A DNA stretch of 64,000 nt, taken from Thermodesulfomicrobium sp. WS. Its GTDB lineage: Bacteria; Desulfobacterota; Desulfovibrionia; Desulfovibrionales; Desulfomicrobiaceae. Below, piece by piece: positions 1 to 64,000 of the stretch (its first letter is position 1; the number at the start of each line of letters is the position of its first letter). The DNA lies in assembly GCF_027925145.1 (NCBI RefSeq), contig NZ_AP027130.1, forward strand, positions 1,612,001-1,676,000. Reading direction: 5' to 3'. The position numbers were made by a program, and so were the translations under genes. Under the pieces are notes generated by a model, which was not told the origin of the DNA, made no database searches, and worked only from the letters and a program-made list of their open reading frames with translations.

Positions 1-143
1 AAAATCTCCGCCTGGTGCGCCTCCAGCAGCTGGGCAAGTCCAAGCAGCGCGGCGTTCCGAGCCGCACCACTGGAGGTCGCCAAGATCCGCGAGGCATCTT
101 TGGCCTCACGGGCAAGGGTGCGCAGTTGCATCTCCAATTCCAT
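1..143 (-). CDS. proA: Gamma-glutamyl phosphate reductase, N-terminal end (partial)
   Basis: Only the first 47 codons are in the window and the gene continues past its left edge. The peptide (start MELEMQLRTLAREAKDAS) has the amphipathic N-terminal helix pattern of ProA, including A-K-x-A-S and a run of Leu/Glu-rich turns before the nucleotide-binding domain. ProA reduces glutamyl-5-phosphate to the semialdehyde in proline synthesis. The ATG at 143 has a GGGGGAAG Shine-Dalgarno-like stretch just upstream. The Cys active site lies outside the window, so the call rests on the N-terminus alone; another aldehyde-dehydrogenase relative is possible but less likely. Confidence 0.72.
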   Translation of the reverse strand, partial: MELEMQLRTLAREAKDASRILATSSGAARNAALLGLAQLLEAHQAEI

Positions 144-433
144 ACGGTACTTCCCCCTTGAAAAAATCGATTGTAGGCGAGTCTCTAGCCAAACCCCGGC
201 ACGAGGGCAAGAAAATGGCGCCAACTGATGCCCGCCATACGCCGAATACACATCCTCGAAAAAGGCCAGTAGCCCCAAACCAGTACCGCGCGCCCAAGCG
301 GACTGCAGCAATACGCATCAAGCGCAGCCCCAAACTTCACGCAGCCCTGGCCTCTCGCCATTTGACCTTCCCCCGCTTTCGGCCTACATCCGCCCCCAGC
401 TTACAATTTTGAACAATCATCCCGAGGTTTGTC
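144..433. other. Divergent intergenic region, proA / TPR-like gene
   Basis: This stretch of about 290 bases separates two divergent starts and should hold both promoters. An AT-rich patch at 400-418 contains TACAAT (402-407), which resembles a -10 box, but no convincing -35 is correctly spaced. A short open frame at 158-412 has no ribosome site and an arginine/proline-rich, low-complexity product, so I do not treat it as a gene. Confidence 0.4.
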
Positions 434-1072
434 ATGCAGCACACTCCCCATCCAGACCTTCTCCACAACCTTCAGCAGGAAATGGACGACGACCTCCATC
501 CCGTTCTGCGCTGGATCGTGGATCACATCAAGGCCCTCGGCATCGCCGCGGCAACTCTTGTTGCTTTGGTCGCCGGGTGGAGTGCATTGGAGCACTATCA
601 GGACGTGCAGCTTGCCCGCACCCAGGAAGCGCTCGCGCGCCTCGCCCAGCAGCCCCCAAGCGCCCAGACGGTTGCCGGCCTCAAAGCTCTGGCGGCCGAG
701 CACCCCAAGATTGCCGTTGCCGCTTTGCTTGAGGCCGCGGTCCATGCAGGGGCCTTGCAGGACAGCGCCGAAGAAGCTGGGCTGTGGCAGCACGTGGCCA
801 CGCGCGCCGATTCGCTCACTGCCGTAGCGACGCTGGCGCAGGTTCAGGCGCTGATACGCGCCCAACGCTTTGCCGAGGCCCTGGCGCTCACCCAGCAAAC
901 CTCCTGGCCGGAAGGACTCAAGCCGCTGGCCTTGAGTGCCCAGGCATTTGCGGCAGAAAGCGCTGGAAAGCCCGCCCAAGCCCTGGCTGCCTATCAGGAA
1001 CTCAAGACCTTGGTCTCGGGCAGCCCGTACATCGACGCCAAGATCACCCTGCTGCAGAAAAACCCCAAATAG
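434..1072 (+). CDS. Membrane-anchored TPR-like protein (YfgM/TPR_21-like)
   Basis: A 212-residue protein with an acidic cytoplasmic N-terminus, one membrane span at about residues 35-53, and an alanine/leucine-rich helical region to the C-terminus that reads as degenerate tetratricopeptide repeats. This one-span-plus-TPR layout matches the YfgM/TPR_21 group, which in enterobacteria works near the SecYEG translocon as a periplasmic chaperone. That role is carried over from the family and is not visible here. GAGG lies about eight bases before the ATG. The next gene starts 34 bases downstream on the same strand, so co-transcription is possible. Confidence 0.6.
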   Translation: MQHTPHPDLLHNLQQEMDDDLHPVLRWIVDHIKALGIAAATLVALVAGWSALEHYQDVQLARTQEALARLAQQPPSAQTVAGLKALAAEHPKIAVAALLEAAVHAGALQDSAEEAGLWQHVATRADSLTAVATLAQVQALIRAQRFAEALALTQQTSWPEGLKPLALSAQAFAAESAGKPAQALAAYQELKTLVSGSPYIDAKITLLQKNPK

Positions 1073-1106
1073 GTGCAATCGCCACGTGCTCCCTCTGGCA
1101 GATCCC

Positions 1107-2687
1107 ATGAACGCCTTTGACAGCCTGCACGCCTTCACCATCTTGCACGCACTCCTTCGGGACCTCGATCCTCTCGGGCCCTTGCAGACCAGTCTCGAGA
1201 CGCTGTTGCAGCGCACCGCGCAAGCCATGGGCTACCGCCGTATGGGGGTCGCCATCTTCGACCCCAAGACCAATACCATCTCTTTCGACCTCTTCTACGG
1301 CCACCACGGCCAGGCCAAGGCGGTCTACACACCAGGCCAAGGGGTCACGGGCCAGGTGGTGCAGACCGGCCAACCCATTGTCGTGGAAAACATGGCCAGC
1401 GACCCCCGCTTTCTCAACAAGGCCTTGGGGCGGCCCAAAGAGGAACTCCACGAGCTCGCCTTTGTCTGTGTGCCGATACACCGCACCACCACCCAAGGAA
1501 CGCCGGAGGTCCTCGGTGTACTCAGCGCCGACATCCCCCGCCAAGAAAGGCGCAGCCTCGACGGACACCAGGCCTTTCTCGAGGTCCTTGCCGCGGTCAT
1601 CGCCCGCCAAACGGCATATCTCCAGGAGGCCATGGCCCAAAAAGAGCTCTGGGCGTCCATGGGTTTTTTGGGGGAGGCGAGCGAGCGCGCCAAGGCCCTG
1701 AGCCAAAGCAAGATCGTGGCCACATCCAAGGCCATGTCCTTTGTCATGGGGCAAGTGCTTCAAGTGGCCCCGAGTAAAGCCGCCGTGCTCTTGCGGGGGG
1801 AGTCAGGCACCGGCAAGGAGCTCATCGCCGAGGCCATCCACAACGCCAGCCCTCGCCGGGACCGGCCGCTGGTGCGCCTCAACTGCGCCGCCCTCCCTTC
1901 GGACCTCTTGGAAAGCGAGCTCTTCGGGCACGAGCGTGGGGCCTTCACCGGCGCGGTGAGCGCCAAGAAGGGCCGTTTCGAACTGGCCCATACCGGCACC
2001 CTGTTTTTGGACGAAATCGGCGAGCTCTCCCCAGAGGCGCAGGCCAAACTCCTGCGCGCCCTGCAAGAAGGCGAAGTCCAACGGGTGGGGAGCGAAAAGC
2101 CCATTACCGTGGACGTACGCATCATCTGCGCCACCCACCAACCCTTGGAACAGCTCATCAAGACCGGCAAATTCCGCGAAGACCTCTACTACCGCATCAA
2201 CGTGTTCCCCATCTTCATCCCTCCCCTGCGGGAGCGGCGCGAGGACATCCTGCCGCTGGCGGAGTATTTTCTCCAATGGTTTTGCACGGAATATGGCAAA
2301 ACCATCAAACGCATCTCCATGCCCGCCATAGATTTGCTCACGCAATACGCCTGGCCGGGGAACGTGCGCGAACTGCGCAACTGCATGGAACGGGCCACTC
2401 TTATCTGCAATGAAGAGGCCATACGCACATATCATCTTCCACCGACGCTGCAGACCGCCGAAAGCTCGGCCACGGATATTCAGCTCTCTTTTGGAGAGGC
2501 GGTGGCAAAATTCGAGCAGGAGCTCTTGATCGAGGCGCTTCAGCGATGCAGGGGCAACATGCTCCAGGTTGCCCGGGATCTGCGAACAAGCTACCGCATC
2601 ATCCACTACAAGATCAAAAAATACAATATTGACCCCAAAAAATACGCCAAGCGCCAGCGTGGCCATCCAAGCTCATCTTCGTCATGA
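1107..2687 (+). CDS. NifA-like sigma-54-dependent transcriptional activator (GAF-AAA+-HTH)
   Basis: A 526-residue enhancer-binding protein. It has a GAF sensor domain (about 20-170), an AAA+ domain with Walker A GESGTGKE (231-238), the sigma-54-contacting GAFTGA (278-283), Walker B LFLDE (299-303) and a sensor-2 style NVRELRN. A Fis-type helix-turn-helix follows at about 480-510 and the tail is serine-rich. All residues needed to remodel sigma-54 polymerase are present. The architecture is that of NifA/FhlA-type regulators, but no nif or formate genes are nearby, so target and ligand are unknown. The start at 1107 fits the domain but lacks a clear ribosome site. Its stop overlaps the next start by four bases (ATGA), suggesting translational coupling. 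Confidence 0.85.
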   Translation: MNAFDSLHAFTILHALLRDLDPLGPLQTSLETLLQRTAQAMGYRRMGVAIFDPKTNTISFDLFYGHHGQAKAVYTPGQGVTGQVVQTGQPIVVENMASDPRFLNKALGRPKEELHELAFVCVPIHRTTTQGTPEVLGVLSADIPRQERRSLDGHQAFLEVLAAVIARQTAYLQEAMAQKELWASMGFLGEASERAKALSQSKIVATSKAMSFVMGQVLQVAPSKAAVLLRGESGTGKELIAEAIHNASPRRDRPLVRLNCAALPSDLLESELFGHERGAFTGAVSAKKGRFELAHTGTLFLDEIGELSPEAQAKLLRALQEGEVQRVGSEKPITVDVRIICATHQPLEQLIKTGKFREDLYYRINVFPIFIPPLRERREDILPLAEYFLQWFCTEYGKTIKRISMPAIDLLTQYAWPGNVRELRNCMERATLICNEEAIRTYHLPPTLQTAESSATDIQLSFGEAVAKFEQELLIEALQRCRGNMLQVARDLRTSYRIIHYKIKKYNIDPKKYAKRQRGHPSSSSS

Positions 2688-4081
2688 AACGCATTCTGGT
2701 CGTGGATGACGATCCTCTCTTTCGCACCGCCATCTCCCATTGGCTTACCGAATCCGGATACACGGCGCTCGAAGCAGCGGACGCCGCGTCCGCCTTGCAA
2801 TGCTTTACTGATCAACGCCCCCATGCGGTGCTCCTCGACCTCATCCTCGGCGAAGACGACGCGCTGCCCCTTTTGCGGACCATGCGCGATCTGCGCCCCC
2901 ACGTCCCCATTCTCGTTGTCTCGGCAAAAGACCATGCCCAATACGCCACCCAAGCATTCAAGTCCGGGGCGTGGGAATACATCATCAAGCCTGTTGCCAG
3001 CCTGGAAATTCTCGCACAAACCATCCACAGCTGTTTGGAACAAAGTCGGCTCCAAGAGCGCATGCGCGCCACACAAGCGCGGCTGCATACACTCGTCCAC
3101 AACCTCCCCATCATCCTCTTCAGCTTCACCAAAAGTCTCGATTTTACATTTCTTACTCCAAAAACCGAGCATGTTTTGGGCTACAGCGTAGCGGAGCTCC
3201 AAAACTATCCCCTCAAGTTTCTCCATCTCATCCATAAAGAGGACCGAAAAACATTTCTGAGCAACATCGCCCATATCTTTGATGGCACCCACTTTGAGTC
3301 CAAAATGGACTTCCGCTTCACCCATAAGCAAGGCTACCCATTGGTGCTCCAAGTGCACTTCATCGCCAGCCGCCACGCAAGCGAACCCCAGCGGGTGGAA
3401 GGGATCCTGCTCGATATCACTCACCACACCTACTTGGACCGCATGTTTCTCTCCAACGAACGCCAGATGGCGCTCCATACCCTCGCGCAAGAACTGGCCC
3501 ATGAAGTCCGTAACCCCCTCGTGGCCTTGGGCGGACTGGCACGCATCCTTGAGGAACGCTACCCGGCTGACGCGGAATGTGCCCTTTTGCGCCAGGAATG
3601 CCATCGTCTGGACACGATCTGGGAGCGTTTGGAGCCGCTCTTGGACCCCCCGCCTGCCGCCATGGAAACCATCTCCATTGCCAGCGCTGTGACCTTCCTT
3701 TTCCGCATCCTCAGCCACCACTTGGAGCGCATGGGCATCAGGTGGGAAATCCGTGAGGAAGCAGCGCCCGTAGTGCAGGCCAGCGTTGAGCTCACCCACC
3801 GAGCGTTGCTCTCGGTCATCCAGTATGCCCAAGACACCCTCGCCTCTGGCGGCCACATCCTGGTGCGGATCCTGGGTGACGGACAATCCGCCGGCGTGGA
3901 CCTCGTGCTCTCTGACGCCCCGCTTGCCCACGTGGGGCACCAGCATCTGGAAGTATGCCGCCGTCTCATGGCCCGCCAAAACGGACGCATGGAGGTGCAC
4001 GCCTCGGCCCCAACCCTCACGGTGCGGCTGCGTCTGCCGTGCGTCCATCCCGGTCTTGTGTCCGCGGACACTTTTCCCTAA
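2684..4081 (+). CDS. Receiver-PAS-histidine kinase-like protein with degenerate catalytic domain
   Basis: 465 residues. An N-terminal receiver (1-120) carries the acidic pocket VVDDD, phospho-acceptor Asp52 and the IKP lysine. A PAS domain follows (about 130-250) and then a HisKA helix with AHEVRNP and His273. The C-terminal third should be an ATPase domain but shows no N box, no DxGxG and no GxG lid. It therefore probably cannot autophosphorylate and may act as a phosphotransfer or sequestering partner. The start overlaps the stop of the NifA-like activator, so the pair probably form one signalling unit with the activator as output. That functional link is inferred from coupling only. Confidence 0.75.
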   Translation: MKRILVVDDDPLFRTAISHWLTESGYTALEAADAASALQCFTDQRPHAVLLDLILGEDDALPLLRTMRDLRPHVPILVVSAKDHAQYATQAFKSGAWEYIIKPVASLEILAQTIHSCLEQSRLQERMRATQARLHTLVHNLPIILFSFTKSLDFTFLTPKTEHVLGYSVAELQNYPLKFLHLIHKEDRKTFLSNIAHIFDGTHFESKMDFRFTHKQGYPLVLQVHFIASRHASEPQRVEGILLDITHHTYLDRMFLSNERQMALHTLAQELAHEVRNPLVALGGLARILEERYPADAECALLRQECHRLDTIWERLEPLLDPPPAAMETISIASAVTFLFRILSHHLERMGIRWEIREEAAPVVQASVELTHRALLSVIQYAQDTLASGGHILVRILGDGQSAGVDLVLSDAPLAHVGHQHLEVCRRLMARQNGRMEVHASAPTLTVRLRLPCVHPGLVSADTFP

Positions 4082-4120
4082 CGTTCCGGCGCGTTGTACC
4101 GTCATTGCCAAGGAGCCCAC

Positions 4121-5566
4121 ATGAGCAACACCCTCTCCTGCGTCACCCTCGCCGATCAAGAGCTCACGCGGCTCTTTCGGCCCTTTGCCCTGAAAATGGA
4201 AGAGCAGGGCATGCCTGCCATCGTCATCAATACCTTCAAGTGTTACTTCAACCAATTTCTCTACGGCGCTCAAGGTAAGCTCTCGGACCGGGAAATCCTC
4301 CCGGTGGAGGACCGGGAACTGCCGGACTACGAACAATTGGAGGAGTATAAAGAAGACGGCGAAAAGGCCCTGCGCCACACCGTAGTCATCAAGCTCAACG
4401 GCGGACTGGGCACGAGCATGGGACTCGAAGGCCCCAAAAGCCTGATCCCGGTCAAAGATGGCTGCACCTTTCTCGACCTCATTCTCATGCAGGCGCAGAA
4501 AGTTCGGCAGCGCTACGGCGTGGAGTTTCCGCAAGTCTTCATGAACAGCTTCCGCACCCACACCGAGACCATGCTCGCCATCCAAGGATTCTCCAATGGC
4601 AGCACCGGCATTCCCTTGGCGTTCTTACAGCACCGTTTCCCCAAGATCCTTGCCCAGGACCTCACGCCCGCCAAATGGCCAAAGGATCCAGAGCTCGAGT
4701 GGAATCCCCCGGGACACGGCGATATTTACACGGCCCTCGTGACCTCGGGCATGCTCGATGCTTTGCTGGAAAACGACTACTACTACGCCTTTATCTCCAA
4801 CGCCGACAACCTCGGCGCCATCATGAATCGCCGCCTTTTGGGCTATATGGTGCGGCACAATCTCCCGTTCCTCATGGAAGTGGCTCGACGCACGGAGCAG
4901 GACAAAAAAGGCGGCCATCTCTGTCGGCTGCTCAAGACCAACCGTCTGGCCTTGCGGGAAGTGGCCCAGTGCCCGGACTGCGAAATGGATTCGTTCTCGG
5001 ACATCGAAAAGTTCCGTTTCTTCAACACCAACTCCATCTGGGTGGACCTCCGGGTGCTCCAGTCCGTGTTCGTCTCGCACCGGCTTATGCCGCTGGACCT
5101 CATCATCAACCCCAAGACCCTGGATCCCCGCGATCCCCAGTCGCCGGCGGTGTTTCAACTGGAAACCGCCATGGGGTCCGCCATCAGCAGCTTCTACAAC
5201 GCCCAGGCCGTGGTGGTGCCACGCAAGCGCTTTGCCCCGGTGAAGACCACCGCAGACCTGCTTTTGGTCATGTCGGATCTTTTTTTGCGCACCGAGCACG
5301 ACACCATCGTGCCCAACCCCAAGCGGACCACTCCCATGCCCACCATCCGTTTGGATGAAAAATTTTACAAAAAGATCGACATGTTTCTGCAACGATTTCC
5401 AAGCGGCGCCCCAAGCCTCATGGAGTGCGACTCTCTTCGGGTGGAGGGCGACGTCACCTTCGAGGCCGACATCCGGCTCTCGGGACATGTCCACATCGTC
5501 AACGCCACTGCCCTGCCGCAGCGTATCCCGGCAGGAACCCATCTCACCGGAGAGGTCCACCTCTAA
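4121..5566 (+). CDS. UTP--sugar-1-phosphate uridylyltransferase, eukaryotic UDPGP type
   Basis: 481 residues with the UDPGP-family nucleotide-binding signature LNGGLGTSMG (92-101) followed by PKSLIPVKDG. This group makes UDP-glucose or UDP-N-acetylhexosamine from UTP and the sugar 1-phosphate. It differs from bacterial GalU and resembles eukaryotic UGP2, a type also found in some deltaproteobacteria. The C-terminal third contains the beta-helical segment expected of the family. The ATG at 4121 was chosen because AAGGAG lies seven bases upstream; an in-frame ATG at 4094 lacks one. Product specificity cannot be read from the sequence. Confidence 0.87.
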   Translation: MSNTLSCVTLADQELTRLFRPFALKMEEQGMPAIVINTFKCYFNQFLYGAQGKLSDREILPVEDRELPDYEQLEEYKEDGEKALRHTVVIKLNGGLGTSMGLEGPKSLIPVKDGCTFLDLILMQAQKVRQRYGVEFPQVFMNSFRTHTETMLAIQGFSNGSTGIPLAFLQHRFPKILAQDLTPAKWPKDPELEWNPPGHGDIYTALVTSGMLDALLENDYYYAFISNADNLGAIMNRRLLGYMVRHNLPFLMEVARRTEQDKKGGHLCRLLKTNRLALREVAQCPDCEMDSFSDIEKFRFFNTNSIWVDLRVLQSVFVSHRLMPLDLIINPKTLDPRDPQSPAVFQLETAMGSAISSFYNAQAVVVPRKRFAPVKTTADLLLVMSDLFLRTEHDTIVPNPKRTTPMPTIRLDEKFYKKIDMFLQRFPSGAPSLMECDSLRVEGDVTFEADIRLSGHVHIVNATALPQRIPAGTHLTGEVHL

Positions 5567-5592
5567 CCCCCAACCCCACTTGCGGAGTCCGT

Positions 5593-6381
5593 ATGCGATC
5601 TTCCTCCCGAACCGCGCTCAGCATCCTGGCCATCGTCGCCGCAGCGACCCTGCTTGCCTTGTGCTTCAACCAGTGGCGGCCCACTCCCTTGGCATGGGTG
5701 CGCACCGAGGCCTTCGTCCCCGCTCCGGCCCCAGCACCTGCGCAGCCAAGCATCCACGAGGCGCCAAGTACCCCGGCGCCCGAAGGGGCTGCGCCCCCTG
5801 CGGCGGAGGCCCCGACACCAACGCCTGCAGAAGACCAAACCCCTCCGCATGCAGAGCCCACTGCGCCCATGCAGTCGCCTGCCCCAATGACGGAAAGTGC
5901 CCCCCAGACGGAACCAGCCGAAAAACCGACGACGCCCGAAGCCCCGGTCGCGGATGCGTCCCCGCAGCCGCAAGAAGCGACCCAAACAGCGCCGGCAGAG
6001 GTGCCCGCCACCCAGGAAGCAGCGTCTGCCCAGCCAGAAGCGCCCGCTGCGGCGCTTTCCGTGGCCGACGCCCTGCAACTCCATCTTTCAGGCCAGGCGG
6101 TGTTTCTCGATGCCCGCGACCCAGACACCTATGCCCAGGGACACATCCCAGGGGCGCTGTGCGTGCCGCCTACGGAGCTCGACCGCCTCTGGCCGCACAT
6201 CGCCCCGCATATCGAAGGCAAGACGGTGGTGACGTACTGCGACGGCGAGCGCTGTCCGCTCTCGGAGGAACTGGCCGCGGCCCTGCGGGCGCGCGGGGTG
6301 TCCACCGTCCTCGTCTTCGTCAATGGCTGGAGCCTGTGGCAGGGTGAGCACCTGCCCACGACCACTGGTCTCAATCCCTAA
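5593..6381 (+). CDS. Membrane-anchored rhodanese-domain protein with Pro/Ala-rich linker
   Basis: 262 residues. A single N-terminal span (about 7-26) is followed by a long linker rich in Pro, Ala, Glu and Thr (about 40-155) and a C-terminal rhodanese domain. The domain has DARDPDTYAQGHIPGA and the catalytic-loop cysteine Cys216 in TYCDGERC. Rhodanese domains bind or transfer sulfane sulfur, and here the domain should face the periplasm. The ATG at 5593 is preceded by CGGAG. The downstream MauE/DoxX-like gene starts nine bases after the stop, and this pairing suggests a shared periplasmic sulfur or thiol role, which is inference. Confidence 0.8.
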   Translation: MRSSSRTALSILAIVAAATLLALCFNQWRPTPLAWVRTEAFVPAPAPAPAQPSIHEAPSTPAPEGAAPPAAEAPTPTPAEDQTPPHAEPTAPMQSPAPMTESAPQTEPAEKPTTPEAPVADASPQPQEATQTAPAEVPATQEAASAQPEAPAAALSVADALQLHLSGQAVFLDARDPDTYAQGHIPGALCVPPTELDRLWPHIAPHIEGKTVVTYCDGERCPLSEELAAALRARGVSTVLVFVNGWSLWQGEHLPTTTGLNP

Positions 6382-6390
6382 GGAGCCCCC

Positions 6391-6924
6391 ATGTCCGCCC
6401 TGTCCGCCTACCGCTATCTTCGCTATTTCCTGGCCGTGGTGCTCATTGCCGCGGTGCCGCACAAACTGCTCGACCCCGCAGGCTTTGCCCTGGCCATTGC
6501 CCGCTACGACCTCGTGCCCACCGCCATGGTCAATGCTCTGGCCTTGGTGCTCCCCTGGGTCGAGGTCATTTTGGCGGTGCTTTTGGTGTGTGATGTCCTC
6601 ATGGGCCCGGCCCTTTGGCTCACCAATCTCCTCTTCGCCGGTTTTGCCGCCGCCATCGGCATCGCCATGGCCCGAGGGCTCGACATCGATTGCGGGTGCT
6701 ACACCACCGGCACCACCGGGTCCATGCTCGTTGCCCTCGTGCGCGATGTGATCCTCCTCGTGGCCGGACTCATCCTGAGTCTCATCTACGCCCGGGTCAT
6801 TGCGCCCAGCCGCACGCCGATCACCCCGGAGGATTCCGAAGATTCCATGGCAAGCGCATGCGCGTGCGATCCCGAAGAGGCGCCGGCAAGCGACCCAAAT
6901 TCGCAAACACCTTCAGCGGCCTAA
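6391..6924 (+). CDS. MauE/DoxX-type integral membrane protein
   Basis: 177 residues with four predicted membrane spans and a C-x-C pair (Cys101, Cys103) in the DIDCGC motif between spans, as in MauE/DoxX-like proteins. Family members are linked to periplasmic thiol-disulfide or sulfur chemistry. The C-terminal tail is acidic and contains ACACD. AAGGAG sits just before the ATG. It follows a rhodanese gene at operon spacing. Its last codons overlap by four bases the end of the convergent pabB-pabC gene, with a shared terminator immediately beyond. Confidence 0.72.
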   Translation: MSALSAYRYLRYFLAVVLIAAVPHKLLDPAGFALAIARYDLVPTAMVNALALVLPWVEVILAVLLVCDVLMGPALWLTNLLFAGFAAAIGIAMARGLDIDCGCYTTGTTGSMLVALVRDVILLVAGLILSLIYARVIAPSRTPITPEDSEDSMASACACDPEEAPASDPNSQTPSAA

Positions 6925-8693
6925 AAAACTCCGGGCCAGGCAGTCTCCTCCCCTGGCCCGCGTTTTCTTTCGTCGCCCATCACCGCAGGCCAAGCCCCAC
7001 GCACGGCATTGACCAGAAGAATCCGCTGGGCATGACGGACGGTTTCTGGGGTGAGTACGGCCTGCTGCACTCTCCCACGAGCGCAAAGCCGCTGCCGCAG
7101 AACGCCAGGTACCAAGCCGCAACGCCGTGGCGGCGTGAGCCACTGTCCCTGAAAAAGCACCACGATGGAGGCAATGGTGGTCTCGGTGACGTGCCCCTGA
7201 CGATTCACCAAAATGGCGTCATGCGCCCCCATGGCGCTGGCACGGGCGCGCTCGGCATCCAGGTGCTGGCGCAGGGTGGTCTTGTGACAGACACACGGGT
7301 CGCGCTCATCGACCGGACGCTCGGCAAAAACCACCCGGTACGGCCAAACGGGACGCGGCAGCGCTCGGATGCTCCAATGCCGGCGCCCATCCGGCCAAAG
7401 TTCCAAGCGCAACACTGCGGGATGCGACAGGCCTCGGCAATGCAGGCGGCACTCTTCCTCCAGCGCGGACCACGGGACGCAGAACCCAAAATACTGCGCC
7501 GACTCCGCCAGCCTTTTTCGGTGCCACGACCATAAGGGAACGCCCTGAGGGGTGGCGCGCATGGTTTCCACCAGCCCAAAGTCCCGAGGCCGAGGGCCCA
7601 ACACGCGCGCCTTGAGCTGCGTCTCCCTCCATTCGGCCTCGGGCACGGAGTCCCAAACAATCCCCCCGCCCACGCCATACTCCGCTTCGGCACGCCGGTT
7701 ATCCACCAGCACCGTGCGGATGGCGACGTTGAAATGGGCGCGCTGGCCAGGCCGCACCCAGCCCAAGGCGCCTGTGTACACCCGACGGGCAGAAGGCTCG
7801 AGTTCCTGAATAATATGCGCAGTGCGCACCTTCGGGGCGCCCGTGATGGATGCCGCAGGAAACAGCGCTTGGAAGATCCGGGCCAAGTCCGCATCGGTGC
7901 GCCCGCACACCAGCGAGGTCATCTGCCAAACCGTAGGGTAGCGCTCCACCTCCAGCAGCCGCGGCACACGCACGCTTGCGGGGCGGCACACCCGGCCCAA
8001 ATCATGGCGCACCATGTCCACGATCATGACATTTTCCGCCCGCTCTTTGGCACAAGAGCGCAGCGCTGCCGCCTGAAGCCCGTCTTCCTCAAGGAAGCGC
8101 CCCCGCGGAGCGGTCCCCTTCATAGGCCGGGAGAGCAGACAAGGCCCCACGCGGCGAAAGAAGAGCTCCGGCGAGGCACTGCACACGGCCCAGTCGTCCG
8201 TCTCGAGGTATACGGCATGCGGGGATGGCTGCTGGGCAAAGAGGTGGCCCCAAAGCTCCCACGAGTCTGCCGAAAATGGGGCGCGGAGTCGGTAGGTCAG
8301 GTTGACCTGATAGGTTTCCCCCGCAGCGAGGTAGTGCCGAATGCGGTCGATGGCCTGCACATAGGCCGCTGGCCCCATCTCCGGCTCCCAGTCCGGCAGA
8401 CACAGCGCCCGCGGCTTTGGGCATGGCACCTCGCGGAAACGAGGGGCAAAGAGGGCAAACCAGACGAGCGGCCACGGCCCAGGGTCACGCCACGGCAAGG
8501 CCGGGTCCATGGCCGCGGCCGCCTCATAGCTCACCATCCCTACGGCGTGGAGCCCGTGTGCCTCGACCATGGCCTCCACGCGCGCAAGCACCGGCAGCAC
8601 CTCCCCTGGCCGCAGCGCCATCTCCACGGCGCAAGGCGCCTCGTACAGGAGCAGCCTCCGACCACTGCCGTGGGCGATGGCCGCGCGGATCAC
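6921..8693 (-). CDS. pabB: Aminodeoxychorismate synthase component I / aminodeoxychorismate lyase fusion
   Basis: 590 residues. The N-terminal part (about 1-350) is a chorismate-utilising PabB domain with PMKGTAPRG and the signature ASITGAPK followed by the Y-T-G-x-x-G motif. The C-terminal part (about 370-590) is a class IV aminotransferase fold typical of PabC. The fused enzyme would turn chorismate into p-aminobenzoate for folate, with an amidotransferase (PabA) encoded elsewhere. The start is a GTG that overlaps the uvrC stop by four bases (GTGA), so translation is probably coupled. The final codons include one arm of the terminator. Confidence 0.9.
   Translation of the reverse strand: MIRAAIAHGSGRRLLLYEAPCAVEMALRPGEVLPVLARVEAMVEAHGLHAVGMVSYEAAAAMDPALPWRDPGPWPLVWFALFAPRFREVPCPKPRALCLPDWEPEMGPAAYVQAIDRIRHYLAAGETYQVNLTYRLRAPFSADSWELWGHLFAQQPSPHAVYLETDDWAVCSASPELFFRRVGPCLLSRPMKGTAPRGRFLEEDGLQAAALRSCAKERAENVMIVDMVRHDLGRVCRPASVRVPRLLEVERYPTVWQMTSLVCGRTDADLARIFQALFPAASITGAPKVRTAHIIQELEPSARRVYTGALGWVRPGQRAHFNVAIRTVLVDNRRAEAEYGVGGGIVWDSVPEAEWRETQLKARVLGPRPRDFGLVETMRATPQGVPLWSWHRKRLAESAQYFGFCVPWSALEEECRLHCRGLSHPAVLRLELWPDGRRHWSIRALPRPVWPYRVVFAERPVDERDPCVCHKTTLRQHLDAERARASAMGAHDAILVNRQGHVTETTIASIVVLFQGQWLTPPRRCGLVPGVLRQRLCARGRVQQAVLTPETVRHAQRILLVNAVRGAWPAVMGDERKRGPGEETAWPGVF
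6932..6970. terminator. Bidirectional rho-independent terminator
   Basis: A perfect nine-base stem, CGGGCCAGG (6932-6940) with CCTGGCCCG (6952-6960), is flanked by CGTTTTCTTT on the plus side and by a run of six A (six T on the minus strand) at 6923-6928. It can stop both the rhodanese/MauE unit and the convergent uvrC-pabBC transcript. It lies inside the last codons of pabBC. Confidence 0.75.
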
Positions 8694-10465
8694 GAGGCAT
8701 TCTCCTCGGAAGCCCGCAAACGCGCCGCCTCTAAAATGGCCTGGGCGCGCCGCCGCCCCAGACCAAGGGCCAGCAAATCCTCCTCCGTAGCGCCCGCAAG
8801 CTCAGCGATCCGAGCAAAGCGCTGGCGCAGGGCTGCGGCGGTCTTCGCCCCCACCCCGGGCAGGGATTCCAGTTCGGAAGCCAGGCCTCCCCGACGGCTT
8901 GCCCGCTGCCCGGAAAGGACAAAACGGTGGGCAGCATCCCGCACCCGCTGCAAAAAAAGGAGTTCCGGCGAACCCGGACGCAAGGGCAAGGGGTTCTTGC
9001 GGCCGGGCACAACGGCGCGGTCCTCCAGCTCGCCGGCCCGGCGGCTCGGCCCCTTGGCCACGCCCACAATGGCGCAGCCCACCTCGCCCAAGACACGGGC
9101 TACCGCCGCCACCTGGCCCTGGCCACCATCCACCACCACGAGATCCGGCCAAGGCGGTCCCGCGGCCAAGCGGCGCTGCGCCCACAGGGTAAGCGCCCGC
9201 AGATCGTCGCCCGTGCCCTCGGCTTCCGGCAGGGCGTAGTGGCGGTAGTGCTGGGGCACCGGGGCGCCGTCCTCGAACACCACCATACCTGCCCGCACCC
9301 CGTGCCCCTGGAGGTGTGAGATATCCACCCCTTCCACCCGCCGCACCTGCCGACCAGGGCCGACCACCGCCTCCCATGCAAGCTGCCGTGGCGCTGCCGT
9401 GGCTTCCCGGGCATTGGCTTGGGCCATGCGCATAAGCCCCCGCAGCCGCGTCCCCCGCATGGAGCGTAGCCGCACCGGGTGCCCGGCAAGCTCCGCCACG
9501 GCCTCCACCACCGTGGCGGGCAGCGCCGGCTCCGCCATTACGGCTGGCGGAATGAGGCGGCCACCGGCATAGAATTGCACCACCGCCGCCTGCAGGGCCT
9601 CGTCAGGCCCCGAAGCCGGCACCCGAAAGCGGCTCGCCCCCAATACCCGGCCCTGACGCACATACACCACGGCAACACCGACACTCTCCGCGGTTGGCAC
9701 CGCACACCACACGTCCAAATCTTCCTCCAAGCCCGGTGCAACCACGGCCTGCCCCTCCACCGTGGCCTCGATGGCCCGAATCTGGTCACGCAGCTGCGCT
9801 GCCCGCTCAAAGGCCAAGGCTTGCGAAGCCTCGTGCATCTCGCGGCGCAACCGGGACAGCAATTCCGCGCTGTTCCCGCTGAGAAAAAGCTCCACCTGCC
9901 GCACCAAGGCGGCATATTCTTCCTGGGGGACTTCGAAACAGCACGGGGCCAGACAGCGCCCTATGTGATATTGCAGGCAGGGACGCACCCGATTGGCAAA
10001 TACCGTGTCCCGGCATTTGCGCAGCATAAAAAGACGATCGATGATGCGGCGGGTATGGCGGGCTGCAAGGGCCGATGTGTAGGGACCAAAATAAGAAATG
10101 CCCGGCGACTTGTGCATCCGGCGTACGATGCGAAGTGCAGGATACGGATGCCTGTGATCGATGGCAAAGAGCAGATAGTTTTTATCGTCCCGTAAAACGA
10201 TATTATATTTAGGCCGATGGGTTTTGATGAGGCTTGCTTCGAGGAGCAAGGCCTCTTTTTCCGTGGCCGTGCAGATGGTCTCCAAACTTTCCGCACGCCG
10301 CAGCATGGCCTGGGTCTTCATGGGAAGACGCGCAAGGGCAGTGTACGAGGCCAGCCGACGCCGCAGGTCCTTGGCCTTGCCCACATAGAGCACTTCCTGC
10401 CCGGGAGCGCGAAAGAGATACACGCCAGGCTGCGAAGGATATTGCGTCGGATCGACCAAATACAT
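8690..10465 (-). CDS. uvrC: UvrABC excinuclease subunit C
   Basis: 591 residues. The N-terminal GIY-YIG nuclease domain reads GVYLFRAPGQEVLYVGKAKD, with the following catalytic RRRLASY helix. Further on are the Cys-bearing linker, a UVR UvrB-binding motif, the RNase H-like second nuclease with VDISHLQG and VVDGGQGQ, and C-terminal helix-hairpin-helices (SLPGVGAKTA). It makes the dual incision in nucleotide excision repair. The ATG at 10465 directly precedes the conserved YLVDPTQYPSQPGVY start, and a GGGGGG Shine-Dalgarno lies upstream within a hairpin. An upstream in-frame extension is proline/arginine-rich and not family-like. Confidence 0.95.
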   Translation of the reverse strand: MYLVDPTQYPSQPGVYLFRAPGQEVLYVGKAKDLRRRLASYTALARLPMKTQAMLRRAESLETICTATEKEALLLEASLIKTHRPKYNIVLRDDKNYLLFAIDHRHPYPALRIVRRMHKSPGISYFGPYTSALAARHTRRIIDRLFMLRKCRDTVFANRVRPCLQYHIGRCLAPCCFEVPQEEYAALVRQVELFLSGNSAELLSRLRREMHEASQALAFERAAQLRDQIRAIEATVEGQAVVAPGLEEDLDVWCAVPTAESVGVAVVYVRQGRVLGASRFRVPASGPDEALQAAVVQFYAGGRLIPPAVMAEPALPATVVEAVAELAGHPVRLRSMRGTRLRGLMRMAQANAREATAAPRQLAWEAVVGPGRQVRRVEGVDISHLQGHGVRAGMVVFEDGAPVPQHYRHYALPEAEGTGDDLRALTLWAQRRLAAGPPWPDLVVVDGGQGQVAAVARVLGEVGCAIVGVAKGPSRRAGELEDRAVVPGRKNPLPLRPGSPELLFLQRVRDAAHRFVLSGQRASRRGGLASELESLPGVGAKTAAALRQRFARIAELAGATEEDLLALGLGRRRAQAILEAARLRASEENAS

Positions 10466-10471
10466 CAAGCC

Positions 10472-10499
10472 CCCCCTGTCTCGGTCATCAGACCGGGGG
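10472..10499 (-). promoter_or_regulatory. Hairpin covering the uvrC ribosome-binding site
   Basis: CCCCCTGTCT (10472-10481) and AGACCGGGGG (10490-10499) pair with one mismatch around an eight-base loop. On the minus-strand transcript the downstream arm contains the G-rich Shine-Dalgarno of uvrC. Folding would hide it unless an upstream ribosome opens the stem. Seen as an inverted repeat; regulation is inference. Confidence 0.4.
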
Positions 10500-10544
10500 A
10501 CTTGTGCCTGGGGGAGGCAAAGGGGGTCAAGGCCCAAGAGGGGC

Positions 10545-10865
10545 CTAGCCGCGGCGATCCACGGCAACGGCGGCGCCGGTCACCAGGCCGGCGCCGACTC
10601 GATATCCCTGCGCCCGCTTGCCGTGCTGACGCACTGCAGCCAATTGCCCCTCCAAGGCATGGCGCAATGCCTGGGCCTGCGCCTGAAGATGGGCCTGGGT
10701 GCGGGCCATGGCCGCAAAAGGCAAGGCCTCGCCGTGCGCCAAGGCGGTCTCGAGCAATTGGAGGCGCTGCCGCGCCAAGGCAGCGGCCACAGCCTCCTTT
10801 CCTTGGGCCAACGCCTCTTCCTCAGCCCGGGCCAACTCCTCCCAGCGCACCACGGTCTCAACCAT
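10545..10865 (-). CDS. Small helical protein of unknown function
   Basis: A 106-residue protein, almost entirely alpha-helical and rich in Ala, Glu, Gln and Leu (start MVETVVRWEELARAEEEALA). It looks like one long coiled coil with a short glycine/alanine C-terminal tail. The ATG overlaps the end of the upstream 201-residue gene by eight bases, so both are likely co-translated. The size and helical character recall small chaperones such as FliT or FlgN, but no signature confirms this and no flagellar gene is nearby. I do not recognise it. Confidence 0.6.
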   Translation of the reverse strand: MVETVVRWEELARAEEEALAQGKEAVAAALARQRLQLLETALAHGEALPFAAMARTQAHLQAQAQALRHALEGQLAAVRQHGKRAQGYRVGAGLVTGAAVAVDRRG

Positions 10866-11463
10866 GGGCAACCGCCTTCATGCTCTCCCGCAACTGCGCC
10901 ACCACGGCCTTGGTCTTTTCCACCAAGGGGAGAAATTCGTATTCCAAAAGGTCTGCGAGCAAAATCCAGTCTTCGTTTTCCTGAATCTCGATCATCTCGG
11001 AAAACAAAGCGGAGAGATCCTTCACAGACTGCTCGAATGCAGGCAGCTCCTGCAAAGAAAACTCTGCACGCAGTACACCAACCATATTGAGGAAATTACG
11101 GCATACTTCCGTGAGATCCGAATACATCTCCAGAGCAGAGCCATCATCGGCCAAACGGAAAAGTTCTGCTGTGCGTTTGGCGGCTTTCTGCATCAAGGAA
11201 ATGACTTTGTAGAGTTCCCTGGCGATACTCATCCCCATTTCCGTTACGGAAATCGAGACGACTTCCACTTTGTCCACAAAAGAGATATCGACGTCTTCGG
11301 CCTGGTGCGGATAGATTTCCGAAAATGCCTCACCGTTGACAAAGACATCGGTGACAATCCGGCCCTGCATGCGGCCATCTTCCATGACCCGCTCCAGCAC
11401 CTGTTCGAGGTTGGCAAACTGCTTGAGTTCCAAGGACGACTGCTGGCCATCCACAATAATCAT
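10858..11463 (-). CDS. Conserved hypothetical protein, mostly helical
   Basis: 201 residues. The first 80 have beta-like character (IIVDGQQSSLEL, then a segment with DVFVNGEAF and DVDISFVDKVEVVS). The rest is helical and acidic. No membrane span, signal peptide or cysteine motif is visible. AGGAGGAAG is ideally placed before the ATG at 11463. It sits 41 bases after a family 9 glycosyltransferase and overlaps a small coiled-coil gene, in a five- or six-gene minus-strand run. Function is not recognised; a role with the glycosyltransferase is only a neighbourhood guess. Confidence 0.65.
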   Translation of the reverse strand: MIIVDGQQSSLELKQFANLEQVLERVMEDGRMQGRIVTDVFVNGEAFSEIYPHQAEDVDISFVDKVEVVSISVTEMGMSIARELYKVISLMQKAAKRTAELFRLADDGSALEMYSDLTEVCRNFLNMVGVLRAEFSLQELPAFEQSVKDLSALFSEMIEIQENEDWILLADLLEYEFLPLVEKTKAVVAQLRESMKAVAHG

Positions 11464-11504
11464 GACTTCCTCCTGGCGGCAAAAGGTTCTGGGACTGGCA
11501 AGCG

Positions 11505-13040
11505 CTATTCAAGCTTGATGCCAACCACGGTCGCCATGGCCTGGAGCATGTCCCGGAAACGGCGCGAACGCCCCGCAAGGGCCCGCAAATCCTGTTGGCT
11601 GCGCCAGGTCAGCTGCCAGAGTACCCCCAGGGGAGCGAGCTCCGGTACGGCGAGCAACGTGTCTTCCACCCGCTGGCAATGGGGCATGAGCTTGCGGCCC
11701 AGGGAGGCTGCGCCGTGCAAGGCCAAGGCCTCGGCCTGGGCTGCCACGACGGCAAGAAACCCTGCGGCCGCCGGTAAACCCTTGCGCAGCCGCGCTGGCG
11801 CCGACTCCATGGCCTGCGGCTGGGCAAGGAGCGGAAGGTCGTCAAGAAATTGGCGATACAGGGGCCGCACCATGGCGGTCCACTGCGGCCGCCACAGGCA
11901 GCCGTGTCCGGAGAGGGATTCAAGGTCCCAAAAGCCCGCCGCGTCCCGCGTCACCCGCCACACCCGGGCCCCAGGCGGACCCGATGCCGGCCAGTGCCCA
12001 TGTTCCACCCATTGGGCCACGGCCATGCCGACCTCCGTTCCCGGGAGATGGCCGCGGCAGGCGCGCTCGTGCGGGCAGGGGGTTCCGAAGGCGCATGGGT
12101 GGCAGTCCAGATCCGGTTCCAGGCAGATGGTCCCCTCCTGGGCGGGGCCGGTGTCCCACGGCTGGGCCGTGGCCAAAAAGATCGCCACCACCGGCACCCC
12201 CAAGCCGGCAGCCAGATGCATGGTCCCGGTGTCGTTGGTCAAAAGCGCCTGGCACTGGGCAAGGACCGCCGCCAATTGGCCAAGGTCTGTCTGTCCCACC
12301 AGGCTTGTGCAGGGAAAATCCGCCAGGGCCAAAAATTGCTCTGCCAAAGGGCGCTCGCCCCCTGCGCCCACCAGAACCGGCATGCGGCCGCTTTCGGCAT
12401 ATATGGCGCGTGCCGCAGCCACAAAGCTCGCCACCGGGTAACGCCGGGATGGGTGACTGGCCCCCAGTTGGATGGCCACCCGCCCCGCCGCCCACGGAGC
12501 AAGCGCCGGCGTCTCTTGAGGAGGGGCGGCAAGGCGCGAATGTACCGGAGGCGCAACCCCACTCATACGCGCCATGATATCCACGAGGTTGAATGGACTG
12601 CAGCCGCGATGGGCGGAGACCGCCTGGAGAAAATCCGCCCACCTGGTGGTGGCATAGCCAAAGCCCTGGCTGTCCACCACAAAGCCATCCTGCGCCGCTC
12701 CGGCGGTCTCGGCCAAAAAACGGGAAAGCAGACGGGAAGATACCGTGGGCGTCAGATTGATGACCCGTTGCGGGGAAAAGGCGCGTACCGCCTCCTGCAA
12801 CCGCCCGAGTTGCCGCAGGGCATCCGGCCAACAGCGATCCATCTGCGCCAAGAGCCCTGCCCCGGGCAGGACGAAGACCGCATCCAGCCCCGCAAGGAGC
12901 CGGGCTGCATCGGCGAAGGCATCCACGCATACCAACCCCACCGCACTCCCCTGCTCCCGCAGACCGTGAATTACTCCTTGGGTTTGGATGAGGTCGCCAA
13001 AACGGGTGAGGTTGAGCACCAAGGTGCGGCCAGAGCTCAT
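11505..13040 (-). CDS. Family 9 glycosyltransferase (heptosyltransferase-like)
   Basis: 511 residues. The N-terminus LVLNLTRFGDLIQTQGVIHGL matches the ADP-heptose:LPS heptosyltransferase fold (WaaC/WaaF, GT9). The donor-site half contains VAIQLGASHPSRRYP and TSLVGQTDL followed by LLTNDTGTMHLAAGLGVPVVAIF, the family's TNDxGxMH motif. The C-terminal 150 residues go beyond a typical WaaF length of about 350 and are an extra helical domain. The start overlaps the stop of the upstream zinc-knuckle/TPR gene by four bases. The acceptor is unknown: LPS core, or a protein if linked to the unusual neighbours. Confidence 0.82.
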   Translation of the reverse strand: MSSGRTLVLNLTRFGDLIQTQGVIHGLREQGSAVGLVCVDAFADAARLLAGLDAVFVLPGAGLLAQMDRCWPDALRQLGRLQEAVRAFSPQRVINLTPTVSSRLLSRFLAETAGAAQDGFVVDSQGFGYATTRWADFLQAVSAHRGCSPFNLVDIMARMSGVAPPVHSRLAAPPQETPALAPWAAGRVAIQLGASHPSRRYPVASFVAAARAIYAESGRMPVLVGAGGERPLAEQFLALADFPCTSLVGQTDLGQLAAVLAQCQALLTNDTGTMHLAAGLGVPVVAIFLATAQPWDTGPAQEGTICLEPDLDCHPCAFGTPCPHERACRGHLPGTEVGMAVAQWVEHGHWPASGPPGARVWRVTRDAAGFWDLESLSGHGCLWRPQWTAMVRPLYRQFLDDLPLLAQPQAMESAPARLRKGLPAAAGFLAVVAAQAEALALHGAASLGRKLMPHCQRVEDTLLAVPELAPLGVLWQLTWRSQQDLRALAGRSRRFRDMLQAMATVVGIKLE

Positions 13041-15631
13041 TTCCCCCTCAATACGGCGTCACGATACGCCTCGAAGCGGCTGGAGGCACGCAAGGCCGTA
13101 AGCACCACGGCAACAAAGCTGAACACCAGGATGCACACGTTGAGCACCTGCCAGCGATCGGCGTGGACCACCTGCCCCAAGGCCGTTCCCGGCGGCACCA
13201 GCAGCGCAAGACCAAAGGCCACCGCCGCGGCGACGAGTAGGGCACCAATTTCAAAGACCAAAAGATACCGGCCCGCCAAAAGCAAAAAGAGGGTCCCATT
13301 GCGCACCCCCTGCAGCCATAAGAGCTGACGTTCCAGAAACTCCAACCCTGCTTCCGCCTGGTTGAGGGCCTCGTGCCCCTGATGAAATTTTTCCGGCACA
13401 TGGAGATCCAACTGGTTGACGAGATCCAAGTTGGTGACACATTGATTGAAGACTTTGGTGAACTTGGTGAGCATGGATGGAAATGGAAACCATGAAGCTT
13501 CTCGGCGAATTTGATGCAACCGTTCAAGGACAGACTCGCGTTTTTGATACATCTCTTCGATATCTTTTTTTACCCTTTCTTGAATATCGTTCTTTACGGA
13601 CAAAGCACCATAAATTATCTTTGAAAATGCAACATAATTGTTTATGCCAACATACGAAGAGATAGACTGAATGCGATCATAAAAAGTTTTATAGGAAGGA
13701 TGATTCTCCGGCAGCCACTGCTTCAATAAGTCATTGATATTTTTTACACTACCGACGATTTCTTCTTTCTTCGATTGCGCATCGCTCCATAAATCCCATA
13801 ACATTGCATGAAGATGCGTTCTTCCGGATTCCAACTCTGGATCTAAAAGCAGCATGGAAAATATATCCGGATCTTGGGAAACAATTTCGCGGAAAAATCC
13901 GAGCGCCTCGTTGATAAAACCACTTTTGAGCATGCATACCGCTTGGCGATACTTTGCGGCGAAAAATCTGGGCGATTCCCGATGGGCTCTGGAGTAAAAG
14001 CGGATGGCGTCGGTATAGTCCCCGACGATTTCCCGCAGCCGCCCCAAAAGCAGTAGCATAAAAGAACGTTGCAGCGGAGTGTAGGCCAAAGAAAGGGCTT
14101 CTTCCCAAAATTCCGCCGCCCGTTTGGAATCATCGCGCTCCATGGACAAGAAACCGAGCAGCACCCGAGGCTGGTAATTGCGCCGAGCACGCACCAGCGC
14201 CTGATCCAGCCGCTCCAAGGCCCGTTCCGGATTGCCGGTGCGCAGGCTTTCCAAGGCCTGAAGCACAGTATCGTCCACAGCGCCTCCGGAATCCTCGATA
14301 CCGCGAGGCCAGTCTTTGCCTCGGGCACGCCACACCATCTGGGCCATGCGCAGCTGCAGGTGCACGGACACGTCGAACACGGCCTGCACCACCACGGCTT
14401 CCGGGCTTCGATCCGCCAAAAGGTCCCCGAGGGTCGCCAGCGGGTCTTCACCCAACGCCTTCTCCAGGCGCTCCATGACGGCCGGCATCTCCGCCAAGTC
14501 CATGCGCGCCACCCGCGCCAAGGCCGAGACCTGCAGGTTGCCAGGGAAGAGACGCTTACTGGGACACTGCGCCGGGGTATGGTTCCGCATGCCGCAATAA
14601 AAGCAGGGTCTGCGGCCTCCCGCCACCAAACTTGCGGGCAAAAAGATGTTCAGCGTGCCGTGCACCCGGCTGGCTCCCCGCGACAAAAGCACCACTTGGA
14701 ACAAATCCGTGACCTTGGTGTTTTTCAGGGAGTAGCGGCAGTCTACCGCCTGGATGCGGGAATCCGCCAATTGGAAGACCGTGACCAAAGGCGCATGCAC
14801 GGCATTGGGCTCGAGCTGCTCCCAAATATGGCGGATGCGCCGCGGCAAGTCCGGGGTAAAGCTCAAGTCCATGGACTCCACAAAAAGGTATACACACGGC
14901 CACAGGGCCTGCTGGTTGTCTTCCAGCAGCGCGAGGATATCGAAGAGCACGGCGCGCATCTTCTCCAAGGAAGAGATGCGCAGTACCAGGGCGAGGTCCT
15001 CCCCTTGCAGATAGGCCACCTTGTTCTTGGAAAGGATGGGCTCCAAGCGCTCGAAATGATCCCGCCATCCCTTACCGGTACGCTTGTCGTCGCGGGCGCC
15101 CAAGGGCCGGATCAAGCCCAGCCATTGGAGATTGACCGTGGGCGTGAGCTGATCGCTCGCTCCGAGGTCAAACCACTCGCCCGGCAGGCCATCCGTGGAG
15201 GCGGTTTGTTTGAAGGCCACGCCCGGCAGGCTGCGGCCCTGTTCCCGCAGCCGGGCATTGACCCGAATGATCATGCGCTTGGGAAAATCGAAGGAAATAC
15301 CGGCCAACTCCGGCTTGATATTGAGGGATTGGCTGAGGTTCTCGTCGACCACCAAGCTGGCGTCGAAGACGATGAGGGCCGTGGACGCCGCATGGAGCCG
15401 GGACCAATTGTGCAGGCGGATCAGACCGAAGAGCACGCTGATATTGGGAAAAAACCACAGCGCTTGCTGGGGCTCCTCCACCAGTGACCAGCCGCCGGCC
15501 TCGGAAAGGGACTGAAAAAACGTCGAGGCGAGCTCCTGACCGTGCACCACCCAACAGGCAAAACCATTGCACACCAAGCGGGCCCGGCCAGGCTGGGGAA
15601 TCTTCTCGAGCAAGGCTGCAAGACGAGGCAT
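13037..15631 (-). CDS. Large TPR membrane protein with CCHC zinc knuckle, unknown function
   Basis: 864 residues. The first 330 have no recognised fold. A compact C-x2-C-x4-H-x4-C zinc knuckle follows at Cys343, Cys346, His351 and Cys356. Residues about 455-600 carry TPR-like repeats (PERALERLDQAL, DYTDAIRFYSRAHRESP), then a charged coiled coil (about 680-720). Two membrane spans lie near the C-terminus (about 780-815 and 830-852). GGAGGAGAC precedes the ATG. It is coupled by overlap to a GT9 glycosyltransferase. Codons between about 13,480 and 14,050 are visibly AT-richer than the rest, suggesting a mosaic. Function is not recognised. Confidence 0.7.
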   Translation of the reverse strand: MPRLAALLEKIPQPGRARLVCNGFACWVVHGQELASTFFQSLSEAGGWSLVEEPQQALWFFPNISVLFGLIRLHNWSRLHAASTALIVFDASLVVDENLSQSLNIKPELAGISFDFPKRMIIRVNARLREQGRSLPGVAFKQTASTDGLPGEWFDLGASDQLTPTVNLQWLGLIRPLGARDDKRTGKGWRDHFERLEPILSKNKVAYLQGEDLALVLRISSLEKMRAVLFDILALLEDNQQALWPCVYLFVESMDLSFTPDLPRRIRHIWEQLEPNAVHAPLVTVFQLADSRIQAVDCRYSLKNTKVTDLFQVVLLSRGASRVHGTLNIFLPASLVAGGRRPCFYCGMRNHTPAQCPSKRLFPGNLQVSALARVARMDLAEMPAVMERLEKALGEDPLATLGDLLADRSPEAVVVQAVFDVSVHLQLRMAQMVWRARGKDWPRGIEDSGGAVDDTVLQALESLRTGNPERALERLDQALVRARRNYQPRVLLGFLSMERDDSKRAAEFWEEALSLAYTPLQRSFMLLLLGRLREIVGDYTDAIRFYSRAHRESPRFFAAKYRQAVCMLKSGFINEALGFFREIVSQDPDIFSMLLLDPELESGRTHLHAMLWDLWSDAQSKKEEIVGSVKNINDLLKQWLPENHPSYKTFYDRIQSISSYVGINNYVAFSKIIYGALSVKNDIQERVKKDIEEMYQKRESVLERLHQIRREASWFPFPSMLTKFTKVFNQCVTNLDLVNQLDLHVPEKFHQGHEALNQAEAGLEFLERQLLWLQGVRNGTLFLLLAGRYLLVFEIGALLVAAAVAFGLALLVPPGTALGQVVHADRWQVLNVCILVFSFVAVVLTALRASSRFEAYRDAVLRGK

Positions 15632-15768
15632 GTCTCCTCCGGGGGCATTGACGCAATGCGCGCCTGCTCAAGGCTCATGACACGGGACCTATGGCCTGGG
15701 CAAGAGCACCTTGACGGCTTGCCCCATCCCGCCTACCCGCCCTCCATGACCACCATTGAGGTATGCTG

Positions 15769-16632
15769 ATGTTCCCGACATTTCCAGATGTTGCCCAAAA
15801 ACACCTGCACCAGCTCATTGCCATCGCCCTCGAAGAAGACGGCCCGGATGCCACAAGCCAGGCGGTGTTCCACCCTGAAGACACCCTCACCGCCAGCCTG
15901 GTGGCCAAGGCGGACGCGGTGATCGCGGGACTGCCTCTCGTGGATCTGGTGTTGGGCGCCACCGGCGCTCCCTACCACCTGACGCTTTTTGCCCGCGACG
16001 GCGAGCGCGTCGCTTCCGGCACCGAACTTGCCCGCATCCACGGGCAAGCGCAGGGCATCCTCAAGGCGGAGCGTGTCCTGCTCAACTTCCTGTGCCACCT
16101 CTGTGGAGTCGCCACGCTCACCCGCGCCTTTGTGGATGCCGTGGCCGGCACCGGCGTGCGCATCCTCGACACCCGCAAGACCACGCCGGGCATGCGCTTC
16201 CTCGAGAAGTACGCCGTGCGCATGGGCGGCGGCACCAATCACCGCATGGGCCTTGGCGACATGCTCATGCTCAAGGATAACCACATCGACCGCGCCGGCT
16301 CCATGACCGCAGCGGCCAAGGCGCTCCGCGCCGTCTACGGCCACAGCCTGCCCTTGGAAATCGAATGCCGCACCCTGGCCCATGTGGAAGAGGCCCTCGC
16401 CATCGGCCCGGAGCGCATCATGCTCGACAACATGGACCGAGCCACGCTGAAGCAAGCCATCGCTCGTATCGCCGGCCAGGTGGAGACAGAAGTGAGCGGA
16501 AACGTCACCCTGGCTACGGTACGCGCCATCGCCGAACTGGGCCCCACCTACATTTCCGTGGGCGCCCTCACCCATTCCGCGCCGGCCGCAGACCTGTCGC
16601 TGCGCATCACGTTTCCCAAGGAGACCACATGA
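15769..16632 (+). CDS. nadC: Nicotinate-nucleotide pyrophosphorylase (carboxylating)
   Basis: 287 residues of the NadC fold. It has the LNFLCHLCGVATLT segment, the quinolinate and phosphoribosyl site DTRKTTPGMR, the EKYAVRMGGGTNHRMGL stretch, LKDNH, the EIECRTL strand and a C-terminal ISVGALTHSA barrel turn. It converts quinolinate and PRPP to nicotinate mononucleotide. The ATG at 15769 is about nine bases after GAGG; one two codons earlier is too close. It overlaps nadA by four bases. nadB, the first gene of the pathway, lies 9 kb away beyond the signalling island. Confidence 0.95.
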   Translation: MFPTFPDVAQKHLHQLIAIALEEDGPDATSQAVFHPEDTLTASLVAKADAVIAGLPLVDLVLGATGAPYHLTLFARDGERVASGTELARIHGQAQGILKAERVLLNFLCHLCGVATLTRAFVDAVAGTGVRILDTRKTTPGMRFLEKYAVRMGGGTNHRMGLGDMLMLKDNHIDRAGSMTAAAKALRAVYGHSLPLEIECRTLAHVEEALAIGPERIMLDNMDRATLKQAIARIAGQVETEVSGNVTLATVRAIAELGPTYISVGALTHSAPAADLSLRITFPKETT

Positions 16633-17651
16633 CGAGCCTTGCCCAACAGATCGCCCGCCACCAGCACCGGCTGGCCATCCTCGCCCACCACTACCAGGCG
16701 GACGCCATCGTCGAGCACGCCCATTTTGTGGGCGATTCCCTGGAACTCGCCCGCCAGGTCACGGAACTCGCCGCCGAGCACATCGTGTTCTGCGGGGTGC
16801 ACTTCATGGCGGAAAGTGCGGCCATCCTCGCCCGGCCGGAGCAAAAAGTCCACGCCCCGGTGCTTCAAGCGGGCTGCGTCATGGCCAACATGGCGCCGGC
16901 CCCGCTCGTGGAGGCCGTGCTTGCCCGCCTTACTCGCAGCGGCGCGCGCGTCATTCCGCTGACCTACGTCAACTCCTCGGCAGCCATCAAAGCCGTGGTG
17001 GGGCGCGCCGGCGGGGCAGTATGCACCTCGGCCAACGCCCAACGCATGCTCCAATGGGCCTTGGAGCAGGGCGACTGCGTGCTCTTTCTCCCGGACGCCA
17101 ACCTGGGCGCCAACACCGCCCGGGCCATAGGTCTGCCGCAGACCAGCATAGAACGGCTCGACATCTGCGCAGGCGGACTCCACGTGCCCGCAGCCCAAGC
17201 GGACGTGCGCGTGTACCTGTGGCCCGGATGCTGCGCCGTGCACCACAAGATCCGCCTGGAGGACATCCAGGCGGTGCGCGCGAAGTTTCCCCAGGCGCGC
17301 ATCCTCGTGCACCCCGAGTGCCGACCCGAGGTGGTGGCCGCCGCCGACGGCGCCGGTTCCACCTCGTACCTCATCCGCGAAGCCGCACAAACCCCGGCAG
17401 GCAGCACCCTTGCCATCGGCACCGAAGACAACCTCGTCGCACGCCTTGCCCGCCGCCACCCCGAGGTGCGCATCCTGCCCGTGCGCCGGGTACTGTGCTC
17501 CAACATGGCCAAAACCGATGTCCACGCCCTCACCGCCAAACTCCAAGAGCTCGACACCGCCCAGCCGGTCCGCGTGGACGCGGCGACTGCGGCCGCAGCT
17601 CGCCTCGCCTTGGAGCGCATGCTCACGGCGTGCGCCCCACCGAATCGGTGA
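16629..17651 (+). CDS. nadA: Quinolinate synthase
   Basis: 340 residues of the NadA family, which condenses iminoaspartate (from NadB) with dihydroxyacetone phosphate. The sequence shows LAHHYQADAIVEHAHFVGDSL and the three family Fe-S cysteine regions: GCVMANM (Cys83), YLWPGCCAVH, and VLCSNMAKTD near the end. VNSSAAIKA and FLPDANLGANTA segments are also present. These support a [4Fe-4S] dehydratase-like catalyst. The start overlaps the nadC stop by four bases (ATGA). A small inverted repeat follows the stop. Confidence 0.95.
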   Translation: MTSLAQQIARHQHRLAILAHHYQADAIVEHAHFVGDSLELARQVTELAAEHIVFCGVHFMAESAAILARPEQKVHAPVLQAGCVMANMAPAPLVEAVLARLTRSGARVIPLTYVNSSAAIKAVVGRAGGAVCTSANAQRMLQWALEQGDCVLFLPDANLGANTARAIGLPQTSIERLDICAGGLHVPAAQADVRVYLWPGCCAVHHKIRLEDIQAVRAKFPQARILVHPECRPEVVAAADGAGSTSYLIREAAQTPAGSTLAIGTEDNLVARLARRHPEVRILPVRRVLCSNMAKTDVHALTAKLQELDTAQPVRVDAATAAAARLALERMLTACAPPNR

Positions 17652-17657
17652 GATTGA

Positions 17658-17677
17658 GGCGGCAATTTTTTGCCGCC
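17658..17677. terminator. Hairpin between convergent nadA and sigma-54 regulator
   Basis: GGCGGCAA (17658-17665) and TTGCCGCC (17670-17677) form a perfect eight-base stem with a TTTT loop. There is no T-run beyond it, so it is a weak intrinsic terminator at best. Its position between two convergent stops supports a termination role. It also marks the left boundary of the signalling island. Confidence 0.4.
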
Positions 17678-18733
17678 CTACGACAACCGCAACCCATAGT
17701 GGGCGAGCTTGTACCGCAGCGTGCGGGGGCTTACGTCCAAAATTTCCGCCAATCGGGCCTTACTCCCCCCCGCTGCTTCCCAAGCTCGCAAAATGGCAGC
17801 GATCTCGGCTTCGCGCACCGCAGTCTCCAGGCGTAAATCCCCTGCAGGCACGGCGGACACCATAGGGCGCACGCTTCCCAACCGCAGTTCCAAGGGCAGG
17901 TGGGAGACGTCGATACGGGCTTCACGACTCAAAAGGACAAGCCGTTCCATGAGGTTGCGCAGCTCGCGCACATTGCCTGGCCAGGAATAGCGCATGAGGG
18001 CGTCCATGGCAGCGTCGCTCATCTTCACCGACGGCTTGTGGTAGCGACGGCGGTAAATTTCCAAAAAATACTCCACCAGCGGTGGAATATCTTCGACACG
18101 GTCACGAAGGGGCGGCAGGGTCACCGCCACCACATGCAGCCGGTAGTAGAGGTCCGCCCGGAATTCGCCGGTGCGGATCATGGTTTGCAGGCAGCGATTG
18201 GTGGCCGCCACGATACGGGCATGGAAACCGATGGTTTTTTCTCCGCCGAGCCGCCGAAAACTTCGCTCTTCCAGCACCCGCAAAAAATCCACCTGGTTCG
18301 GCACCGGGATGTCGCCCACCTCGTCCAAAAAAAGCGTCCCGTGCCCAACGATCTCAAAAAGGCCTTTGCGCTGCCGGGAAGCACCGGTGAAGGCCCCGGG
18401 CTCATGGCCGAAAAATTTGTCGGCAAAAAGCTCGCCCTTCACCACGCCGCAATTGACCGGCACAAAGGGCTGGGAACGACGGCCGGACAGCTGATGCACC
18501 AGACGGGCGAACAACTCTTTGCCCGTGCCGGACTCCCCAGAAATCATCACCGTGGCGTCCGATCCCGCCACTTGCGTCGCCAGCTCGTACAGGTCTCGCA
18601 TGGCTTTGGACTGAAAGACAAATTGTCCTAATTCATCCGCAAAGCCGACATCGAAGATCTCGATGGCCGAGGCCTCTTCCGAAGGCCGCCGCTGCCCATT
18701 CCCGGAGACTGCCGTCTGCTTTTTCCGCCCCAT
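17678..18733 (-). CDS. Sigma-54-dependent transcriptional activator without receiver (PspF-like layout)
   Basis: 351 residues: a short N-terminal tail (about 40), then an AAA+ domain and a Fis-type HTH. Walker A is GESGTGKE (66-73), GAFTGA is at 113-118, Walker B LFLDE at about 134-138, and NVRELRN follows. The HTH region is GGSKARLAEILDVSPRTLRYKL near the end. With no sensor or receiver domain it must be controlled by expression, ligand-independent activity or a partner protein. It is divergent from the TauE operon, whose upstream region has a sigma-54-type promoter and GGCA/TGCC palindromes, so it is the best candidate activator. GAGG lies upstream of the ATG. Confidence 0.88.
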   Translation of the reverse strand: MGRKKQTAVSGNGQRRPSEEASAIEIFDVGFADELGQFVFQSKAMRDLYELATQVAGSDATVMISGESGTGKELFARLVHQLSGRRSQPFVPVNCGVVKGELFADKFFGHEPGAFTGASRQRKGLFEIVGHGTLFLDEVGDIPVPNQVDFLRVLEERSFRRLGGEKTIGFHARIVAATNRCLQTMIRTGEFRADLYYRLHVVAVTLPPLRDRVEDIPPLVEYFLEIYRRRYHKPSVKMSDAAMDALMRYSWPGNVRELRNLMERLVLLSREARIDVSHLPLELRLGSVRPMVSAVPAGDLRLETAVREAEIAAILRAWEAAGGSKARLAEILDVSPRTLRYKLAHYGLRLS

Positions 18734-18837
18734 GCATGACCTCGCCGCGATGCGTGCACCGCAGTGGCTCTACGCCATTCCCAACGCTTGTTCTTCCGGG
18801 CACATTGGCGGCCCGCCACCGAGGACCCCTCGCGCCC

Positions 18838-18880
18838 TGCCGGCAACATACTGCCAAAAACGGCAATATTTTGCCAGATA
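18838..18880. promoter_or_regulatory. Cluster of TGCC/GGCA palindromes, candidate enhancer sites
   Basis: Three overlapping or adjacent palindromes occur here: TGCCGGCA (18838-18845), TGCC-N6-GGCA (18852-18865) and GGCAATATTTTGCC (18862-18875). They lie 50-95 bases upstream of a sigma-54-type promoter and between two divergent genes, one of which encodes a sigma-54 activator. This is the expected placement for enhancer-binding-protein sites. The repeats are seen directly; the binding protein is inferred. Confidence 0.55.
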
Positions 18881-18929
18881 TTCGACCACGCTCGATATGT
18901 CAATAATTTGAATTTATTATATTTTTTAT

Positions 18930-18946
18930 TTGGCACTCATCTTGTT
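18930..18946 (+). promoter_or_regulatory. Sigma-54 (-24/-12) promoter of the TauE-phosphorelay operon
   Basis: TTGGCAC at 18930-18936 is followed after five bases by TTG, giving GG-N10-GT. The consensus is TGGCAC-N5-TTGC with GG-N10-GC, so only the -12 C is replaced by T. The element sits in a very AT-rich tract about 80 bases before the TauE start. The window encodes RpoN and a divergent sigma-54 activator, which supports the call. Confidence 0.65.
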
Positions 18947-19024
18947 ATTTCTTTCACAGAACTGCCGCGCGGGGGATCCGCGCCTGGTACGATCCATCAT
19001 CAACCGAAGAGGAGAGAAACAGGA

Positions 19025-20005
19025 ATGAAACCCAACACCTGGAAAATGGCCTGCGGCTGTGCCCTGGCCCTTGTGGCCATGGCCGCTTTGGCATGGGCCG
19101 CCAACGACACCGGCGTTGGCGCGGAAATGACCCAACAATTGGCCACAGCCGGGGCCAAGACACCCCTGCCCTGGTGGGCGTGGCCCCTCATCTTGGCGAT
19201 CTTCTGTTTTGTACTGGGCGTCATTGCCGTGCTCGCGGGCGTGGGCGGCGGCGTGCTCTTCGTGCCTTTGGTCAGCGGCTTTTTCCCCTTTCATCTGGAC
19301 TTCGTGCGCGGGGCCGGTCTTCTGGTGGCCCTAGCCGGCGCCCTTGCCGCTGGGCCAGGACTTCTCAAGCGCAACCTGGCTAGCCTTCGTCTGGCCCTAC
19401 CAGTGGCCCTCATCGCCTCCAGCTGTGCTATCGTCGGCGCCTTCTTGGGCCTCGCGCTGCCCACCAATGTGGTACAGATCTGTCTTGGCAGTACCATTAT
19501 CTTCATCGCCGCCTTGCTTTTCTTCTCCAAGAACACCGCCCGCCCCGTGGTCACCAAGCAAGACGCCATCGGCCTTGCCTTGGGCATCCATGGGGCCTAC
19601 CTCGACGCGTCCACCGGAGAAGTGGTGGAGTGGAAGACCCACCGCACCCTTTGGGGCCTGCTGCTCTTCATCGTCATCGGGATCATGGCCGGCATGTTCG
19701 GCTTGGGTGCCGGTTGGGCCAATGTGCCGGTGCTCAACCTCATGATGGGTGTCCCCCTGAAGGTGGCTGTGGGGACCAGTAAGTTTCTCCTGTCCATCAC
19801 CGACACCTCGGCCGCGTGGGTGTACCTCAACAAAGGCTGCGTCATCCCGCTCATGGCCATTCCCTCCATCGTGGGACTCATGGCCGGGTCTTTTGTGGGT
19901 GTCCGCCTCTTGGCGATCGCCAAGCCCGCGTTCATCCGGTATATGGTCATCGGCGTGTTACTCTTTTCCGGCGTGAAGGCCCTGCTCAAAGGCCTGGGCA
20001 TCTAA
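19025..20005 (+). CDS. TauE/SafE-family exporter (sulfite/sulfonate-type permease)
   Basis: 326 residues. A signal-like hydrophobic N-terminus (about 9-27) is followed by around eight membrane spans with the family glycine-rich turns GVGGGVLFVPL and MFGLGAGWANVP in the two internal repeats. TauE/SafE proteins export sulfite, sulfonates or related anions. The loop between halves (about 180-205) contains a soluble insertion with HGAYLDASTGEVVEW. AGAGGAGAGAAACAGGA precedes the ATG. It is the first gene of the island operon behind the sigma-54-type promoter. In a sulfate reducer sulfite or a sulfonate is a reasonable cargo, but the substrate is not shown. Confidence 0.82.
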   Translation: MKPNTWKMACGCALALVAMAALAWAANDTGVGAEMTQQLATAGAKTPLPWWAWPLILAIFCFVLGVIAVLAGVGGGVLFVPLVSGFFPFHLDFVRGAGLLVALAGALAAGPGLLKRNLASLRLALPVALIASSCAIVGAFLGLALPTNVVQICLGSTIIFIAALLFFSKNTARPVVTKQDAIGLALGIHGAYLDASTGEVVEWKTHRTLWGLLLFIVIGIMAGMFGLGAGWANVPVLNLMMGVPLKVAVGTSKFLLSITDTSAAWVYLNKGCVIPLMAIPSIVGLMAGSFVGVRLLAIAKPAFIRYMVIGVLLFSGVKALLKGLGI

Positions 20006-20032
20006 ACCACAACCTCTGTGGAGGAGAACCGT

Positions 20033-20449
20033 ATGCATACCAACACCAACGCTCCCAAAGAACAGCTCGTATATGCCGACATCCTCTTTTATGGATGCTG
20101 GACCGGGCTCGCCCTCATGGCCATCACCTACCTGCTCTATGTCTCTGGAATCATGGAGCCCTACGTCTCCATGCAACTCATCACCCAGTATTGGTCCATG
20201 CCCGTCCACGAGTATCTTACCGCCAACAATGTGCCGACGGGTTGGGGATGGGTCTCTTTGCTCGGCAAAGGCGACTTCCTCAATTTCCTAGGCATTGCCC
20301 TGCTCTCTGGCCTTACCATCGCCGGATTTGCGTACCTCACCGTGGCCTACTTCAAGCAAAAGGACTTCAAGTTCGCCATCATCTCTTTGCTGGAAGTCCT
20401 CACTCTCTGCCTGGCCGCGTCGGGTATCATCGGCGGCGGAGCCCACTAA
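20033..20449 (+). CDS. DUF1634-like small membrane protein
   Basis: 138 residues with about three membrane spans (around 22-42, 85-107 and 115-135), a conserved-looking YADILFYGCWTGL opening and a glycine C-terminus. This resembles DUF1634 proteins, which frequently neighbour TauE/SafE permeases and may be accessory subunits. GAGGAG is well placed before the ATG at 20033, 27 bases after the TauE stop. The family assignment is from pattern memory and the accessory role is inference. Confidence 0.6.
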   Translation: MHTNTNAPKEQLVYADILFYGCWTGLALMAITYLLYVSGIMEPYVSMQLITQYWSMPVHEYLTANNVPTGWGWVSLLGKGDFLNFLGIALLSGLTIAGFAYLTVAYFKQKDFKFAIISLLEVLTLCLAASGIIGGGAH

Positions 20450-20452
20450 CCC

Positions 20453-21586
20453 ATGAACATCTCCCTGCTGGACATCCTGGACGCCCTGCCTGTGGGCTGC
20501 ATCGTTCTGGATCCCCACCGTCGGGTGCGCACGCTCAATGCCGCCATGGAGTCCCTCCTCGGCTACGCACGAGACGAAGTCGCCGGACTCCCCTGTCGGC
20601 ACGTGTTGCGCAGCCGCCGGTGTATCCAGAATTGCCCGCACGCCTCAGACGGGGCGCCAAGCCCAGGGGGACGCACCGACTGCCTCTCGCGCCACCGGCG
20701 CATCATCCCCATCAACCTCACCCCGGTGCGCCTGACGACGGACCAGGGCGCGGTATATCTCGACATCGTGGAAGATCTCTCGCCGATCCACAGCCTGGAA
20801 GCCCGGCTCAACCAGACCGCCACCGAAGACTCCTTGGTGGGTCGCTCCCCGGCCATGGAGCGCATCCTGCGCTTGGTGCCCATGGTGGCCGGCCACAGTG
20901 CCCCCATCCTCATCACCGGCGAAACCGGGACGGGCAAAGGCCGCCTGGCCCATGCCATCCACAAGGCTTCCCCACGGGCGCGCCAGCCTTTTATCCGCTT
21001 CAGCTGCGGCCCCATGGCCGAAGAAATCCTGGAAGCCGAGCTCTTCGGCAAAACCGCCCCTGCCCCCCAACCTGGCCGCTTCCAGCAGGCCCAAGGGGGG
21101 ACCCTGTATCTGGCCGAGATCGAATCGCTGCCGCCCTCCATCCAGACGCGCCTTCTTCGCTTTCTCGACGAAGGCACGATTCAGCCGCAGGGGGGGCATC
21201 CCATGCGGGTTGATGTCCGGCTCATGGCCTCTACCATGACCGACCCTGCCACGCTCGCGGCCGCAGGCAGGCTCTGCGAAAATCTCTTCCACCGTTTGGC
21301 GGCGGTGCGTCTGGATCTGCCCCCCCTGCGCGAGCGTCCAGAAGACGTAGCCTTTCTCCTGCACTATTTTCGCGAACATTTCGCCCAGCGCTTGAAAAAG
21401 AACATCTCCGGCTTCACCCCCAAGGCCTTGAGCATGCTCCATGCCCATCCCTTTCCCGGAAACGTACGGGAACTCAAAAACATCATGGAATTTGCCGTCC
21501 TCGTATGTCCTGAAGGAGATGTCCGGCCACAACACCTCCCGGGGTATCTGCTCCGCCAACCGCAGCGCCGCGGCCGTAAGGAGTGA
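20453..21586 (+). CDS. Degenerate sigma-54 activator-like protein: PAS-AAA+ without GAFTGA or HTH
   Basis: 377 residues. A PAS domain (1-115) contains a cysteine cluster C48-x8-C57-x3-C61 plus Cys77. An AAA+ domain has intact Walker A GETGTGKG (156-163) and the later NVRELKN. The sigma-54-contacting loop is replaced by FGKTAPAPQPGRF (198-210), so GAFTGA is gone. Walker B reads LYLAE (218-222) with Ala where catalytic Asp is expected. The chain ends soon after the AAA+ domain, with no DNA-binding helix-turn-helix. It probably binds nucleotide but neither hydrolyses efficiently nor activates sigma-54. The PAS cysteines suggest a redox or metal cofactor. It starts four bases after the DUF1634-like gene. 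Confidence 0.78.
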   Translation: MNISLLDILDALPVGCIVLDPHRRVRTLNAAMESLLGYARDEVAGLPCRHVLRSRRCIQNCPHASDGAPSPGGRTDCLSRHRRIIPINLTPVRLTTDQGAVYLDIVEDLSPIHSLEARLNQTATEDSLVGRSPAMERILRLVPMVAGHSAPILITGETGTGKGRLAHAIHKASPRARQPFIRFSCGPMAEEILEAELFGKTAPAPQPGRFQQAQGGTLYLAEIESLPPSIQTRLLRFLDEGTIQPQGGHPMRVDVRLMASTMTDPATLAAAGRLCENLFHRLAAVRLDLPPLRERPEDVAFLLHYFREHFAQRLKKNISGFTPKALSMLHAHPFPGNVRELKNIMEFAVLVCPEGDVRPQHLPGYLLRQPQRRGRKE

Positions 21587-21589
21587 GCC

Positions 21590-21940
21590 ATGGAGCGCCG
21601 CATCCTCATCACCACCGACCGCGACGAAATCGCCCCCCGTTTCGATCTCGCCATGGAGGTCCTCATCCTGCGCCTGGCTGAGGGCGGGGAGATCGTGGCC
21701 CGCAAATCGCTCCTCCTTGCCCACCCTTCCGCGGACGAGCTCTGTAACCTCATCCTTGAACGGGACATGGATGCCGTGGTATGCGGGGGCATCGAAGAAG
21801 AATACTCCCACTACCTGCGCTGGAAACGGGTCGAAGTCTTTGATGGCGTCATTGGCTCCGTGGCTGCGGTCATTGACCGCCTGCGCACAGGCACCCTCAA
21901 CCCAGGAGACATCGTGGGATTTTCTGGAGCTCCAGCATGA
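21590..21940 (+). CDS. NifX/NifB-type dinitrogenase cofactor-like domain protein
   Basis: 116 residues resembling the NifX/MTH1175 superfamily: an opening strand with ILITTDRDEIAPRFDLA, an AVVCGGIEEEY turn and a late FDGVIGSVAAVID segment. In nitrogen fixation such domains carry iron-molybdenum cofactor precursors, and stand-alone versions are common in anaerobes with unknown roles. No nif genes are present here. It lies four bases after the degenerate activator and overlaps the kinase start by four bases. A cofactor- or metal-linked sensing role in the relay is possible but unproven. Confidence 0.6.
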   Translation: MERRILITTDRDEIAPRFDLAMEVLILRLAEGGEIVARKSLLLAHPSADELCNLILERDMDAVVCGGIEEEYSHYLRWKRVEVFDGVIGSVAAVIDRLRTGTLNPGDIVGFSGAPA

Positions 21941-23643
21941 AAGAAGAAGCCCCCAGTTCTTGGGCAGAGGCCGCCACCGCGCCTTCCCGCTACCGCACGT
22001 TGCAACGCAAAATCGTGGCACTCATCGCCGTGGCGGCCTTGCTTCCACTCTTCTCGCTTGCCTTCATCAATTATTATGAGCACCAGCATGCCCTGACCGC
22101 CCAAGTGCAAGAGCCGCTGCGTGCCTTGGTAGGAAAGACCAAGCACTCATTTGAACTGTATCTCACAGAACGCATCTCTGCAATCAATTTCATCGCATCG
22201 GCGTATTCTTTCGAACAGCTTGCCGACAAAACAGCACTCAACCGAATATTCCAAATCATGTCGCAAGCATTTACTGGATTCGTCGACATATCCCTCATCG
22301 ATGAGTCCGGAAAACTCATTTCCTATGTAGGACCATACAACCTCAAAGATATCAACTATACAGAACAGAAATGGTTTCAACAGGTACTTCTGCGTGGTTC
22401 CTACATTAGCGATGTCTTTCTCGGTTTTCGGCAATTTCCCCACGTCGTCGTTGCGGTGCGCCACAATAACCCTGATGGCCGCAGCTGGATTGTGCGGGCA
22501 ACGCTGGACACCGCCCAATTTGAAAACATCATCGCCTCCATGGGACTGGAACCTGGCAGTGACGCCTTTCTCACCGACCGCAAAGGCGTGCTCCAAACCG
22601 AATCCCGGCAGTATGGCCATGTCCTCGAAACCCTGCCTTTCTCCCTGCCCCCCGCCAACTACGAAGCCAATGTCTACGACTTTGCAGACCCTGCCGGGGG
22701 ACAGTACTTTCTCGCTCTGAGCCAAATCGCCAACACGGACTTCGTGCTCGTGGCCATGAAACCGAGGCCATCGCTGCTCAAGGCCTGGTACACAGTGCGC
22801 CTGGACATGGTTGCGGTCTTTGTCGCCGGGGTATGCGTCATTTTCGCAGGGGTCTTCGCCGCCACCCGCATGATCATCCAGCGGCTCCAAGAGAGCGACG
22901 CCCAGCGCCTGGCCGCCATCCACCAAATGGAGCACACCCAGCGTTTGTCGTCCATCGGCCGTCTGGCCGCCGGCGTGGCCCATGAGATCAACAACCCCTT
23001 GGCCATCATCAACGAAAAAGCCGGACTGCTGCGCGATCTCTTGGAGCTGCGCCCCGATTTTCCCGACAAAGAGCGCTTTGCCAAACAAATCGACGCGATT
23101 CTCCGTTCTGTGGATCGGTGCCGCGGCATTACCCACCGCATGCTTGGGTTTGCCAAACGCATGGACGTCAAGATCGAGATCTTGGACCTCAACGCCGTCA
23201 TTACGGAAACCATTGGATTCTTGGAACGCGAGGCCCAATACCGCAATGTCACCATCGAGCGGCGCCTGGCGCCCGATCTGCCGCAAATCCCTTCGGATTA
23301 CGGCCAGATCCAGCAGGTCGTCCTCAACATCCTCAATAATGCCCTGGCAGCCGTGGCCGACGGTGGCACCATCGCCGTCTCCACCTGGGATGAAGGGGAA
23401 CGTGTCGGCATTGCCGTTGCCGACAACGGTTGCGGCATGTCAGAAGAAACGGTCAAACACATCTTCGAGCCCTTTTTCACCACCAAAAAAGAGAAAGGCA
23501 CCGGCCTGGGCATGTCCATCACCTATGGCATCGTCAAACGCTTAGGCGGCGACATTCATATCCAAAGCGCCCTGGGCAAGGGCACCACCGTCACCATCTT
23601 CCTGCCCAAACATCCGCCGGAAGAACAAGGAGGCAGTCTATGA
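21937..23643 (+). CDS. Membrane sensor histidine kinase (Cache-like sensor)
   Basis: 568 residues. Two membrane spans (about 26-47 and 288-311) bracket a periplasmic region of about 240 residues that resembles a double-Cache ligand sensor. The kinase core is complete: HisKA with GVAHEINNP (His349), N box LNILNNAL, DNGCGM, EPFFTTK, GTGLGM and a final GKGTTV. It should be the input kinase of the island relay. DNA encoding the first part of the sensor (about 22,130-22,420) is AT-richer than the flanks. The start overlaps the NifX-like stop by four bases. Confidence 0.9.
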   Translation: MKEEAPSSWAEAATAPSRYRTLQRKIVALIAVAALLPLFSLAFINYYEHQHALTAQVQEPLRALVGKTKHSFELYLTERISAINFIASAYSFEQLADKTALNRIFQIMSQAFTGFVDISLIDESGKLISYVGPYNLKDINYTEQKWFQQVLLRGSYISDVFLGFRQFPHVVVAVRHNNPDGRSWIVRATLDTAQFENIIASMGLEPGSDAFLTDRKGVLQTESRQYGHVLETLPFSLPPANYEANVYDFADPAGGQYFLALSQIANTDFVLVAMKPRPSLLKAWYTVRLDMVAVFVAGVCVIFAGVFAATRMIIQRLQESDAQRLAAIHQMEHTQRLSSIGRLAAGVAHEINNPLAIINEKAGLLRDLLELRPDFPDKERFAKQIDAILRSVDRCRGITHRMLGFAKRMDVKIEILDLNAVITETIGFLEREAQYRNVTIERRLAPDLPQIPSDYGQIQQVVLNILNNALAAVADGGTIAVSTWDEGERVGIAVADNGCGMSEETVKHIFEPFFTTKKEKGTGLGMSITYGIVKRLGGDIHIQSALGKGTTVTIFLPKHPPEEQGGSL

Positions 23644-24020
23644 TCCTTCCCTCCACCCTGCTTGTGGTCGACGACGAGGAGGAATTCGCCACCACCCTGG
23701 CCGAACGGCTGGAGATCCGGGGCATTGCCACGCGTGTCGCCCATGACGGGGAGACCGCCGTGCACATGGTGGCCGAGGCCGCACCCCAGGCCGTGCTCCT
23801 CGATGTCCTCATGCCGGGCATGAAAGGGCTCGACGTCCTCACCCGGCTGCGGGAAACCCACCCCCAGATCCCGGTCATCCTCCTCACCGGCCAAGGCACG
23901 ACCCGAGACGGCATCGAGGGTATGCATCGCGGCGCTTTTGCCTATCTCACCAAACCCGTGGATTTGGAGGAGCTTTTGCGGACCCTCTCCGAAGCCATGG
24001 AGCGGGGAGGCCAATCATGA
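23640..24020 (+). CDS. Stand-alone response-regulator receiver 1
   Basis: 126 residues, receiver domain only. It has the acidic pair VVDDEEE, phospho-acceptor Asp in LLDVLMPG, Thr in LLTGQG and Lys in TKPVD. There is no output domain, as in CheY or Spo0F-like phosphorelay intermediates. It overlaps the upstream kinase stop and the downstream HPt-like start by four bases each (ATGA), so stoichiometric coupled expression is likely. Confidence 0.9.
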   Translation: MILPSTLLVVDDEEEFATTLAERLEIRGIATRVAHDGETAVHMVAEAAPQAVLLDVLMPGMKGLDVLTRLRETHPQIPVILLTGQGTTRDGIEGMHRGAFAYLTKPVDLEELLRTLSEAMERGGQS

Positions 24021-24628
24021 CCTTCGACTCCACGCGGGCCATGGGCGCCATGACCGCCATGACCACCCACGAACTCCAGAATATCCTGGCCATCATCCGG
24101 GAGTCTGCAGGACTCTTGGGCGACATCCTCGACATCAACGCCAAGGTGGCGCTCCAGCACCGCCCCAAGATCCACGAGGCCCTGGAGCACATCGCCACCC
24201 AAGTCGACCGAGGCAAACGCCTCCTCACGGCCATGAACCGCCTCGGCCACGCCACGGACGTGGAGCAGCAGGAGTCCTGCGACCTCTCCCCCCAGGTGGC
24301 CGCCTTGATGGACCTGTGCCAGCGCCCAGCGCGCCTCAAAGAAATCCAATTGCGCTTTACCCCTGCAGGCCAACCCTTGCCGGTGCGTACCTCGGCCATG
24401 GACGTGTTCAGCCGCGGCTTCACCGTGCTGCGCGCCGCCATTGATCTCTGTCCCGCGGGCAGCGTCCTTGATGCCAGTATCGTTCCAGGCCCACCCCAGC
24501 ATGCGCTGGTCATGACCCTCCCGGTTTCGCCCAAGGATTCTCCCGTGCTCGCCGCCCTTGCCGAGGCCGGGCACATCGAGATCCACGGGCGCACCATCCA
24601 CCTTCTCTTTCCGGCGGCCACCCCATGA
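24017..24628 (+). CDS. HPt-like / HisKA-only phosphotransfer protein
   Basis: 203 residues. A HisKA-like helix carries TTHELQNILAI with His18 as candidate phosphoryl acceptor. A second helical region follows, then a C-terminal part (about 110-200) that looks like a collapsed ATPase fold without N, G1, F or G2 motifs. This layout resembles Spo0B/ChpT-type histidine phosphotransferases, which derive from kinases and shuttle phosphate between receivers. It lies between two receiver-only genes with four-base overlaps on both sides, which fits a phosphorelay node. The His has not been proven and the family call is structural inference. Confidence 0.6.
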   Translation: MTFDSTRAMGAMTAMTTHELQNILAIIRESAGLLGDILDINAKVALQHRPKIHEALEHIATQVDRGKRLLTAMNRLGHATDVEQQESCDLSPQVAALMDLCQRPARLKEIQLRFTPAGQPLPVRTSAMDVFSRGFTVLRAAIDLCPAGSVLDASIVPGPPQHALVMTLPVSPKDSPVLAALAEAGHIEIHGRTIHLLFPAATP

Positions 24629-25002
24629 ACGCCCTGCGCATCTGTCTCATCGACGACGAAGAAGGCTTCGTCACCACCTTGGCCGAGCGTCTGGAGCTGC
24701 GCGGGCACACGCCGATTGTGGCGCTCAACGGCGAAGAGGGACTCCAGCGCATTGCCGAGCACTCCCCCCACGTGGTGGTCCTCGACCTGCGCATGCCGGG
24801 TATTGGCGGCATGGAGACCTTGCGCCGCATTCGCGCCGCCTGGCCGAAACTCCCGGTGGTGATGCTCAGCGGCCACGGCGCAGAGGCGGACATCGCCGTC
24901 TGCCTGCGTTCAGGCGCCCAGGCGTATCTCAAAAAACCCACCGACATCAGCCAACTCCTGGCCACCATCCACGAAGTCCTCGAACCATCGGGAGGCCAAT
25001 AG
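24625..25002 (+). CDS. Stand-alone response-regulator receiver 2
   Basis: 125 residues, receiver only. Acidic pocket is LIDDEEG, acceptor Asp lies in VVLDLRMPG, switch residue Ser in MLSGHG, and Lys in KKPTD. It closely resembles receiver 1 (both contain TTLAERLE), suggesting duplication inside the operon. It overlaps the HPt-like stop by four bases and abuts the hybrid kinase start with no gap. Confidence 0.9.
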   Translation: MNALRICLIDDEEGFVTTLAERLELRGHTPIVALNGEEGLQRIAEHSPHVVVLDLRMPGIGGMETLRRIRAAWPKLPVVMLSGHGAEADIAVCLRSGAQAYLKKPTDISQLLATIHEVLEPSGGQ

Positions 25003-26157
25003 ATGGCGCGTGTCCTGGTGGTGGATGACGAACGGCAGTTTGCGGAGACGCTGGCAGAGCGCCTGCGTACCCGAGGGATGGAAGTGCACACCGCCTATGA
25101 CGGTGCAAGCGCCGTGGAGGCGGTGCGCCAAACCCACCCCGACGTCGTGCTGCTGGATCTCTCCATGCCGGGCATGGACGGCCTTGCCGCCCTCAAGGCC
25201 ATCAAAGAGCTCGTGCCGCGTACCGAAGTGGTCCTGCTCACTGCGGAAAGCGGACTTGCCGCGGCAGTGGGCGGCATGAAACGTGGGGCGGCCGATTACA
25301 TCGTCAAACCAGCACCTTTGGAGCGCATCCTCAAAGCCATCCAGGAGGCAGAAGCCCACCGCCTTGATGCCGCGCAGCGCCAGCGCATGGCGGAAACGGC
25401 CCGGCTGGCGGCCTTGGGAGAACTCGCCGTCGGCGTAGCCCACGAAATCAACAACCCGCTGCAAATCGTGCTCAACGAGGCAGGGTGGATGGCCGAGACC
25501 CTTGCGGAAACCCCAATGGAGCAAAGCGCCCGCAGGGAGCTCGAAGAGTCGCTTGCCACCATCCGCGAGCAAACCGCCCGCTGCAAGGCCGTCACCACCA
25601 AGCTCCTCTCGCTGCGGGCAGCAGTGCCGGCAGACGACACGCCGCAGCCGCTCGCCCGCCTCATCGCCCAGCTTCTCGAAGACCGCCGCAGCCGCTGGCA
25701 AGGACGGTTTTTTGTCGAACACACCTGCCCGCCGTCCCTTATGGTGTCCGCGGAAACCTGGAGGCACATCCTTGCCCCGCTGGTGGACAACGCCTTGGAC
25801 GCCCTGGAAGCCCAAGGCGCCGCCACCCCGGAAGCGACGCAGGCGCAGCTTCGTCTTTGCATCCACGCCTCCCAGGCGCCCCAAGAGATCGTCGTCCAGG
25901 TGCAGGACACGGGCATCGGCATGGAACCTGGGGTCCTGGCCCGTATTTTCGAGCCATTCTTTTCCACCAAAGAGGTGGGCAAAGGCATGGGACTGGGGCT
26001 GAGCCTCTGCCATGCCCTCGTCGAGGCCTTGGGAGGACGCATCGAAATCGCCAGCACACCCCACCACGGGACAACGGTGTCCGTCACCATTCCATACACC
26101 GCAATCACCGCGCCAACCGCGGGGTTGGCCACAGCCAAGGAGGACTCTCATGAATAG
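25003..26157 (+). CDS. Receiver-histidine kinase hybrid (soluble)
   Basis: 384 residues. The N-terminal receiver (1-120) has VVDDERQ, acceptor Asp in LLDLSMPG, Thr in LLTAES and Lys in VKPAP. A complete kinase core follows: GVAHEINNP with His147, N box LVDNALDAL, DTGIGM, EPFFSTK and GMGLGL. No membrane span is present. Receiver-first hybrids typically relay a signal received from another kinase and can be gated by phosphorylation of the receiver. It starts immediately after receiver 2 and overlaps the last receiver gene by eight bases. Confidence 0.9.
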   Translation: MARVLVVDDERQFAETLAERLRTRGMEVHTAYDGASAVEAVRQTHPDVVLLDLSMPGMDGLAALKAIKELVPRTEVVLLTAESGLAAAVGGMKRGAADYIVKPAPLERILKAIQEAEAHRLDAAQRQRMAETARLAALGELAVGVAHEINNPLQIVLNEAGWMAETLAETPMEQSARRELEESLATIREQTARCKAVTTKLLSLRAAVPADDTPQPLARLIAQLLEDRRSRWQGRFFVEHTCPPSLMVSAETWRHILAPLVDNALDALEAQGAATPEATQAQLRLCIHASQAPQEIVVQVQDTGIGMEPGVLARIFEPFFSTKEVGKGMGLGLSLCHALVEALGGRIEIASTPHHGTTVSVTIPYTAITAPTAGLATAKEDSHE

Positions 26158-26569
26158 CATGCGACTGCTCATCGTGGACGATGAAAAAGACCTGTGCCGG
26201 ATTCTCGCCGACCGGCTCCATATCCTCTACGGGATCACGCCGGACATCGCCCATACGGGCGACCAGGCCTTGGAGATGGCACGCGCCAAGCGCTACGACG
26301 TCGTCGTCCTGGACATCGAGATGCCCGGCATCGACGGCATCGAGACCTTGAAGCGCCTCAAGGAGATCGACAAAAAGATCCAGGTGGTGTTGTTTACCGG
26401 TCATGGCAACGAAGAGCGCCAGCGCATGGCCGAAGTCCTCGGGGCCTTCAGCTACGTGGACAAGATCGACGGCCTGCCCAAGCTGGCGCCCATGATCGAG
26501 GGGGCCTTCCGCCTGCGCAAGCTGCTGGAAGACACCTACGCCGAGGCCGCCCTCAACGAGTACAACTAA
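26150..26569 (+). CDS. Stand-alone response-regulator receiver (last gene of island)
   Basis: 139 residues, receiver only. Acidic pocket is LIVDDEKD, acceptor Asp lies in VVLDIEMPG, and Thr in LFTGHG. The usual Lys-Pro is replaced by VDKID, keeping Lys but losing Pro. The tail is an acidic helix. AAGGAGG lies before the ATG at 26150. It closes the operon, and a terminator follows 31 bases later. No DNA-binding domain is present, leaving the operon without a classic output regulator. Confidence 0.88.
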   Translation: MNSMRLLIVDDEKDLCRILADRLHILYGITPDIAHTGDQALEMARAKRYDVVVLDIEMPGIDGIETLKRLKEIDKKIQVVLFTGHGNEERQRMAEVLGAFSYVDKIDGLPKLAPMIEGAFRLRKLLEDTYAEAALNEYN

Positions 26570-26600
26570 TCCGTCCGCGCCGGGGCGCTCGGCGCGGCGC

Positions 26601-26657
26601 AACCAGGGAAGGGCACAGCCCCAGGAACGCTGGCGGTGTCCTTCCCTGGTTCTTTTT
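26601..26657 (+). terminator. Terminator of the signalling-island operon
   Basis: AACCAGGGAAGG (26601-26612) pairs perfectly with CCTTCCCTGGTT (26640-26651) over a 27-base loop that can itself fold, followed by CTTTTTC. It ends the ten-gene operon and separates it from nadB, marking the right edge of the island. Confidence 0.75.
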
Positions 26658-26731
26658 CCGGCGCGCACCCCCCTTGCCAAACGCCCGCCTTTGCGCAAAC
26701 CCCTCCCGCAAGCCCATCGCGGAGGGAGCTC

Positions 26732-28309
26732 ATGGAACGCTTGAAGACCGAAATCCTTGTCATTGGCGCGGGCATTGCCGGATGCACGGCTGCCATCACC
26801 CTGGCCGACGCCGGCCGGGAAGTCACCCTGCTCTCCTCAGGGCCTTTGGACGCGGGCAACACCCCCCTCGCCCAAGGCGGCATCGTCTATACTGCCCCGG
26901 AAGACAGCCCGGACCTCCTCGTGCACGACATCACCGTGGCCGGAGCCCACTACGTGTACGACCACGCGGTCCGTTTCCTCGCAACCCAAGGGCCCAAAGC
27001 CGTGGAGGAGTTTCTCCTCGGCCGCGTGCAGGTGCCCTTCGATACCTGCCCGGACGGCTCCCTCTACCGCACCAAGGAAGGCGGCCACAGCATCGCCCGC
27101 ATCCTCACCCATGCCGACGCCACAGGCCGGGCCATCCACGACGCCCTCACACGGGTGGTCACCAGCCACCCCAATATCCGCATCCTGACCGGATGCACGG
27201 CCATCGACCTCCTCACCACCCGGCACCACGCCACTTCCCTGGAGTTCCGCTACCAGCTCACCAACCAATGCGTGGGGGCCTACGTCTTCGATGCCGCCAG
27301 CGGCGAGCCCGCCACCATCCTGGCGGACGCCACCATCCTCGCCACCGGCGGGGTGGGGCAGATCTTCCTGCACACCACCAATTGCGCCTCCTCCATCGGC
27401 TCGGGCCTGGCCATGGCCAGCCGCGCCGGCGTGCGGCTCATGAACCTGGAATACATCCAGTTTCACCCCACCGCCCTCTTTTCCCGCTCGGAACGCAAGT
27501 TCCTCATCTCCGAGGCCGTGCGCGGCGAAGGGGCCCGGCTCTTCAACGCCAAGGGCGAGCGCTTCATGGCCAAGTACGACGAACGCATGGAGCTCGCCCC
27601 CCGGGACATCGTCGCCCGCGCCATCGCCGACGAGATCCTCCACTCCGGTGAAGACTGCGTCTTTCTGGACGCCGCCAACTTCGTGGACGCCAATCTCAAA
27701 AAGCGCTTTCCCACCATCTACGCCCGCTGCCAGGAGATGGGCATCGACATCACCCGCGAACGCATCCCCGTGGTGCCGGCGGCGCACTACAGCTGCGGCG
27801 GCATTCTCGTGGACGAACACGGACGCACCAGCATCGATCGCCTCTACGCCGCAGGCGAGTGCGCCTGCACCGGGGTCCACGGGGCCAACCGCCTGGCATC
27901 GACCTCGCTTTTGGAAGGTCTTCTGTGGGGGCTTTCCGCAGCAAAGCACATCATCCACAACGCCGACGCCGACCACTGCCCACTCTCCAAGCGACTCCAA
28001 GACGCCATCCCGGACTGGATCACCTCCGGCAAGAGCGAAAACGAGGACCCGGCCCTCATTCATCAGGACTGGGTGACCATCCGCAGCACCATGTGGAACT
28101 ACATGGGCATCGTCCGCACCACACCTCGTCTGGAACGGGCCTTCGAAGACTTACGCAATCTCAACAAGAGGCTGCACACCTTCTACAAATCCATCCGTGT
28201 CTCCAAGGCGTCCATCGACCTCTTCCACGGCTGCCAAACTGCGTACATCATCACCACAGCGGCGCTGCGCAACAAAGAAAGCCGCGGCTGCCATTTCCGC
28301 CCCCGGTAG
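26732..28309 (+). CDS. nadB: L-aspartate oxidase
   Basis: 525 residues of the NadB/fumarate-reductase flavoprotein family. The FAD-binding start reads ILVIGAGIAGCTAAITLA, followed by AQGGIVY, EGGHSIARIL, LATGGVGQIF and the substrate-site segment HPTALF. The capping and C-terminal stretch includes VPAAHYSCGG and GECACTGVHGANRLAS. NadB oxidises aspartate to iminoaspartate for NadA. GGAGGGAG precedes the ATG at 26732. nadC and nadA are 9 kb upstream; nadB here stands alone between the island terminator and convergent selO. Confidence 0.95.
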   Translation: MERLKTEILVIGAGIAGCTAAITLADAGREVTLLSSGPLDAGNTPLAQGGIVYTAPEDSPDLLVHDITVAGAHYVYDHAVRFLATQGPKAVEEFLLGRVQVPFDTCPDGSLYRTKEGGHSIARILTHADATGRAIHDALTRVVTSHPNIRILTGCTAIDLLTTRHHATSLEFRYQLTNQCVGAYVFDAASGEPATILADATILATGGVGQIFLHTTNCASSIGSGLAMASRAGVRLMNLEYIQFHPTALFSRSERKFLISEAVRGEGARLFNAKGERFMAKYDERMELAPRDIVARAIADEILHSGEDCVFLDAANFVDANLKKRFPTIYARCQEMGIDITRERIPVVPAAHYSCGGILVDEHGRTSIDRLYAAGECACTGVHGANRLASTSLLEGLLWGLSAAKHIIHNADADHCPLSKRLQDAIPDWITSGKSENEDPALIHQDWVTIRSTMWNYMGIVRTTPRLERAFEDLRNLNKRLHTFYKSIRVSKASIDLFHGCQTAYIITTAALRNKESRGCHFRPR

Positions 28310-28324
28310 CGGCGGACAACGATT

Positions 28325-28362
28325 GCGGCACCCAACGCGCGCAACGATCCGTTAGGTGCCGC
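28325..28362. terminator. Hairpin between convergent nadB and selO
   Basis: GCGGCACC (28325-28332) and GGTGCCGC (28355-28362) form a perfect stem around a 22-base loop overlapping the selO stop. No T-run is adjacent, so it is a possible but weak terminator for either gene. Confidence 0.35.
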
Positions 28363-29809
28363 AAAACGTCCGGTACGTGCGCTGAAACTCCTCGGGCGCA
28401 GGGGCCATCAAGGCAGGGTCCGCGGGCTCCACAAAAGGGGTGCGCAGGGCCGTGAGCAGGCGCTCCAAAGGCCGCACATCGCCACGGACAGCAGCGGCAA
28501 GCGCCTCTTCCACCCGCTGGTTGCGGGGGATGACCGCGGGATTGGCCGCGCGCATCAGGGTGCGGGCCGCTGTTCGTCCTCCCTCCTGATCCGCCACCCG
28601 CGCCTGCCAGCGCGCATGCCAGGCAGGAAAATCCGGATGCGAAAACGGCGGCTCCTGCGGGAGCTCCTGCCGCATCAGGCCGCGGAAGGCATTGGTGAAG
28701 TCTGCGCCCGAAGCCTCCAGAAGCTCAAGCCAATCACGCATCAAGGCGGCGTCCTCCGCACGCCTGCCCACCAATCCCAGCTTGCGGGCCATGCCCCCGT
28801 GCCACGCGGTCTGAAACGCCGGCACGAACGCTTCCACTGCCGCCCTGGCCGCATCCACGGCCTGCTGGGGATCTTTGTCCAAAAGCGGCCGCAGGGTCTC
28901 GGCCAAGCGGGTGAGATTCCAAACAGCGATGCCCGGCTGCTGGGCATAGGCATAGCGGCCATCCAGATCGATGGAACTGAACACCGCCCCGGACCGGTAG
29001 GTGTCGAGAAAGGCGCACGGCCCGTAGTCGATGGTCTCGCCCGCCAGGCTCATATTGTCGGTATTCATGACCCCGTGGACAAAGCCCACCAGCATCCAGG
29101 CGGCAACGAGCTCTGCCTGGGCCTGCACCACGGCGTGCAGCATCGCTAGGTACGGGTTTTGGGCCGCGCGCAGATCCGGAAAGTGGCGCTGCAGGGTATA
29201 GTCGGCCAAAAGGCGTACGGACTCCACCTCCCCCCGGGCCCAAAAATACTGGAAGGTGCCCACGCGGATATGGCTGCGCGCCACCCGGGTGAGCACTGCC
29301 CCGGGCAAGAAACGCTCCCGCACCACGTCTTCCCCCGTGGCCACCACGGCCAGGGAGCGGGTGGTGGGGATGCCCAGATGATGCATGGCCTCGCTGACGA
29401 CGTACTCCCGCAGCATGGGCCCCAAGGCGGCGCGGCCATCCCCGTGGCGGGAAAAGGGCGTCGGCCCGGAGCCCTTGAGGGCGATGTCCACGCGCTGGCC
29501 ATCGGGGGTGATCTGCTCGCCCAAGATCACGGCCCGGCCATCGCCCAAAAACGTGAATGCACCGAACTGGTGGCCCGCGTACGCCTGGGCGATGGGCGCA
29601 GCGCCCGGAGGAAGCTCGTTTCCGGAAAAGATGCGCGCCCCCACCTCGCCATCCAGCAGGTCGGCGTCCAGCCCCAGCGCAAGGCAGAGCTCGCGGTTGA
29701 AAAGCACCAGACGCGGGGAACGCACCGGCGTGGGCCGCACCCGGCGAAAGAAGGATTCAGGCAACCGGGCGTAGGAGTTCTCCAAGCGCCATCCAGCGGT
29801 AGGGGACAT
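28352..29809 (-). CDS. selO: Protein adenylyltransferase SelO (YdiU/UPF0061)
   Basis: 485 residues of the SelO pseudokinase family, which transfers AMP to Ser/Thr/Tyr of target proteins using an inverted ATP pose. The sequence shows YAGHQFG, the DIALKGSGPTPFSRHGDGRA nucleotide loop, the ALGPMLREY helix, GFVHGVMNTDN (the catalytic-loop Asn) and TIDYGPCAFLD (metal-binding DxG-like Asp). All family hallmarks are intact. The ATG at 29809 has GGAGG upstream; a longer in-frame extension is low-complexity. It diverges from gluQ. Confidence 0.92.
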   Translation of the reverse strand: MSPTAGWRLENSYARLPESFFRRVRPTPVRSPRLVLFNRELCLALGLDADLLDGEVGARIFSGNELPPGAAPIAQAYAGHQFGAFTFLGDGRAVILGEQITPDGQRVDIALKGSGPTPFSRHGDGRAALGPMLREYVVSEAMHHLGIPTTRSLAVVATGEDVVRERFLPGAVLTRVARSHIRVGTFQYFWARGEVESVRLLADYTLQRHFPDLRAAQNPYLAMLHAVVQAQAELVAAWMLVGFVHGVMNTDNMSLAGETIDYGPCAFLDTYRSGAVFSSIDLDGRYAYAQQPGIAVWNLTRLAETLRPLLDKDPQQAVDAARAAVEAFVPAFQTAWHGGMARKLGLVGRRAEDAALMRDWLELLEASGADFTNAFRGLMRQELPQEPPFSHPDFPAWHARWQARVADQEGGRTAARTLMRAANPAVIPRNQRVEEALAAAVRGDVRPLERLLTALRTPFVEPADPALMAPAPEEFQRTYRTFCGT

Positions 29810-29922
29810 CAAAGCCTCCAGAAAGGGAAAAAACGTACGCGCACACACCATATCTGCACATGCCAAGGGAAAGAGGCAAGAGGTGGGTTGCATTTGCGCT
29901 CCAAAGCGACCATGCACGGCGC

Positions 29923-30867
29923 ATGCGTTCTCCGGTTCGTGTGCGTCTGGCCCCCAGCCCCACGGGGTACCTGCATCTGGGCAATGCCTGGACCTTTTTG
30001 TGGTGTGTGCTTGCGGCCCGCACTCAGGGCGGCGCCGTGCTGCTGCGCATCGAGGACGTGGATACGGCCCGCAGCCGGCCGCATTTTGCCGATGCCATCC
30101 AGGAGGACCTGGCCTGGCTGGGGCTTGCCTGGGACGAAGGCCCCTACTTCCAAAGTCCGCGCGTTCCCCGCTACACCGAGATCCTGCACGCACTCATGGC
30201 CCGCGGCCACGCCTATCCTTGTTTCTGCTCCCGCAAAGACCTCCAGGGACTGGCCAGCGCCCCCCACGGCGGCCTGCCCGCCTACCCGGGCATCTGCCGC
30301 CATCTGGACGACGCTACCCGCGCCCGCAAGGCGCAGGAGAAATCCCCGGCCATCCGCCTGATACTCCCCGAGAGCGCCTGCACCTTTGAGGACCTCGTGC
30401 AGGGGGCTTTTCGCGCCTCAGCGGCGGCCTGCGGCGGGGATTTTGCCGTGCGCCGGGGCGATGGGCTCTTTGCCTACCAGCTGGCCGTGGCCGTGGATGA
30501 CATGGATCAGAAAATCACGTTGGTCGTGCGCGGCGCGGATCTTTTGGACTCCACCCCCAGACAGCAGGCCCTGTTCCAGTACCTCGGCGCTCCCCCGCCC
30601 TGCTGGGCCCACGTGCCCCTGCTCCTGGACCCCAGCGGTGAGCGTCTGGCCAAGCGCCACCAGTCTCTGTCCGTGCGGGCGCTGCGCGCGGCAGGCATCG
30701 CTCCGCAGGCCATCGTGGGATTTTTGGCCTGGCTTGGCGGCCTCATCCCCACCCCGCAGCCCCTGTGCGTCGAGGCCCTCGCCCCGGCGTTTTCCTGGCA
30801 GCGCCTCCCCCACACCCCGGTGCACCTGCCTGCGCACACCCCGGCGCTCTTGGCCAAGCTTTCCTGA
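29923..30867 (+). CDS. gluQ: Glutamyl-Q tRNA(Asp) synthetase
   Basis: 314 residues, about the length of GluQ and shorter than GltX because the anticodon-binding domain is absent. The class I catalytic core has RLAPSPTGYLHLGNA (HIGH-like), RIEDVDTAR, a zinc site with CFC plus a later Cys in the Y-P-G-I-C-R stretch, and the KMSKS-region variant LAKRHQS. It glutamylates queuosine at position 34 of tRNA-Asp. The start at 29923 gives the standard N-terminus. About 95 bases separate it from the tetrapyrrole cluster. Confidence 0.88.
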   Translation: MRSPVRVRLAPSPTGYLHLGNAWTFLWCVLAARTQGGAVLLRIEDVDTARSRPHFADAIQEDLAWLGLAWDEGPYFQSPRVPRYTEILHALMARGHAYPCFCSRKDLQGLASAPHGGLPAYPGICRHLDDATRARKAQEKSPAIRLILPESACTFEDLVQGAFRASAAACGGDFAVRRGDGLFAYQLAVAVDDMDQKITLVVRGADLLDSTPRQQALFQYLGAPPPCWAHVPLLLDPSGERLAKRHQSLSVRALRAAGIAPQAIVGFLAWLGGLIPTPQPLCVEALAPAFSWQRLPHTPVHLPAHTPALLAKLS

Positions 30868-30962
30868 CTGCCCCTTGGCCGCCCACGGGCCGGCCAATGG
30901 CGGCCGTTACCGGACAATGGCGGCTTGTCGGAACTTCAGCGGTTTGGTACGCGCCCTACGCC

Positions 30963-31652
30963 ATGCACAGCTACCCCATCCTCATCGATACGCGCGATCT
31001 TCACGCCCTGGTGGTCGGCGCCGGCTCCGTAGGACTGCGCAAAATCCACGGCCTGCTGGAGGCCGGGCCGCCGGCGCGGCTCACGGTGGTGGACCCGACG
31101 CCGCCGCAGGCGCTCTACGCCCTCGCCTCGGCGCATCCCGGCATGGTCATCCACGCCCGTCCGTTTGCGGATACAGACATCGCAGAGGCGCAGCTGGTCT
31201 TTGCCTGCACTCCGGATGCGGAGCTCAATCGCCACATCGCCACGCGCTGTCGGCAGGCCCAGATTCTGTGCAATTCGGCAACCCAGCCGGAAGACGGCTC
31301 CTTTGCCCTGCCTGCCTGCGTGCGGCGCGGGGATTTTCTCGTGTGTGTGGCAACGGCGGGGGCAAGTCCGGCCTTGGCTCGCCAGGTGCGCCGGCGCCTG
31401 GAAGCGGAATTTGGCCCGGAATACGGGGCGCTGACCCAGCTTTTGGCGCAGATCCGCCCGTATGTGCTCGCCCTCGGCGCGCCGGCCACGACCAACGCGG
31501 AAATCTTCCGCGCCCTGGCGGCCTCTTCCCTGGTGGACGCCTTGCGGGATCAGGACCTTTCCCGCTGTATGGCAATCCTGCAAGAACATCTCCCCGCGCC
31601 ACTACACGCCTACCTGGAGGACTGGTGTCATGCCTGCCTGGACTTGGTTTGA
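30963..31652 (+). CDS. Precorrin-2 dehydrogenase / sirohydrochlorin-type (CysG N-terminal domain)
   Basis: 229 residues. The Rossmann start is ALVVGAGSVGLRKIHGLLEAG, followed by LVFACTPDAELN and PACVRRGDFLVCVATAGASPALA, as in CysG-N/Met8/SirC enzymes. It oxidises precorrin-2 to sirohydrochlorin with NAD and may chelate iron. No uroporphyrinogen methyltransferase domain is attached. It is the first of a compact run with a CcsA-like gene and hemA, as I recall from other Desulfovibrionales, where siroheme feeds both sulfite reductase and the alternative heme route. It overlaps the next gene by 23 bases. Confidence 0.88.
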   Translation: MHSYPILIDTRDLHALVVGAGSVGLRKIHGLLEAGPPARLTVVDPTPPQALYALASAHPGMVIHARPFADTDIAEAQLVFACTPDAELNRHIATRCRQAQILCNSATQPEDGSFALPACVRRGDFLVCVATAGASPALARQVRRRLEAEFGPEYGALTQLLAQIRPYVLALGAPATTNAEIFRALAASSLVDALRDQDLSRCMAILQEHLPAPLHAYLEDWCHACLDLV

Positions 31653-32457
31653 ACTTACCATCGCCCTTGCGTATCTCGCAGGCGCGGCCCTCTACCCCTT
31701 GGGCCTGGGGCTCCGACAGCCTCTCTGCAAGAAGGCCGCGTCCTTGGCCTCTGCCCTCGGATTTCTCCTGCATACCGTAGACCTGGCGGCCGCAGGACTC
31801 CTGCAGGCCGACGTGCTCCAGCACGGCCAATTCTACATCAGCCTGTTCGCCTGGCTGTGCGTGCTGCTCTTTTTCGTGGCCTGGTGGCGGTTCAAGCACG
31901 ACTTTCTCTCCCTCATCACCGCGCCGCTCGCCGTGGTGCTCTTTACCGGCTCCATGGTCATTCATCCGGCAACGGCCATCGTGCCGGAGCATCTCAGCCT
32001 CCTGTGGTTCGGCCTGCATGTGGGGGCCATCTTCGTGGCCCTTGCCCTGCTGGCCTTGGCCTTTGGCGCCGGCGTGGGCTACGTCTACCTGGAGCGCAAG
32101 ATCAAAACCAAGAGCAAGATCCCTTCCGCCCTCCAAGAGATGCCTGCCCTGGACACCCTGGACCGGGTGAACGCCCTGGCCGTCTCCGTGGGCTTTCCCC
32201 TCTACAGCATCAGCATGCTCGCCGGCTTCGTCTGGGCGGCCTTCACCTGGAAACGGGTGCTCACCGGTGATCCCAAAGAAATCGTCTCCCTGGGCATCTG
32301 GGTCCTCTACGCCGTCCTTTTCCACCAGCGCTTGGCCTTAGGCTGGCGGGGACGCAAACCCGCCAAAATGGCCATCGCCATTTTTCTCTTGTCGTTGGGG
32401 TCCTTGGTGCTCATCAACTTCCTGCTGCCCACCCACCATAGCCTTCGCGCTTTCTAA
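31630..32457 (+). CDS. CcsA/HemX-like cytochrome c assembly membrane protein
   Basis: 275 residues with about eight membrane spans. The WFGLHVGAIFVALALLALAFG segment has a conserved histidine as in the CcmC/CcsA superfamily, and HQRLALGWRG lies near the end. Relatives handle haem delivery to cytochromes c, and those next to hemA are often called HemX and affect glutamyl-tRNA reductase level. GGAGG lies upstream of the ATG at 31630, inside the end of the preceding gene. It sits five bases before hemA. Confidence 0.82.
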   Translation: MPAWTWFELTIALAYLAGAALYPLGLGLRQPLCKKAASLASALGFLLHTVDLAAAGLLQADVLQHGQFYISLFAWLCVLLFFVAWWRFKHDFLSLITAPLAVVLFTGSMVIHPATAIVPEHLSLLWFGLHVGAIFVALALLALAFGAGVGYVYLERKIKTKSKIPSALQEMPALDTLDRVNALAVSVGFPLYSISMLAGFVWAAFTWKRVLTGDPKEIVSLGIWVLYAVLFHQRLALGWRGRKPAKMAIAIFLLSLGSLVLINFLLPTHHSLRAF

Positions 32458-32462
32458 ATATC

Positions 32463-33782
32463 ATGAGCCAACGAATCCATGTCATTGGACTGAGCCATAA
32501 AACCGCGGGCGTGGACATCCGCGAACGCTTTGCCCTCGCCGGCTTCAACCCTGTGGCCGCCGGCCTTACGCAGGAGCACGGCCCCATTACCGAAGCCGTG
32601 GTCCTCTCCACCTGCAACCGCGTGGAGTGCATCGTGGTGGGGGAGCCTGGCGCCGACGTCGCTCACATAGTGCACCAAATCTGGGCGCAGACCTGCAACC
32701 AGCCCGTGGAACTCCTCACCCAGCACACCTACTGCCTCAACGGCGCCGCAGCCGTGGCCCACGTCTTTTCCGTGGCCGCGAGCCTCGACTCCATGGTGGT
32801 GGGCGAGCCGCAGATCCTCGGCCAACTCAAGGCCGCCTACCGGTCGGCCGTGGAGGCCCACGCCACGCGGGTGATCCTCAACCGCCTGCTGCACAAGGCC
32901 TTTTCCACGGCCAAACGGGTGCGCACCGAGACCGCCATCGCCAGTAGCGCCGTGTCCATCAGCTATGCTGCGGTGGAGCTGGCGCGGAAAATCTTTGCCG
33001 ATCTCTCCCGGCACTCGGCGCTGCTCATCGGTGCCGGCGAGATGGCCGAACTGGCGGCCACCCATCTGCTCGCCGCTGGAGTGCAGCGCATGGCCGTGGT
33101 CAACCGTACCTTTTCCCGGGCCGAAGAGCTGGCCAAGCGCTTCGGCGGCCAAGCCTACGGCTTCGATGCCTTGAGCCAGGCCCTGCGGGAAGCGGACATC
33201 GTCATCACCTCCACCGGTTCGCCGTCGGTGATCCTCACCGCCAGCCAGATGAGGGAGATCATGCGCAGCCGCCGGCAGCGGCCCATCTTCTTCATCGATA
33301 TCGCCGTGCCCCGAGACATCGATCCAGACGCCAATGCCATCGACAACGTCTACGTCTACGACATCGACGATCTCAATGGCGTGGTGGAGGAAAACCGCGC
33401 TTCCCGCCAGCAGGAAGCCATCAAGGCCCAGGCCATCATCGACGAGGAGGTCCAGGCCTTCCTTCAGTGGATGGACGAATTGCGGCTGCAGCCCACCATC
33501 GTGGCCTTGCTGGACCAAGGCGAGCGCATCGCCCGCAAAGAACTGCGCAAATCCATCCGCCAGCTGGGCCCGGACCCCGACCCCCAGGTGGTGGCCATCA
33601 TGGAACGGCTGGCGCACTCCATCTGCCACAAGATCTACCACGCCCCCATCACCTATTTGAAGCGGCGCACCCAGGAAGAAGGCTCGGCCGAGCGCTTCAT
33701 CCACCAGGCACGCCGCATGTTCAACCTGGACGGGGAGACCCCGCCCGAAGACGCCCACGACGACCGCAAACGCTCAAGGTGA
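32463..33782 (+). CDS. hemA: Glutamyl-tRNA reductase
   Basis: 439 residues of the HemA family. The catalytic Cys51 is in LSTCNRVE. Further marks are GEPQILGQLK, KAFSTAKRVRTET, the NADPH-binding LIGAGEMAELA, DIVITSTGSP and the IDIAVPRDIDPD turn. A C-terminal helical dimerisation domain completes the enzyme. It makes glutamate-1-semialdehyde, the first committed step of tetrapyrrole synthesis. It follows the precorrin-2 dehydrogenase and CcsA-like genes at operon spacing. Confidence 0.95.
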   Translation: MSQRIHVIGLSHKTAGVDIRERFALAGFNPVAAGLTQEHGPITEAVVLSTCNRVECIVVGEPGADVAHIVHQIWAQTCNQPVELLTQHTYCLNGAAAVAHVFSVAASLDSMVVGEPQILGQLKAAYRSAVEAHATRVILNRLLHKAFSTAKRVRTETAIASSAVSISYAAVELARKIFADLSRHSALLIGAGEMAELAATHLLAAGVQRMAVVNRTFSRAEELAKRFGGQAYGFDALSQALREADIVITSTGSPSVILTASQMREIMRSRRQRPIFFIDIAVPRDIDPDANAIDNVYVYDIDDLNGVVEENRASRQQEAIKAQAIIDEEVQAFLQWMDELRLQPTIVALLDQGERIARKELRKSIRQLGPDPDPQVVAIMERLAHSICHKIYHAPITYLKRRTQEEGSAERFIHQARRMFNLDGETPPEDAHDDRKRSR

Positions 33783-33785
33783 CCC

Positions 33786-34121
33786 ATGCGATCCTATTTC
33801 ATCGACGAGCTGACCGCCGCCAACGTAGAGGCCATCAAGGCGTGGCTGGACGAGCGCGGCCTCAAAAGCGCCATCGAGGACCTCTACCACCTGCCGGTGC
33901 CCACGGAACTCCTCACCCCCGAGCAGCGCGAGCATGCCCAATGCTGCGGACCGCATGTCCTCGCCCTCGAGACCGGCCCCACCTGGATCCGTCTGGAGCT
34001 TTTGGTGCGGGGCACCGGGGTGATGCGCTGCTCGTGCATGACCTACGCCACCAGCGAGCAGGAACGGGCCATGGTGGAGCGGGTGCTCAACCTGCTTGCG
34101 GAACTGGACATCACTACCTGA
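33786..34121 (+). CDS. Conserved small Cys-containing protein, unknown function
   Basis: 111 residues with two cysteine pairs, QCCGPH and MRCSCMTY, that could bind metal or form disulfides. The rest is helical at the start (TAANVEAIKAWLDERG) and strand-rich in the middle. It lies three bases after hemA and two bases before tilS, so it is part of that operon. I associate it with Desulfovibrionales but know no function. The four cysteines would fit an Fe-S or zinc site; this is a guess. Confidence 0.65.
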   Translation: MRSYFIDELTAANVEAIKAWLDERGLKSAIEDLYHLPVPTELLTPEQREHAQCCGPHVLALETGPTWIRLELLVRGTGVMRCSCMTYATSEQERAMVERVLNLLAELDITT

Positions 34122-34123
34122 CC

Positions 34124-35143
34124 ATGGTCCCGCTGCGCCCCCGCTGGCAGGGCTGGGCCCGCCAGGTCCTGCGCTTCACCACCGAAGAATTGGGCGTGGA
34201 CTTGCGCGGGACCCGCGTGCTGGTGGCGTACTCCACTGGAGTAGACTCCACGGTGCTGCTCCACCTTCTGGCTTCGTGGCGTGCGCCCCTGGGAATCGAA
34301 GTCCACGCGGCCCACGCGCACCACGGCCTGCGGCCCGAGGCGGACCTCGAGGCCCAAAAGGCCCGCGCCGTATGCGCAGCGTTGGGCGTTGCCTGCCATG
34401 TGGAGCGCCTGAAGCTCTCGGGCGATATGGCAAGCCCGGGCATGGAAGATCAGGCCCGCCAGGCGCGCTACACCTGGCTCGAAAACGTGCGCCGCGCCAC
34501 CCAAAGCCACTGGATCCTCACCGCGCACCACGCCAACGACCTCGCCGAAGACATCCTGCTGCGCCTCGTGCGCGGGGTGGGCTGGCCTGCGCTGGCGGGC
34601 ATGCCCGGCCGCGATGACACCCGCCGCCTGCTGCGGCCCCTTTTGTGCTGCCCCAAGGAGACCTTGGTGCGCTACGCCCAGGAGCACGAGCTCTCCTGGT
34701 GCGAAGATCCCTCCAACTGCCTGCCCCTTACCCGACGCAATCGCATCCGCACCCAGGTGCTGCCCCTGCTCTGTGCGGAGAACCCACGCTGGCTGGAGCG
34801 CTGCCTGGACCTGTGGCGTCTGGCCTCCCGGGACGCCGCTTTTTGGCAAGACCAGACCCGCCCCTTGCGCCTGATACGCTTTTTCCCCAATGAGTTTCTG
34901 CGCGCCATGCCCGCGGCCCAAAGGCTGCGCGTCCTTGCCACAGCGCTGCGAAGCCTCGGACCAGGGCAGGTGCGCGCCCAAACCCTGCTGCGCGTGGACG
35001 AACTCTGGTACCACCAGCGCCATCCGCGCTGCGTGCAATTTCCCGGGGATAAGTGCATCCTCGTGCGCGCCGACGGCCTGGCGGTCATGCCCATATTCCG
35101 CCGCCCGCAAGCCGACTTCGCCCGCACTTCATTTTCTCTCTAG
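34124..35143 (+). CDS. tilS: tRNA(Ile)-lysidine synthetase
   Basis: 339 residues of the TilS ATP-pyrophosphatase family. The P-loop reads AYSTGVDSTVLL, where the usual second residue of SGGxDS is Thr instead of Gly. It is followed by HAHHGLRPEAD, ILTAHHANDLAEDILLRL and GMPGRDDTRRLLRPLL, all typical. The C-terminal domain is short. It converts C34 of tRNA-Ile to lysidine. The start at 34124 is two bases after the preceding stop. Confidence 0.9.
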   Translation: MVPLRPRWQGWARQVLRFTTEELGVDLRGTRVLVAYSTGVDSTVLLHLLASWRAPLGIEVHAAHAHHGLRPEADLEAQKARAVCAALGVACHVERLKLSGDMASPGMEDQARQARYTWLENVRRATQSHWILTAHHANDLAEDILLRLVRGVGWPALAGMPGRDDTRRLLRPLLCCPKETLVRYAQEHELSWCEDPSNCLPLTRRNRIRTQVLPLLCAENPRWLERCLDLWRLASRDAAFWQDQTRPLRLIRFFPNEFLRAMPAAQRLRVLATALRSLGPGQVRAQTLLRVDELWYHQRHPRCVQFPGDKCILVRADGLAVMPIFRRPQADFARTSFSL

Positions 35144-35190
35144 CTTCTGCGGCCCGCTCCTGCTACACCAACTCCAAGGAGGAGAGCCCT

Positions 35191-35649
35191 ATGGCATACT
35201 GGCATTGGATCGTCCTCGGCATTGTGCTTGTCATTGTCGAGGCCTTTGTCCCGAGCTTTACCATCTTCTGGTTCGGCCTGGCTGCAGTGGTGGTGGGCGC
35301 GCTGCTCTGGATCGGCGTTCCCATGGAGCTCACCGCGCAAATTTTTGCCTGGGCTGTTTTGTCCTGCGCCTTCTGCGCCCTGTGGTTTCTGGTGCTCAAG
35401 CCCCGCATGCGCGACAAGACTACCGCCGGCATCTCCCGGGAAGGGGTCTTGGGGCAAATCGGGCAGGTGGTGGCCGTGCCCGGCCCGGATGGCCTTGGCC
35501 GCGTGCGCTTCAGCACCCCGCTTTTGGGTGATGACGAATGGCCCATGCGCTGCTCCGACCCCGTGCAATTGGGAGATCGGGTAATCGTCGTCGATATCAC
35601 GGGGAACACTTTGGTGGTGTCCCGCAAACCGAGCTCGGAGGTCTTATGA
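35191..35649 (+). CDS. NfeD-like membrane protein
   Basis: 152 residues. Two or three closely packed membrane spans (about 5-75) precede a C-terminal OB-fold-like domain with GQIGQVVAV and a VVDITGNTLVV strand, the NfeD short form. AAGGAGGAG precedes the ATG. It overlaps by four bases the following SPFH-domain gene; NfeD and stomatin-like proteins commonly pair and act together in membrane microdomain organisation or quality control. Confidence 0.88.
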   Translation: MAYWHWIVLGIVLVIVEAFVPSFTIFWFGLAAVVVGALLWIGVPMELTAQIFAWAVLSCAFCALWFLVLKPRMRDKTTAGISREGVLGQIGQVVAVPGPDGLGRVRFSTPLLGDDEWPMRCSDPVQLGDRVIVVDITGNTLVVSRKPSSEVL

Positions 35650-36515
35650 ATCCAGGACTCGTCCTCGTTGTCTTTATTCTTGTCCTTGTGGGAGTCACCC
35701 TGTTTTTGGGCGTGCGCATCGTGCCGCAGGGGTACAAATTCGTGGTGCAGCGCCTCGGCAAGTACCACTCCACCCTCGGTCCAGGACTCAATCTCATCAT
35801 CCCGTACATGGATACGGTGGCCTATAAAGTGACCACCAAAGACATCGTCCTGGACATTCCCTCCCAAGACGTGATCACCCGGGACAATGCCGTCATCATC
35901 ACCAATGCCGTGGCCTACATCAATATCGTCGCCCCGGAAAAGGCCGTCTACGGGGTGGAAGACTACCGCCTCGCCATCCAGACCTTGGTGCAGACCTCAC
36001 TGCGCTCCATCATTGGCGAGATGGATCTCGACGACGCCCTTTCTTCTCGGGAACAGATCAAGACCAAACTCAAAAACGCCATTTCCGACGACATCGCGGA
36101 CTGGGGGATCGTGCTCAAGACCGTGGAAATCCAGGACATCAAGCCCTCGGACACCATGCAGCAGGCCATGGAAGAACAGGCCGCGGCCGAACGGGCCCGG
36201 CGGGCCATGGTCACCCGCGCCGAAGGCGAAAAGGCTTCGGCCATCCTCCAGGCCGAAGGCAAGCTCGAAGCCTCCAAACGCGAGGCCCAAGCCAAGATCG
36301 TGCTCGCCGAAGGCGACAAGAACGCCATCGCCAAGATCGCCGAGGCCGCGGCCACGGCGGAAACCACGCTCCATTACCTGTTAGGACAACGCTACGTGGA
36401 CGCCCTGCGCGCCCTGGCCGAACAGCAAGGCTCGCGCACCGTGGTGCTGCCTGCGGATTTGACCTCCGCCATCCAAGGGCTTTTGGGCGGGGGGAAACAA
36501 GCCCCGTCACGATAA
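35646..36515 (+). CDS. SPFH/stomatin-like protein (QmcA type)
   Basis: 289 residues. One N-terminal span (about 5-24) is followed by the SPFH core with VPQGYKFVVQRLGKY and LIIPYMDTVAYKV, then an alanine/glutamate-rich coiled coil (about 175-260) of the QmcA/stomatin kind. It is a membrane scaffold forming oligomers, and the partner NfeD is encoded just upstream with a four-base overlap. Charge-dense helices explain the unusual open frames on the other strand here. Confidence 0.9.
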   Translation: MNPGLVLVVFILVLVGVTLFLGVRIVPQGYKFVVQRLGKYHSTLGPGLNLIIPYMDTVAYKVTTKDIVLDIPSQDVITRDNAVIITNAVAYINIVAPEKAVYGVEDYRLAIQTLVQTSLRSIIGEMDLDDALSSREQIKTKLKNAISDDIADWGIVLKTVEIQDIKPSDTMQQAMEEQAAAERARRAMVTRAEGEKASAILQAEGKLEASKREAQAKIVLAEGDKNAIAKIAEAAATAETTLHYLLGQRYVDALRALAEQQGSRTVVLPADLTSAIQGLLGGGKQAPSR

Positions 36516-36576
36516 CCGCGCCGGCCGGAAGATCATTGGCCGAAACTTTTTTCCGTGCCCAGGGAGGCGTTCATTG

Positions 36577-37623
36577 ATGATGCATGAGCTCGTCCAACAC
36601 TACTACGGCAAACACATCCAACGAACCCAAGACCTCAAGGTCCAATCCTGCTGCACCCCCGGCAACGTACCGCCATGGATCAAGCCGCTCGTTGCCAATA
36701 TCCACCCCAAAGTCATGGAACGCTTCTACGGCTGCGGCCTCACCTGCCCACCGCTTGTGGAAGGCTGCCGCGTGCTCGATCTCGGCTGCGGTGCAGGCCG
36801 GGATGCCTACCTGCTTGCCCAATTGGTGGGGCCGCACGGCGAGGTCATTGGCGTGGACATGACGGAGGAACAGCTGGCCGTGGCCGAAGCCCACCGCCAC
36901 TGGCATGCCGAGCGCTTCGGTTTTGCCAACGTGCGCTTCCTCAAAGGCTATATCGAACATCTGGACGACCTCGGCCTTGAGCCCGGCAGCTTCGATGTGA
37001 TCGTCTCCAATTGCGTGGTCAACCTCTCTTGCGACAAGCCCGCAGTCCTTGCCGGGGTCAAACGCTTGCTCAAGGAAGGCGGCGAGTTCTATTTTTCCGA
37101 CGTGTACGCCGACCGGCGCGTGCCAGAGTCCATGCGCACCGACCCCGTCCTCTACGGCGAATGCCTGGGCGGAGCCCTCTATTGGAACGACTTTCTCCGC
37201 ATGGCCCAAGCCGCGGGCTTCCCGGACCCACGCCTGGTGGAAGATCGGCCGATCACCATCACGGAACCGGGGGTGGCGGCGTGCGTGGGGACGGCGGTTC
37301 GCTTCTTTTCCGCAACCTACCGCCTCTTCCATGTCCCGGACCTTGAGAGCGACGGCGAAGACTACGGCCAGGCCGTCATCTACCACGGGACCATCCCCCA
37401 TCATCGCGATGGGCTGGTCTTCGACAAGCACTTCCACTTCCCCACGGGCAAGACCGTTCCGGTGTGCGGCAATACCTGGCGTATTCTCAAGGCCAGCCGC
37501 CTTGCGCCGCACTTCACCTTCATCGGCGACTTTACCCGCCACTACGGGATCTTTGCGGGCTGCGGCAAATCCATGCCCTTTACGGACCAGCGCACCGGCG
37601 AAGTGCAGTGCGGCTGCAGCTAG
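36577..37623 (+). CDS. arsM: ArsM-like SAM-dependent methyltransferase (arsenite methyltransferase type)
   Basis: 348 residues. The N-terminus HYYGKHIQRTQDLKVQSCC (Cys25, Cys26) and the SAM motif LDLGCGAGRDAYLLAQ match ArsM. Cys146 lies in VSNCVVNLS, the family cysteine that binds trivalent arsenic. The C-terminal part (about 245-348) carries more cysteines, ending CGCS. ArsM methylates arsenite for detoxification. No arsR or pump gene is adjacent. GGAGG supports the ATG at 36577; a TTG codon precedes it. Another metalloid or thiol substrate cannot be excluded. Confidence 0.82.
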   Translation: MMHELVQHYYGKHIQRTQDLKVQSCCTPGNVPPWIKPLVANIHPKVMERFYGCGLTCPPLVEGCRVLDLGCGAGRDAYLLAQLVGPHGEVIGVDMTEEQLAVAEAHRHWHAERFGFANVRFLKGYIEHLDDLGLEPGSFDVIVSNCVVNLSCDKPAVLAGVKRLLKEGGEFYFSDVYADRRVPESMRTDPVLYGECLGGALYWNDFLRMAQAAGFPDPRLVEDRPITITEPGVAACVGTAVRFFSATYRLFHVPDLESDGEDYGQAVIYHGTIPHHRDGLVFDKHFHFPTGKTVPVCGNTWRILKASRLAPHFTFIGDFTRHYGIFAGCGKSMPFTDQRTGEVQCGCS

Positions 37624-37649
37624 GAGTTGTCGTCACAATCCATGCCAAC

Positions 37650-37683
37650 AATGTGGCCGCGGGATCTCTCCCACGGCCACATT
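37650..37683. terminator. Long stem-loop between convergent arsM-like and potD genes
   Basis: A 15-base stem with one mismatch closes on a TCTC loop: AATGTGGCCG (37650-37659) pairs with CGGCCACATT (37674-37683), extended inward by GGGA/TCCC. It is symmetrical and lies between two convergent stops. T-runs are short or absent, so it may act as a bidirectional terminator or mRNA 3' stabiliser. Confidence 0.55.
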
Positions 37684-37731
37684 GCTCTCGCAAAGGCGGC
37701 CACGGCGCCTCTGCTACGGACCAAACACCCT

Positions 37732-38760
37732 CTATTGGGTCTTCACCCGCATCCAACACTGCTCGTAGGCAGTGACCGCAGGGCCCAAGTCGGTTTCAAA
37801 TTCGCCGCGGGAAAGGACCTCGTCCGAAGGATACACGATGGGACTTTTTTGGACATCGGCATCCAAAAGCGCACGTCCCGGGACATTGGGCGAAGAATAG
37901 GTAAACTCTTCGGCGATCCGCGCCGCCACGTCAGGCCGCAGGATGTAATTTATAAAACGATGGGCGGCATCCACATTGCGTGCGTTTTTGGGGATGCACA
38001 TGCTATCGATCCATAAACTATAACCTTCATTGGGATACACGTACTGAATGGCGGGGTTTTCCTGCGACGCAATATAGGCCTCGCCGTTCCAGAGTACCGC
38101 CACACTCACCTCGCCATTGAGCAATGCCTGCTTGGGAGAATCGGAGTCGAAGACCCGCACATTGCCCACCAAGTCTGGAAGCATGGCGCATGCCTGCTCC
38201 ACCACAGTGGCATCGCGCTCATTGAGGGATCGGCCCATGCGCTTGAGCGCAAGGCCGATGACCCCGCGCATGTCGTTGGGAAGCAGAAGCTTTCCCCGAA
38301 GCTCGGGTCTCCACAGATCCGCGATGCCCCGCACTTGGGCGGCTGCAGGATCGCTGGTATTCACCGCAATGCCTGTTGACCCCCACATGTAGGGAACACT
38401 GTACTCGTTTTCTGGATCAAAGGGCCGGCCCAAAAGGCGCGGATCGATATTCTGAAGATTGGGGAGTTTCTTTTTATCGATCTTCTGCAGCAATCCTTCC
38501 CGAATCATCCGCGCCACATAATCTGTGGAAGGCACGACGATATCATAGCCCTTGGCGTCAAGCACCTTGACTTTGGCGTACATGGCCTCGTTGCTATCAT
38601 AGGTGGACATGTGCACCTTGACGCCGGTCTCTTTCTCAAACCCCTGAAGCACGCTTTCCGGCATGTACTCGGACCAATTGTACACGTAGAGCGCTTCCGC
38701 CGCCATGGCAGATGTATGCGCCAACACAAGACACATCACAGCAATCCAGCGGGACATCAT
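37732..38760 (-). CDS. potD: Spermidine/putrescine ABC transporter substrate-binding protein
   Basis: 342 residues. A signal peptide (about 1-20, ending AMAAE) is followed by LYVYNWSEYMPESVL, the classic PotD/PotF opening, then YDIVVPSTDYVARMI, YMWGSTGIAVN and WIDSMCIPKNARN. It is the periplasmic polyamine receptor of the potABCD operon, the last gene on this strand. AAGGAG precedes the ATG, which overlaps the potC stop. Binding specificity (spermidine or putrescine) is not visible. Confidence 0.92.
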   Translation of the reverse strand: MMSRWIAVMCLVLAHTSAMAAEALYVYNWSEYMPESVLQGFEKETGVKVHMSTYDSNEAMYAKVKVLDAKGYDIVVPSTDYVARMIREGLLQKIDKKKLPNLQNIDPRLLGRPFDPENEYSVPYMWGSTGIAVNTSDPAAAQVRGIADLWRPELRGKLLLPNDMRGVIGLALKRMGRSLNERDATVVEQACAMLPDLVGNVRVFDSDSPKQALLNGEVSVAVLWNGEAYIASQENPAIQYVYPNEGYSLWIDSMCIPKNARNVDAAHRFINYILRPDVAARIAEEFTYSSPNVPGRALLDADVQKSPIVYPSDEVLSRGEFETDLGPAVTAYEQCWMRVKTQ

Positions 38761-39521
38761 GTGTTCTCCTTGAAGAAACGGTGTGCAATGCCGACGGCAA
38801 CCGTCGTGACCCCAATCATGACCGTGCACAGGGCATTGATCTCGGGTTTGAAGCCAAGGCGCACCATGGAATAGATGCGCAGCGGCAGCACCTCGAAGGT
38901 CGGCCCTGTGGTAAAAAAGCTGATGACCACGTCATCGAGCGACAAGGTAAAGCTCAAAAACCATCCGGCGAGCACCGCTGGAGCGACTAAGGGCACCACC
39001 ACATGGCGGAACACGGCAAAATCCCCGGCCCCCAAATCTCTGGCCGCCTCGATGAGATGGGGATCAAAGCCGTGCAGCTTGCCCTGTACCACAATGGCTA
39101 CAAATGGAACGCAGAGCGTCACGTGGGCCAAAAGCAGCGTCCCAAACCCCAGAGGCAAGCCTGCCAGCATGAAAAGCACCAGCAAGGAAATACCGATGAC
39201 GATATCCGGAGACATCATCATGACAAACAAGGTCGCCCCAATGACCTTACGGGAAGGAAAGCGCCAGCGAGTGAGGGCAAAGGCCATCATGGTGCCAAGC
39301 AACGTGGAAATCGTTGCGCTTACCACGGCAACCACAAGGGAATTCAACGCTGCGGTCATGAGGGCGCTGTTTTCCCAAAGACTTGCATACCACTGCAACG
39401 AAAACCCCTTCCAGGCCATGGAATAACGAGAGGCATTGAAGGAATACACCACCATGACCGCCAGTGGAATATACAAAAAGGCGAGCACCATGAACACGTA
39501 GATGCGGCGCAGCGTCTTCAT
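38757..39521 (-). CDS. potC: Spermidine/putrescine ABC transporter permease
   Basis: 254 residues with six membrane spans and the cytoplasmic EAA loop (EAARDLGAGDFAVFRHVVVPLV) that contacts the ATPase. Similarity to PotC is clear in VVYSFNASRYSMAWKGFS near the start and in the SLDDVVISFFTTGP stretch. It overlaps potB and potD by four bases, consistent with a coupled transporter operon. Confidence 0.93.
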   Translation of the reverse strand: MKTLRRIYVFMVLAFLYIPLAVMVVYSFNASRYSMAWKGFSLQWYASLWENSALMTAALNSLVVAVVSATISTLLGTMMAFALTRWRFPSRKVIGATLFVMMMSPDIVIGISLLVLFMLAGLPLGFGTLLLAHVTLCVPFVAIVVQGKLHGFDPHLIEAARDLGAGDFAVFRHVVVPLVAPAVLAGWFLSFTLSLDDVVISFFTTGPTFEVLPLRIYSMVRLGFKPEINALCTVMIGVTTVAVGIAHRFFKENT

Positions 39522-40375
39522 GAGTTGACGTCTCCCTCATGAATGCGGTGCTGACTCCACCAGTACACCAAAAGAAATACCACCATGATGGCCGTCAGCA
39601 GCGTGCTCGCCGCAGCGCCCAAGGGCCATTGGCGCGTGAGCAAAAATTGATCGCGGATAAAGTTGCCCACCAGCATGGTCTTGGCCCCGCCGAGCACGTC
39701 GGCCACGTAGAACATGCCCAGTCCCGGCAAAAAGACGAGCATACACCCCGTGATGATACCCGGCAGCACCAAGGGGATCTTCACGTGCCACAGCACCCGC
39801 CACCGTCCGGCGCCCAGATCCCGGGCCGCCTCCTCAAAGCGGGGGTCCAGGCGATCCAAGGCGGCGTACAGAGGAAGGATCATAAACGGCAGCAAGGTAT
39901 ACACCAGCCCTGCCACCACCGCCCCGCTGGTGTAGAGCAGCGTCAACGGCGCATCCACGAAGCCCAAGGCCAAAAGCACCCGATTCACCAGGCCGCTGGT
40001 ATTGAGGAGTACGGTCATGGCGTAGGTGCGCACCAGCGAATTCGTCCAAAAAGGGACGACCACCAAAAGGAGCACAATCCGACGTACCGCAGGCGTTGCC
40101 CGGGCCATCGCCGAGGCAAAGGGATAGGCAAGAATCAAGCAGCATAGAGTCACTGCCGCGGACAAGGAAATGGATGAGAAAAAGATCTGGGCATGGACGC
40201 CATCGAACAGGGCCAAATAGTTGGAGAGCGTCCAGTCCAATACCACAAAGGTGTCTGGGGAAGAACGGCACACGCTGGTCCCCAGCACCAGCATATTGGG
40301 CAGAAACCCGAAGACGGCCATCCAGAGCACCGTGCCGGTGATGACCAGACGACGAAAGAGTCCTTCACGACGCAT
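39518..40375 (-). CDS. potB: Spermidine/putrescine ABC transporter permease
   Basis: 285 residues with six spans and the EAA loop (EEAARDLGAGRWRVLWHVKIPLV). PFWTNSLVRTYAMTVLLN is the PotB-type periplasmic/second-span signature. The ATG at 40375 lies 11 bases inside potA. The long open frame extending upstream in this reading frame is a shadow of potA. Confidence 0.93.
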   Translation of the reverse strand: MRREGLFRRLVITGTVLWMAVFGFLPNMLVLGTSVCRSSPDTFVVLDWTLSNYLALFDGVHAQIFFSSISLSAAVTLCCLILAYPFASAMARATPAVRRIVLLLVVVPFWTNSLVRTYAMTVLLNTSGLVNRVLLALGFVDAPLTLLYTSGAVVAGLVYTLLPFMILPLYAALDRLDPRFEEAARDLGAGRWRVLWHVKIPLVLPGIITGCMLVFLPGLGMFYVADVLGGAKTMLVGNFIRDQFLLTRQWPLGAAASTLLTAIMVVFLLVYWWSQHRIHEGDVNS

Positions 40376-41489
40376 GGGGGAGCACCGTTTCCCAGCCCTG
40401 CACCCAGGTGACGGCCACCCGGTCCCCGGCGCGGAAATACACCGTCTCGTCGTCTTCATTGAAGAATTCGGTGGCCGTGAGCACCGTGCCGCTATCGAGA
40501 CGCAGCACCACGTCATAGGTGGCACCTTTGTACACCGTCTCTTCCACGACGCCCAAAAACGCGGGCACCCGGCCGAAACTTTCGCGAAGCTCCGGGTCTT
40601 CGTCCAAGTCCCGCACGGTTTCCACCCGCAAGTCCTCAGGCCGCAAAAGGACATGCACCTGGTCGCCAGCGCTCCAGGCGGCATTTGGCGTCCGCAGCGC
40701 AATGACCCGGCCTTCCACCCGTACCTGAGTGACTTCGCCCAAACACGCCACCACCTCCGCAGGCAGCACGTTGATCTCGCCCACGAAGCGCGCCACAAAA
40801 AGATTTGCGGGGTTTTCGTACACCGCTGTGGGGGTATCCAATTGCTCCACCCGTCCCTGGTTCATGACCGCCACCCGGTCGGACATGGAAAAGGCCTCTT
40901 CCTGGTCGTGGGTGACGAGGATGAAGGTGATCCCCAAAGAGCGCTGCAGATGCTTGAGCTCGAGCTGCATGCGCCGGCGCAGACGGTAGTCCAGGGCGGA
41001 AAGGGGCTCGTCGAGGAGCAGCACCACCGGCTTGTTCACCACAGCCCGGGCAATGGCCACCCGCTGCTGCTGGCCGCCCGAGAGCCGGTCCACCATACGC
41101 GTGGCAAACTCTTCCATATGCACCAGGTGCAAGGCTTCCTCAACCCGACGACGGATCTCGCGTGCGCCAACGCCCCGCATGCGCAGGCCAAAGGCCACGT
41201 TGTCGAACACGTTCATGTGGGGAAAAAGGGCGTAGCTTTGAAATACCGTATTGATAGCGCGGCGCTCCGGCGGCACCCCGGTCATGGATCGCCCCTCGAG
41301 GAGGATCTCCCCTGCGCTCGGTGTTTCAAAACCGGCAAGTAGCCGGAGCACCGTGGTCTTGCCGCACCCGGAAGGACCAAGGAGTGTGAGAAATTCCCCC
41401 CGTTCCACGGCAAGAGAGATGCCGTCCACGGCAAGGGTATCCCCGTAGCGCTTGCTTACCGCACGCAGTTCCAAGACGGTATCCGCCAC
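40365..41489 (-). CDS. potA: Spermidine/putrescine ABC transporter ATP-binding protein
   Basis: 374 residues. Walker A is GPSGCGKT (38-45), then the Q-loop [10 protein letters not shown], signature LSGGQQQR, Walker B LLLDEPLS and H-loop THDQEEA. The C-terminal TOBE regulatory domain has [11 protein letters not shown]. The start is GTG at 41489 with GGAGGGA just upstream; no in-frame ATG is closer. It leads the potABCD operon. On the minus strand TTGACT lies at 41575-41580, but no clear -10 box follows. Confidence 0.92.
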
Positions 41490-41606
41490 TCTCCCTCCAT
41501 GATCTCAACGTGTCCGTCGCTTTCAGAGAAAAAATCTGACCGCGCTTTTGCGCGCTTTGAAAAGAAAAAAACGTAAAGTCAAGAAAAAAGAAAAACTTTC
41601 TCCACC

Positions 41607-41636
41607 AAAAAAGGCGGCCCGAAGACCGCCTTTTTT
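41607..41636. terminator. Bidirectional rho-independent terminator (AAAAAAGGCGG...CCGCCTTTTTT)
   Basis: A stem GGCGG/CCGCC with an eight-base loop is flanked by six A on the left and six T on the right (41607-41636), so it can act on both strands. On the minus strand it lies after the ICMT-like stop (41656) and before potA, insulating the pot operon from upstream transcription. Confidence 0.85.
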
Positions 41637-41655
41637 ATCACAAAACATTTATGTT

Positions 41656-42087
41656 CTACATCTTACATGGTATCAATCGAGAAACACGCTCCTTATATGC
41701 AAAATATTGCTCTCCAAACTTTTCTTCCAATTCCATTTCCTCTTCTTCAACGCTTTGGAAAAACAAATACACTGCGTATAAAATTCCTAAAATACCGATG
41801 TTAGTATTAAGGATCAGACACAGTCCAGGCATGATGCCCAGAAAATGCGCTGCGGCTGCAGGATGTCGCGTCCAGGCGTAGGGTCCATCCTGAACCAGAA
41901 AGACGCCGCCTTCCGAACGCTTGAGGGCCCGCTTGGCCCACACCAAGGCCGCCAGCCCAAGCCCCAGCCATACCAGCCCCCACAAGGCTCCCAGCATCAG
42001 GTAGCGCGTGCCGAGGATGCCGTTTTCGAGCACTGCGCCAGCGATGATGACGCCATAGCCAGCAAGAAAAGGATGACGCTGCTGCAT
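41656..42087 (-). CDS. Isoprenylcysteine carboxyl methyltransferase-like membrane protein
   Basis: 143 residues with about four spans. The C-terminal half has VQDGPYAWTRHPAAAAHFLG and the FGEQYFAYKERVSRLIP ending typical of the ICMT/PEMT-like bacterial family. Members methylate small lipophilic thiols or acids, but most bacterial copies have no known substrate. DNA for the C-terminal end is notably AT-rich compared with the surroundings. It lies 33 bases after ettA. Confidence 0.72.
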   Translation of the reverse strand: MQQRHPFLAGYGVIIAGAVLENGILGTRYLMLGALWGLVWLGLGLAALVWAKRALKRSEGGVFLVQDGPYAWTRHPAAAAHFLGIMPGLCLILNTNIGILGILYAVYLFFQSVEEEEMELEEKFGEQYFAYKERVSRLIPCKM

Positions 42088-42120
42088 GGGACCTCCCTCC
42101 GGTGTTGTTGTGGCGAAAGA

Positions 42121-43797
42121 TTAGCGGGTAAGCTGCCGATAGCGGATGCGCCGGGGGACGAGCAAGTCCTGACCGGTGCGACGCTTGTAGTCTTTTTCGT
42201 ACTCCGAATAATTGCCCTCGAACCACACGGCCTGGCTATCGCCCTCGAAGGCCAGGATATGCGTGGCCACGCGGTCGAGGAACCAGCGGTCATGGGAGAT
42301 GATGAGCGCGCAGCCGGCGTAGTGCTCCAGGGCGTCTTCCAAGGCGCGCAGGGTATTGACGTCCAGGTCGTTGGTGGGCTCGTCCAACAGGAGCACATTG
42401 GCCTCGCGCTGGAGCATGAGGGCAAGGTACAGGCGGTTGCGCTCGCCGCCCGAAAGCACGGCCACCTGCTTTTGCTGCTCCGCACCCGTGAAGCCGAATT
42501 TGGCCACGTACGCCCGGGAGTTGACGTCCCGGCCCCCCAGGGAAATCATGTCATAGCCGCCGGACACGGCCTCCCAGACACTCTTTTTCCCGTCCAAATT
42601 CTGGCGTTCCTGATCCACGTACGCCAGGCGCACCGTGGGCCCCAAGCGGATTTCCCCGGCATCGGGGTGCTCCTGGCCGGTAATCATGCGAAAGAGCGTG
42701 GTCTTGCCCGCGCCGTTGGGGCCGATGATGCCCACAATGGCGCCCGGCGGCACCGTGAAGGTGAGATTTTCCACCAGCACGCGGTCTCCGAAGGACTTAT
42801 ACACGTCTTTGGCCTCGATGACCACGTCTCCCAGGCGCGGCCCCGGCGGGATGAAGAGCTCCAGCTCCCGCAGCCGCTCCTTGGTCTCCTGGGAAAGGAG
42901 CTTTTCGTACGCAGTGATGCGCGCCTTGCCCTTGGCCTGCCGGCCCTTGGGGCTCATGCGGATCCACTCGAGTTCATGCTGCAGGGTACGCCGCCGGGCG
43001 CTCATCTCCTTTTCTTCCTGGGCCAGACGCTGCTCTTTTTGTTCCAACCACGAGGAATAATTGCCTTTCCACGGGATACCCATGCCGCGGTCCAGCTCCA
43101 GGATCCAGCCAGCCACGTTGTCCAAAAAGTAGCGGTCGTGGGTGACGGCGATGACCGTCCCCGGGTAGGTCTGCAGGTGATGCTCCAGCCAGCTGACCGT
43201 CTCGGCATCCAGGTGGTTGGTGGGCTCGTCCAGGAGCAGGATGTCGGGGCGCTGCAGAAGCAGTCGGCACAAGGCTACCCGCCGCTTCTCCCCGCCGGAG
43301 AGGACCGACACTGGGGTATCCGGCTCTGGGCAGCGCAGGGCGTCCATGGCCATCTCCAGCTTGGAGTCCAAGTCCCAGGCATCCGCGGCGTCGAGCTTTT
43401 CCTGTACCTCGGCCTGCCGGGCGATGAGGGCGTCCATGTCCGCGTCTGGATCGGCAAAGGCGGCATTGATGGCCTCGAATTCCGCAAGCAAGGCCACGGT
43501 GTCGGCCACCGCCTCTTGCACCACCTGGCGCACGGTTTTTTGGGGATCAAGCGTGGGCTCCTGTTCGAGATAGCCGATGCTATAGCCCGGGGCTCGAACG
43601 ATCTCTCCCTGAAAGTTGGTATCCACGCCAGCCATGATGCGCAAAAGGGAACTCTTGCCGGATCCGTTGAGCCCCAAGACGCCAATTTTCGCCCCGTAGA
43701 AAAAAGAAAGGGAGATATCCTTGAGAACGGGCTTCTTGTCATAAAATTTGGAAACCCGAATCATGGAATAAATAATCTTATTCGGTTCATCAGCCAT
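42121..43797 (-). CDS. ettA: Energy-dependent translational throttle protein EttA (ABC-F)
   Basis: 558 residues with two ABC-F ATPase domains. The first has GLNGSGKS, LSGGEKRR and LLLDEPTNHLD; the second has GPNGAGKT, LSGGERNR and LLLDEPTNDLD. A linker with the arm insertion lies between (WKGNYSSWLEQKEQRLAQEE). No membrane segment is present, as expected for a ribosome E-site factor. The MADEPNKIIYSM start agrees with the family. GGAGCAC lies upstream of the ATG at 43797. It follows the amino-acid permease gene by 13 bases. Confidence 0.93.
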   Translation of the reverse strand: MADEPNKIIYSMIRVSKFYDKKPVLKDISLSFFYGAKIGVLGLNGSGKSSLLRIMAGVDTNFQGEIVRAPGYSIGYLEQEPTLDPQKTVRQVVQEAVADTVALLAEFEAINAAFADPDADMDALIARQAEVQEKLDAADAWDLDSKLEMAMDALRCPEPDTPVSVLSGGEKRRVALCRLLLQRPDILLLDEPTNHLDAETVSWLEHHLQTYPGTVIAVTHDRYFLDNVAGWILELDRGMGIPWKGNYSSWLEQKEQRLAQEEKEMSARRRTLQHELEWIRMSPKGRQAKGKARITAYEKLLSQETKERLRELELFIPPGPRLGDVVIEAKDVYKSFGDRVLVENLTFTVPPGAIVGIIGPNGAGKTTLFRMITGQEHPDAGEIRLGPTVRLAYVDQERQNLDGKKSVWEAVSGGYDMISLGGRDVNSRAYVAKFGFTGAEQQKQVAVLSGGERNRLYLALMLQREANVLLLDEPTNDLDVNTLRALEDALEHYAGCALIISHDRWFLDRVATHILAFEGDSQAVWFEGNYSEYEKDYKRRTGQDLLVPRRIRYRQLTR

Positions 43798-43810
43798 TTT
43801 GAAGTGCTCC

Positions 43811-44479
43811 TTACAATGTTCCAAATCCTGGGATGGCGAGCCGACGCTCTATCCATTGCAAAAATTTGCCTGCCAAAGTCACCATGGCGAGATAATACAT
43901 CCCAGCAACCAAGAATACCTCGCTGAAGCGGAAGCTTTCGCTCGCGACGATCTTCGCCTGACCGGTCAATTCAAAGCACGTGACCACATACGCCAGGGAC
44001 GAATATTTGATGAGATAGATGATCTCATTGCCACACCCCGGCAAGGCCTTGCGTATTGCCTGGGGAACGACGATCCATATCAAGGATTTCCAGGTGGAAA
44101 ACCCCAGGGCCTGGGCCGCCAAGAGCTGGCCGCGGCGTACCGCCCGCAGCCCGCCGCGCACGTATTCCGAGTGATACGCAGCGCTGCACAAGGTAAAGCC
44201 GATTACCGCCGCGGCATACGGACTCAAGGTGATGCCCAGGTTGGGAAGTCCAAAATAGAGCATGAAGAGCTGGATCACGAGCGGAGTACCGCGAAAGACC
44301 GCTGCATACGCGCAAGCCAGACGTCCCCACAGCGGACCGCCATACACCCGCAGGCTCCCTACGACCACGCCGCCCAAAAGCCCCAAAAGCGCCGAAGGCA
44401 CAATGAGCGCAAGGGTGACCGTAAGACCTTGATTGAGGGCCGGGACCAGGCGGTGCAGAAAAAAATTCCATTCATTCAT
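43811..44479 (-). CDS. Amino-acid ABC transporter permease (HisM/GlnP type)
   Basis: 222 residues with about five spans and the GlnP/HisM signature GGVVVGSLRVYGGPL and RGTPLVIQLFMLYFGLPNLGI in the middle. The EAA-like loop reads LAAQALGFSTWKSLIWIVVPQA. It forms the transmembrane pore with the second permease encoded two genes upstream. An ATPase gene lies 21 bases upstream. Substrate is one or more polar amino acids. Confidence 0.9.
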   Translation of the reverse strand: MNEWNFFLHRLVPALNQGLTVTLALIVPSALLGLLGGVVVGSLRVYGGPLWGRLACAYAAVFRGTPLVIQLFMLYFGLPNLGITLSPYAAAVIGFTLCSAAYHSEYVRGGLRAVRRGQLLAAQALGFSTWKSLIWIVVPQAIRKALPGCGNEIIYLIKYSSLAYVVTCFELTGQAKIVASESFRFSEVFLVAGMYYLAMVTLAGKFLQWIERRLAIPGFGTL

Positions 44480-44500
44480 ACGTCCGTCTGCCTCATTGCC

Positions 44501-45250
44501 TCAGAGCCCTTCCGCCAATTGGGAGCAAAAATCCAAGGTGCGGGTCCCGGAGCCTGGAGCAAGCAGCGCGGTGGGGCTCCCCTGCTCGATGATGCGGCCC
44601 GCATCCATGAAGAGCACTTCGTCGGCCAAAGCCCGGGCAAAGCCCATCTGATGCGTGGCCATGACCATGGTCATACCCGCCTGGGCCAAGGCGCGGATGA
44701 CCGCGAGCACTTCGGTCACCAACTCCGGGTCCAGCGCCGAGGTCGGCTCATCGAGGAGCATGACCTTGGGGTCCATGGCCAGGGCGCGGGCAATGGATAC
44801 CCGTTGCTTCTGGCCGCCGGAAAGCTCCGCAGGGTACAGACGGGCCTTGTCGGCAAGCCCCACCCGCGCAAGCTCTTCCATGGCCCGCGCTTCGGCCTCC
44901 CGACGCGACCACCCCCGCACCTTGCGCAGGGCGATGGCCACGTTATCTAGGGCATTGAGGTGATCGAACAGGTTGAAATCCTGGAAAATCATCCCCACCT
45001 GCTGCCGAAAGGCATACAGCTCCCGCTTGTTGCGCGGGTCGATGGTCCGGCCTTCGAGCTCGATGAAGCCCGCATCCGGAGTGAGCAGGAGGTTCATACA
45101 TTGGAGCAAAGTACTCTTGCCACCGCCAGAGGGACCAATGAGGACCTTGGTCTGACCTTTACAAAGATCCAGGTGGATGGAATCCAAGATCACGCGGCCA
45201 CCCAAGCGCTTGGAAATCCCCACCACCCGCATAAGGGGCGCCGTTGTCAC
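44501..45250 (-). CDS. Amino-acid ABC transporter ATP-binding protein (GlnQ/HisP type)
   Basis: 249 residues. Walker A is GPSGGGKST (about 39-47), followed by the Q-loop FQDFNLFDHL, signature LSGGQKQR, Walker B MLLDEPTSALD and H-loop ATHQMGFA. These are the HisP/GlnQ marks. The start is GTG at 45250, overlapping the preceding permease stop by four bases (GTGA), with GGAGAAG upstream. An internal ATG at 45232 is the alternative. Confidence 0.9.
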   Translation of the reverse strand: MTTAPLMRVVGISKRLGGRVILDSIHLDLCKGQTKVLIGPSGGGKSTLLQCMNLLLTPDAGFIELEGRTIDPRNKRELYAFRQQVGMIFQDFNLFDHLNALDNVAIALRKVRGWSRREAEARAMEELARVGLADKARLYPAELSGGQKQRVSIARALAMDPKVMLLDEPTSALDPELVTEVLAVIRALAQAGMTMVMATHQMGFARALADEVLFMDAGRIIEQGSPTALLAPGSGTRTLDFCSQLAEGL

Positions 45251-45921
45251 GCAACTTCTCCATATCCTTTGATGCGTACCCGCCGCTCCAGCCACCGCAG
45301 CCCTGAGACCCCAACCCAGGTCAAGAGGAAATACAGGACCGCGGCCATTACGTAGAGAGGCAGATGCTGGTACGTCCGTGTTGCCACAAAATGCGTGCGA
45401 GCCATGATTTCGCTCGTGCCGAGCACAAACGCCAAGGCCGAATCCTTGAGCAAGATGGAATACTCGTTGGACCATCCCGGAATAGAAAGACGCAGGGCCT
45501 GCGGCAAGATGATGGTGCGCACCGCCTGCCCTTGGGACATGCCTAAGGCCAAGGCCGCCTTGAACTGGCCTTGCGGGAGGGCCAAAATGGAACCCCGAAA
45601 AATTTGCGACTGGTAGGCGCCGCTCGTCATCCCCAGGACCAAAACAGTCGCGGCAAGGGCGCTCAAGTTGAGGCCGATCCAAGAAAACAGGCCGAAATAA
45701 AAAAGAAAGAGGAGCACGAGAATGGGAATGCCCCGAAAGAACCACACATATACAGAGGCGATACGCCCAAGTATGGCCGGGCCATAGGTCTGGGCCACTG
45801 CCACGGGTACCCCGATGGCAAGTCCCAAAAACATGGCCCCAACCACGGCCACGGCAGTCACGCCCGCACCCTGCACGATAAAGGGGGCCGCCTCCCAGAG
45901 AACCGTCACCATTTCCTGCAT
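45247..45921 (-). CDS. Amino-acid ABC transporter permease
   Basis: 224 residues with about five spans. WFFRGIPILVLLFLFYFGL and LALPQGQFKAALALGMSQGQAVRTIILPQALR (EAA loop) mark the His/Glu/Gln/Arg family. It pairs with the second permease encoded downstream. The gene follows the substrate-binding protein gene after a terminator-like stem, a layout that allows higher expression of the binding protein. It overlaps the ATPase GTG by four bases. Confidence 0.92.
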   Translation of the reverse strand: MQEMVTVLWEAAPFIVQGAGVTAVAVVGAMFLGLAIGVPVAVAQTYGPAILGRIASVYVWFFRGIPILVLLFLFYFGLFSWIGLNLSALAATVLVLGMTSGAYQSQIFRGSILALPQGQFKAALALGMSQGQAVRTIILPQALRLSIPGWSNEYSILLKDSALAFVLGTSEIMARTHFVATRTYQHLPLYVMAAVLYFLLTWVGVSGLRWLERRVRIKGYGEVA

Positions 45922-45936
45922 ACAGATGATTTTCGC

Positions 45937-45966
45937 AAAAAACGGGAAGGCCGCAGCCTTCCCGTT
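45937..45966 (-). terminator. Intra-operon terminator/attenuator after the binding-protein gene
   Basis: AACGGGAAGG (45941-45950) and CCTTCCCGTT (45957-45966) form a ten-base perfect stem with a six-base loop. On the minus strand it is followed by six T (complement of 45937-45942). It lies between the substrate-binding gene and the permease, so it would make most transcripts end after the binding protein. Confidence 0.75.
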
Positions 45967-45989
45967 GGCGCGTCCTGGATTTTTTCGGG

Positions 45990-46727
45990 TTACTGATTCA
46001 AATGCTTGGCAATCAGCTCTTCCCAGTACGGATCCGCCTTGAGGAGCTCAAAGCCTTTGTTGATCTGTTCCAAGAGCTGCTGATCTTCCTTGCGCACGGC
46101 CACGCCGAACTCCTCCACCTCACCGAAGGTGCCGAGGATCTTCACCGGTTTCTTGCGCTCGGCGTCCCGAGCCGGGGGATAGTTCATGGCCGCCACGTCG
46201 ATCCGGCCGTTGAGCAGATCTTCAATGGCCATGGGCGACGAGTCATAGAGTTTGATGGTGAACTTCCAGCCCTGCTTGGCCTTTTCGTCCGCCATCCACT
46301 TGGCCTCGGAAGTCCCCGCCTGCATGCCCACAGTGAGCGGTTTGGCGTAGATTTCCTCGACAGTGAGCGGAGAATCCTTCTTGACCACAAAGACGTTCTT
46401 CACTTCCCAGTAGGGTTTGCTGAACGCCACCTTCTCGGCCCGCTCTGCAGTAATGGTCATGCCCGAGCAGATGAGGTCGATCTTCTTGGCCAACAGGTTG
46501 GGGATGATGCCGTCCCAATCCACGGGCACGTGCTTGACCTGAAACCCCATCTTCTTGGCGATCCAGTCCAAGGCGTCCACGTCGAAGCCGCTGGGCTTAC
46601 CGGTCTTGTCCACATAGGCAAAGGGCGGATAGTTGGCGTCGATGCCATTGATGTACACCTTGTCCGCGGCATGGGCCGCCCCTGCTGCCAAAACCAGGAC
46701 CACAAGGAACCACACGATGCGCTGCAT
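45990..46727 (-). CDS. Amino-acid ABC transporter substrate-binding protein (family 3)
   Basis: 245 residues. A signal peptide (about 1-22, ending AHAAD) is followed by the family start NGIDANYPPFAYVDKTGKPSGFDVDAL, then GMTITAERAEKVAFSKPYWE, a typical type II solute-binding pattern, and VGMQAGTSEAKW. It binds an amino acid in the periplasm for the downstream permeases. AAGGAAGG lies before the ATG at 46727. First gene of the operon, divergent from the DMT transporter. Confidence 0.92.
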   Translation of the reverse strand: MQRIVWFLVVLVLAAGAAHAADKVYINGIDANYPPFAYVDKTGKPSGFDVDALDWIAKKMGFQVKHVPVDWDGIIPNLLAKKIDLICSGMTITAERAEKVAFSKPYWEVKNVFVVKKDSPLTVEEIYAKPLTVGMQAGTSEAKWMADEKAKQGWKFTIKLYDSSPMAIEDLLNGRIDVAAMNYPPARDAERKKPVKILGTFGEVEEFGVAVRKEDQQLLEQINKGFELLKADPYWEELIAKHLNQ

Positions 46728-46866
46728 ACAACCTTCCTTAGACGATGAAGTTAGGGGTGAGGGGACTCTACCAAACGCCCAAACGCAAGCGGGCGCACAA
46801 CACGTGGACAAGTGGAGGTTTCCCCGTATACGGAGCGCCATGAAATCGCAACCACCGGAGCCCCCC

Positions 46867-47763
46867 ATGGAGCGCCAAACCCGTGCCTATCTCTTTGGTC
46901 TTGCCGCGGTACTGCTGTGGTCCACCGTGGCCTCGGCCTTCAAGCTCTCGCTGCGCCACCTCTCGGTGGACGCGCTGGTGGCCTGGGCGAGCCTCGTCTC
47001 CGCGCTTATCCTGGCCGGTCTTGCGCGCATACGCGGCGTCCCTATGCTTTCCGGTTGGCAGCAGTGGCAACCATCCCTCCTCCAAGGGGCCATCAACCCA
47101 TTCCTCTACTATCTGGTCCTGCTGCGCGCCTATGACCTGCTCCCGGCCCAGGAAGCCCAGGCCATCAACTACACCTGGGCCATCACCATGACCCTCATGG
47201 CCATTTTTTGGCTCGGCCAGCGTGTGGGCTGGCGGCAGATGCTCGCAAGCCTCGTTTGCTATTTTGGGGTGGTCATCATCGCCACCCGCGGCGACCTCTT
47301 GGGGCTCCACTTCCAAAGCCCCCTTGGCGTAGGGCTCGCTCTGGCAAGCACCCTCATTTGGGGGACCTCGTGGATCCTGGGGCTTCGCGACACGGCCGAG
47401 CCCGTAGCGCGGCTGTGCGGCAACTTCGTCTGCGGCGCGGTGTATGCCTTTGTCTGGCTTGGCCTGCGCGGCCAATGGGCGATCCCCTCCGCCGCCGGCA
47501 TGCTCGGGGCCGCCTACGTGGGCTGCTTCGAAATGGGACTCACCTTTGTCCTGTGGGGCCACGCACTGCGCCTTTCGCGCACCGCGGCCCAGATCAACAA
47601 CCTCATCTACCTTTCGCCACTACTCTCGCTGTTCTGGATCGGCCACGTGGTGGGCGAGGCCATCCAGCCATCCACCCTGGCAGGATTGGCCTGCATCCTG
47701 GTGGGAACCGCCATCCAACGCCTCTCGGACCGCCACCTCAAAAGCACGGAGCACCACGCATGA
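46867..47763 (+). CDS. EamA/DMT-family transporter
   Basis: 298 residues, ten membrane spans in two EamA repeats. Typical motifs are [45 protein letters not shown] and the second-repeat [18 protein letters not shown]. Substrate is unknown; family members export amino acids and metabolites. ATG 46867 has CGGAG seven bases upstream; an in-frame ATG at 46840 is an alternative. It overlaps the ZIP gene by four bases. Confidence 0.87.
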
Positions 47764-48569
47764 GTCCCTTCCCAGAACTCTCCCCCATACTCCAAGCCCT
47801 GCTGGCGACCCTGTTTACCTGGTCCGTGACCGCCATTGGTGCGGCCATGGTCTTTTTTTTCAAGGAAATTCGCCGAAGCGTCCTCGACGCCATGCTCGGA
47901 TTCGCCGCGGGGGTCATGATTGCGGCAAGTTTCTGGTCTCTGCTTGCCCCATCCATCGAACTTGCCGAGGCCATGGGCCAAGCGGCCTGGGTTCCGGCAA
48001 GCGTGGGTTTTCTTGCCGGCGGACTGTTCCTTTTCGCCGTGGACCGCTTCATGCCGCACCTGCACCTTGGCTTTCCCCGCAGCGAGGCCGAAGGCGTGGC
48101 CACCAGCTGGCATCGCAGCGTGCTCTTGGTCCTGGCCATCACGCTCCACAACATCCCCGAAGGACTGGCCGTGGGCGTGGCCTTCGGCGCCGTGGCCGCA
48201 GGCATCCCCTCGGCGGATCTCGCCGGGGCCGTGGCCCTGGCCGTAGGTATTGGCCTGCAGAACTTCCCGGAAGGCGCGGCCGTGTCCATCCCTCTGCGGC
48301 GCGAAGGCTTCTCCCGCTGGAAAAGCTTCGTCTACGGCCAGGCCTCGGGCCTCGTAGAACCTATAGCAGGCGTGATAGGCGCGGCAGCGGTGCTCGCCAT
48401 GCGCCCCATCCTCCCCTATGCCCTGGCCTTTGCCGCCGGGGCGATGATCTACGTGGTGGTGGAAGAACTCATCCCTGAATCCCAACTGGCGAAAAACACT
48501 GATCTGGCGACCCTGGGCTGCCTTGCCGGCTTCACGGTGATGATGGTCCTCGATGTAGCCCTGGGATGA
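47760..48569 (+). CDS. ZIP-family divalent metal transporter
   Basis: 269 residues with eight spans. The metal-binding helices carry LHNIPEG and LQNFPEG, the ZIP signature, in the middle. A variable loop with a [11 protein letters not shown] histidine pair may sense metal. It imports zinc or another divalent ion. It starts inside the preceding transporter gene (ATGA overlap), so the two are co-translated. Confidence 0.9.
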
Positions 48570-48666
48570 AACGGCTTGCTTTTTTCACCACCCCCCTTGA
48601 CGCCGATCCTCGTTCCTGGCAAATGGAAGTCAGTCTTTCCCTCAACTTCAATGTAAGGAGTTCACT

Positions 48667-49047
48667 ATGGTCAACATGGATTATCCAGGCCCGTGCATGT
48701 CGTGCGATGCCATCTCCGGTTGTGCGAGCGAAGCCACCCGTAAAGCAGCAGTACAGACATACTGCAAAGGCATCGAGCGTGAATTAGACGCATGGAAAGC
48801 CGCCCTTTACGATGTCATGGCGAAATTCGTCGCCATGGATGGTAAAGATCAAGCAGCCATCAAAGACAGTATCATGGAAATCAAATCCATTGTGGCGACT
48901 ATTGAAGACAAGGCCAAACAGCTGGAAGCAGAATGTCCTCTCGACGTCAGTCCGGCGGAAAAGGAAATCGGCGACAAACTCAACCAATTGCGCGTGCACT
49001 ACACGAAGGCCATGAGTGTTCTCGGCGCCGGAAACTTCGGCGGCTAA
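48667..49047 (+). CDS. Small Cys-motif helical protein, unknown function
   Basis: 126 residues. The N-terminus has a Cys cluster, PGPCMSCDAISGC (Cys10, Cys13 and Cys19), plus Cys33. The remainder is a helical coiled coil, ending AGNFGG. AAGGAG is optimally placed before the ATG and a strong terminator follows, so it is a monocistronic, probably well-expressed gene. TTGACG at 48597-48602 could be a -35 but has no clear -10. Small redox or metal-binding protein is possible; I do not recognise a family. Confidence 0.7.
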   Translation: MVNMDYPGPCMSCDAISGCASEATRKAAVQTYCKGIERELDAWKAALYDVMAKFVAMDGKDQAAIKDSIMEIKSIVATIEDKAKQLEAECPLDVSPAEKEIGDKLNQLRVHYTKAMSVLGAGNFGG

Positions 49048-49073
49048 CCTCCCGTATCTGTGAGTCTCGCGAT

Positions 49074-49106
49074 GGTGCCCGCCCTCGTGGCGGGCACCGT
49101 TTTTTT
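49074..49106 (+). terminator. Strong rho-independent terminator
   Basis: GGTGCCCGCC (49074-49083), loop CTCGT, GGCGGGCACC (49089-49098), then G and seven T. The ten-base stem is perfect. It ends the small Cys-motif gene. Confidence 0.95.
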
Positions 49107-49142
49107 GGGGCGATATCCTGTGCTCCATCCGAGAATGGCCCG

Positions 49143-49160
49143 TTGGGGATATTTTCCCAA
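49143..49160. promoter_or_regulatory. 18-base palindrome upstream of glutamate synthase gene
   Basis: TTGGGGATATTTTCCCAA is an inverted repeat (TTGGG-N8-CCCAA), about 160 bases before the ATG. Its size fits a dimeric regulator operator. The promoter itself is not clear: GATAAT at 49229-49234 resembles a -10 but lacks a spaced -35. No regulator can be assigned. Confidence 0.4.
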
Positions 49161-49321
49161 ACGAGCTCCTTTTTTCCCATCCTTTTAGATTGTTTTCCTA
49201 TCGACATCCGCGACGCGCCTCGGCCATAGATAATCGAATTTCCTGCGGCGTACCCCAACGACGTGAGTGTGCTCCAGGATCGATCCGCAACCGTACTACT
49301 TTACACCAAGGAGCGTTTCCC

Positions 49322-50962
49322 ATGCCCGAATGGCCGAAAAGCAACGACGTGCTTGGCACCGTGAACCGTGGAAATCCTGCGGAATCCGGGTTGTGCACCC
49401 TGTGCCGCTGCGACTGCGCCGGCAAGTGCGAGACCTGGATGTCCTGTCTCAAAGGCCGCCACATGCTCTACCCCCGGGATTTTGGATATGTCACCGCCGG
49501 GGCGGACAATACCACCCATGTGGGCGTCAACTACAATGCCCTGCGCATCCAAGGCTACAACTATGGCGCCACAGGACTTGCCTCGGGCAAAACCACCGAT
49601 CCCGACAATTGTCTCTTCACCAATGTCAGCCTGGAAACCTCTTTTGGCCGCAACAAGCCTATCCGCTGCCGCCTGCCGCTGATGACCGGCGCCTTGGGAT
49701 CCACCTTCATTGCCGCCAAGTACTGGGAATCTTTTGCTACGGGCTGTGCCCTTGTGGGCATCCCCATCGTGGTGGGCGAAAACGTGGTGGGTGTGGACCG
49801 GCAGTCCATCCTGAAGGGCGGCAAAATCACGGTATCTCCGGAAATGGACCGGCGCATCGAGATCTACAATCGCTACTACGACGGCTACGGCGCCATCATC
49901 GTGCAGCTCAACGTCGAAGACGCCCGCAACGCAGTAGCCGAGTACATCATCCAGAAATACGGCGACGACGTCTGCATTGAGCTCAAATGGGGTCAAGGCG
50001 CCAAAAACATCGGCGGCGAAATCGAGGTCAAGAGCCTCGATTACGCCCTGTTCCTCAAGCAGCGCGGCTACCTGGTGGATCCGGACCCAGAACTTCCCGA
50101 AGTCCAGGCCGCCTTTCAGGCGGGCGGCATCAAGGGCTTTGCCCGCCATAGCCGCCTCGGCTACACGGACCTTCCGTCGGTGGAGGCAGTGCGGCAAAAC
50201 TTCATGGAGACCGTGGACTACCTGCGCAAGCTCGGCTTTGCCCGTATCTCCCTCAAGACGGGTTCCTACGGCATGGAAGCCCTCGCCATGGCCATCAAAT
50301 ACGCCACGGAAGCCGAACTGGATCTCCTCACCATCGACGGCTCCGGCGGCGGCACGGGCATGAGCCCCTGGAACATGATGCAGACATGGGGCGTGCCTTC
50401 CATCCTCCTGCACTCCAAAGCCTACGAGTATGCCAGCCTGCTCGCTGCCCGCGGAAAACGGGTGGTGGATATGTCGTTTGCCGGCGGCTTTGCCCGCGAA
50501 GATCATATCTTCAAAGCCCTGGCCTTGGGGGCGCCGTACGTCAAACTGGTGTGCATGGGCCGCGCCCTCATGATCCCGGGCTTCCTTGGCGCCAATATCG
50601 AGGGGGTACTCAAACCGGAGCGCCGCGAGGCCGTCAACGGCAATTGGGATACCCTCCCCAAAACGGTGCGCGAAGTCGGCGAAACTCCGGAAGAAATCTT
50701 TGCGGGCTACGAATCGCTCAAGGCGAAGCTTGGAGCCCAAGCCATGGGCGAAGTACCTTTTGGCGCCATTGCTGCCTGGACCCTGGCGGACAAACTCGGG
50801 GCCGGGTTGCAGCAACTGCTCGCGGGAGCACGGAAGTTCTCGGTGACCCAGATCGCACGGGAAGACCTGGCTGCGGCCAACCGCGAGACCGCCCGCGAAA
50901 CCGGGCTGCCATTCATCACCGAGGTGCTCGACGAGAGCGCTCGCAGAATTCTCCTCGCCTAA
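49322..50962 (+). CDS. Stand-alone FMN-binding glutamate synthase-family protein
   Basis: 546 residues. A Cys-rich N-terminus (CTLCRCDCAGKCETWMSC, about 24-41) precedes the GltB-like FMN barrel, with LPLMTGALGSTF, KWGQGAKNIGGE, SRLGYTDLPS, LLTIDGSGGGTGMSP and the Fe-S cysteine region near KLVCMGRAL. Amidotransferase and gamma-strand domains are absent, as in the archaeal-type GltB protein. It may form glutamate from oxoglutarate with ammonia or a glutaminase partner. AAGGAG precedes the ATG. It stands alone between two terminators. Confidence 0.85.
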   Translation: MPEWPKSNDVLGTVNRGNPAESGLCTLCRCDCAGKCETWMSCLKGRHMLYPRDFGYVTAGADNTTHVGVNYNALRIQGYNYGATGLASGKTTDPDNCLFTNVSLETSFGRNKPIRCRLPLMTGALGSTFIAAKYWESFATGCALVGIPIVVGENVVGVDRQSILKGGKITVSPEMDRRIEIYNRYYDGYGAIIVQLNVEDARNAVAEYIIQKYGDDVCIELKWGQGAKNIGGEIEVKSLDYALFLKQRGYLVDPDPELPEVQAAFQAGGIKGFARHSRLGYTDLPSVEAVRQNFMETVDYLRKLGFARISLKTGSYGMEALAMAIKYATEAELDLLTIDGSGGGTGMSPWNMMQTWGVPSILLHSKAYEYASLLAARGKRVVDMSFAGGFAREDHIFKALALGAPYVKLVCMGRALMIPGFLGANIEGVLKPERREAVNGNWDTLPKTVREVGETPEEIFAGYESLKAKLGAQAMGEVPFGAIAAWTLADKLGAGLQQLLAGARKFSVTQIAREDLAAANRETARETGLPFITEVLDESARRILLA

Positions 50963-50969
50963 ATATCCC

Positions 50970-51003
50970 TGGGGGCCCCTCCGGGGGCCCTCTCGCCTTT
51001 TTC
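50970..51003 (+). terminator. Rho-independent terminator after glutamate synthase gene
   Basis: A GC-rich stem (GGGCCCC with GGGGCCC, 50973-50990) is followed by TCTCGCCTTTTTC. It lies eight bases after the stop. Confidence 0.75.
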
Positions 51004-51028
51004 TCCGGTACAGGCTATACTTCTTCCA

Positions 51029-52132
51029 ATGAGTTCTCTGAGCTTCCCCCATGACCAATGGCAGGCCGTGCTCGATGAGCGCCTGCATATCGAACGCGCC
51101 CTGCGCGAGCGCATCAAGGAGCTGCGCTGTCTCTACGGTATTACCCGGCTCGCCCAAGAACGCGACAAGCCCTTGCCCGAACTCTTGGCCCGCATTGCCG
51201 ATCTCATCTGCGCCTCGTGGCAGTATCCGGAGATCACGTGTGCCCGCATCCGCCTCGGCACCCACGACTGCGCCACGGCCAACTACGCCCCCTCCCTATG
51301 GCATCAAAAAACCCCCATCCGCATCCGTGACGAGGTCGTGGGCGAAGTGGAGGTGGGATACCTGGAAGAACGGCCGGAGTGCGATGAAGGCCCATTTCTC
51401 GCCGAAGAGCGTAGCCTGATCGATGCCGTGGCGGAACTGGTGGCCCGCATCATCGAGCAGCGATGGACCGATGAACTCATGCAGGCCCTCTCGCGCGAGC
51501 TCATCATGGCCCAAGAAAACGAACGCCAACGCATTGCCCGCGAACTGCACGATCATCTCGCCCAAGAGCTCGCCCAGGCCCTCAGCGACCTCTGCCTGCT
51601 TGCCCATTCCCTCCCCAACCCCGAGGCAGTCCAACGTATCCAAACCACTTTGGAAACCGCTATCGCCTCTATCCGCGATCTGGCCTACGGGCTGCTTCCT
51701 CCCGGCCTCTCGGAATTGGGACTCGCCCAAGCCGTGGCCTCCTTGTGCGAAGAGATGAGTATTCGCAGCGGCATACCCATCCACTTTGCGGCCGACGGCA
51801 TGGCCAACATCACCCTGCCCTTCGACACCCAAATCAACATCTACCGTCTCACTCAAGAGGCCTTGACCAATATTCGCAAGCACGCCCGCGCCACTCAAGC
51901 CTCGGTACGCCTCGTGGGTGCCTACCCATCACTTTTGGTGCGCATCGAAGATAACGGCCAAGGTATGGACGTGGAGAGCCGCATGTCTCAAGCTGCCCGA
52001 GAACGGCGCATGGGACTATGGAGCATGCAAGAGCGCGCACGCCTCCTCGGGGGTTCTCTGACTCTGCGCTCCAAACCCGGGGCAGGGACGCGCATCGTGG
52101 TTGAAGTCCCGCTGCCAGGAGCATCGACATGA
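51029..52132 (+). CDS. NarX-like (HisKA_3) sensor histidine kinase, soluble
   Basis: 367 residues. The N-terminal 150 have no membrane span and resemble a GAF-type sensor (RIRLGTHDCATANY). The HisKA_3 dimerisation motif is IARELHDHLAQEL with His174. The ATPase domain keeps LTQEALTNIRKHA, DNGQGM and GLWSMQERARLLGG. The ATGA overlap with the downstream LuxR-type regulator makes a clear two-component pair. Signal unknown; the soluble form implies a cytoplasmic cue. Confidence 0.9.
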   Translation: MSSLSFPHDQWQAVLDERLHIERALRERIKELRCLYGITRLAQERDKPLPELLARIADLICASWQYPEITCARIRLGTHDCATANYAPSLWHQKTPIRIRDEVVGEVEVGYLEERPECDEGPFLAEERSLIDAVAELVARIIEQRWTDELMQALSRELIMAQENERQRIARELHDHLAQELAQALSDLCLLAHSLPNPEAVQRIQTTLETAIASIRDLAYGLLPPGLSELGLAQAVASLCEEMSIRSGIPIHFAADGMANITLPFDTQINIYRLTQEALTNIRKHARATQASVRLVGAYPSLLVRIEDNGQGMDVESRMSQAARERRMGLWSMQERARLLGGSLTLRSKPGAGTRIVVEVPLPGAST

Positions 52133-52794
52133 TCCGCGCCATCGTCGTGGATGACCATCCCGTGTTCCGCCTGGGGCTTCGCACCCAACTGACTCAGCTC
52201 CCCCAATGCCAAGTGGTGGGAGAAGCCCATACCGTGGCCGAGGCACTCCAACTGACCAAAAGGCACGACCTCAACCTGGCTCTCGTGGACATCACGCTCC
52301 CCGACGGCTCGGGCCTGGATCTTACCCGAGAAATCAAACGGTTGCGCCCCAATGCCGTGGTACTCATCATTAGCATGCACAACCACATCGATCTCGTGGC
52401 CGCCGCTTTTCAGGCCGGGGCTTCAGGCTATATGTCCAAGGAAAGCGGCGGAGCAGGCATCCTGCAGGCAGTGGAAAAAGTCCTCTCCGGCAGCCAATAC
52501 CTCGACGGCACCCTCTCGCCCGCCATCCTCGGAGCTATCCAGGCCAAAAACCGGCATCTGCACTCGACCGGCACCGAAGCCTACAATACGCTCTCCTTGC
52601 GGGAGCAGCAGATCATGCGCCTGCTCGCCCAAGGGCTCAGCCCAGAAGAAATCGCCTCCAAGCTCTACATCTCCAAGAAAACGGTGCTCAACCACCGCTA
52701 TTCCATCATGCAAAAGCTCGGGACCCCTACGCCCCTCGCGTTCATGCGCTACGCCGCCCGCTTGGGGCTCATCGATCTCGAAGACGACAACTAG
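52129..52794 (+). CDS. NarL/FixJ-family response regulator
   Basis: 221 residues. The receiver has VVDDHPVFR and acceptor Asp54 in ALVDITLPDG. The C-terminal LuxR-type HTH (about 145-210) has LSLREQQIMRLLAQG, EIASKLYISKKTVLNHR. This is the DNA-binding partner of the upstream kinase, with a four-base overlap. It ends three bases before a convergent slyX-like gene. Confidence 0.92.
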   Translation: MIRAIVVDDHPVFRLGLRTQLTQLPQCQVVGEAHTVAEALQLTKRHDLNLALVDITLPDGSGLDLTREIKRLRPNAVVLIISMHNHIDLVAAAFQAGASGYMSKESGGAGILQAVEKVLSGSQYLDGTLSPAILGAIQAKNRHLHSTGTEAYNTLSLREQQIMRLLAQGLSPEEIASKLYISKKTVLNHRYSIMQKLGTPTPLAFMRYAARLGLIDLEDDN

Positions 52795-52797
52795 TCA

Positions 52798-52998
52798 TCA
52801 CCGCAGCGGGCTGTCTTCCTGCTCTCCACTTTCCTGCACCGCAGCAACGACTCCAGCGAGAGCGCGCTGCAGTACCGCCACCTGGTCGGTCAAATCCCGC
52901 AATTGCCGCGCCTGCTCCAGCACCATCGCATTGAGATCGTCCAGGGTTTTCTGCAAATACCCCACATGGACCTCAAGATTCTCCAACCGCTGTTCCAT
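52798..52998 (-). CDS. slyX: SlyX-like coiled-coil protein
   Basis: 66 residues forming one coiled coil with heptad leucines (MEQRLENLEVHVGYLQKTLDDLN, ending SGEQEDSPLR), as in SlyX. AAGGAGCACG lies before the ATG at 52998. The function of SlyX is poorly known. It is convergent with the NarL-like regulator and divergent from the next gene. Confidence 0.72.
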   Translation of the reverse strand: MEQRLENLEVHVGYLQKTLDDLNAMVLEQARQLRDLTDQVAVLQRALAGVVAAVQESGEQEDSPLR

Positions 52999-53067
52999 AC
53001 GTGCTCCTTGACCTGCTGCGCCCCCGCCTCTAGGGGGAGCGCGATATTTTTACCCTCGGAGGCCATG

Positions 53068-53457
53068 ATGACCGACCCCGCGCCCCTGTTTACCGACGCC
53101 GTCCTGGACACCATCTTCCCGCCTGAGCGGACCCATGCCTTTTTCGATGCCCTCTACGGCGACGCGGAAGATGGCGCATACGACATCCGCCTTCGGTTTC
53201 ACAAGGCTGAAGGCAATACCTGGCAGTTTTTTTTCCACCTCCTCCAGCGACCGGGCAAGTGTTTGGCCTGCAACCTCACCTACGGACTGCCGCAGGTTTT
53301 TATCCGGCATCCCGTCATCGCCTTGCCTCGCCTGGTGGAAGAACTCTGCGCCCAGGCTGGAGTGCGCCCGACCTCCTGGAACCTCGGCTCTACCCAAGAG
53401 ATTTCCCGCTCCCTGCATCGCATTCCACTCACTATCCACGTGCAGGCGACCTCATAA
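53068..53457 (+). CDS. Conserved hypothetical protein (Desulfovibrionales-type)
   Basis: 129 residues beginning MTDPAPLFTDAVLDTIFPPERTHAFFDALYG, with a middle segment RPGKCLACNLTYGLPQVF holding a C-x2-C pair, and an ending HRIPLTIHVQ. I recognise the pattern as a small lineage-specific protein of sulfate reducers but know no function. GGAGG lies before two consecutive ATGs (53065 and 53068); the second has the better spacing. Confidence 0.72.
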   Translation: MTDPAPLFTDAVLDTIFPPERTHAFFDALYGDAEDGAYDIRLRFHKAEGNTWQFFFHLLQRPGKCLACNLTYGLPQVFIRHPVIALPRLVEELCAQAGVRPTSWNLGSTQEISRSLHRIPLTIHVQATS

Positions 53458-53623
53458 GGCCCCCCATACCAGGCCCCAGGCATCACGCCTCCTGCCACGC
53501 GGCGCCCCAAACACGCCCCCTGCTGCGGCATCGCTCCTGCTTCCGCGGGGGGCATGCTGGTATTGAGGCCATTTCCCTACAGCATCCTTTCGTGTCTACA
53601 ACCTGCATGCGCCTTGCCTGCTT

Positions 53624-53652
53624 TTGACTTGCAACCGCTTGCCGCCTATAGA
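53624..53652 (+). promoter_or_regulatory. Sigma-70 promoter of truncated AAA-ATPase-like gene
   Basis: TTGACT (53624-53629) and TATAGA (53647-53652) are separated by exactly 17 bases, 48 bases before the ATG. This is the best sigma-70 match seen in the window. It now drives only a gene fragment. Confidence 0.7.
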
Positions 53653-53699
53653 GCAGAGGAAGAAAACCTTGATCAGGTTATCACCCCATTGAGGTCGCC

Positions 53700-53972
53700 A
53701 TGCTCCGCAAGAAACTGCCCATCGGCATCCAGACCTTTGCCAAGATCCGCCAGGAACATTGCTACTACGTAGACAAGACCCCCTTCGTGGCCAAACTCGC
53801 TCGTGAAGGGGGCTACTACTTCCTCTCCCGGCCGCGGCGCTTCGGCAAATCCTTGTTTCTCGACACGTTAGCCGAGGCCTTTGCGGCAAACCGCGCCCTC
53901 TTCACCGGCCTCTACCTGGAAGACCATCCCTCTATGCCAATGAGAGTGAGACACCTTCCCATTGAGAAATGA
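53700..53972 (+). pseudogene. AAA-ATPase-like / PD-(D/E)XK-associated protein, N-terminal fragment
   Basis: The 90-residue open frame starts LPIGIQTFAKIRQEHCYYVDKT and has FLSRPRRFGKSLFLDTL, the Walker A-like opening of the AAA-ATPase_like/DUF1703 family, whose members are about 500-550 residues. Family similarity stops near GLYLEDH, after which ten unrelated codons reach a stop. GAGG precedes the ATG. The fragment is truncated at a junction with an insertion-sequence remnant, so it is probably dead. Confidence 0.75.
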
Positions 53973-54177
53973 GTGTAGGGCGGGTAGGGGAAGGCATGTA
54001 TATGTCATGGATTCAGAATCGTGACCGAGGCCCAGGGATGGGGCAACGCAAGGAGCCCGGAGGGCGACTGGAGTTGCCCCCATGGGGACACCGCTCAACC
54101 CACCGGATCCGGAAGTGATGGAAAAGAAACCCCGGCGAATTTTTACTGGCGCTTACAGGAAGGTAGGGGCTGATTGA
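53938..54177 (+). mobile_element. Insertion-sequence 5' remnant (IS3-like)
   Basis: From about 53,938 the sequence no longer fits the AAA-ATPase-like gene. It contains an untranslated leader and, at 54082-54177, the first 31 codons of a transposase-like protein. The likely left end is near GAGAGTGAGACACC (53942-53955). No right end or orfB is present, so the element was cut by deletion up to the pyrG leader. Boundaries are approximate. Confidence 0.55.
54082..54177 (+). pseudogene. Transposase N-terminal fragment (IS3 OrfA-type)
   Basis: Thirty-one codons: MGTPLNPPDPEVMEKKPRR then IFTGAYRK before the frame ends. The D-P-E-V-x-E-K-K-P-R-R-x-F-T-x-x-Y-[KR] run is the characteristic start of a group of IS3-type helix-turn-helix transposases, whose continuation (R-I-L-x-E-A-D) is missing. 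Too short to be functional. Recognised from pattern memory. Confidence 0.6.
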
Positions 54178-54290
54178 CAAAAACCACGCTGCCCTCTAGG
54201 TCCCCAAAGACCATGAAAGATGGTTCCCGGGCTGCCGCAGGTGGCCCATTTTTCTTGAACCACCCATTCACGACAGCGCATGAGGTTTTC
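54178..54290 (+). promoter_or_regulatory. pyrG leader next to the insertion-sequence remnant
   Basis: TTGACA at 54174-54179 is a perfect -35, sitting across the end of the transposase fragment. No good -10 is at 16-18 bases; TCTAGG (54194-54199) is the nearest. The rest of the leader has no strong hairpin. The native pyrG promoter may have been altered by the insertion/deletion. Confidence 0.3.
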
Positions 54291-55931
54291 ATGACCACCA
54301 AGTTTCTCTTCGTCACCGGCGGCGTGCTCTCCTCGTTGGGCAAAGGCCTGGCAGCGGCCTCCATCGCGGCATTGCTCAAGGCCCGGGGGCTTCGGGTCAC
54401 CATCCAAAAGCTCGACCCCTATATCAACGTCGACCCTGGCACCATGAATCCGTTCCAGCACGGTGAGGTCTACGTCACCGACGACGGCGCGGAAACGGAC
54501 CTGGATCTTGGCCACTACGAACGCTATCTGGGCATCCATCTGGGCCAGAACAACAACTACACCTCAGGCCGCATCTACCACTCGGTCATCACCAAAGAGC
54601 GCCGGGGGGACTATCTCGGCGGCACAGTCCAGGTCATCCCGCACATCACCGATGAAATCAAAAACGCAATTTTGAGCCTCGCCAGTGATGCCATGGACCT
54701 GGTCATCGTGGAGATCGGCGGCACCGTAGGCGACATCGAAGGATTGCCGTTTCTTGAGGCCATCCGGCAGTTACGGGCGGACTTGGGCAAAGACAACGTA
54801 CTCTACATCCACCTCACCCTCGTGCCCTTCATCAAGGCCGCAGGCGAGGTCAAAACCAAACCCACCCAGCACTCGGTCAAGGAATTGCGCAGCCTCGGCA
54901 TCCAGCCGGACATCATCCTCTGCCGCTCCGAGGTGGAACTTTCCGAAGACATCAAAAACAAAATCGCCCTATTTTGTAATGTGGACAAAGACGCCGTCTT
55001 TACCGCCATCGACGTCAACCACATCTACGAGCTCCCCCTCATGCTCTACGAAGAAGGGGTGGATCAAAAAATCGCCATCCTGCTGCGCCTGGCAGCCAAA
55101 AACCCCAATCTGGAGCCATGGCGTACGCTCGTCCACACCCTGCATCACCCGCAGCACGAAGTGGAAATTGCGGTGGTGGGCAAGTACGTGGACCTCAAAG
55201 AGGCATACAAGAGCCTCCACGAGGCCCTCACCCACGGCGGAGTCGCCAACCATGCACGGGTCCGCTTCCGCTACATCAACTCCGAGACCGTCACCGCGGA
55301 AACCGCTCCTTCGCTTTTGCGCCAAGTCCATGGCATCCTCGTGCCCGGCGGCTTTGGCACCCGCGGTGTGGAAGGAAAAATCCAGGCCATCACGTATGCG
55401 CGCACCCAGGGCATTCCATTCTTTGGCATCTGCTTAGGGATGCAATGCGCCGTCATCGAGTATGCCCGCAACGTCCTCGGGCTTGCTCAGGCCAATTCCG
55501 AAGAGTTTGATCCCCTCACCCCGGATCCCGTCATCTACCTCATGCGCGAGTGGTACGACTTCCGCTCCGGCTGCATGCAGTACCGGGATCCTGGCTGCGA
55601 CAAGGGCGGCACCATGCGCCTTGGCGCCTACCCCTGCCGCATGCGCCCAGGCACGCTGGCGCACGCCGCCTACAAGGCCGAAGAGGTGTGGGAGCGCCAC
55701 CGCCACCGCTACGAGTTCAACACCGCCTATCAAGAACGCCTAGAAGCGGCAGGGCTCGTCATCAGCGGCACCTCTCCGGATGAAACCTTGGTGGAAATCG
55801 TGGAATTGCGCGACCACCCCTGGTTCCTCGGCTGCCAATTCCATCCGGAGTTCACCTCCACGCCCATGCAGCCGCATCCGCTTTTCCGGGACTTCATCGC
55901 CGCGGCCCTGGCCTACCAACGCGGGGCGTAG
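54291..55931 (+). CDS. pyrG: CTP synthase
   Basis: 546 residues. The synthetase domain has [42 protein letters not shown] and [11 protein letters not shown]-type motifs. The glutaminase domain (about 290-546) has the nucleophile Cys381 in GICLGMQ and the His-x-Glu pair in QFHPEF. It amidates UTP to CTP. Start at 54291 follows GAGG. It opens the run kdsA-kdsC-lptCAB-rpoN; CTP is needed by KdsB to activate Kdo. Confidence 0.97.
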
Positions 55932-57251
<1,320 letters not shown>

Positions 57252-57276
<25 letters not shown>

Positions 57277-57812
57277 TCTGGTGGGTGATCCTCCTCGCTG
57301 GAGGTATCATCGCCGCCATGGGCGGCGCGTGGATCGCCCGAAACCTGTGGTCTCCTGAGCCTGCGCCCTCTCTGCCGCCGCTCCAAGCCACACTCCAACT
57401 GACCGATCCTCACCTCACTCACGGCCAAAACGGCAGCATCCTTTGGGAATTGCAAGGTCAGCAAGCGAGTTATGATCAATCCACGGACATTTTGCGGGTC
57501 ACCGCGCCCCACATCCAGTATTTCAGCCCACACGGGCCCGTCACTGCTTCGGCTCTCCAGGGTCTAGTATGGCAAAAACGCGGCGAAGCGGAACTCACGG
57601 GCAATCTCACGGCCCAGGTGCAAGATCACACTATACGCGCTCAGAGCATGCGCTATAGCGAGGCGGATTCCCGCCTCGTCTTGACCGGAGCTGTGCAGAT
57701 GCGTGGTCCACGCCTTGACCTCGACGCTCCAGAAGTCCAGGTATTTCTTTCCGAAGAGCGCATCACTGCCATCGGCGGTGTGCAGGCTGTCTTCCACCCT
57801 GCTAGGAAATGA
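57252..57812 (+). CDS. lptC: LPS export protein LptC
   Basis: 186 residues. One N-terminal membrane span (about 8-30) is followed by a beta-jellyroll periplasmic domain with LTGNLTAQVQDHTIRAQSM and LVLTGAVQMRGPRLDLDAPEV repeats. LptC joins the inner-membrane LptBFG pump to the periplasmic LptA bridge. lptA follows with a four-base overlap. Confidence 0.87.
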
Positions 57813-58333
57813 CCATGTTGCCTATCCTCATCGTTTTTTGTCTCTTTCTGGCCCCTCCACTCCTGGCTGCTTCCGCCCAAGAAGAGCAACCTGTGGCCAT
57901 TCGCGCCGATTCCATGGAATATCTCCAAAAAGCTGGCCGGATCGTCTTTCGCGGCACTGTCCACGCCACCCACGAAGACATGGAACTCTGGGCCGACACG
58001 GTCACTGTGCACCTCGAAGAAGGAACTGCTCAAGCCACGGCCACAGCCCCCCAAGGCAAAGTGCGGTCCATCGTCGCCGAAGGCAACGTGCGCATCCAGA
58101 CCACCCAAAACCGCAGCGGCACGGGCAAACGCGCCACCTTCGACGCCCGCACCGAAACCGTCACCCTGGAAGGAGACCCCGAGGTGCGCGAAGGCAAAAA
58201 CAGTATCCGCGGCGAGGTCATCATCTTGTACCTCAAGGACGGCAAAAGCGAGGTGCGCGGCGGCGCCAAGCAGCGGGTGGAGGCCATCTTTCTTGCCCCC
58301 AAGGCCATCCCTGGATTGGAGAAAAAGCCATGA
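57809..58333 (+). CDS. lptA: LPS transport protein LptA
   Basis: 174 residues. A signal peptide (about 1-20) precedes an OstA/LptA domain with IRADSMEYLQKAGRIVFRG and VTLEGDPEVREGKNSIRGE. LptA polymerises to carry LPS across the periplasm. It overlaps lptC and lptB by four bases each. Confidence 0.9.
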   Translation: MTMLPILIVFCLFLAPPLLAASAQEEQPVAIRADSMEYLQKAGRIVFRGTVHATHEDMELWADTVTVHLEEGTAQATATAPQGKVRSIVAEGNVRIQTTQNRSGTGKRATFDARTETVTLEGDPEVREGKNSIRGEVIILYLKDGKSEVRGGAKQRVEAIFLAPKAIPGLEKKP

Positions 58334-59049
58334 GCCTTGTGGGAGTGGGACTCGTGAAACGCTACCGCCGGCGGGAGGTGGTCCGGGGCATTGACCTGGA
58401 GGTGCAGCCTGGAGAGATCGTCGGCGTGCTCGGCCCCAATGGGGCGGGCAAAACCACCACGTTCTACATGCTCGCCGGCCTCACCGCCCCTTGCGCCGGT
58501 ACAGTGACCCTGGATCAGCACGACATCACCCACCTGCCGCTCCACCGCCGCGCCCTTCTCGGTCTTTCCTATCTGCCGCAGGAAAGCTCGGTATTTCGCA
58601 ATCTTTCCGTGATGGACAACCTGCGCATCGTTCTCGAGTACACCGGCCTTCCGCGGCCCGAGCAAGAGCGCACGGCCCAGCGCCTGCTGGACGAACTGGG
58701 GATCCTCCGCCTGGCGGACCAGCCGGCGTCGTTTCTTTCTGGAGGTGAGCGCCGGCGCCTGGAAATCGCCCGGGCCCTCATCCGTAAGCCCCAATTCTTG
58801 CTGCTCGACGAACCCTTTGCAGGCATCGATCCCTTGGCGGTGGCCGATATTCAAGGCATCATCGACAACTTGCGCCAACGGGGCATCGGCATCCTCATTT
58901 CAGACCATAACGTGCGCGAAACCCTCGCCATCTGCACCCGCGCCTACTTGGTGCACGACGGCCGCGTGGTGCTCTCCGGCACCCCCAGCGACATCGTCGC
59001 CAGTCCCATGGCCCGCTCCGTATATTTGGGCGAAAGTTTCTCTTTGTAG
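58330..59049 (+). CDS. lptB: LPS export ABC transporter ATP-binding protein LptB
   Basis: 239 residues. Walker A is GPNGAGKT (35-42), followed by YLPQESSVFRNLSV (Q-loop), LSGGERRRLE and LLLDEPFAGIDP, with the H-loop ISDHNVRET, all LptB-specific variants. It powers LPS extraction with LptF and LptG, which are not in this window. Overlaps lptA by four bases. Confidence 0.96.
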   Translation: MSLVGVGLVKRYRRREVVRGIDLEVQPGEIVGVLGPNGAGKTTTFYMLAGLTAPCAGTVTLDQHDITHLPLHRRALLGLSYLPQESSVFRNLSVMDNLRIVLEYTGLPRPEQERTAQRLLDELGILRLADQPASFLSGGERRRLEIARALIRKPQFLLLDEPFAGIDPLAVADIQGIIDNLRQRGIGILISDHNVRETLAICTRAYLVHDGRVVLSGTPSDIVASPMARSVYLGESFSL

Positions 59050-59153
59050 CCCAAGAAGAAATCCCAGAAAAAATCAAGAGATTGTCAGGCCCGACCTTCT
59101 ATGGCAGAAGGCGAGCATCACGAGGGCATCCCCTCCATGCAGAGGAAACGTCT

Positions 59154-60587
59154 ATGGGATTGGAACTGCGGCAGAATCTGAAATTGACCCAACAGCTGGT
59201 GATGACCCCCCAGCTCCAGCAAGCCATCAAGCTCCTCCAGCTTTCTCGCCTGGAGCTTCTGGAGGCTATTCAGCAGGAACTTTTGGAAAATCCGGTTTTA
59301 GAAGAAGCCACGGACCACCCCATACCCGAGGCCACGGAAGACATCCCTCCCGCTCCCCCGGAACTCGCCACAGCGGCCCTGTCCTGCAACGAACGAGACC
59401 TGCTGCGTAACGCCGATTGGGAAACCTATTTGGGTGACTTTGCGAGCACCAGTAAGCAACACAATAAGGAAGCCGAACTCCAGGAAGAAATGACCCCCTG
59501 GGAAGGACGGGTCTCCGGCAAACCCTCCCTGGAAGGCCACCTGCTTTGGCAATTGCGGCTCTCCGACCTCGACGAGGCCAGCCAAGCCATTGGCGAGGCC
59601 ATCATCGGCAACCTCGACTCCCGCGGCTACCTCACGGCCACCATGGAAGATCTCATGGAGCAGACCGGCGCCCAGCGCGAGGCCATCGAGGCGGTGCTCG
59701 CCCGCATCCAGCGCATGGACCCGGTGGGTGTCGCGGCCCGCTCGCTCCAGGAATGCCTGCTGGTGCAACTCGAGGTGCTGGGCCAGGACGATCCCATTCT
59801 CATCGCCTTGGTGCGCGATCATCTGGAAGACATCGAACGCAAGCGTTTCAAACCACTGGCGCGAAAGTTGAAAATCGAGCTGGAAGACCTGCGCGCCTAC
59901 CTGGATATCATCCAAAGCCTGGAACCTCTGCCGGGTGCGAGCTTTGGGAGCGAAGCCACGGTATACGTCAGCCCGGACGTCTTCGTGCACGAGTGCAACG
60001 GCGAATTCGTGGTGCTGCTCAACGAAGAAGGGCTCCCCCGCCTGCAGATCAGCTCCCACTACGAGTCCTTGCTCCAAGGGGGTCAAGGCCCCGATAGAGA
60101 CTACATTCAAGAAAAGGCTCGATCCGCACAATGGCTTTTAAAAAGCTTGCAACAGCGCCAAAAAACGCTCTATAAAGTTATGGAGAGCATCGTGCGCTTC
60201 CAGCAAGACTTTTTCCGCCACGGTGTGACCAAACTCAAGCCTCTGGTGCTCAAGGATGTGGCCGAGGATATTGGCATGCACGAATCCACGGTGAGCCGCA
60301 TTACCAGCAACAAATACGTAGCAACCCCACACGGGGTGTTCGAACTGAAATTTTTCTTCAATTCCGGGCTCTCCGTGGATGACGGCTCTGAGGTGGGCTC
60401 CGAAAGCGTCAAGGCCATCATCAAGCAATTGGTCAGCGAAGAGGATCCCGCGCACCCGCTCAGCGACGAGAAGATTGCCGCAGTGCTCAAAGAGCGCTTG
60501 GACATCAACATCGCCCGGAGGACTGTGGCCAAATACCGTGCAGTACTGGGAATCGAGTCTTCCTCTCGCAGAAGGCAGATTCTCTAA
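59154..60587 (+). CDS. rpoN: RNA polymerase sigma-54 factor
   Basis: 477 residues. Region I is glutamine/leucine-rich (LTQQLVMTPQLQQAIKLLQL), region II is acidic, and region III has the core-binding part, the HTH with DVAEDIGMHESTVSRIT, and the RpoN box ARRTVAKYR near the C-terminus. It recognises -24/-12 promoters and needs AAA+ activators, several of which are in this window. AGAGGAAA lies before the ATG. It sits between lptB and hpf as in many proteobacteria. Confidence 0.97.
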   Translation: MGLELRQNLKLTQQLVMTPQLQQAIKLLQLSRLELLEAIQQELLENPVLEEATDHPIPEATEDIPPAPPELATAALSCNERDLLRNADWETYLGDFASTSKQHNKEAELQEEMTPWEGRVSGKPSLEGHLLWQLRLSDLDEASQAIGEAIIGNLDSRGYLTATMEDLMEQTGAQREAIEAVLARIQRMDPVGVAARSLQECLLVQLEVLGQDDPILIALVRDHLEDIERKRFKPLARKLKIELEDLRAYLDIIQSLEPLPGASFGSEATVYVSPDVFVHECNGEFVVLLNEEGLPRLQISSHYESLLQGGQGPDRDYIQEKARSAQWLLKSLQQRQKTLYKVMESIVRFQQDFFRHGVTKLKPLVLKDVAEDIGMHESTVSRITSNKYVATPHGVFELKFFFNSGLSVDDGSEVGSESVKAIIKQLVSEEDPAHPLSDEKIAAVLKERLDINIARRTVAKYRAVLGIESSSRRRQIL

Positions 60588-60624
60588 TTGGTCCCTTGAC
60601 CTAACCGAACGCAAGGAGGTTGTT

Positions 60625-61158
60625 ATGAACATCGTTTTCAACTTCAAAAACTTCGAACCATCGGACCACTTGCGCAAATATGCCCGAGATCGATTCCAAA
60701 AGCTTGTCAAATATATCGGAGACCGGGGCGATACGGAACTTCAGGTCAATCTTGAAGTGGAAAAATACCGTCACATTGCTGAAGTCATCCTTCTGGGCAA
60801 AGACATCCATCTCTCTGCCCAAGAAGAAAGTAACGATATGTATGCCACGGTGGATTTGGTTTGGGACAAATTGGAAGCCCAGATGCGCAAGATCCGCGAT
60901 AAGAGCAAAGAACGCCGCAAAAACGCACCGGTGCGCATGGATGTGCTCCGTTTGGAACAATCCGAGGGCAATGCACGCACGGTGGTGGAAAGCAGTGACC
61001 ACTTCGATCCCAAACCCATGACTGTTTCGGAGGCTGCGCTCCAACTGGAAACAACAGAAGATACTTTCCTCGTCTTCCTCAACGCCGAAACCGAACGCAT
61101 CAATGTGGTATACCGCAGAAATAGTGGTGGGTTCGGGCTCATCGATCCAGGCATCTAA
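60625..61158 (+). CDS. hpf: Ribosome hibernation promoting factor, long form
   Basis: 177 residues. The N-terminal RaiA-like domain (1-100) has FKNFEPSDHLRKYARDRF and DMYATVDLVWDKLEAQMRK. The C-terminal dimerisation domain (about 115-177) has MTVSEAALQLETTEDTFLVFLN and the ending VVYRRNSGGFGLIDP. The long form promotes 100S dimers alone. GCAAGGAGG precedes the ATG. ptsN follows by two bases. Confidence 0.95.
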   Translation: MNIVFNFKNFEPSDHLRKYARDRFQKLVKYIGDRGDTELQVNLEVEKYRHIAEVILLGKDIHLSAQEESNDMYATVDLVWDKLEAQMRKIRDKSKERRKNAPVRMDVLRLEQSEGNARTVVESSDHFDPKPMTVSEAALQLETTEDTFLVFLNAETERINVVYRRNSGGFGLIDPGI

Positions 61159-61160
61159 TC

Positions 61161-61616
61161 ATGCAATTTTCCGAATTTCTCCACCCAGATCATATCCTTC
61201 CTGAACTTTCGGCCAGGACCAAGACCGAGGTCCTGGCCGAACTCGTGAAACCGGTCATAGCGTATTTTCCAAGCATATCCCTGGATGCCGTGGTCCAAAT
61301 TCTTTTGGAACGGGAACGGCTCGGGTCCACGGCCATCGGCGACGGCATCGCCATTCCCCACGGTAAAGTGGAGGGGCTCGACCGCATGGTCGTTGTCGTC
61401 GGCCGGAGCACCCACGGCGTGGATTTCGACAGCGTCGATCACAAACCGGTACACATCATTGCCCTGGTGCTCGCCCCCATGAGCGGAGCAGGAATGCACC
61501 TCAAGGTACTGGCATCCTTGGCGCGCCTCTTGCGGGATGCGGGCTTCCGTCAAAGTTTCCTCAGCGCCCCGCCTTCCCAGCTTTTTGCACTCATGACCTC
61601 CTTCCCGCTTGCCTGA
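61161..61616 (+). CDS. ptsN: Nitrogen-type PTS IIA component PtsN
   Basis: 151 residues with phosphorylatable His67 in AIPHGKVEGL and the fructose/IIA-Ntr-type fold. It likely signals phosphorylation state rather than taking up sugar. The rpoN-hpf-ptsN-rapZ order is the proteobacterial arrangement. Its start follows hpf at two bases. Confidence 0.93.
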   Translation: MQFSEFLHPDHILPELSARTKTEVLAELVKPVIAYFPSISLDAVVQILLERERLGSTAIGDGIAIPHGKVEGLDRMVVVVGRSTHGVDFDSVDHKPVHIIALVLAPMSGAGMHLKVLASLARLLRDAGFRQSFLSAPPSQLFALMTSFPLA

Positions 61617-61621
61617 AATCT

Positions 61622-62500
61622 ATGACCTCTCCCGCAGCCACCAAACCCTTGGTCATCGTTTCCGGACTTTCTGGATCTGGAAAGAGCACAGCTCTCAACA
61701 TCCTCGAGGATATGGGACTTTTTTGCGTGGACAACCTGCCGGCAGCCATGGCCCCCGATCTCGTGGATCTCTTTTTCCGCTCTTCCGCGGACGCCTATGC
61801 CGGGCTAGCCGTGGGCATGGATTTGCGGCAGCCTACCCTCGCCCAACAATGGCAGGACATCCTCAGCCAGCTGCATCCTGCCCCCACGGTGCTTTTTCTC
61901 GAAGCCTCTACGCCGGCATTGTTGCGGCGCTATGCCACCACGCGGCGCCCCCATCCGCTCGGCAGCGCCACTGCGGGTCTTGAGCAGGCCATTGAAACCG
62001 AACGCGCACTCCTTGCGACCATCCGCGAGGGCGCGCACCTGGTCATCGACACCACCCAGTATTCTATCCATGACCTGCGCCGTGCCATCCAAAGCCGCTG
62101 GGAAACGCTGAGCGCCGCGCCCCAAGGCATGCGGCTGCACCTCATCACCTTTGGCTTCAAACACGCCGTACCCGCGGAGGCGGATACCATTGTGGACGTA
62201 CGCTTTCTGCCCAATCCCTACTTCGAGCCGTCCCTGCGGCCAGGCACCGGGCAGGACCCCGAGGTGGCCAGCTACGTACTCGACACCCCTGCCGGGCAAG
62301 CATTTCTTCCCAAGTTCATGGATTTTCTCGACACCATCATTCCACTCCTCGAGGCCGAAGGACGCTTTCGCTTCACCCTGGCACTGGGGTGCACTGGAGG
62401 ACGGCATCGCTCGGTGGCAGTGGCGGAGCGCGTGGCCGCCCATTTCCGCGCCCAAGGCCGCACCGTCACTGTGGAGCACCGGCATTGGACATTGCCATAG
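61622..62500 (+). CDS. rapZ: RNase adapter protein RapZ
   Basis: 292 residues. The N-terminal P-loop is SGLSGSGKST (14-23) with VDNLP, and the C-terminal domain has FGFKHAVPAEADTIVDVRFLPNP and ALGCTGGRHRSVAVAE. RapZ controls small-RNA turnover and glucosamine-6-phosphate synthase in enterobacteria; the target here is not known. It lies five bases after ptsN. Confidence 0.95.
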   Translation: MTSPAATKPLVIVSGLSGSGKSTALNILEDMGLFCVDNLPAAMAPDLVDLFFRSSADAYAGLAVGMDLRQPTLAQQWQDILSQLHPAPTVLFLEASTPALLRRYATTRRPHPLGSATAGLEQAIETERALLATIREGAHLVIDTTQYSIHDLRRAIQSRWETLSAAPQGMRLHLITFGFKHAVPAEADTIVDVRFLPNPYFEPSLRPGTGQDPEVASYVLDTPAGQAFLPKFMDFLDTIIPLLEAEGRFRFTLALGCTGGRHRSVAVAERVAAHFRAQGRTVTVEHRHWTLP

Positions 62501-62559
62501 CGCAGGAGAAGAGGTAGTCGCACCACTGTCCATGCGGGGCTTTTCCCCAAGGAGGAATC

Positions 62560-62967
62560 ATGATCGGTGTGCTGCTGGTCACCCATGGCGCCTTTGGCGA
62601 ACATCTTCTCGATGCCGCCCAAACCATCCTCGGTCCTCAAGGAGGATGTGCCGTGGTGGCAGTAGATGACTCCCGCCCCATGGATGCAATCCTTGAAGAC
62701 ATCAAAAATGCTGTCCGCCACCTCGACCACGGCAGTGGAGTACTCATTCTCACGGACATGTTCGGCGGCACACCATCGAACCTCAGCCTGTCACTGCTGC
62801 TCCAGGGGAAAGTGGAAGTCGTCTCGGGAGTCAATCTGCCCCTGCTCCTCAAGGCGCTCACCAGCCGTTCGGGGGCATTGCACCAAGTGGCCTTGGAAGC
62901 AAAGTCCGCCGGCAAACAGGGGATCCTGGTGGCCGGCGAGGTCCTCCGGCGCAAGGTTTCAGAATAA
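62560..62967 (+). CDS. PTS mannose/fructose-type IIA component
   Basis: 135 residues with His9 in VTHGAFGEH, the phospho-site of EIIA-Man, and LTDMFGGTPSN. AAGGAGG precedes the ATG. It overlaps the IIB gene by one base. Sugar specificity is not visible; in Desulfovibrionales such partial systems may be regulatory. Confidence 0.93.
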   Translation: MIGVLLVTHGAFGEHLLDAAQTILGPQGGCAVVAVDDSRPMDAILEDIKNAVRHLDHGSGVLILTDMFGGTPSNLSLSLLLQGKVEVVSGVNLPLLLKALTSRSGALHQVALEAKSAGKQGILVAGEVLRRKVSE

Positions 62968-63431
62968 TGCTCTGGTTTCGTATCGATAACCGCCTGGTAC
63001 ACGGCCAGGTCATCGAAGCATGGATGCCTTATGTGGGGGCGAGCATCCTCGTGGTGGCCAACGATGATGTGACGGCAGATCCTTTACGCCAAGAAATCAT
63101 GCGGCTCGCCATCCCCCATGACGTGACCTTTCTCTGCTGCCGGGTTGCGGAACTGGCCTCTGTCCTCGACGGGCTGCGAAATCAGGCCGCGGATCCCCAC
63201 ATCATGGTGCTCTTCGCCTCTTGTGCGGACGCCCGACTCGCCTACACCAGCGGCTGCCGCATCCACAGCGTCAACATCGGCAACCTTCACGACGGCCCCG
63301 GGAAACAGCAACTCTGCGCCCATGTGTGCGTGTCGGAAGAGGATCGCTCATGCCTGATCTTCTTGCACAACCACGGCGTAGAACTCGATTTCCGGTGCGT
63401 GCCGGGAAAATCCGTCACGGTGCTTTTATGA
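62967..63431 (+). CDS. PTS mannose/fructose/sorbose-type IIB component
   Basis: 154 residues with RIDNRLVHGQV (phospho-His12) and VNIGNLH, as in the sorbose/mannose family. It receives phosphate from IIA and passes it to sugar bound by IIC. Overlaps IIA by one base and IIC by four (ATGA). Confidence 0.93.
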   Translation: MLWFRIDNRLVHGQVIEAWMPYVGASILVVANDDVTADPLRQEIMRLAIPHDVTFLCCRVAELASVLDGLRNQAADPHIMVLFASCADARLAYTSGCRIHSVNIGNLHDGPGKQQLCAHVCVSEEDRSCLIFLHNHGVELDFRCVPGKSVTVLL

Positions 63432-64000
63432 GTTTCGATCCCCATTGGCCGACCCTCATGATCAGCGCTTTTTTTTTGCCCTTCTCAATCTCTCGCGCTT
63501 TTGTATTGACACTTCGCTCCTGCACCGACCAATAGCCGCAGCCCTGCTCTGGGGCGCAGCCACGGCCGATGCCTCGGTCATCCCCATTGGGATCTTCTTC
63601 GAGCTCCTCTGGCTCGATCTCTTCCCTGCCGGCGCGTACGTCCCCCCCAACGGCCTTCTGGCCTTCACCCTCGCCGCAGCCACCCTGCGCCATATTCCGC
63701 ATCCATCCATGTTCCTCGCCTTGGCCGTCCTTCTTGGATCCGCCATGTGCGCCCACGGAGCGGCAGGAATCGAACTCTTCTCCCGCAAACGCCAAGACAG
63801 CGCCATGATGCGTCTTGCCGATACCAACCGCCGCTCCCGGATGATCTTCTTCAACCCCGATTCCATCGTCTTCCGCGCCGTAGCCGAGCAATGGGTCCTC
63901 GGCTGGGCACTTTTTCTCGCCTGCGCCCTCGTCATGGGCATCGGGCTGCGAATTCTCGGACTTTTCTCGCTTCCCCCCACGCCGGTATCCTGGCCGGTGC
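63428..64000 (+). CDS. PTS mannose/sorbose-type IIC component, frameshifted at T9 and partial
   Basis: From ATG 63428 the frame reads MSFDPHWPTLMISAFF and then, after nine T (63469-63477), meets a stop at 63535 (TAG at 63533-63535). In the frame one base back the sequence continues as a coherent membrane protein to the window end: ALLNLSRFCIDTSLL, then LWGAATADASVIPIGIFFE and LFPAGAYVPPNGLL, the EIIC-Man/Sor pattern. One extra T would join both parts. This could be a sequencing error, a broken gene, or programmed slippage on the T9 run. A TTG at 63445 in the second frame could start translation but has no ribosome site. The 3' end is outside. Confidence 0.7.

Follow-up and report, generated by a model that had tools for sequence, protein, structure and literature searches.

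What can a relative of the sigma54 activators still do when it carries neither the loop that contacts sigma54 nor a domain that grips DNA? This question is raised by the gene at positions 20453 to 21586 of the window, by which we mean the whole stretch of 64,000 nucleotides analysed here (Thermodesulfomicrobium sp. WS, contig NZ_AP027130.1, positions 1,612,001 to 1,676,000). Its product, EBP2960, is encoded next to a divergent activator, EBP2956, in a genome with one sigma54 gene. As judged from sequence, a sigma54 activator has probably been split in two here, with EBP2960 as a sensor subunit dedicated to EBP2956 and acting on it in trans, a reading to which we give a probability of about 0.55. 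AAA+ activator rings with inactive subunits have been studied mostly via engineered mixtures; EBP2960 would be a natural partner in which precisely the loop for sigma54 and the hold on DNA are gone, and offers material for testing inactive ring subunits.

An activator relative without output features

The two genes and the cysteine cluster lie as follows:
20453-21586, + strand: degenerate activator relative EBP2960 (P0001), with PAS at about residues 8-108, linker helix at 110-123 and AAA+ at about 128-373
20594-20635, + strand: PAS cysteine cluster C48-x8-C57-x3-C61 (codons TGT, TGT and TGC)
17678-18733, - strand: divergent sensor-less activator EBP2956 (P0002), with AAA+, GAFTGA, LFLDE Walker B, both arginine fingers and HTH_8

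EBP2960 is a 377-aa protein with an ATG start, in which a PAS domain (Pfam match at residues 8-99) precedes an AAA+ domain of the sigma54-activator family (Sigma54_activat, PF00158, residues 128-287, 145.9 bits for a cut-off of 20.2 bits) and its lid (AAA_lid_14, PF25601, residues 293-373). The chain stops directly after the lid, and no HTH family is matched in it by Pfam. When the protein is aligned with ZraR and NtrC1, whose structures are known, a 6-residue deletion falls exactly at GAFTGA. As regards the bEBP criteria, the Sigma54_activat AAA+ domain with its lid is present, and the GAFTGA loop and C-terminal HTH are absent. The original prediction had described a lost sigma54-contacting loop, an absent DNA-binding domain and an intact Walker A motif, and it is borne out on these points, Walker A reading GETGTGKG. 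Walker B reads LYLAEI, with Ala for Asp and the catalytic Glu kept, and the sensor II Arg is kept too; in the window genus (G000 and G001) the first arginine-finger Arg is replaced by Cys and the second finger is kept.

The fold is modelled confidently by AlphaFold2 (mean pLDDT 91.3, from 68 window- and locus-derived sequences), and its best PDB matches are the AAA+ domains of NtrC1, ZraR, FleQ, LuxO, NtrX and PspF. The gene is tightly packed, beginning 3 bp after its upstream neighbour and ending 3 bp before the downstream one, and the window copy is free of frameshifts.

Fixation of the losses across orthologues

Orthologues were collected from relatives, and 95 loci, the window included, were analysed with their flanks. 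They form two groups. Group I comprises 62 loci across the Desulfovibrionales, among them the window; none of the 62 has a normal GAFTGA, the motif being either changed or deleted, and HTH is absent in 56/62. Whether the losses are fixed across orthologues, which the original prediction had left to an alignment, is thus answered positively. Group II comprises 33 loci without a sensor-less neighbour, and GAFTGA is present in 32 of them (the exception being L146), as is HTH (the exception being L135, which reaches the contig end). Since the same losses are fixed in 62 orthologous loci, the observation is more than chance.

The Walker A Lys and the sensor II Arg are found in 62/62 group I loci, the catalytic Glu of Walker B in 56/62, with Asp at its position in the other 6, and the two arginine fingers are kept in 51/62 and 55/62, one or both being gone in lineages g21 and g41. 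These counts indicate that nucleotide and ring features are kept and output features lost. The glutamate-switch Asn is present in 32 of the 62 group I loci and in every group II locus. The Walker B Asp is absent from both groups, being replaced by S, A, P or T in group I and by T throughout group II (33/33). Its loss is therefore not among EBP2960's own losses: the Ala for Asp noticed originally is a real substitution, and as a hallmark of EBP2960 it is rejected.

Between the window copy and G001 (the G000-G001 pair), dN/dS is 0.0096/0.076, that is about 0.13, and it lies at about 0.08-0.22 in other close pairs, as under purifying selection. Together with the fixation in group I, these low ratios argue that the EBP2960 gene is maintained for a function different from direct sigma54 activation.

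In a tree built with the loop columns removed, group I is a single clade (SH-aLRT 96). Its first branch is g24 (6 loci), a Nitratidesulfovibrio-type genus with GAFPGA and an intact HTH, matching DVU2960 of D. vulgaris; lineages with G..PWA-type remnants and no HTH come after it, and in the remaining lineages, window included, the loop is shortened or deleted. A stepwise loss from GAFPGA with HTH, through G..PWA without HTH, to loop deletion is likely, and not more than likely because branch supports inside the clade vary. The sister lineages at these three apparent stages add to the material for testing inactive ring subunits.

A separate event is seen in group II, where L146 (genome G173) carries NALPGA instead of GAFTGA, has an HTH and no sensor-less neighbour, and represents an independent motif loss.

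The divergent activator

The window copy of EBP2956 matches AAA+, lid and HTH_8 in Pfam, and no sensor domain is found in it by Pfam. GAFTGA, the sigma54-contact motif, is carried by EBP2956 only, of the two partners. The flank can be read completely at 60 of the group I loci, and at every one of them EBP2956 is the divergent neighbour; it is partly readable at two further ones, L122 (at a contig edge) and L136. Its copies in these 60 loci have GA[F/Y]TGA (60/60), the Walker B Asp-Glu (60/60) and both arginine fingers. An EBP2956-type activator occurs in 61 genomes of the order-wide sample, and among 297 genomes sampled from the phylum no relative outside the order is found at E <= 1e-92.

As far as domain content goes, EBP2956 and EBP2960 are complementary halves, the one an output without sensor, the other a sensor without output. 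The link to the divergent activator that had been proposed for this gene is thus strongly supported, both by adjacency in every readable locus and by complementary domain losses.

Predicted promoter, enhancer sites and operon

Between and downstream of the two divergent genes, the following features are found:
18841-18855, + strand: predicted enhancer dyad 1, CGGCAACATACTGCC; relatives have conserved dyads of this type ahead of the operon
18861-18875, + strand: predicted enhancer dyad 2, CGGCAATATTTTGCC, 20 bp after dyad 1
18930-18946, + strand: candidate sigma54-type -24/-12 promoter, TTGGCAC-N5-TTGTT, predicted from sequence
19025-20005, + strand: TauE/SafE-family (TSUP) transporter (PF01925, 120 bits), first gene of the operon, start inferred
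20033-20449, + strand: putative membrane protein, 138 aa long and without assigned family, which is a conserved member of the operon and adjoins the TauE-family transporter in group I loci
21590-21940, + strand: NifX/ORP-like protein (PF02579)
21937-23643, + strand: sensor histidine kinase with dCache domain, belonging to this gene cluster (domain match, gene order)
23637-24020, 24625-25002 and 26147-26569, + strand: response regulators (domain matches, synteny)
24017-24628, + strand: HisKA-only protein (domain match, synteny)
25003-26157, + strand: receiver-kinase hybrid (domain match, synteny)

The predicted dyads are of the CGGCAA-N4-TTGCCG type and lie between the EBP2956 gene and the operon. 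A GGCA-N6-TGCC core is present in 22 of 23 representative intergenic regions, often paired 20-22 bp apart. Genome sampling with the dyad pattern, at most one mismatch being allowed, yields 45 forward and 62 reverse matches, compared with 17 and 19 for a reversed control pattern. The -24/-12 candidate scores just moderately above shuffled sequence in relatives. A perfect palindrome, CGGCAATTTTTTGCCG, is also seen at 17660-17675, just past the 3' end of the EBP2956 gene; it is of an enhancer-dyad-like type, but could be a terminator.

The gene order is conserved as transporter, membrane protein, PAS/AAA+ protein, NifX-like protein, histidine kinase and receiver genes, and the synteny of the block at 23637-26569 is conserved in the Desulfomicrobiaceae and largely beyond. 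The 138-aa putative membrane protein has no Pfam or NCBIfam match. The NifX-like gene follows the PAS-activator gene in group I and in nearly all of group II, which suggests that the PAS activator and this protein of metal-cluster-binding type form a functional pair. No ATPase domain is found in the HisKA-like protein at 24017-24628, whose position between two receiver genes is kept in relatives; it is possibly a phosphotransfer or docking protein. In the window genus, the whole regulatory island (window 15763-28309) is flanked by nadC/nadA-like and nadB-like genes.

Comparison with known systems

The PspF gene lies divergent from the operon that PspF drives, and PspA is a coiled-coil membrane-stress protein. 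The window, likewise, has a sensor-less activator divergent from a sigma54 operon encoding a regulator, with this gene order in all readable loci. In the PspF/PspA case the operon product inhibits the activator in trans (PMC7057263), and inhibition would be the more likely sign for the window pair as well. A difference is that EBP2960 is itself related to the activators, with PAS and AAA+, and PspA is not. PspF and HrpS, both sensor-less, are inhibited in trans (PMC7057263).

The closest described counterpart in gene arrangement is found in D. vulgaris, where DVU2956 is without N-terminal domain and divergent from the DVU2957-DVU2964 operon; DVU2960, inside this operon, carries GAFPGA, and its function was left open (Kazakov et al., 2015, PMC4641369). 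In EMSA, purified DVU2956 bound the operon upstream/promoter region and DVU2960 did not; for activators without N-terminal domains, dependence on a partner protein or membership in a cascade was offered as possibilities (PMC4641369). DVU2958 belongs to the TSUP transporters, within a clade for which sulfate transport has been considered (PMC5840216), and biofilm formation is reportedly repressed by DVU2956 (review PMC8586430). Like this locus, the window has a sigma54 operon whose range includes a TSUP transporter and a second activator with altered GAFTGA, and a sensor-less activator gene lying divergent from it. The g24 loci have GAFPGA and the same gene order as the DVU2960 locus, and their orthology with D. 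vulgaris is deduced from motif and order. DVU2960 with its GAFPGA and the g24 loci with GAFPGA and HTH differ in this from the window copy, in which the loop is deleted and HTH is absent. In the open-licence literature, we found no proposal that a protein of the DVU2960 type would be a regulatory subunit of one of the DVU2956 type. A split activator would offer a function for DVU2960, to which the D. vulgaris sigma54 study assigned none, and the missing sensor for DVU2956, a regulator that reportedly controls biofilm formation and the production of sulfide.

Hetero-oligomeric activators are known, namely HrpR/HrpS, FleQ/FleT, VnfA1/VnfA3 and RedR1/RedR2 (PMC9542535, PMC7057263). In each of these, two activator relatives act together, as the window pair would, judging from adjacency and complementary domains. 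For FleQ/FleT and VnfA1/VnfZ-VnfA3, the first activator drives the operon encoding the second, with a translationally coupled accessory protein in the Vnf case (PMC7277832, PMC9542535); in the window, similarly, the second activator is encoded in the predicted target operon of the first. HrpR and HrpS keep all characteristic motifs and lack regulatory domains (PMC7057263), whereas in the window pair one partner is without sigma54 loop and HTH and holds the only sensor. Finally, the group II PAS-activator paralogues share with EBP2960 the C-x8-C-x3-C PAS, the loss of the Walker B Asp (Thr) and, nearly always, the NifX-like gene downstream; unlike EBP2960, they still carry both GAFTGA and HTH, and no sensor-less activator adjoins them.

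A proposed split activator and its alternatives

The domain losses of EBP2960, shared by many sulfate reducers and set beside a constant neighbour that has exactly the lost parts, make it most likely the signal-reading regulatory subunit of this neighbour. EBP2956 would provide the output, as an AAA+ motor that has GAFTGA and HTH but is devoid of a sensor. The input would come from EBP2960, whose PAS is attached to an AAA+ domain in which the features for nucleotide binding and rings persist, and which would be unable to touch sigma54 or DNA. That the sensor subunit of this activator split into two genes is a signal-gated decoy or regulatory subunit, lying inside the partner's AAA+ ring or capping it, has about even chances. 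Contact would probably be made via mixed AAA+ rings, the signal perceived by the PAS deciding whether the EBP2960 AAA+ domain joins or caps those of EBP2956. The EBP2960 gene sits in an operon predicted, from the -24/-12 and enhancer sites, to be switched on by EBP2956, so that the EBP2960 level would follow operon activity. EBP2960 could then be a feedback anti-activator, comparable to PspA on PspF, whose inhibition would be released or strengthened by the PAS signal. An inhibitory sign appears more likely because (i) the sensor-less PspF and HrpS are restrained in trans, and (ii) a loop-less subunit with altered catalytic surroundings is expected to stall the ring; by analogy with FleT or VnfA3, the sign could also be positive. 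If true, EBP2960 would be an activator-derived, dedicated regulatory subunit, kept for regulation across a bacterial order.

Several points temper the split-activator model. As the group I clade shares one synteny block, adjacency and GAFTGA loss amount essentially to one evolutionary event, not many. Against the model, a GAFTGA-altered relative without sensor-less neighbour, L146, exists. The AAA+ domains of EBP2956 and EBP2960 are too distant within the family for joint packing in one ring to be taken for granted, and the arginine-finger losses in g21 and g41 weaken a catalytic role in the ring.

EBP2960 might alternatively be needed for EBP2956 activity, or boost it, in the manner of FleT with FleQ and of VnfA3 with VnfA1. 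The gene topology matches both FleQ/FleT and VnfA1/VnfZ-VnfA3 (PMC7277832, PMC9542535), with the NifX-like gene occupying the position of the Vnf accessory protein. HrpR and HrpS keep all motifs, however, and the literature consulted reports no co-activator subunit without sigma54 loop; a protein with no GAFTGA, altered Walker B and sensor I, and a glutamate-switch Asn lost in about half of the orthologues seems fitter for blocking a ring. We regard co-activation as the main rival of inhibition, with a rather low probability. Still less probable is that EBP2960 is a nucleotide-gated PAS sensor which, instead of EBP2956, has another target in the operon (the NifX-like protein, the histidine kinase cascade or the transporter). 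A nucleotide switch would be compatible with the kept Walker A and sensor II Arg, the NifX-like gene follows in group I and group II alike, and kinase and receiver genes are conserved downstream; this would nevertheless leave unexplained why losses and sensor-less neighbour coincide in one clade, and why the two domain sets are complementary. A decaying pseudogene or functionless copy, which the loss of several canonical motifs and of one arginine finger in the window genus might evoke and which the original prediction had tied to orthologues with a normal motif, is rejected as extremely improbable, since all 62 orthologous loci are without GAFTGA, dN/dS is well below 1, the fold is confident, and the gene is tightly packed and free of frameshifts.

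The PAS cysteine cluster

The C-x8-C-x3-C pattern first noticed in the PAS, with one more Cys, is indeed present, the further cysteines being C77 and also C16, and it turns out to be family-wide. C48, C57 and C61 are each found in at least 90% of 68 aligned sequences, from both groups, and the cluster is common to group II and the more distant paralogue P0003; g17 and some of the g34/g35 copies no longer have it, and C77 is seen in Desulfomicrobiaceae sequences. Redox or metal sensing by the PAS is thus plausible, yet would not be peculiar to EBP2960. As a trait of the wider PAS-activator family that some orthologues have lost, the cluster does not mark EBP2960's special role, and it is rejected as its distinctive trait.

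We found nothing specific in the literature on a Cys-PAS sigma54 sensor or a selenoprotein sigma54 regulator. At the exact C57 column, an in-frame TGA is found in two relatives, L068:4717 (+) and L156:1350 (+), and nowhere else among the matches listed. The former is an orthologue in a Desulfomicrobium-like MAG; the latter, from a single-contig genome, is a paralogue that bears GAFTDA, and a 9-bp hairpin lies a short way 3' of its TGA. Both genomes carry selB, and the TGA hints, as a lead, at a selenocysteine in place of C57.
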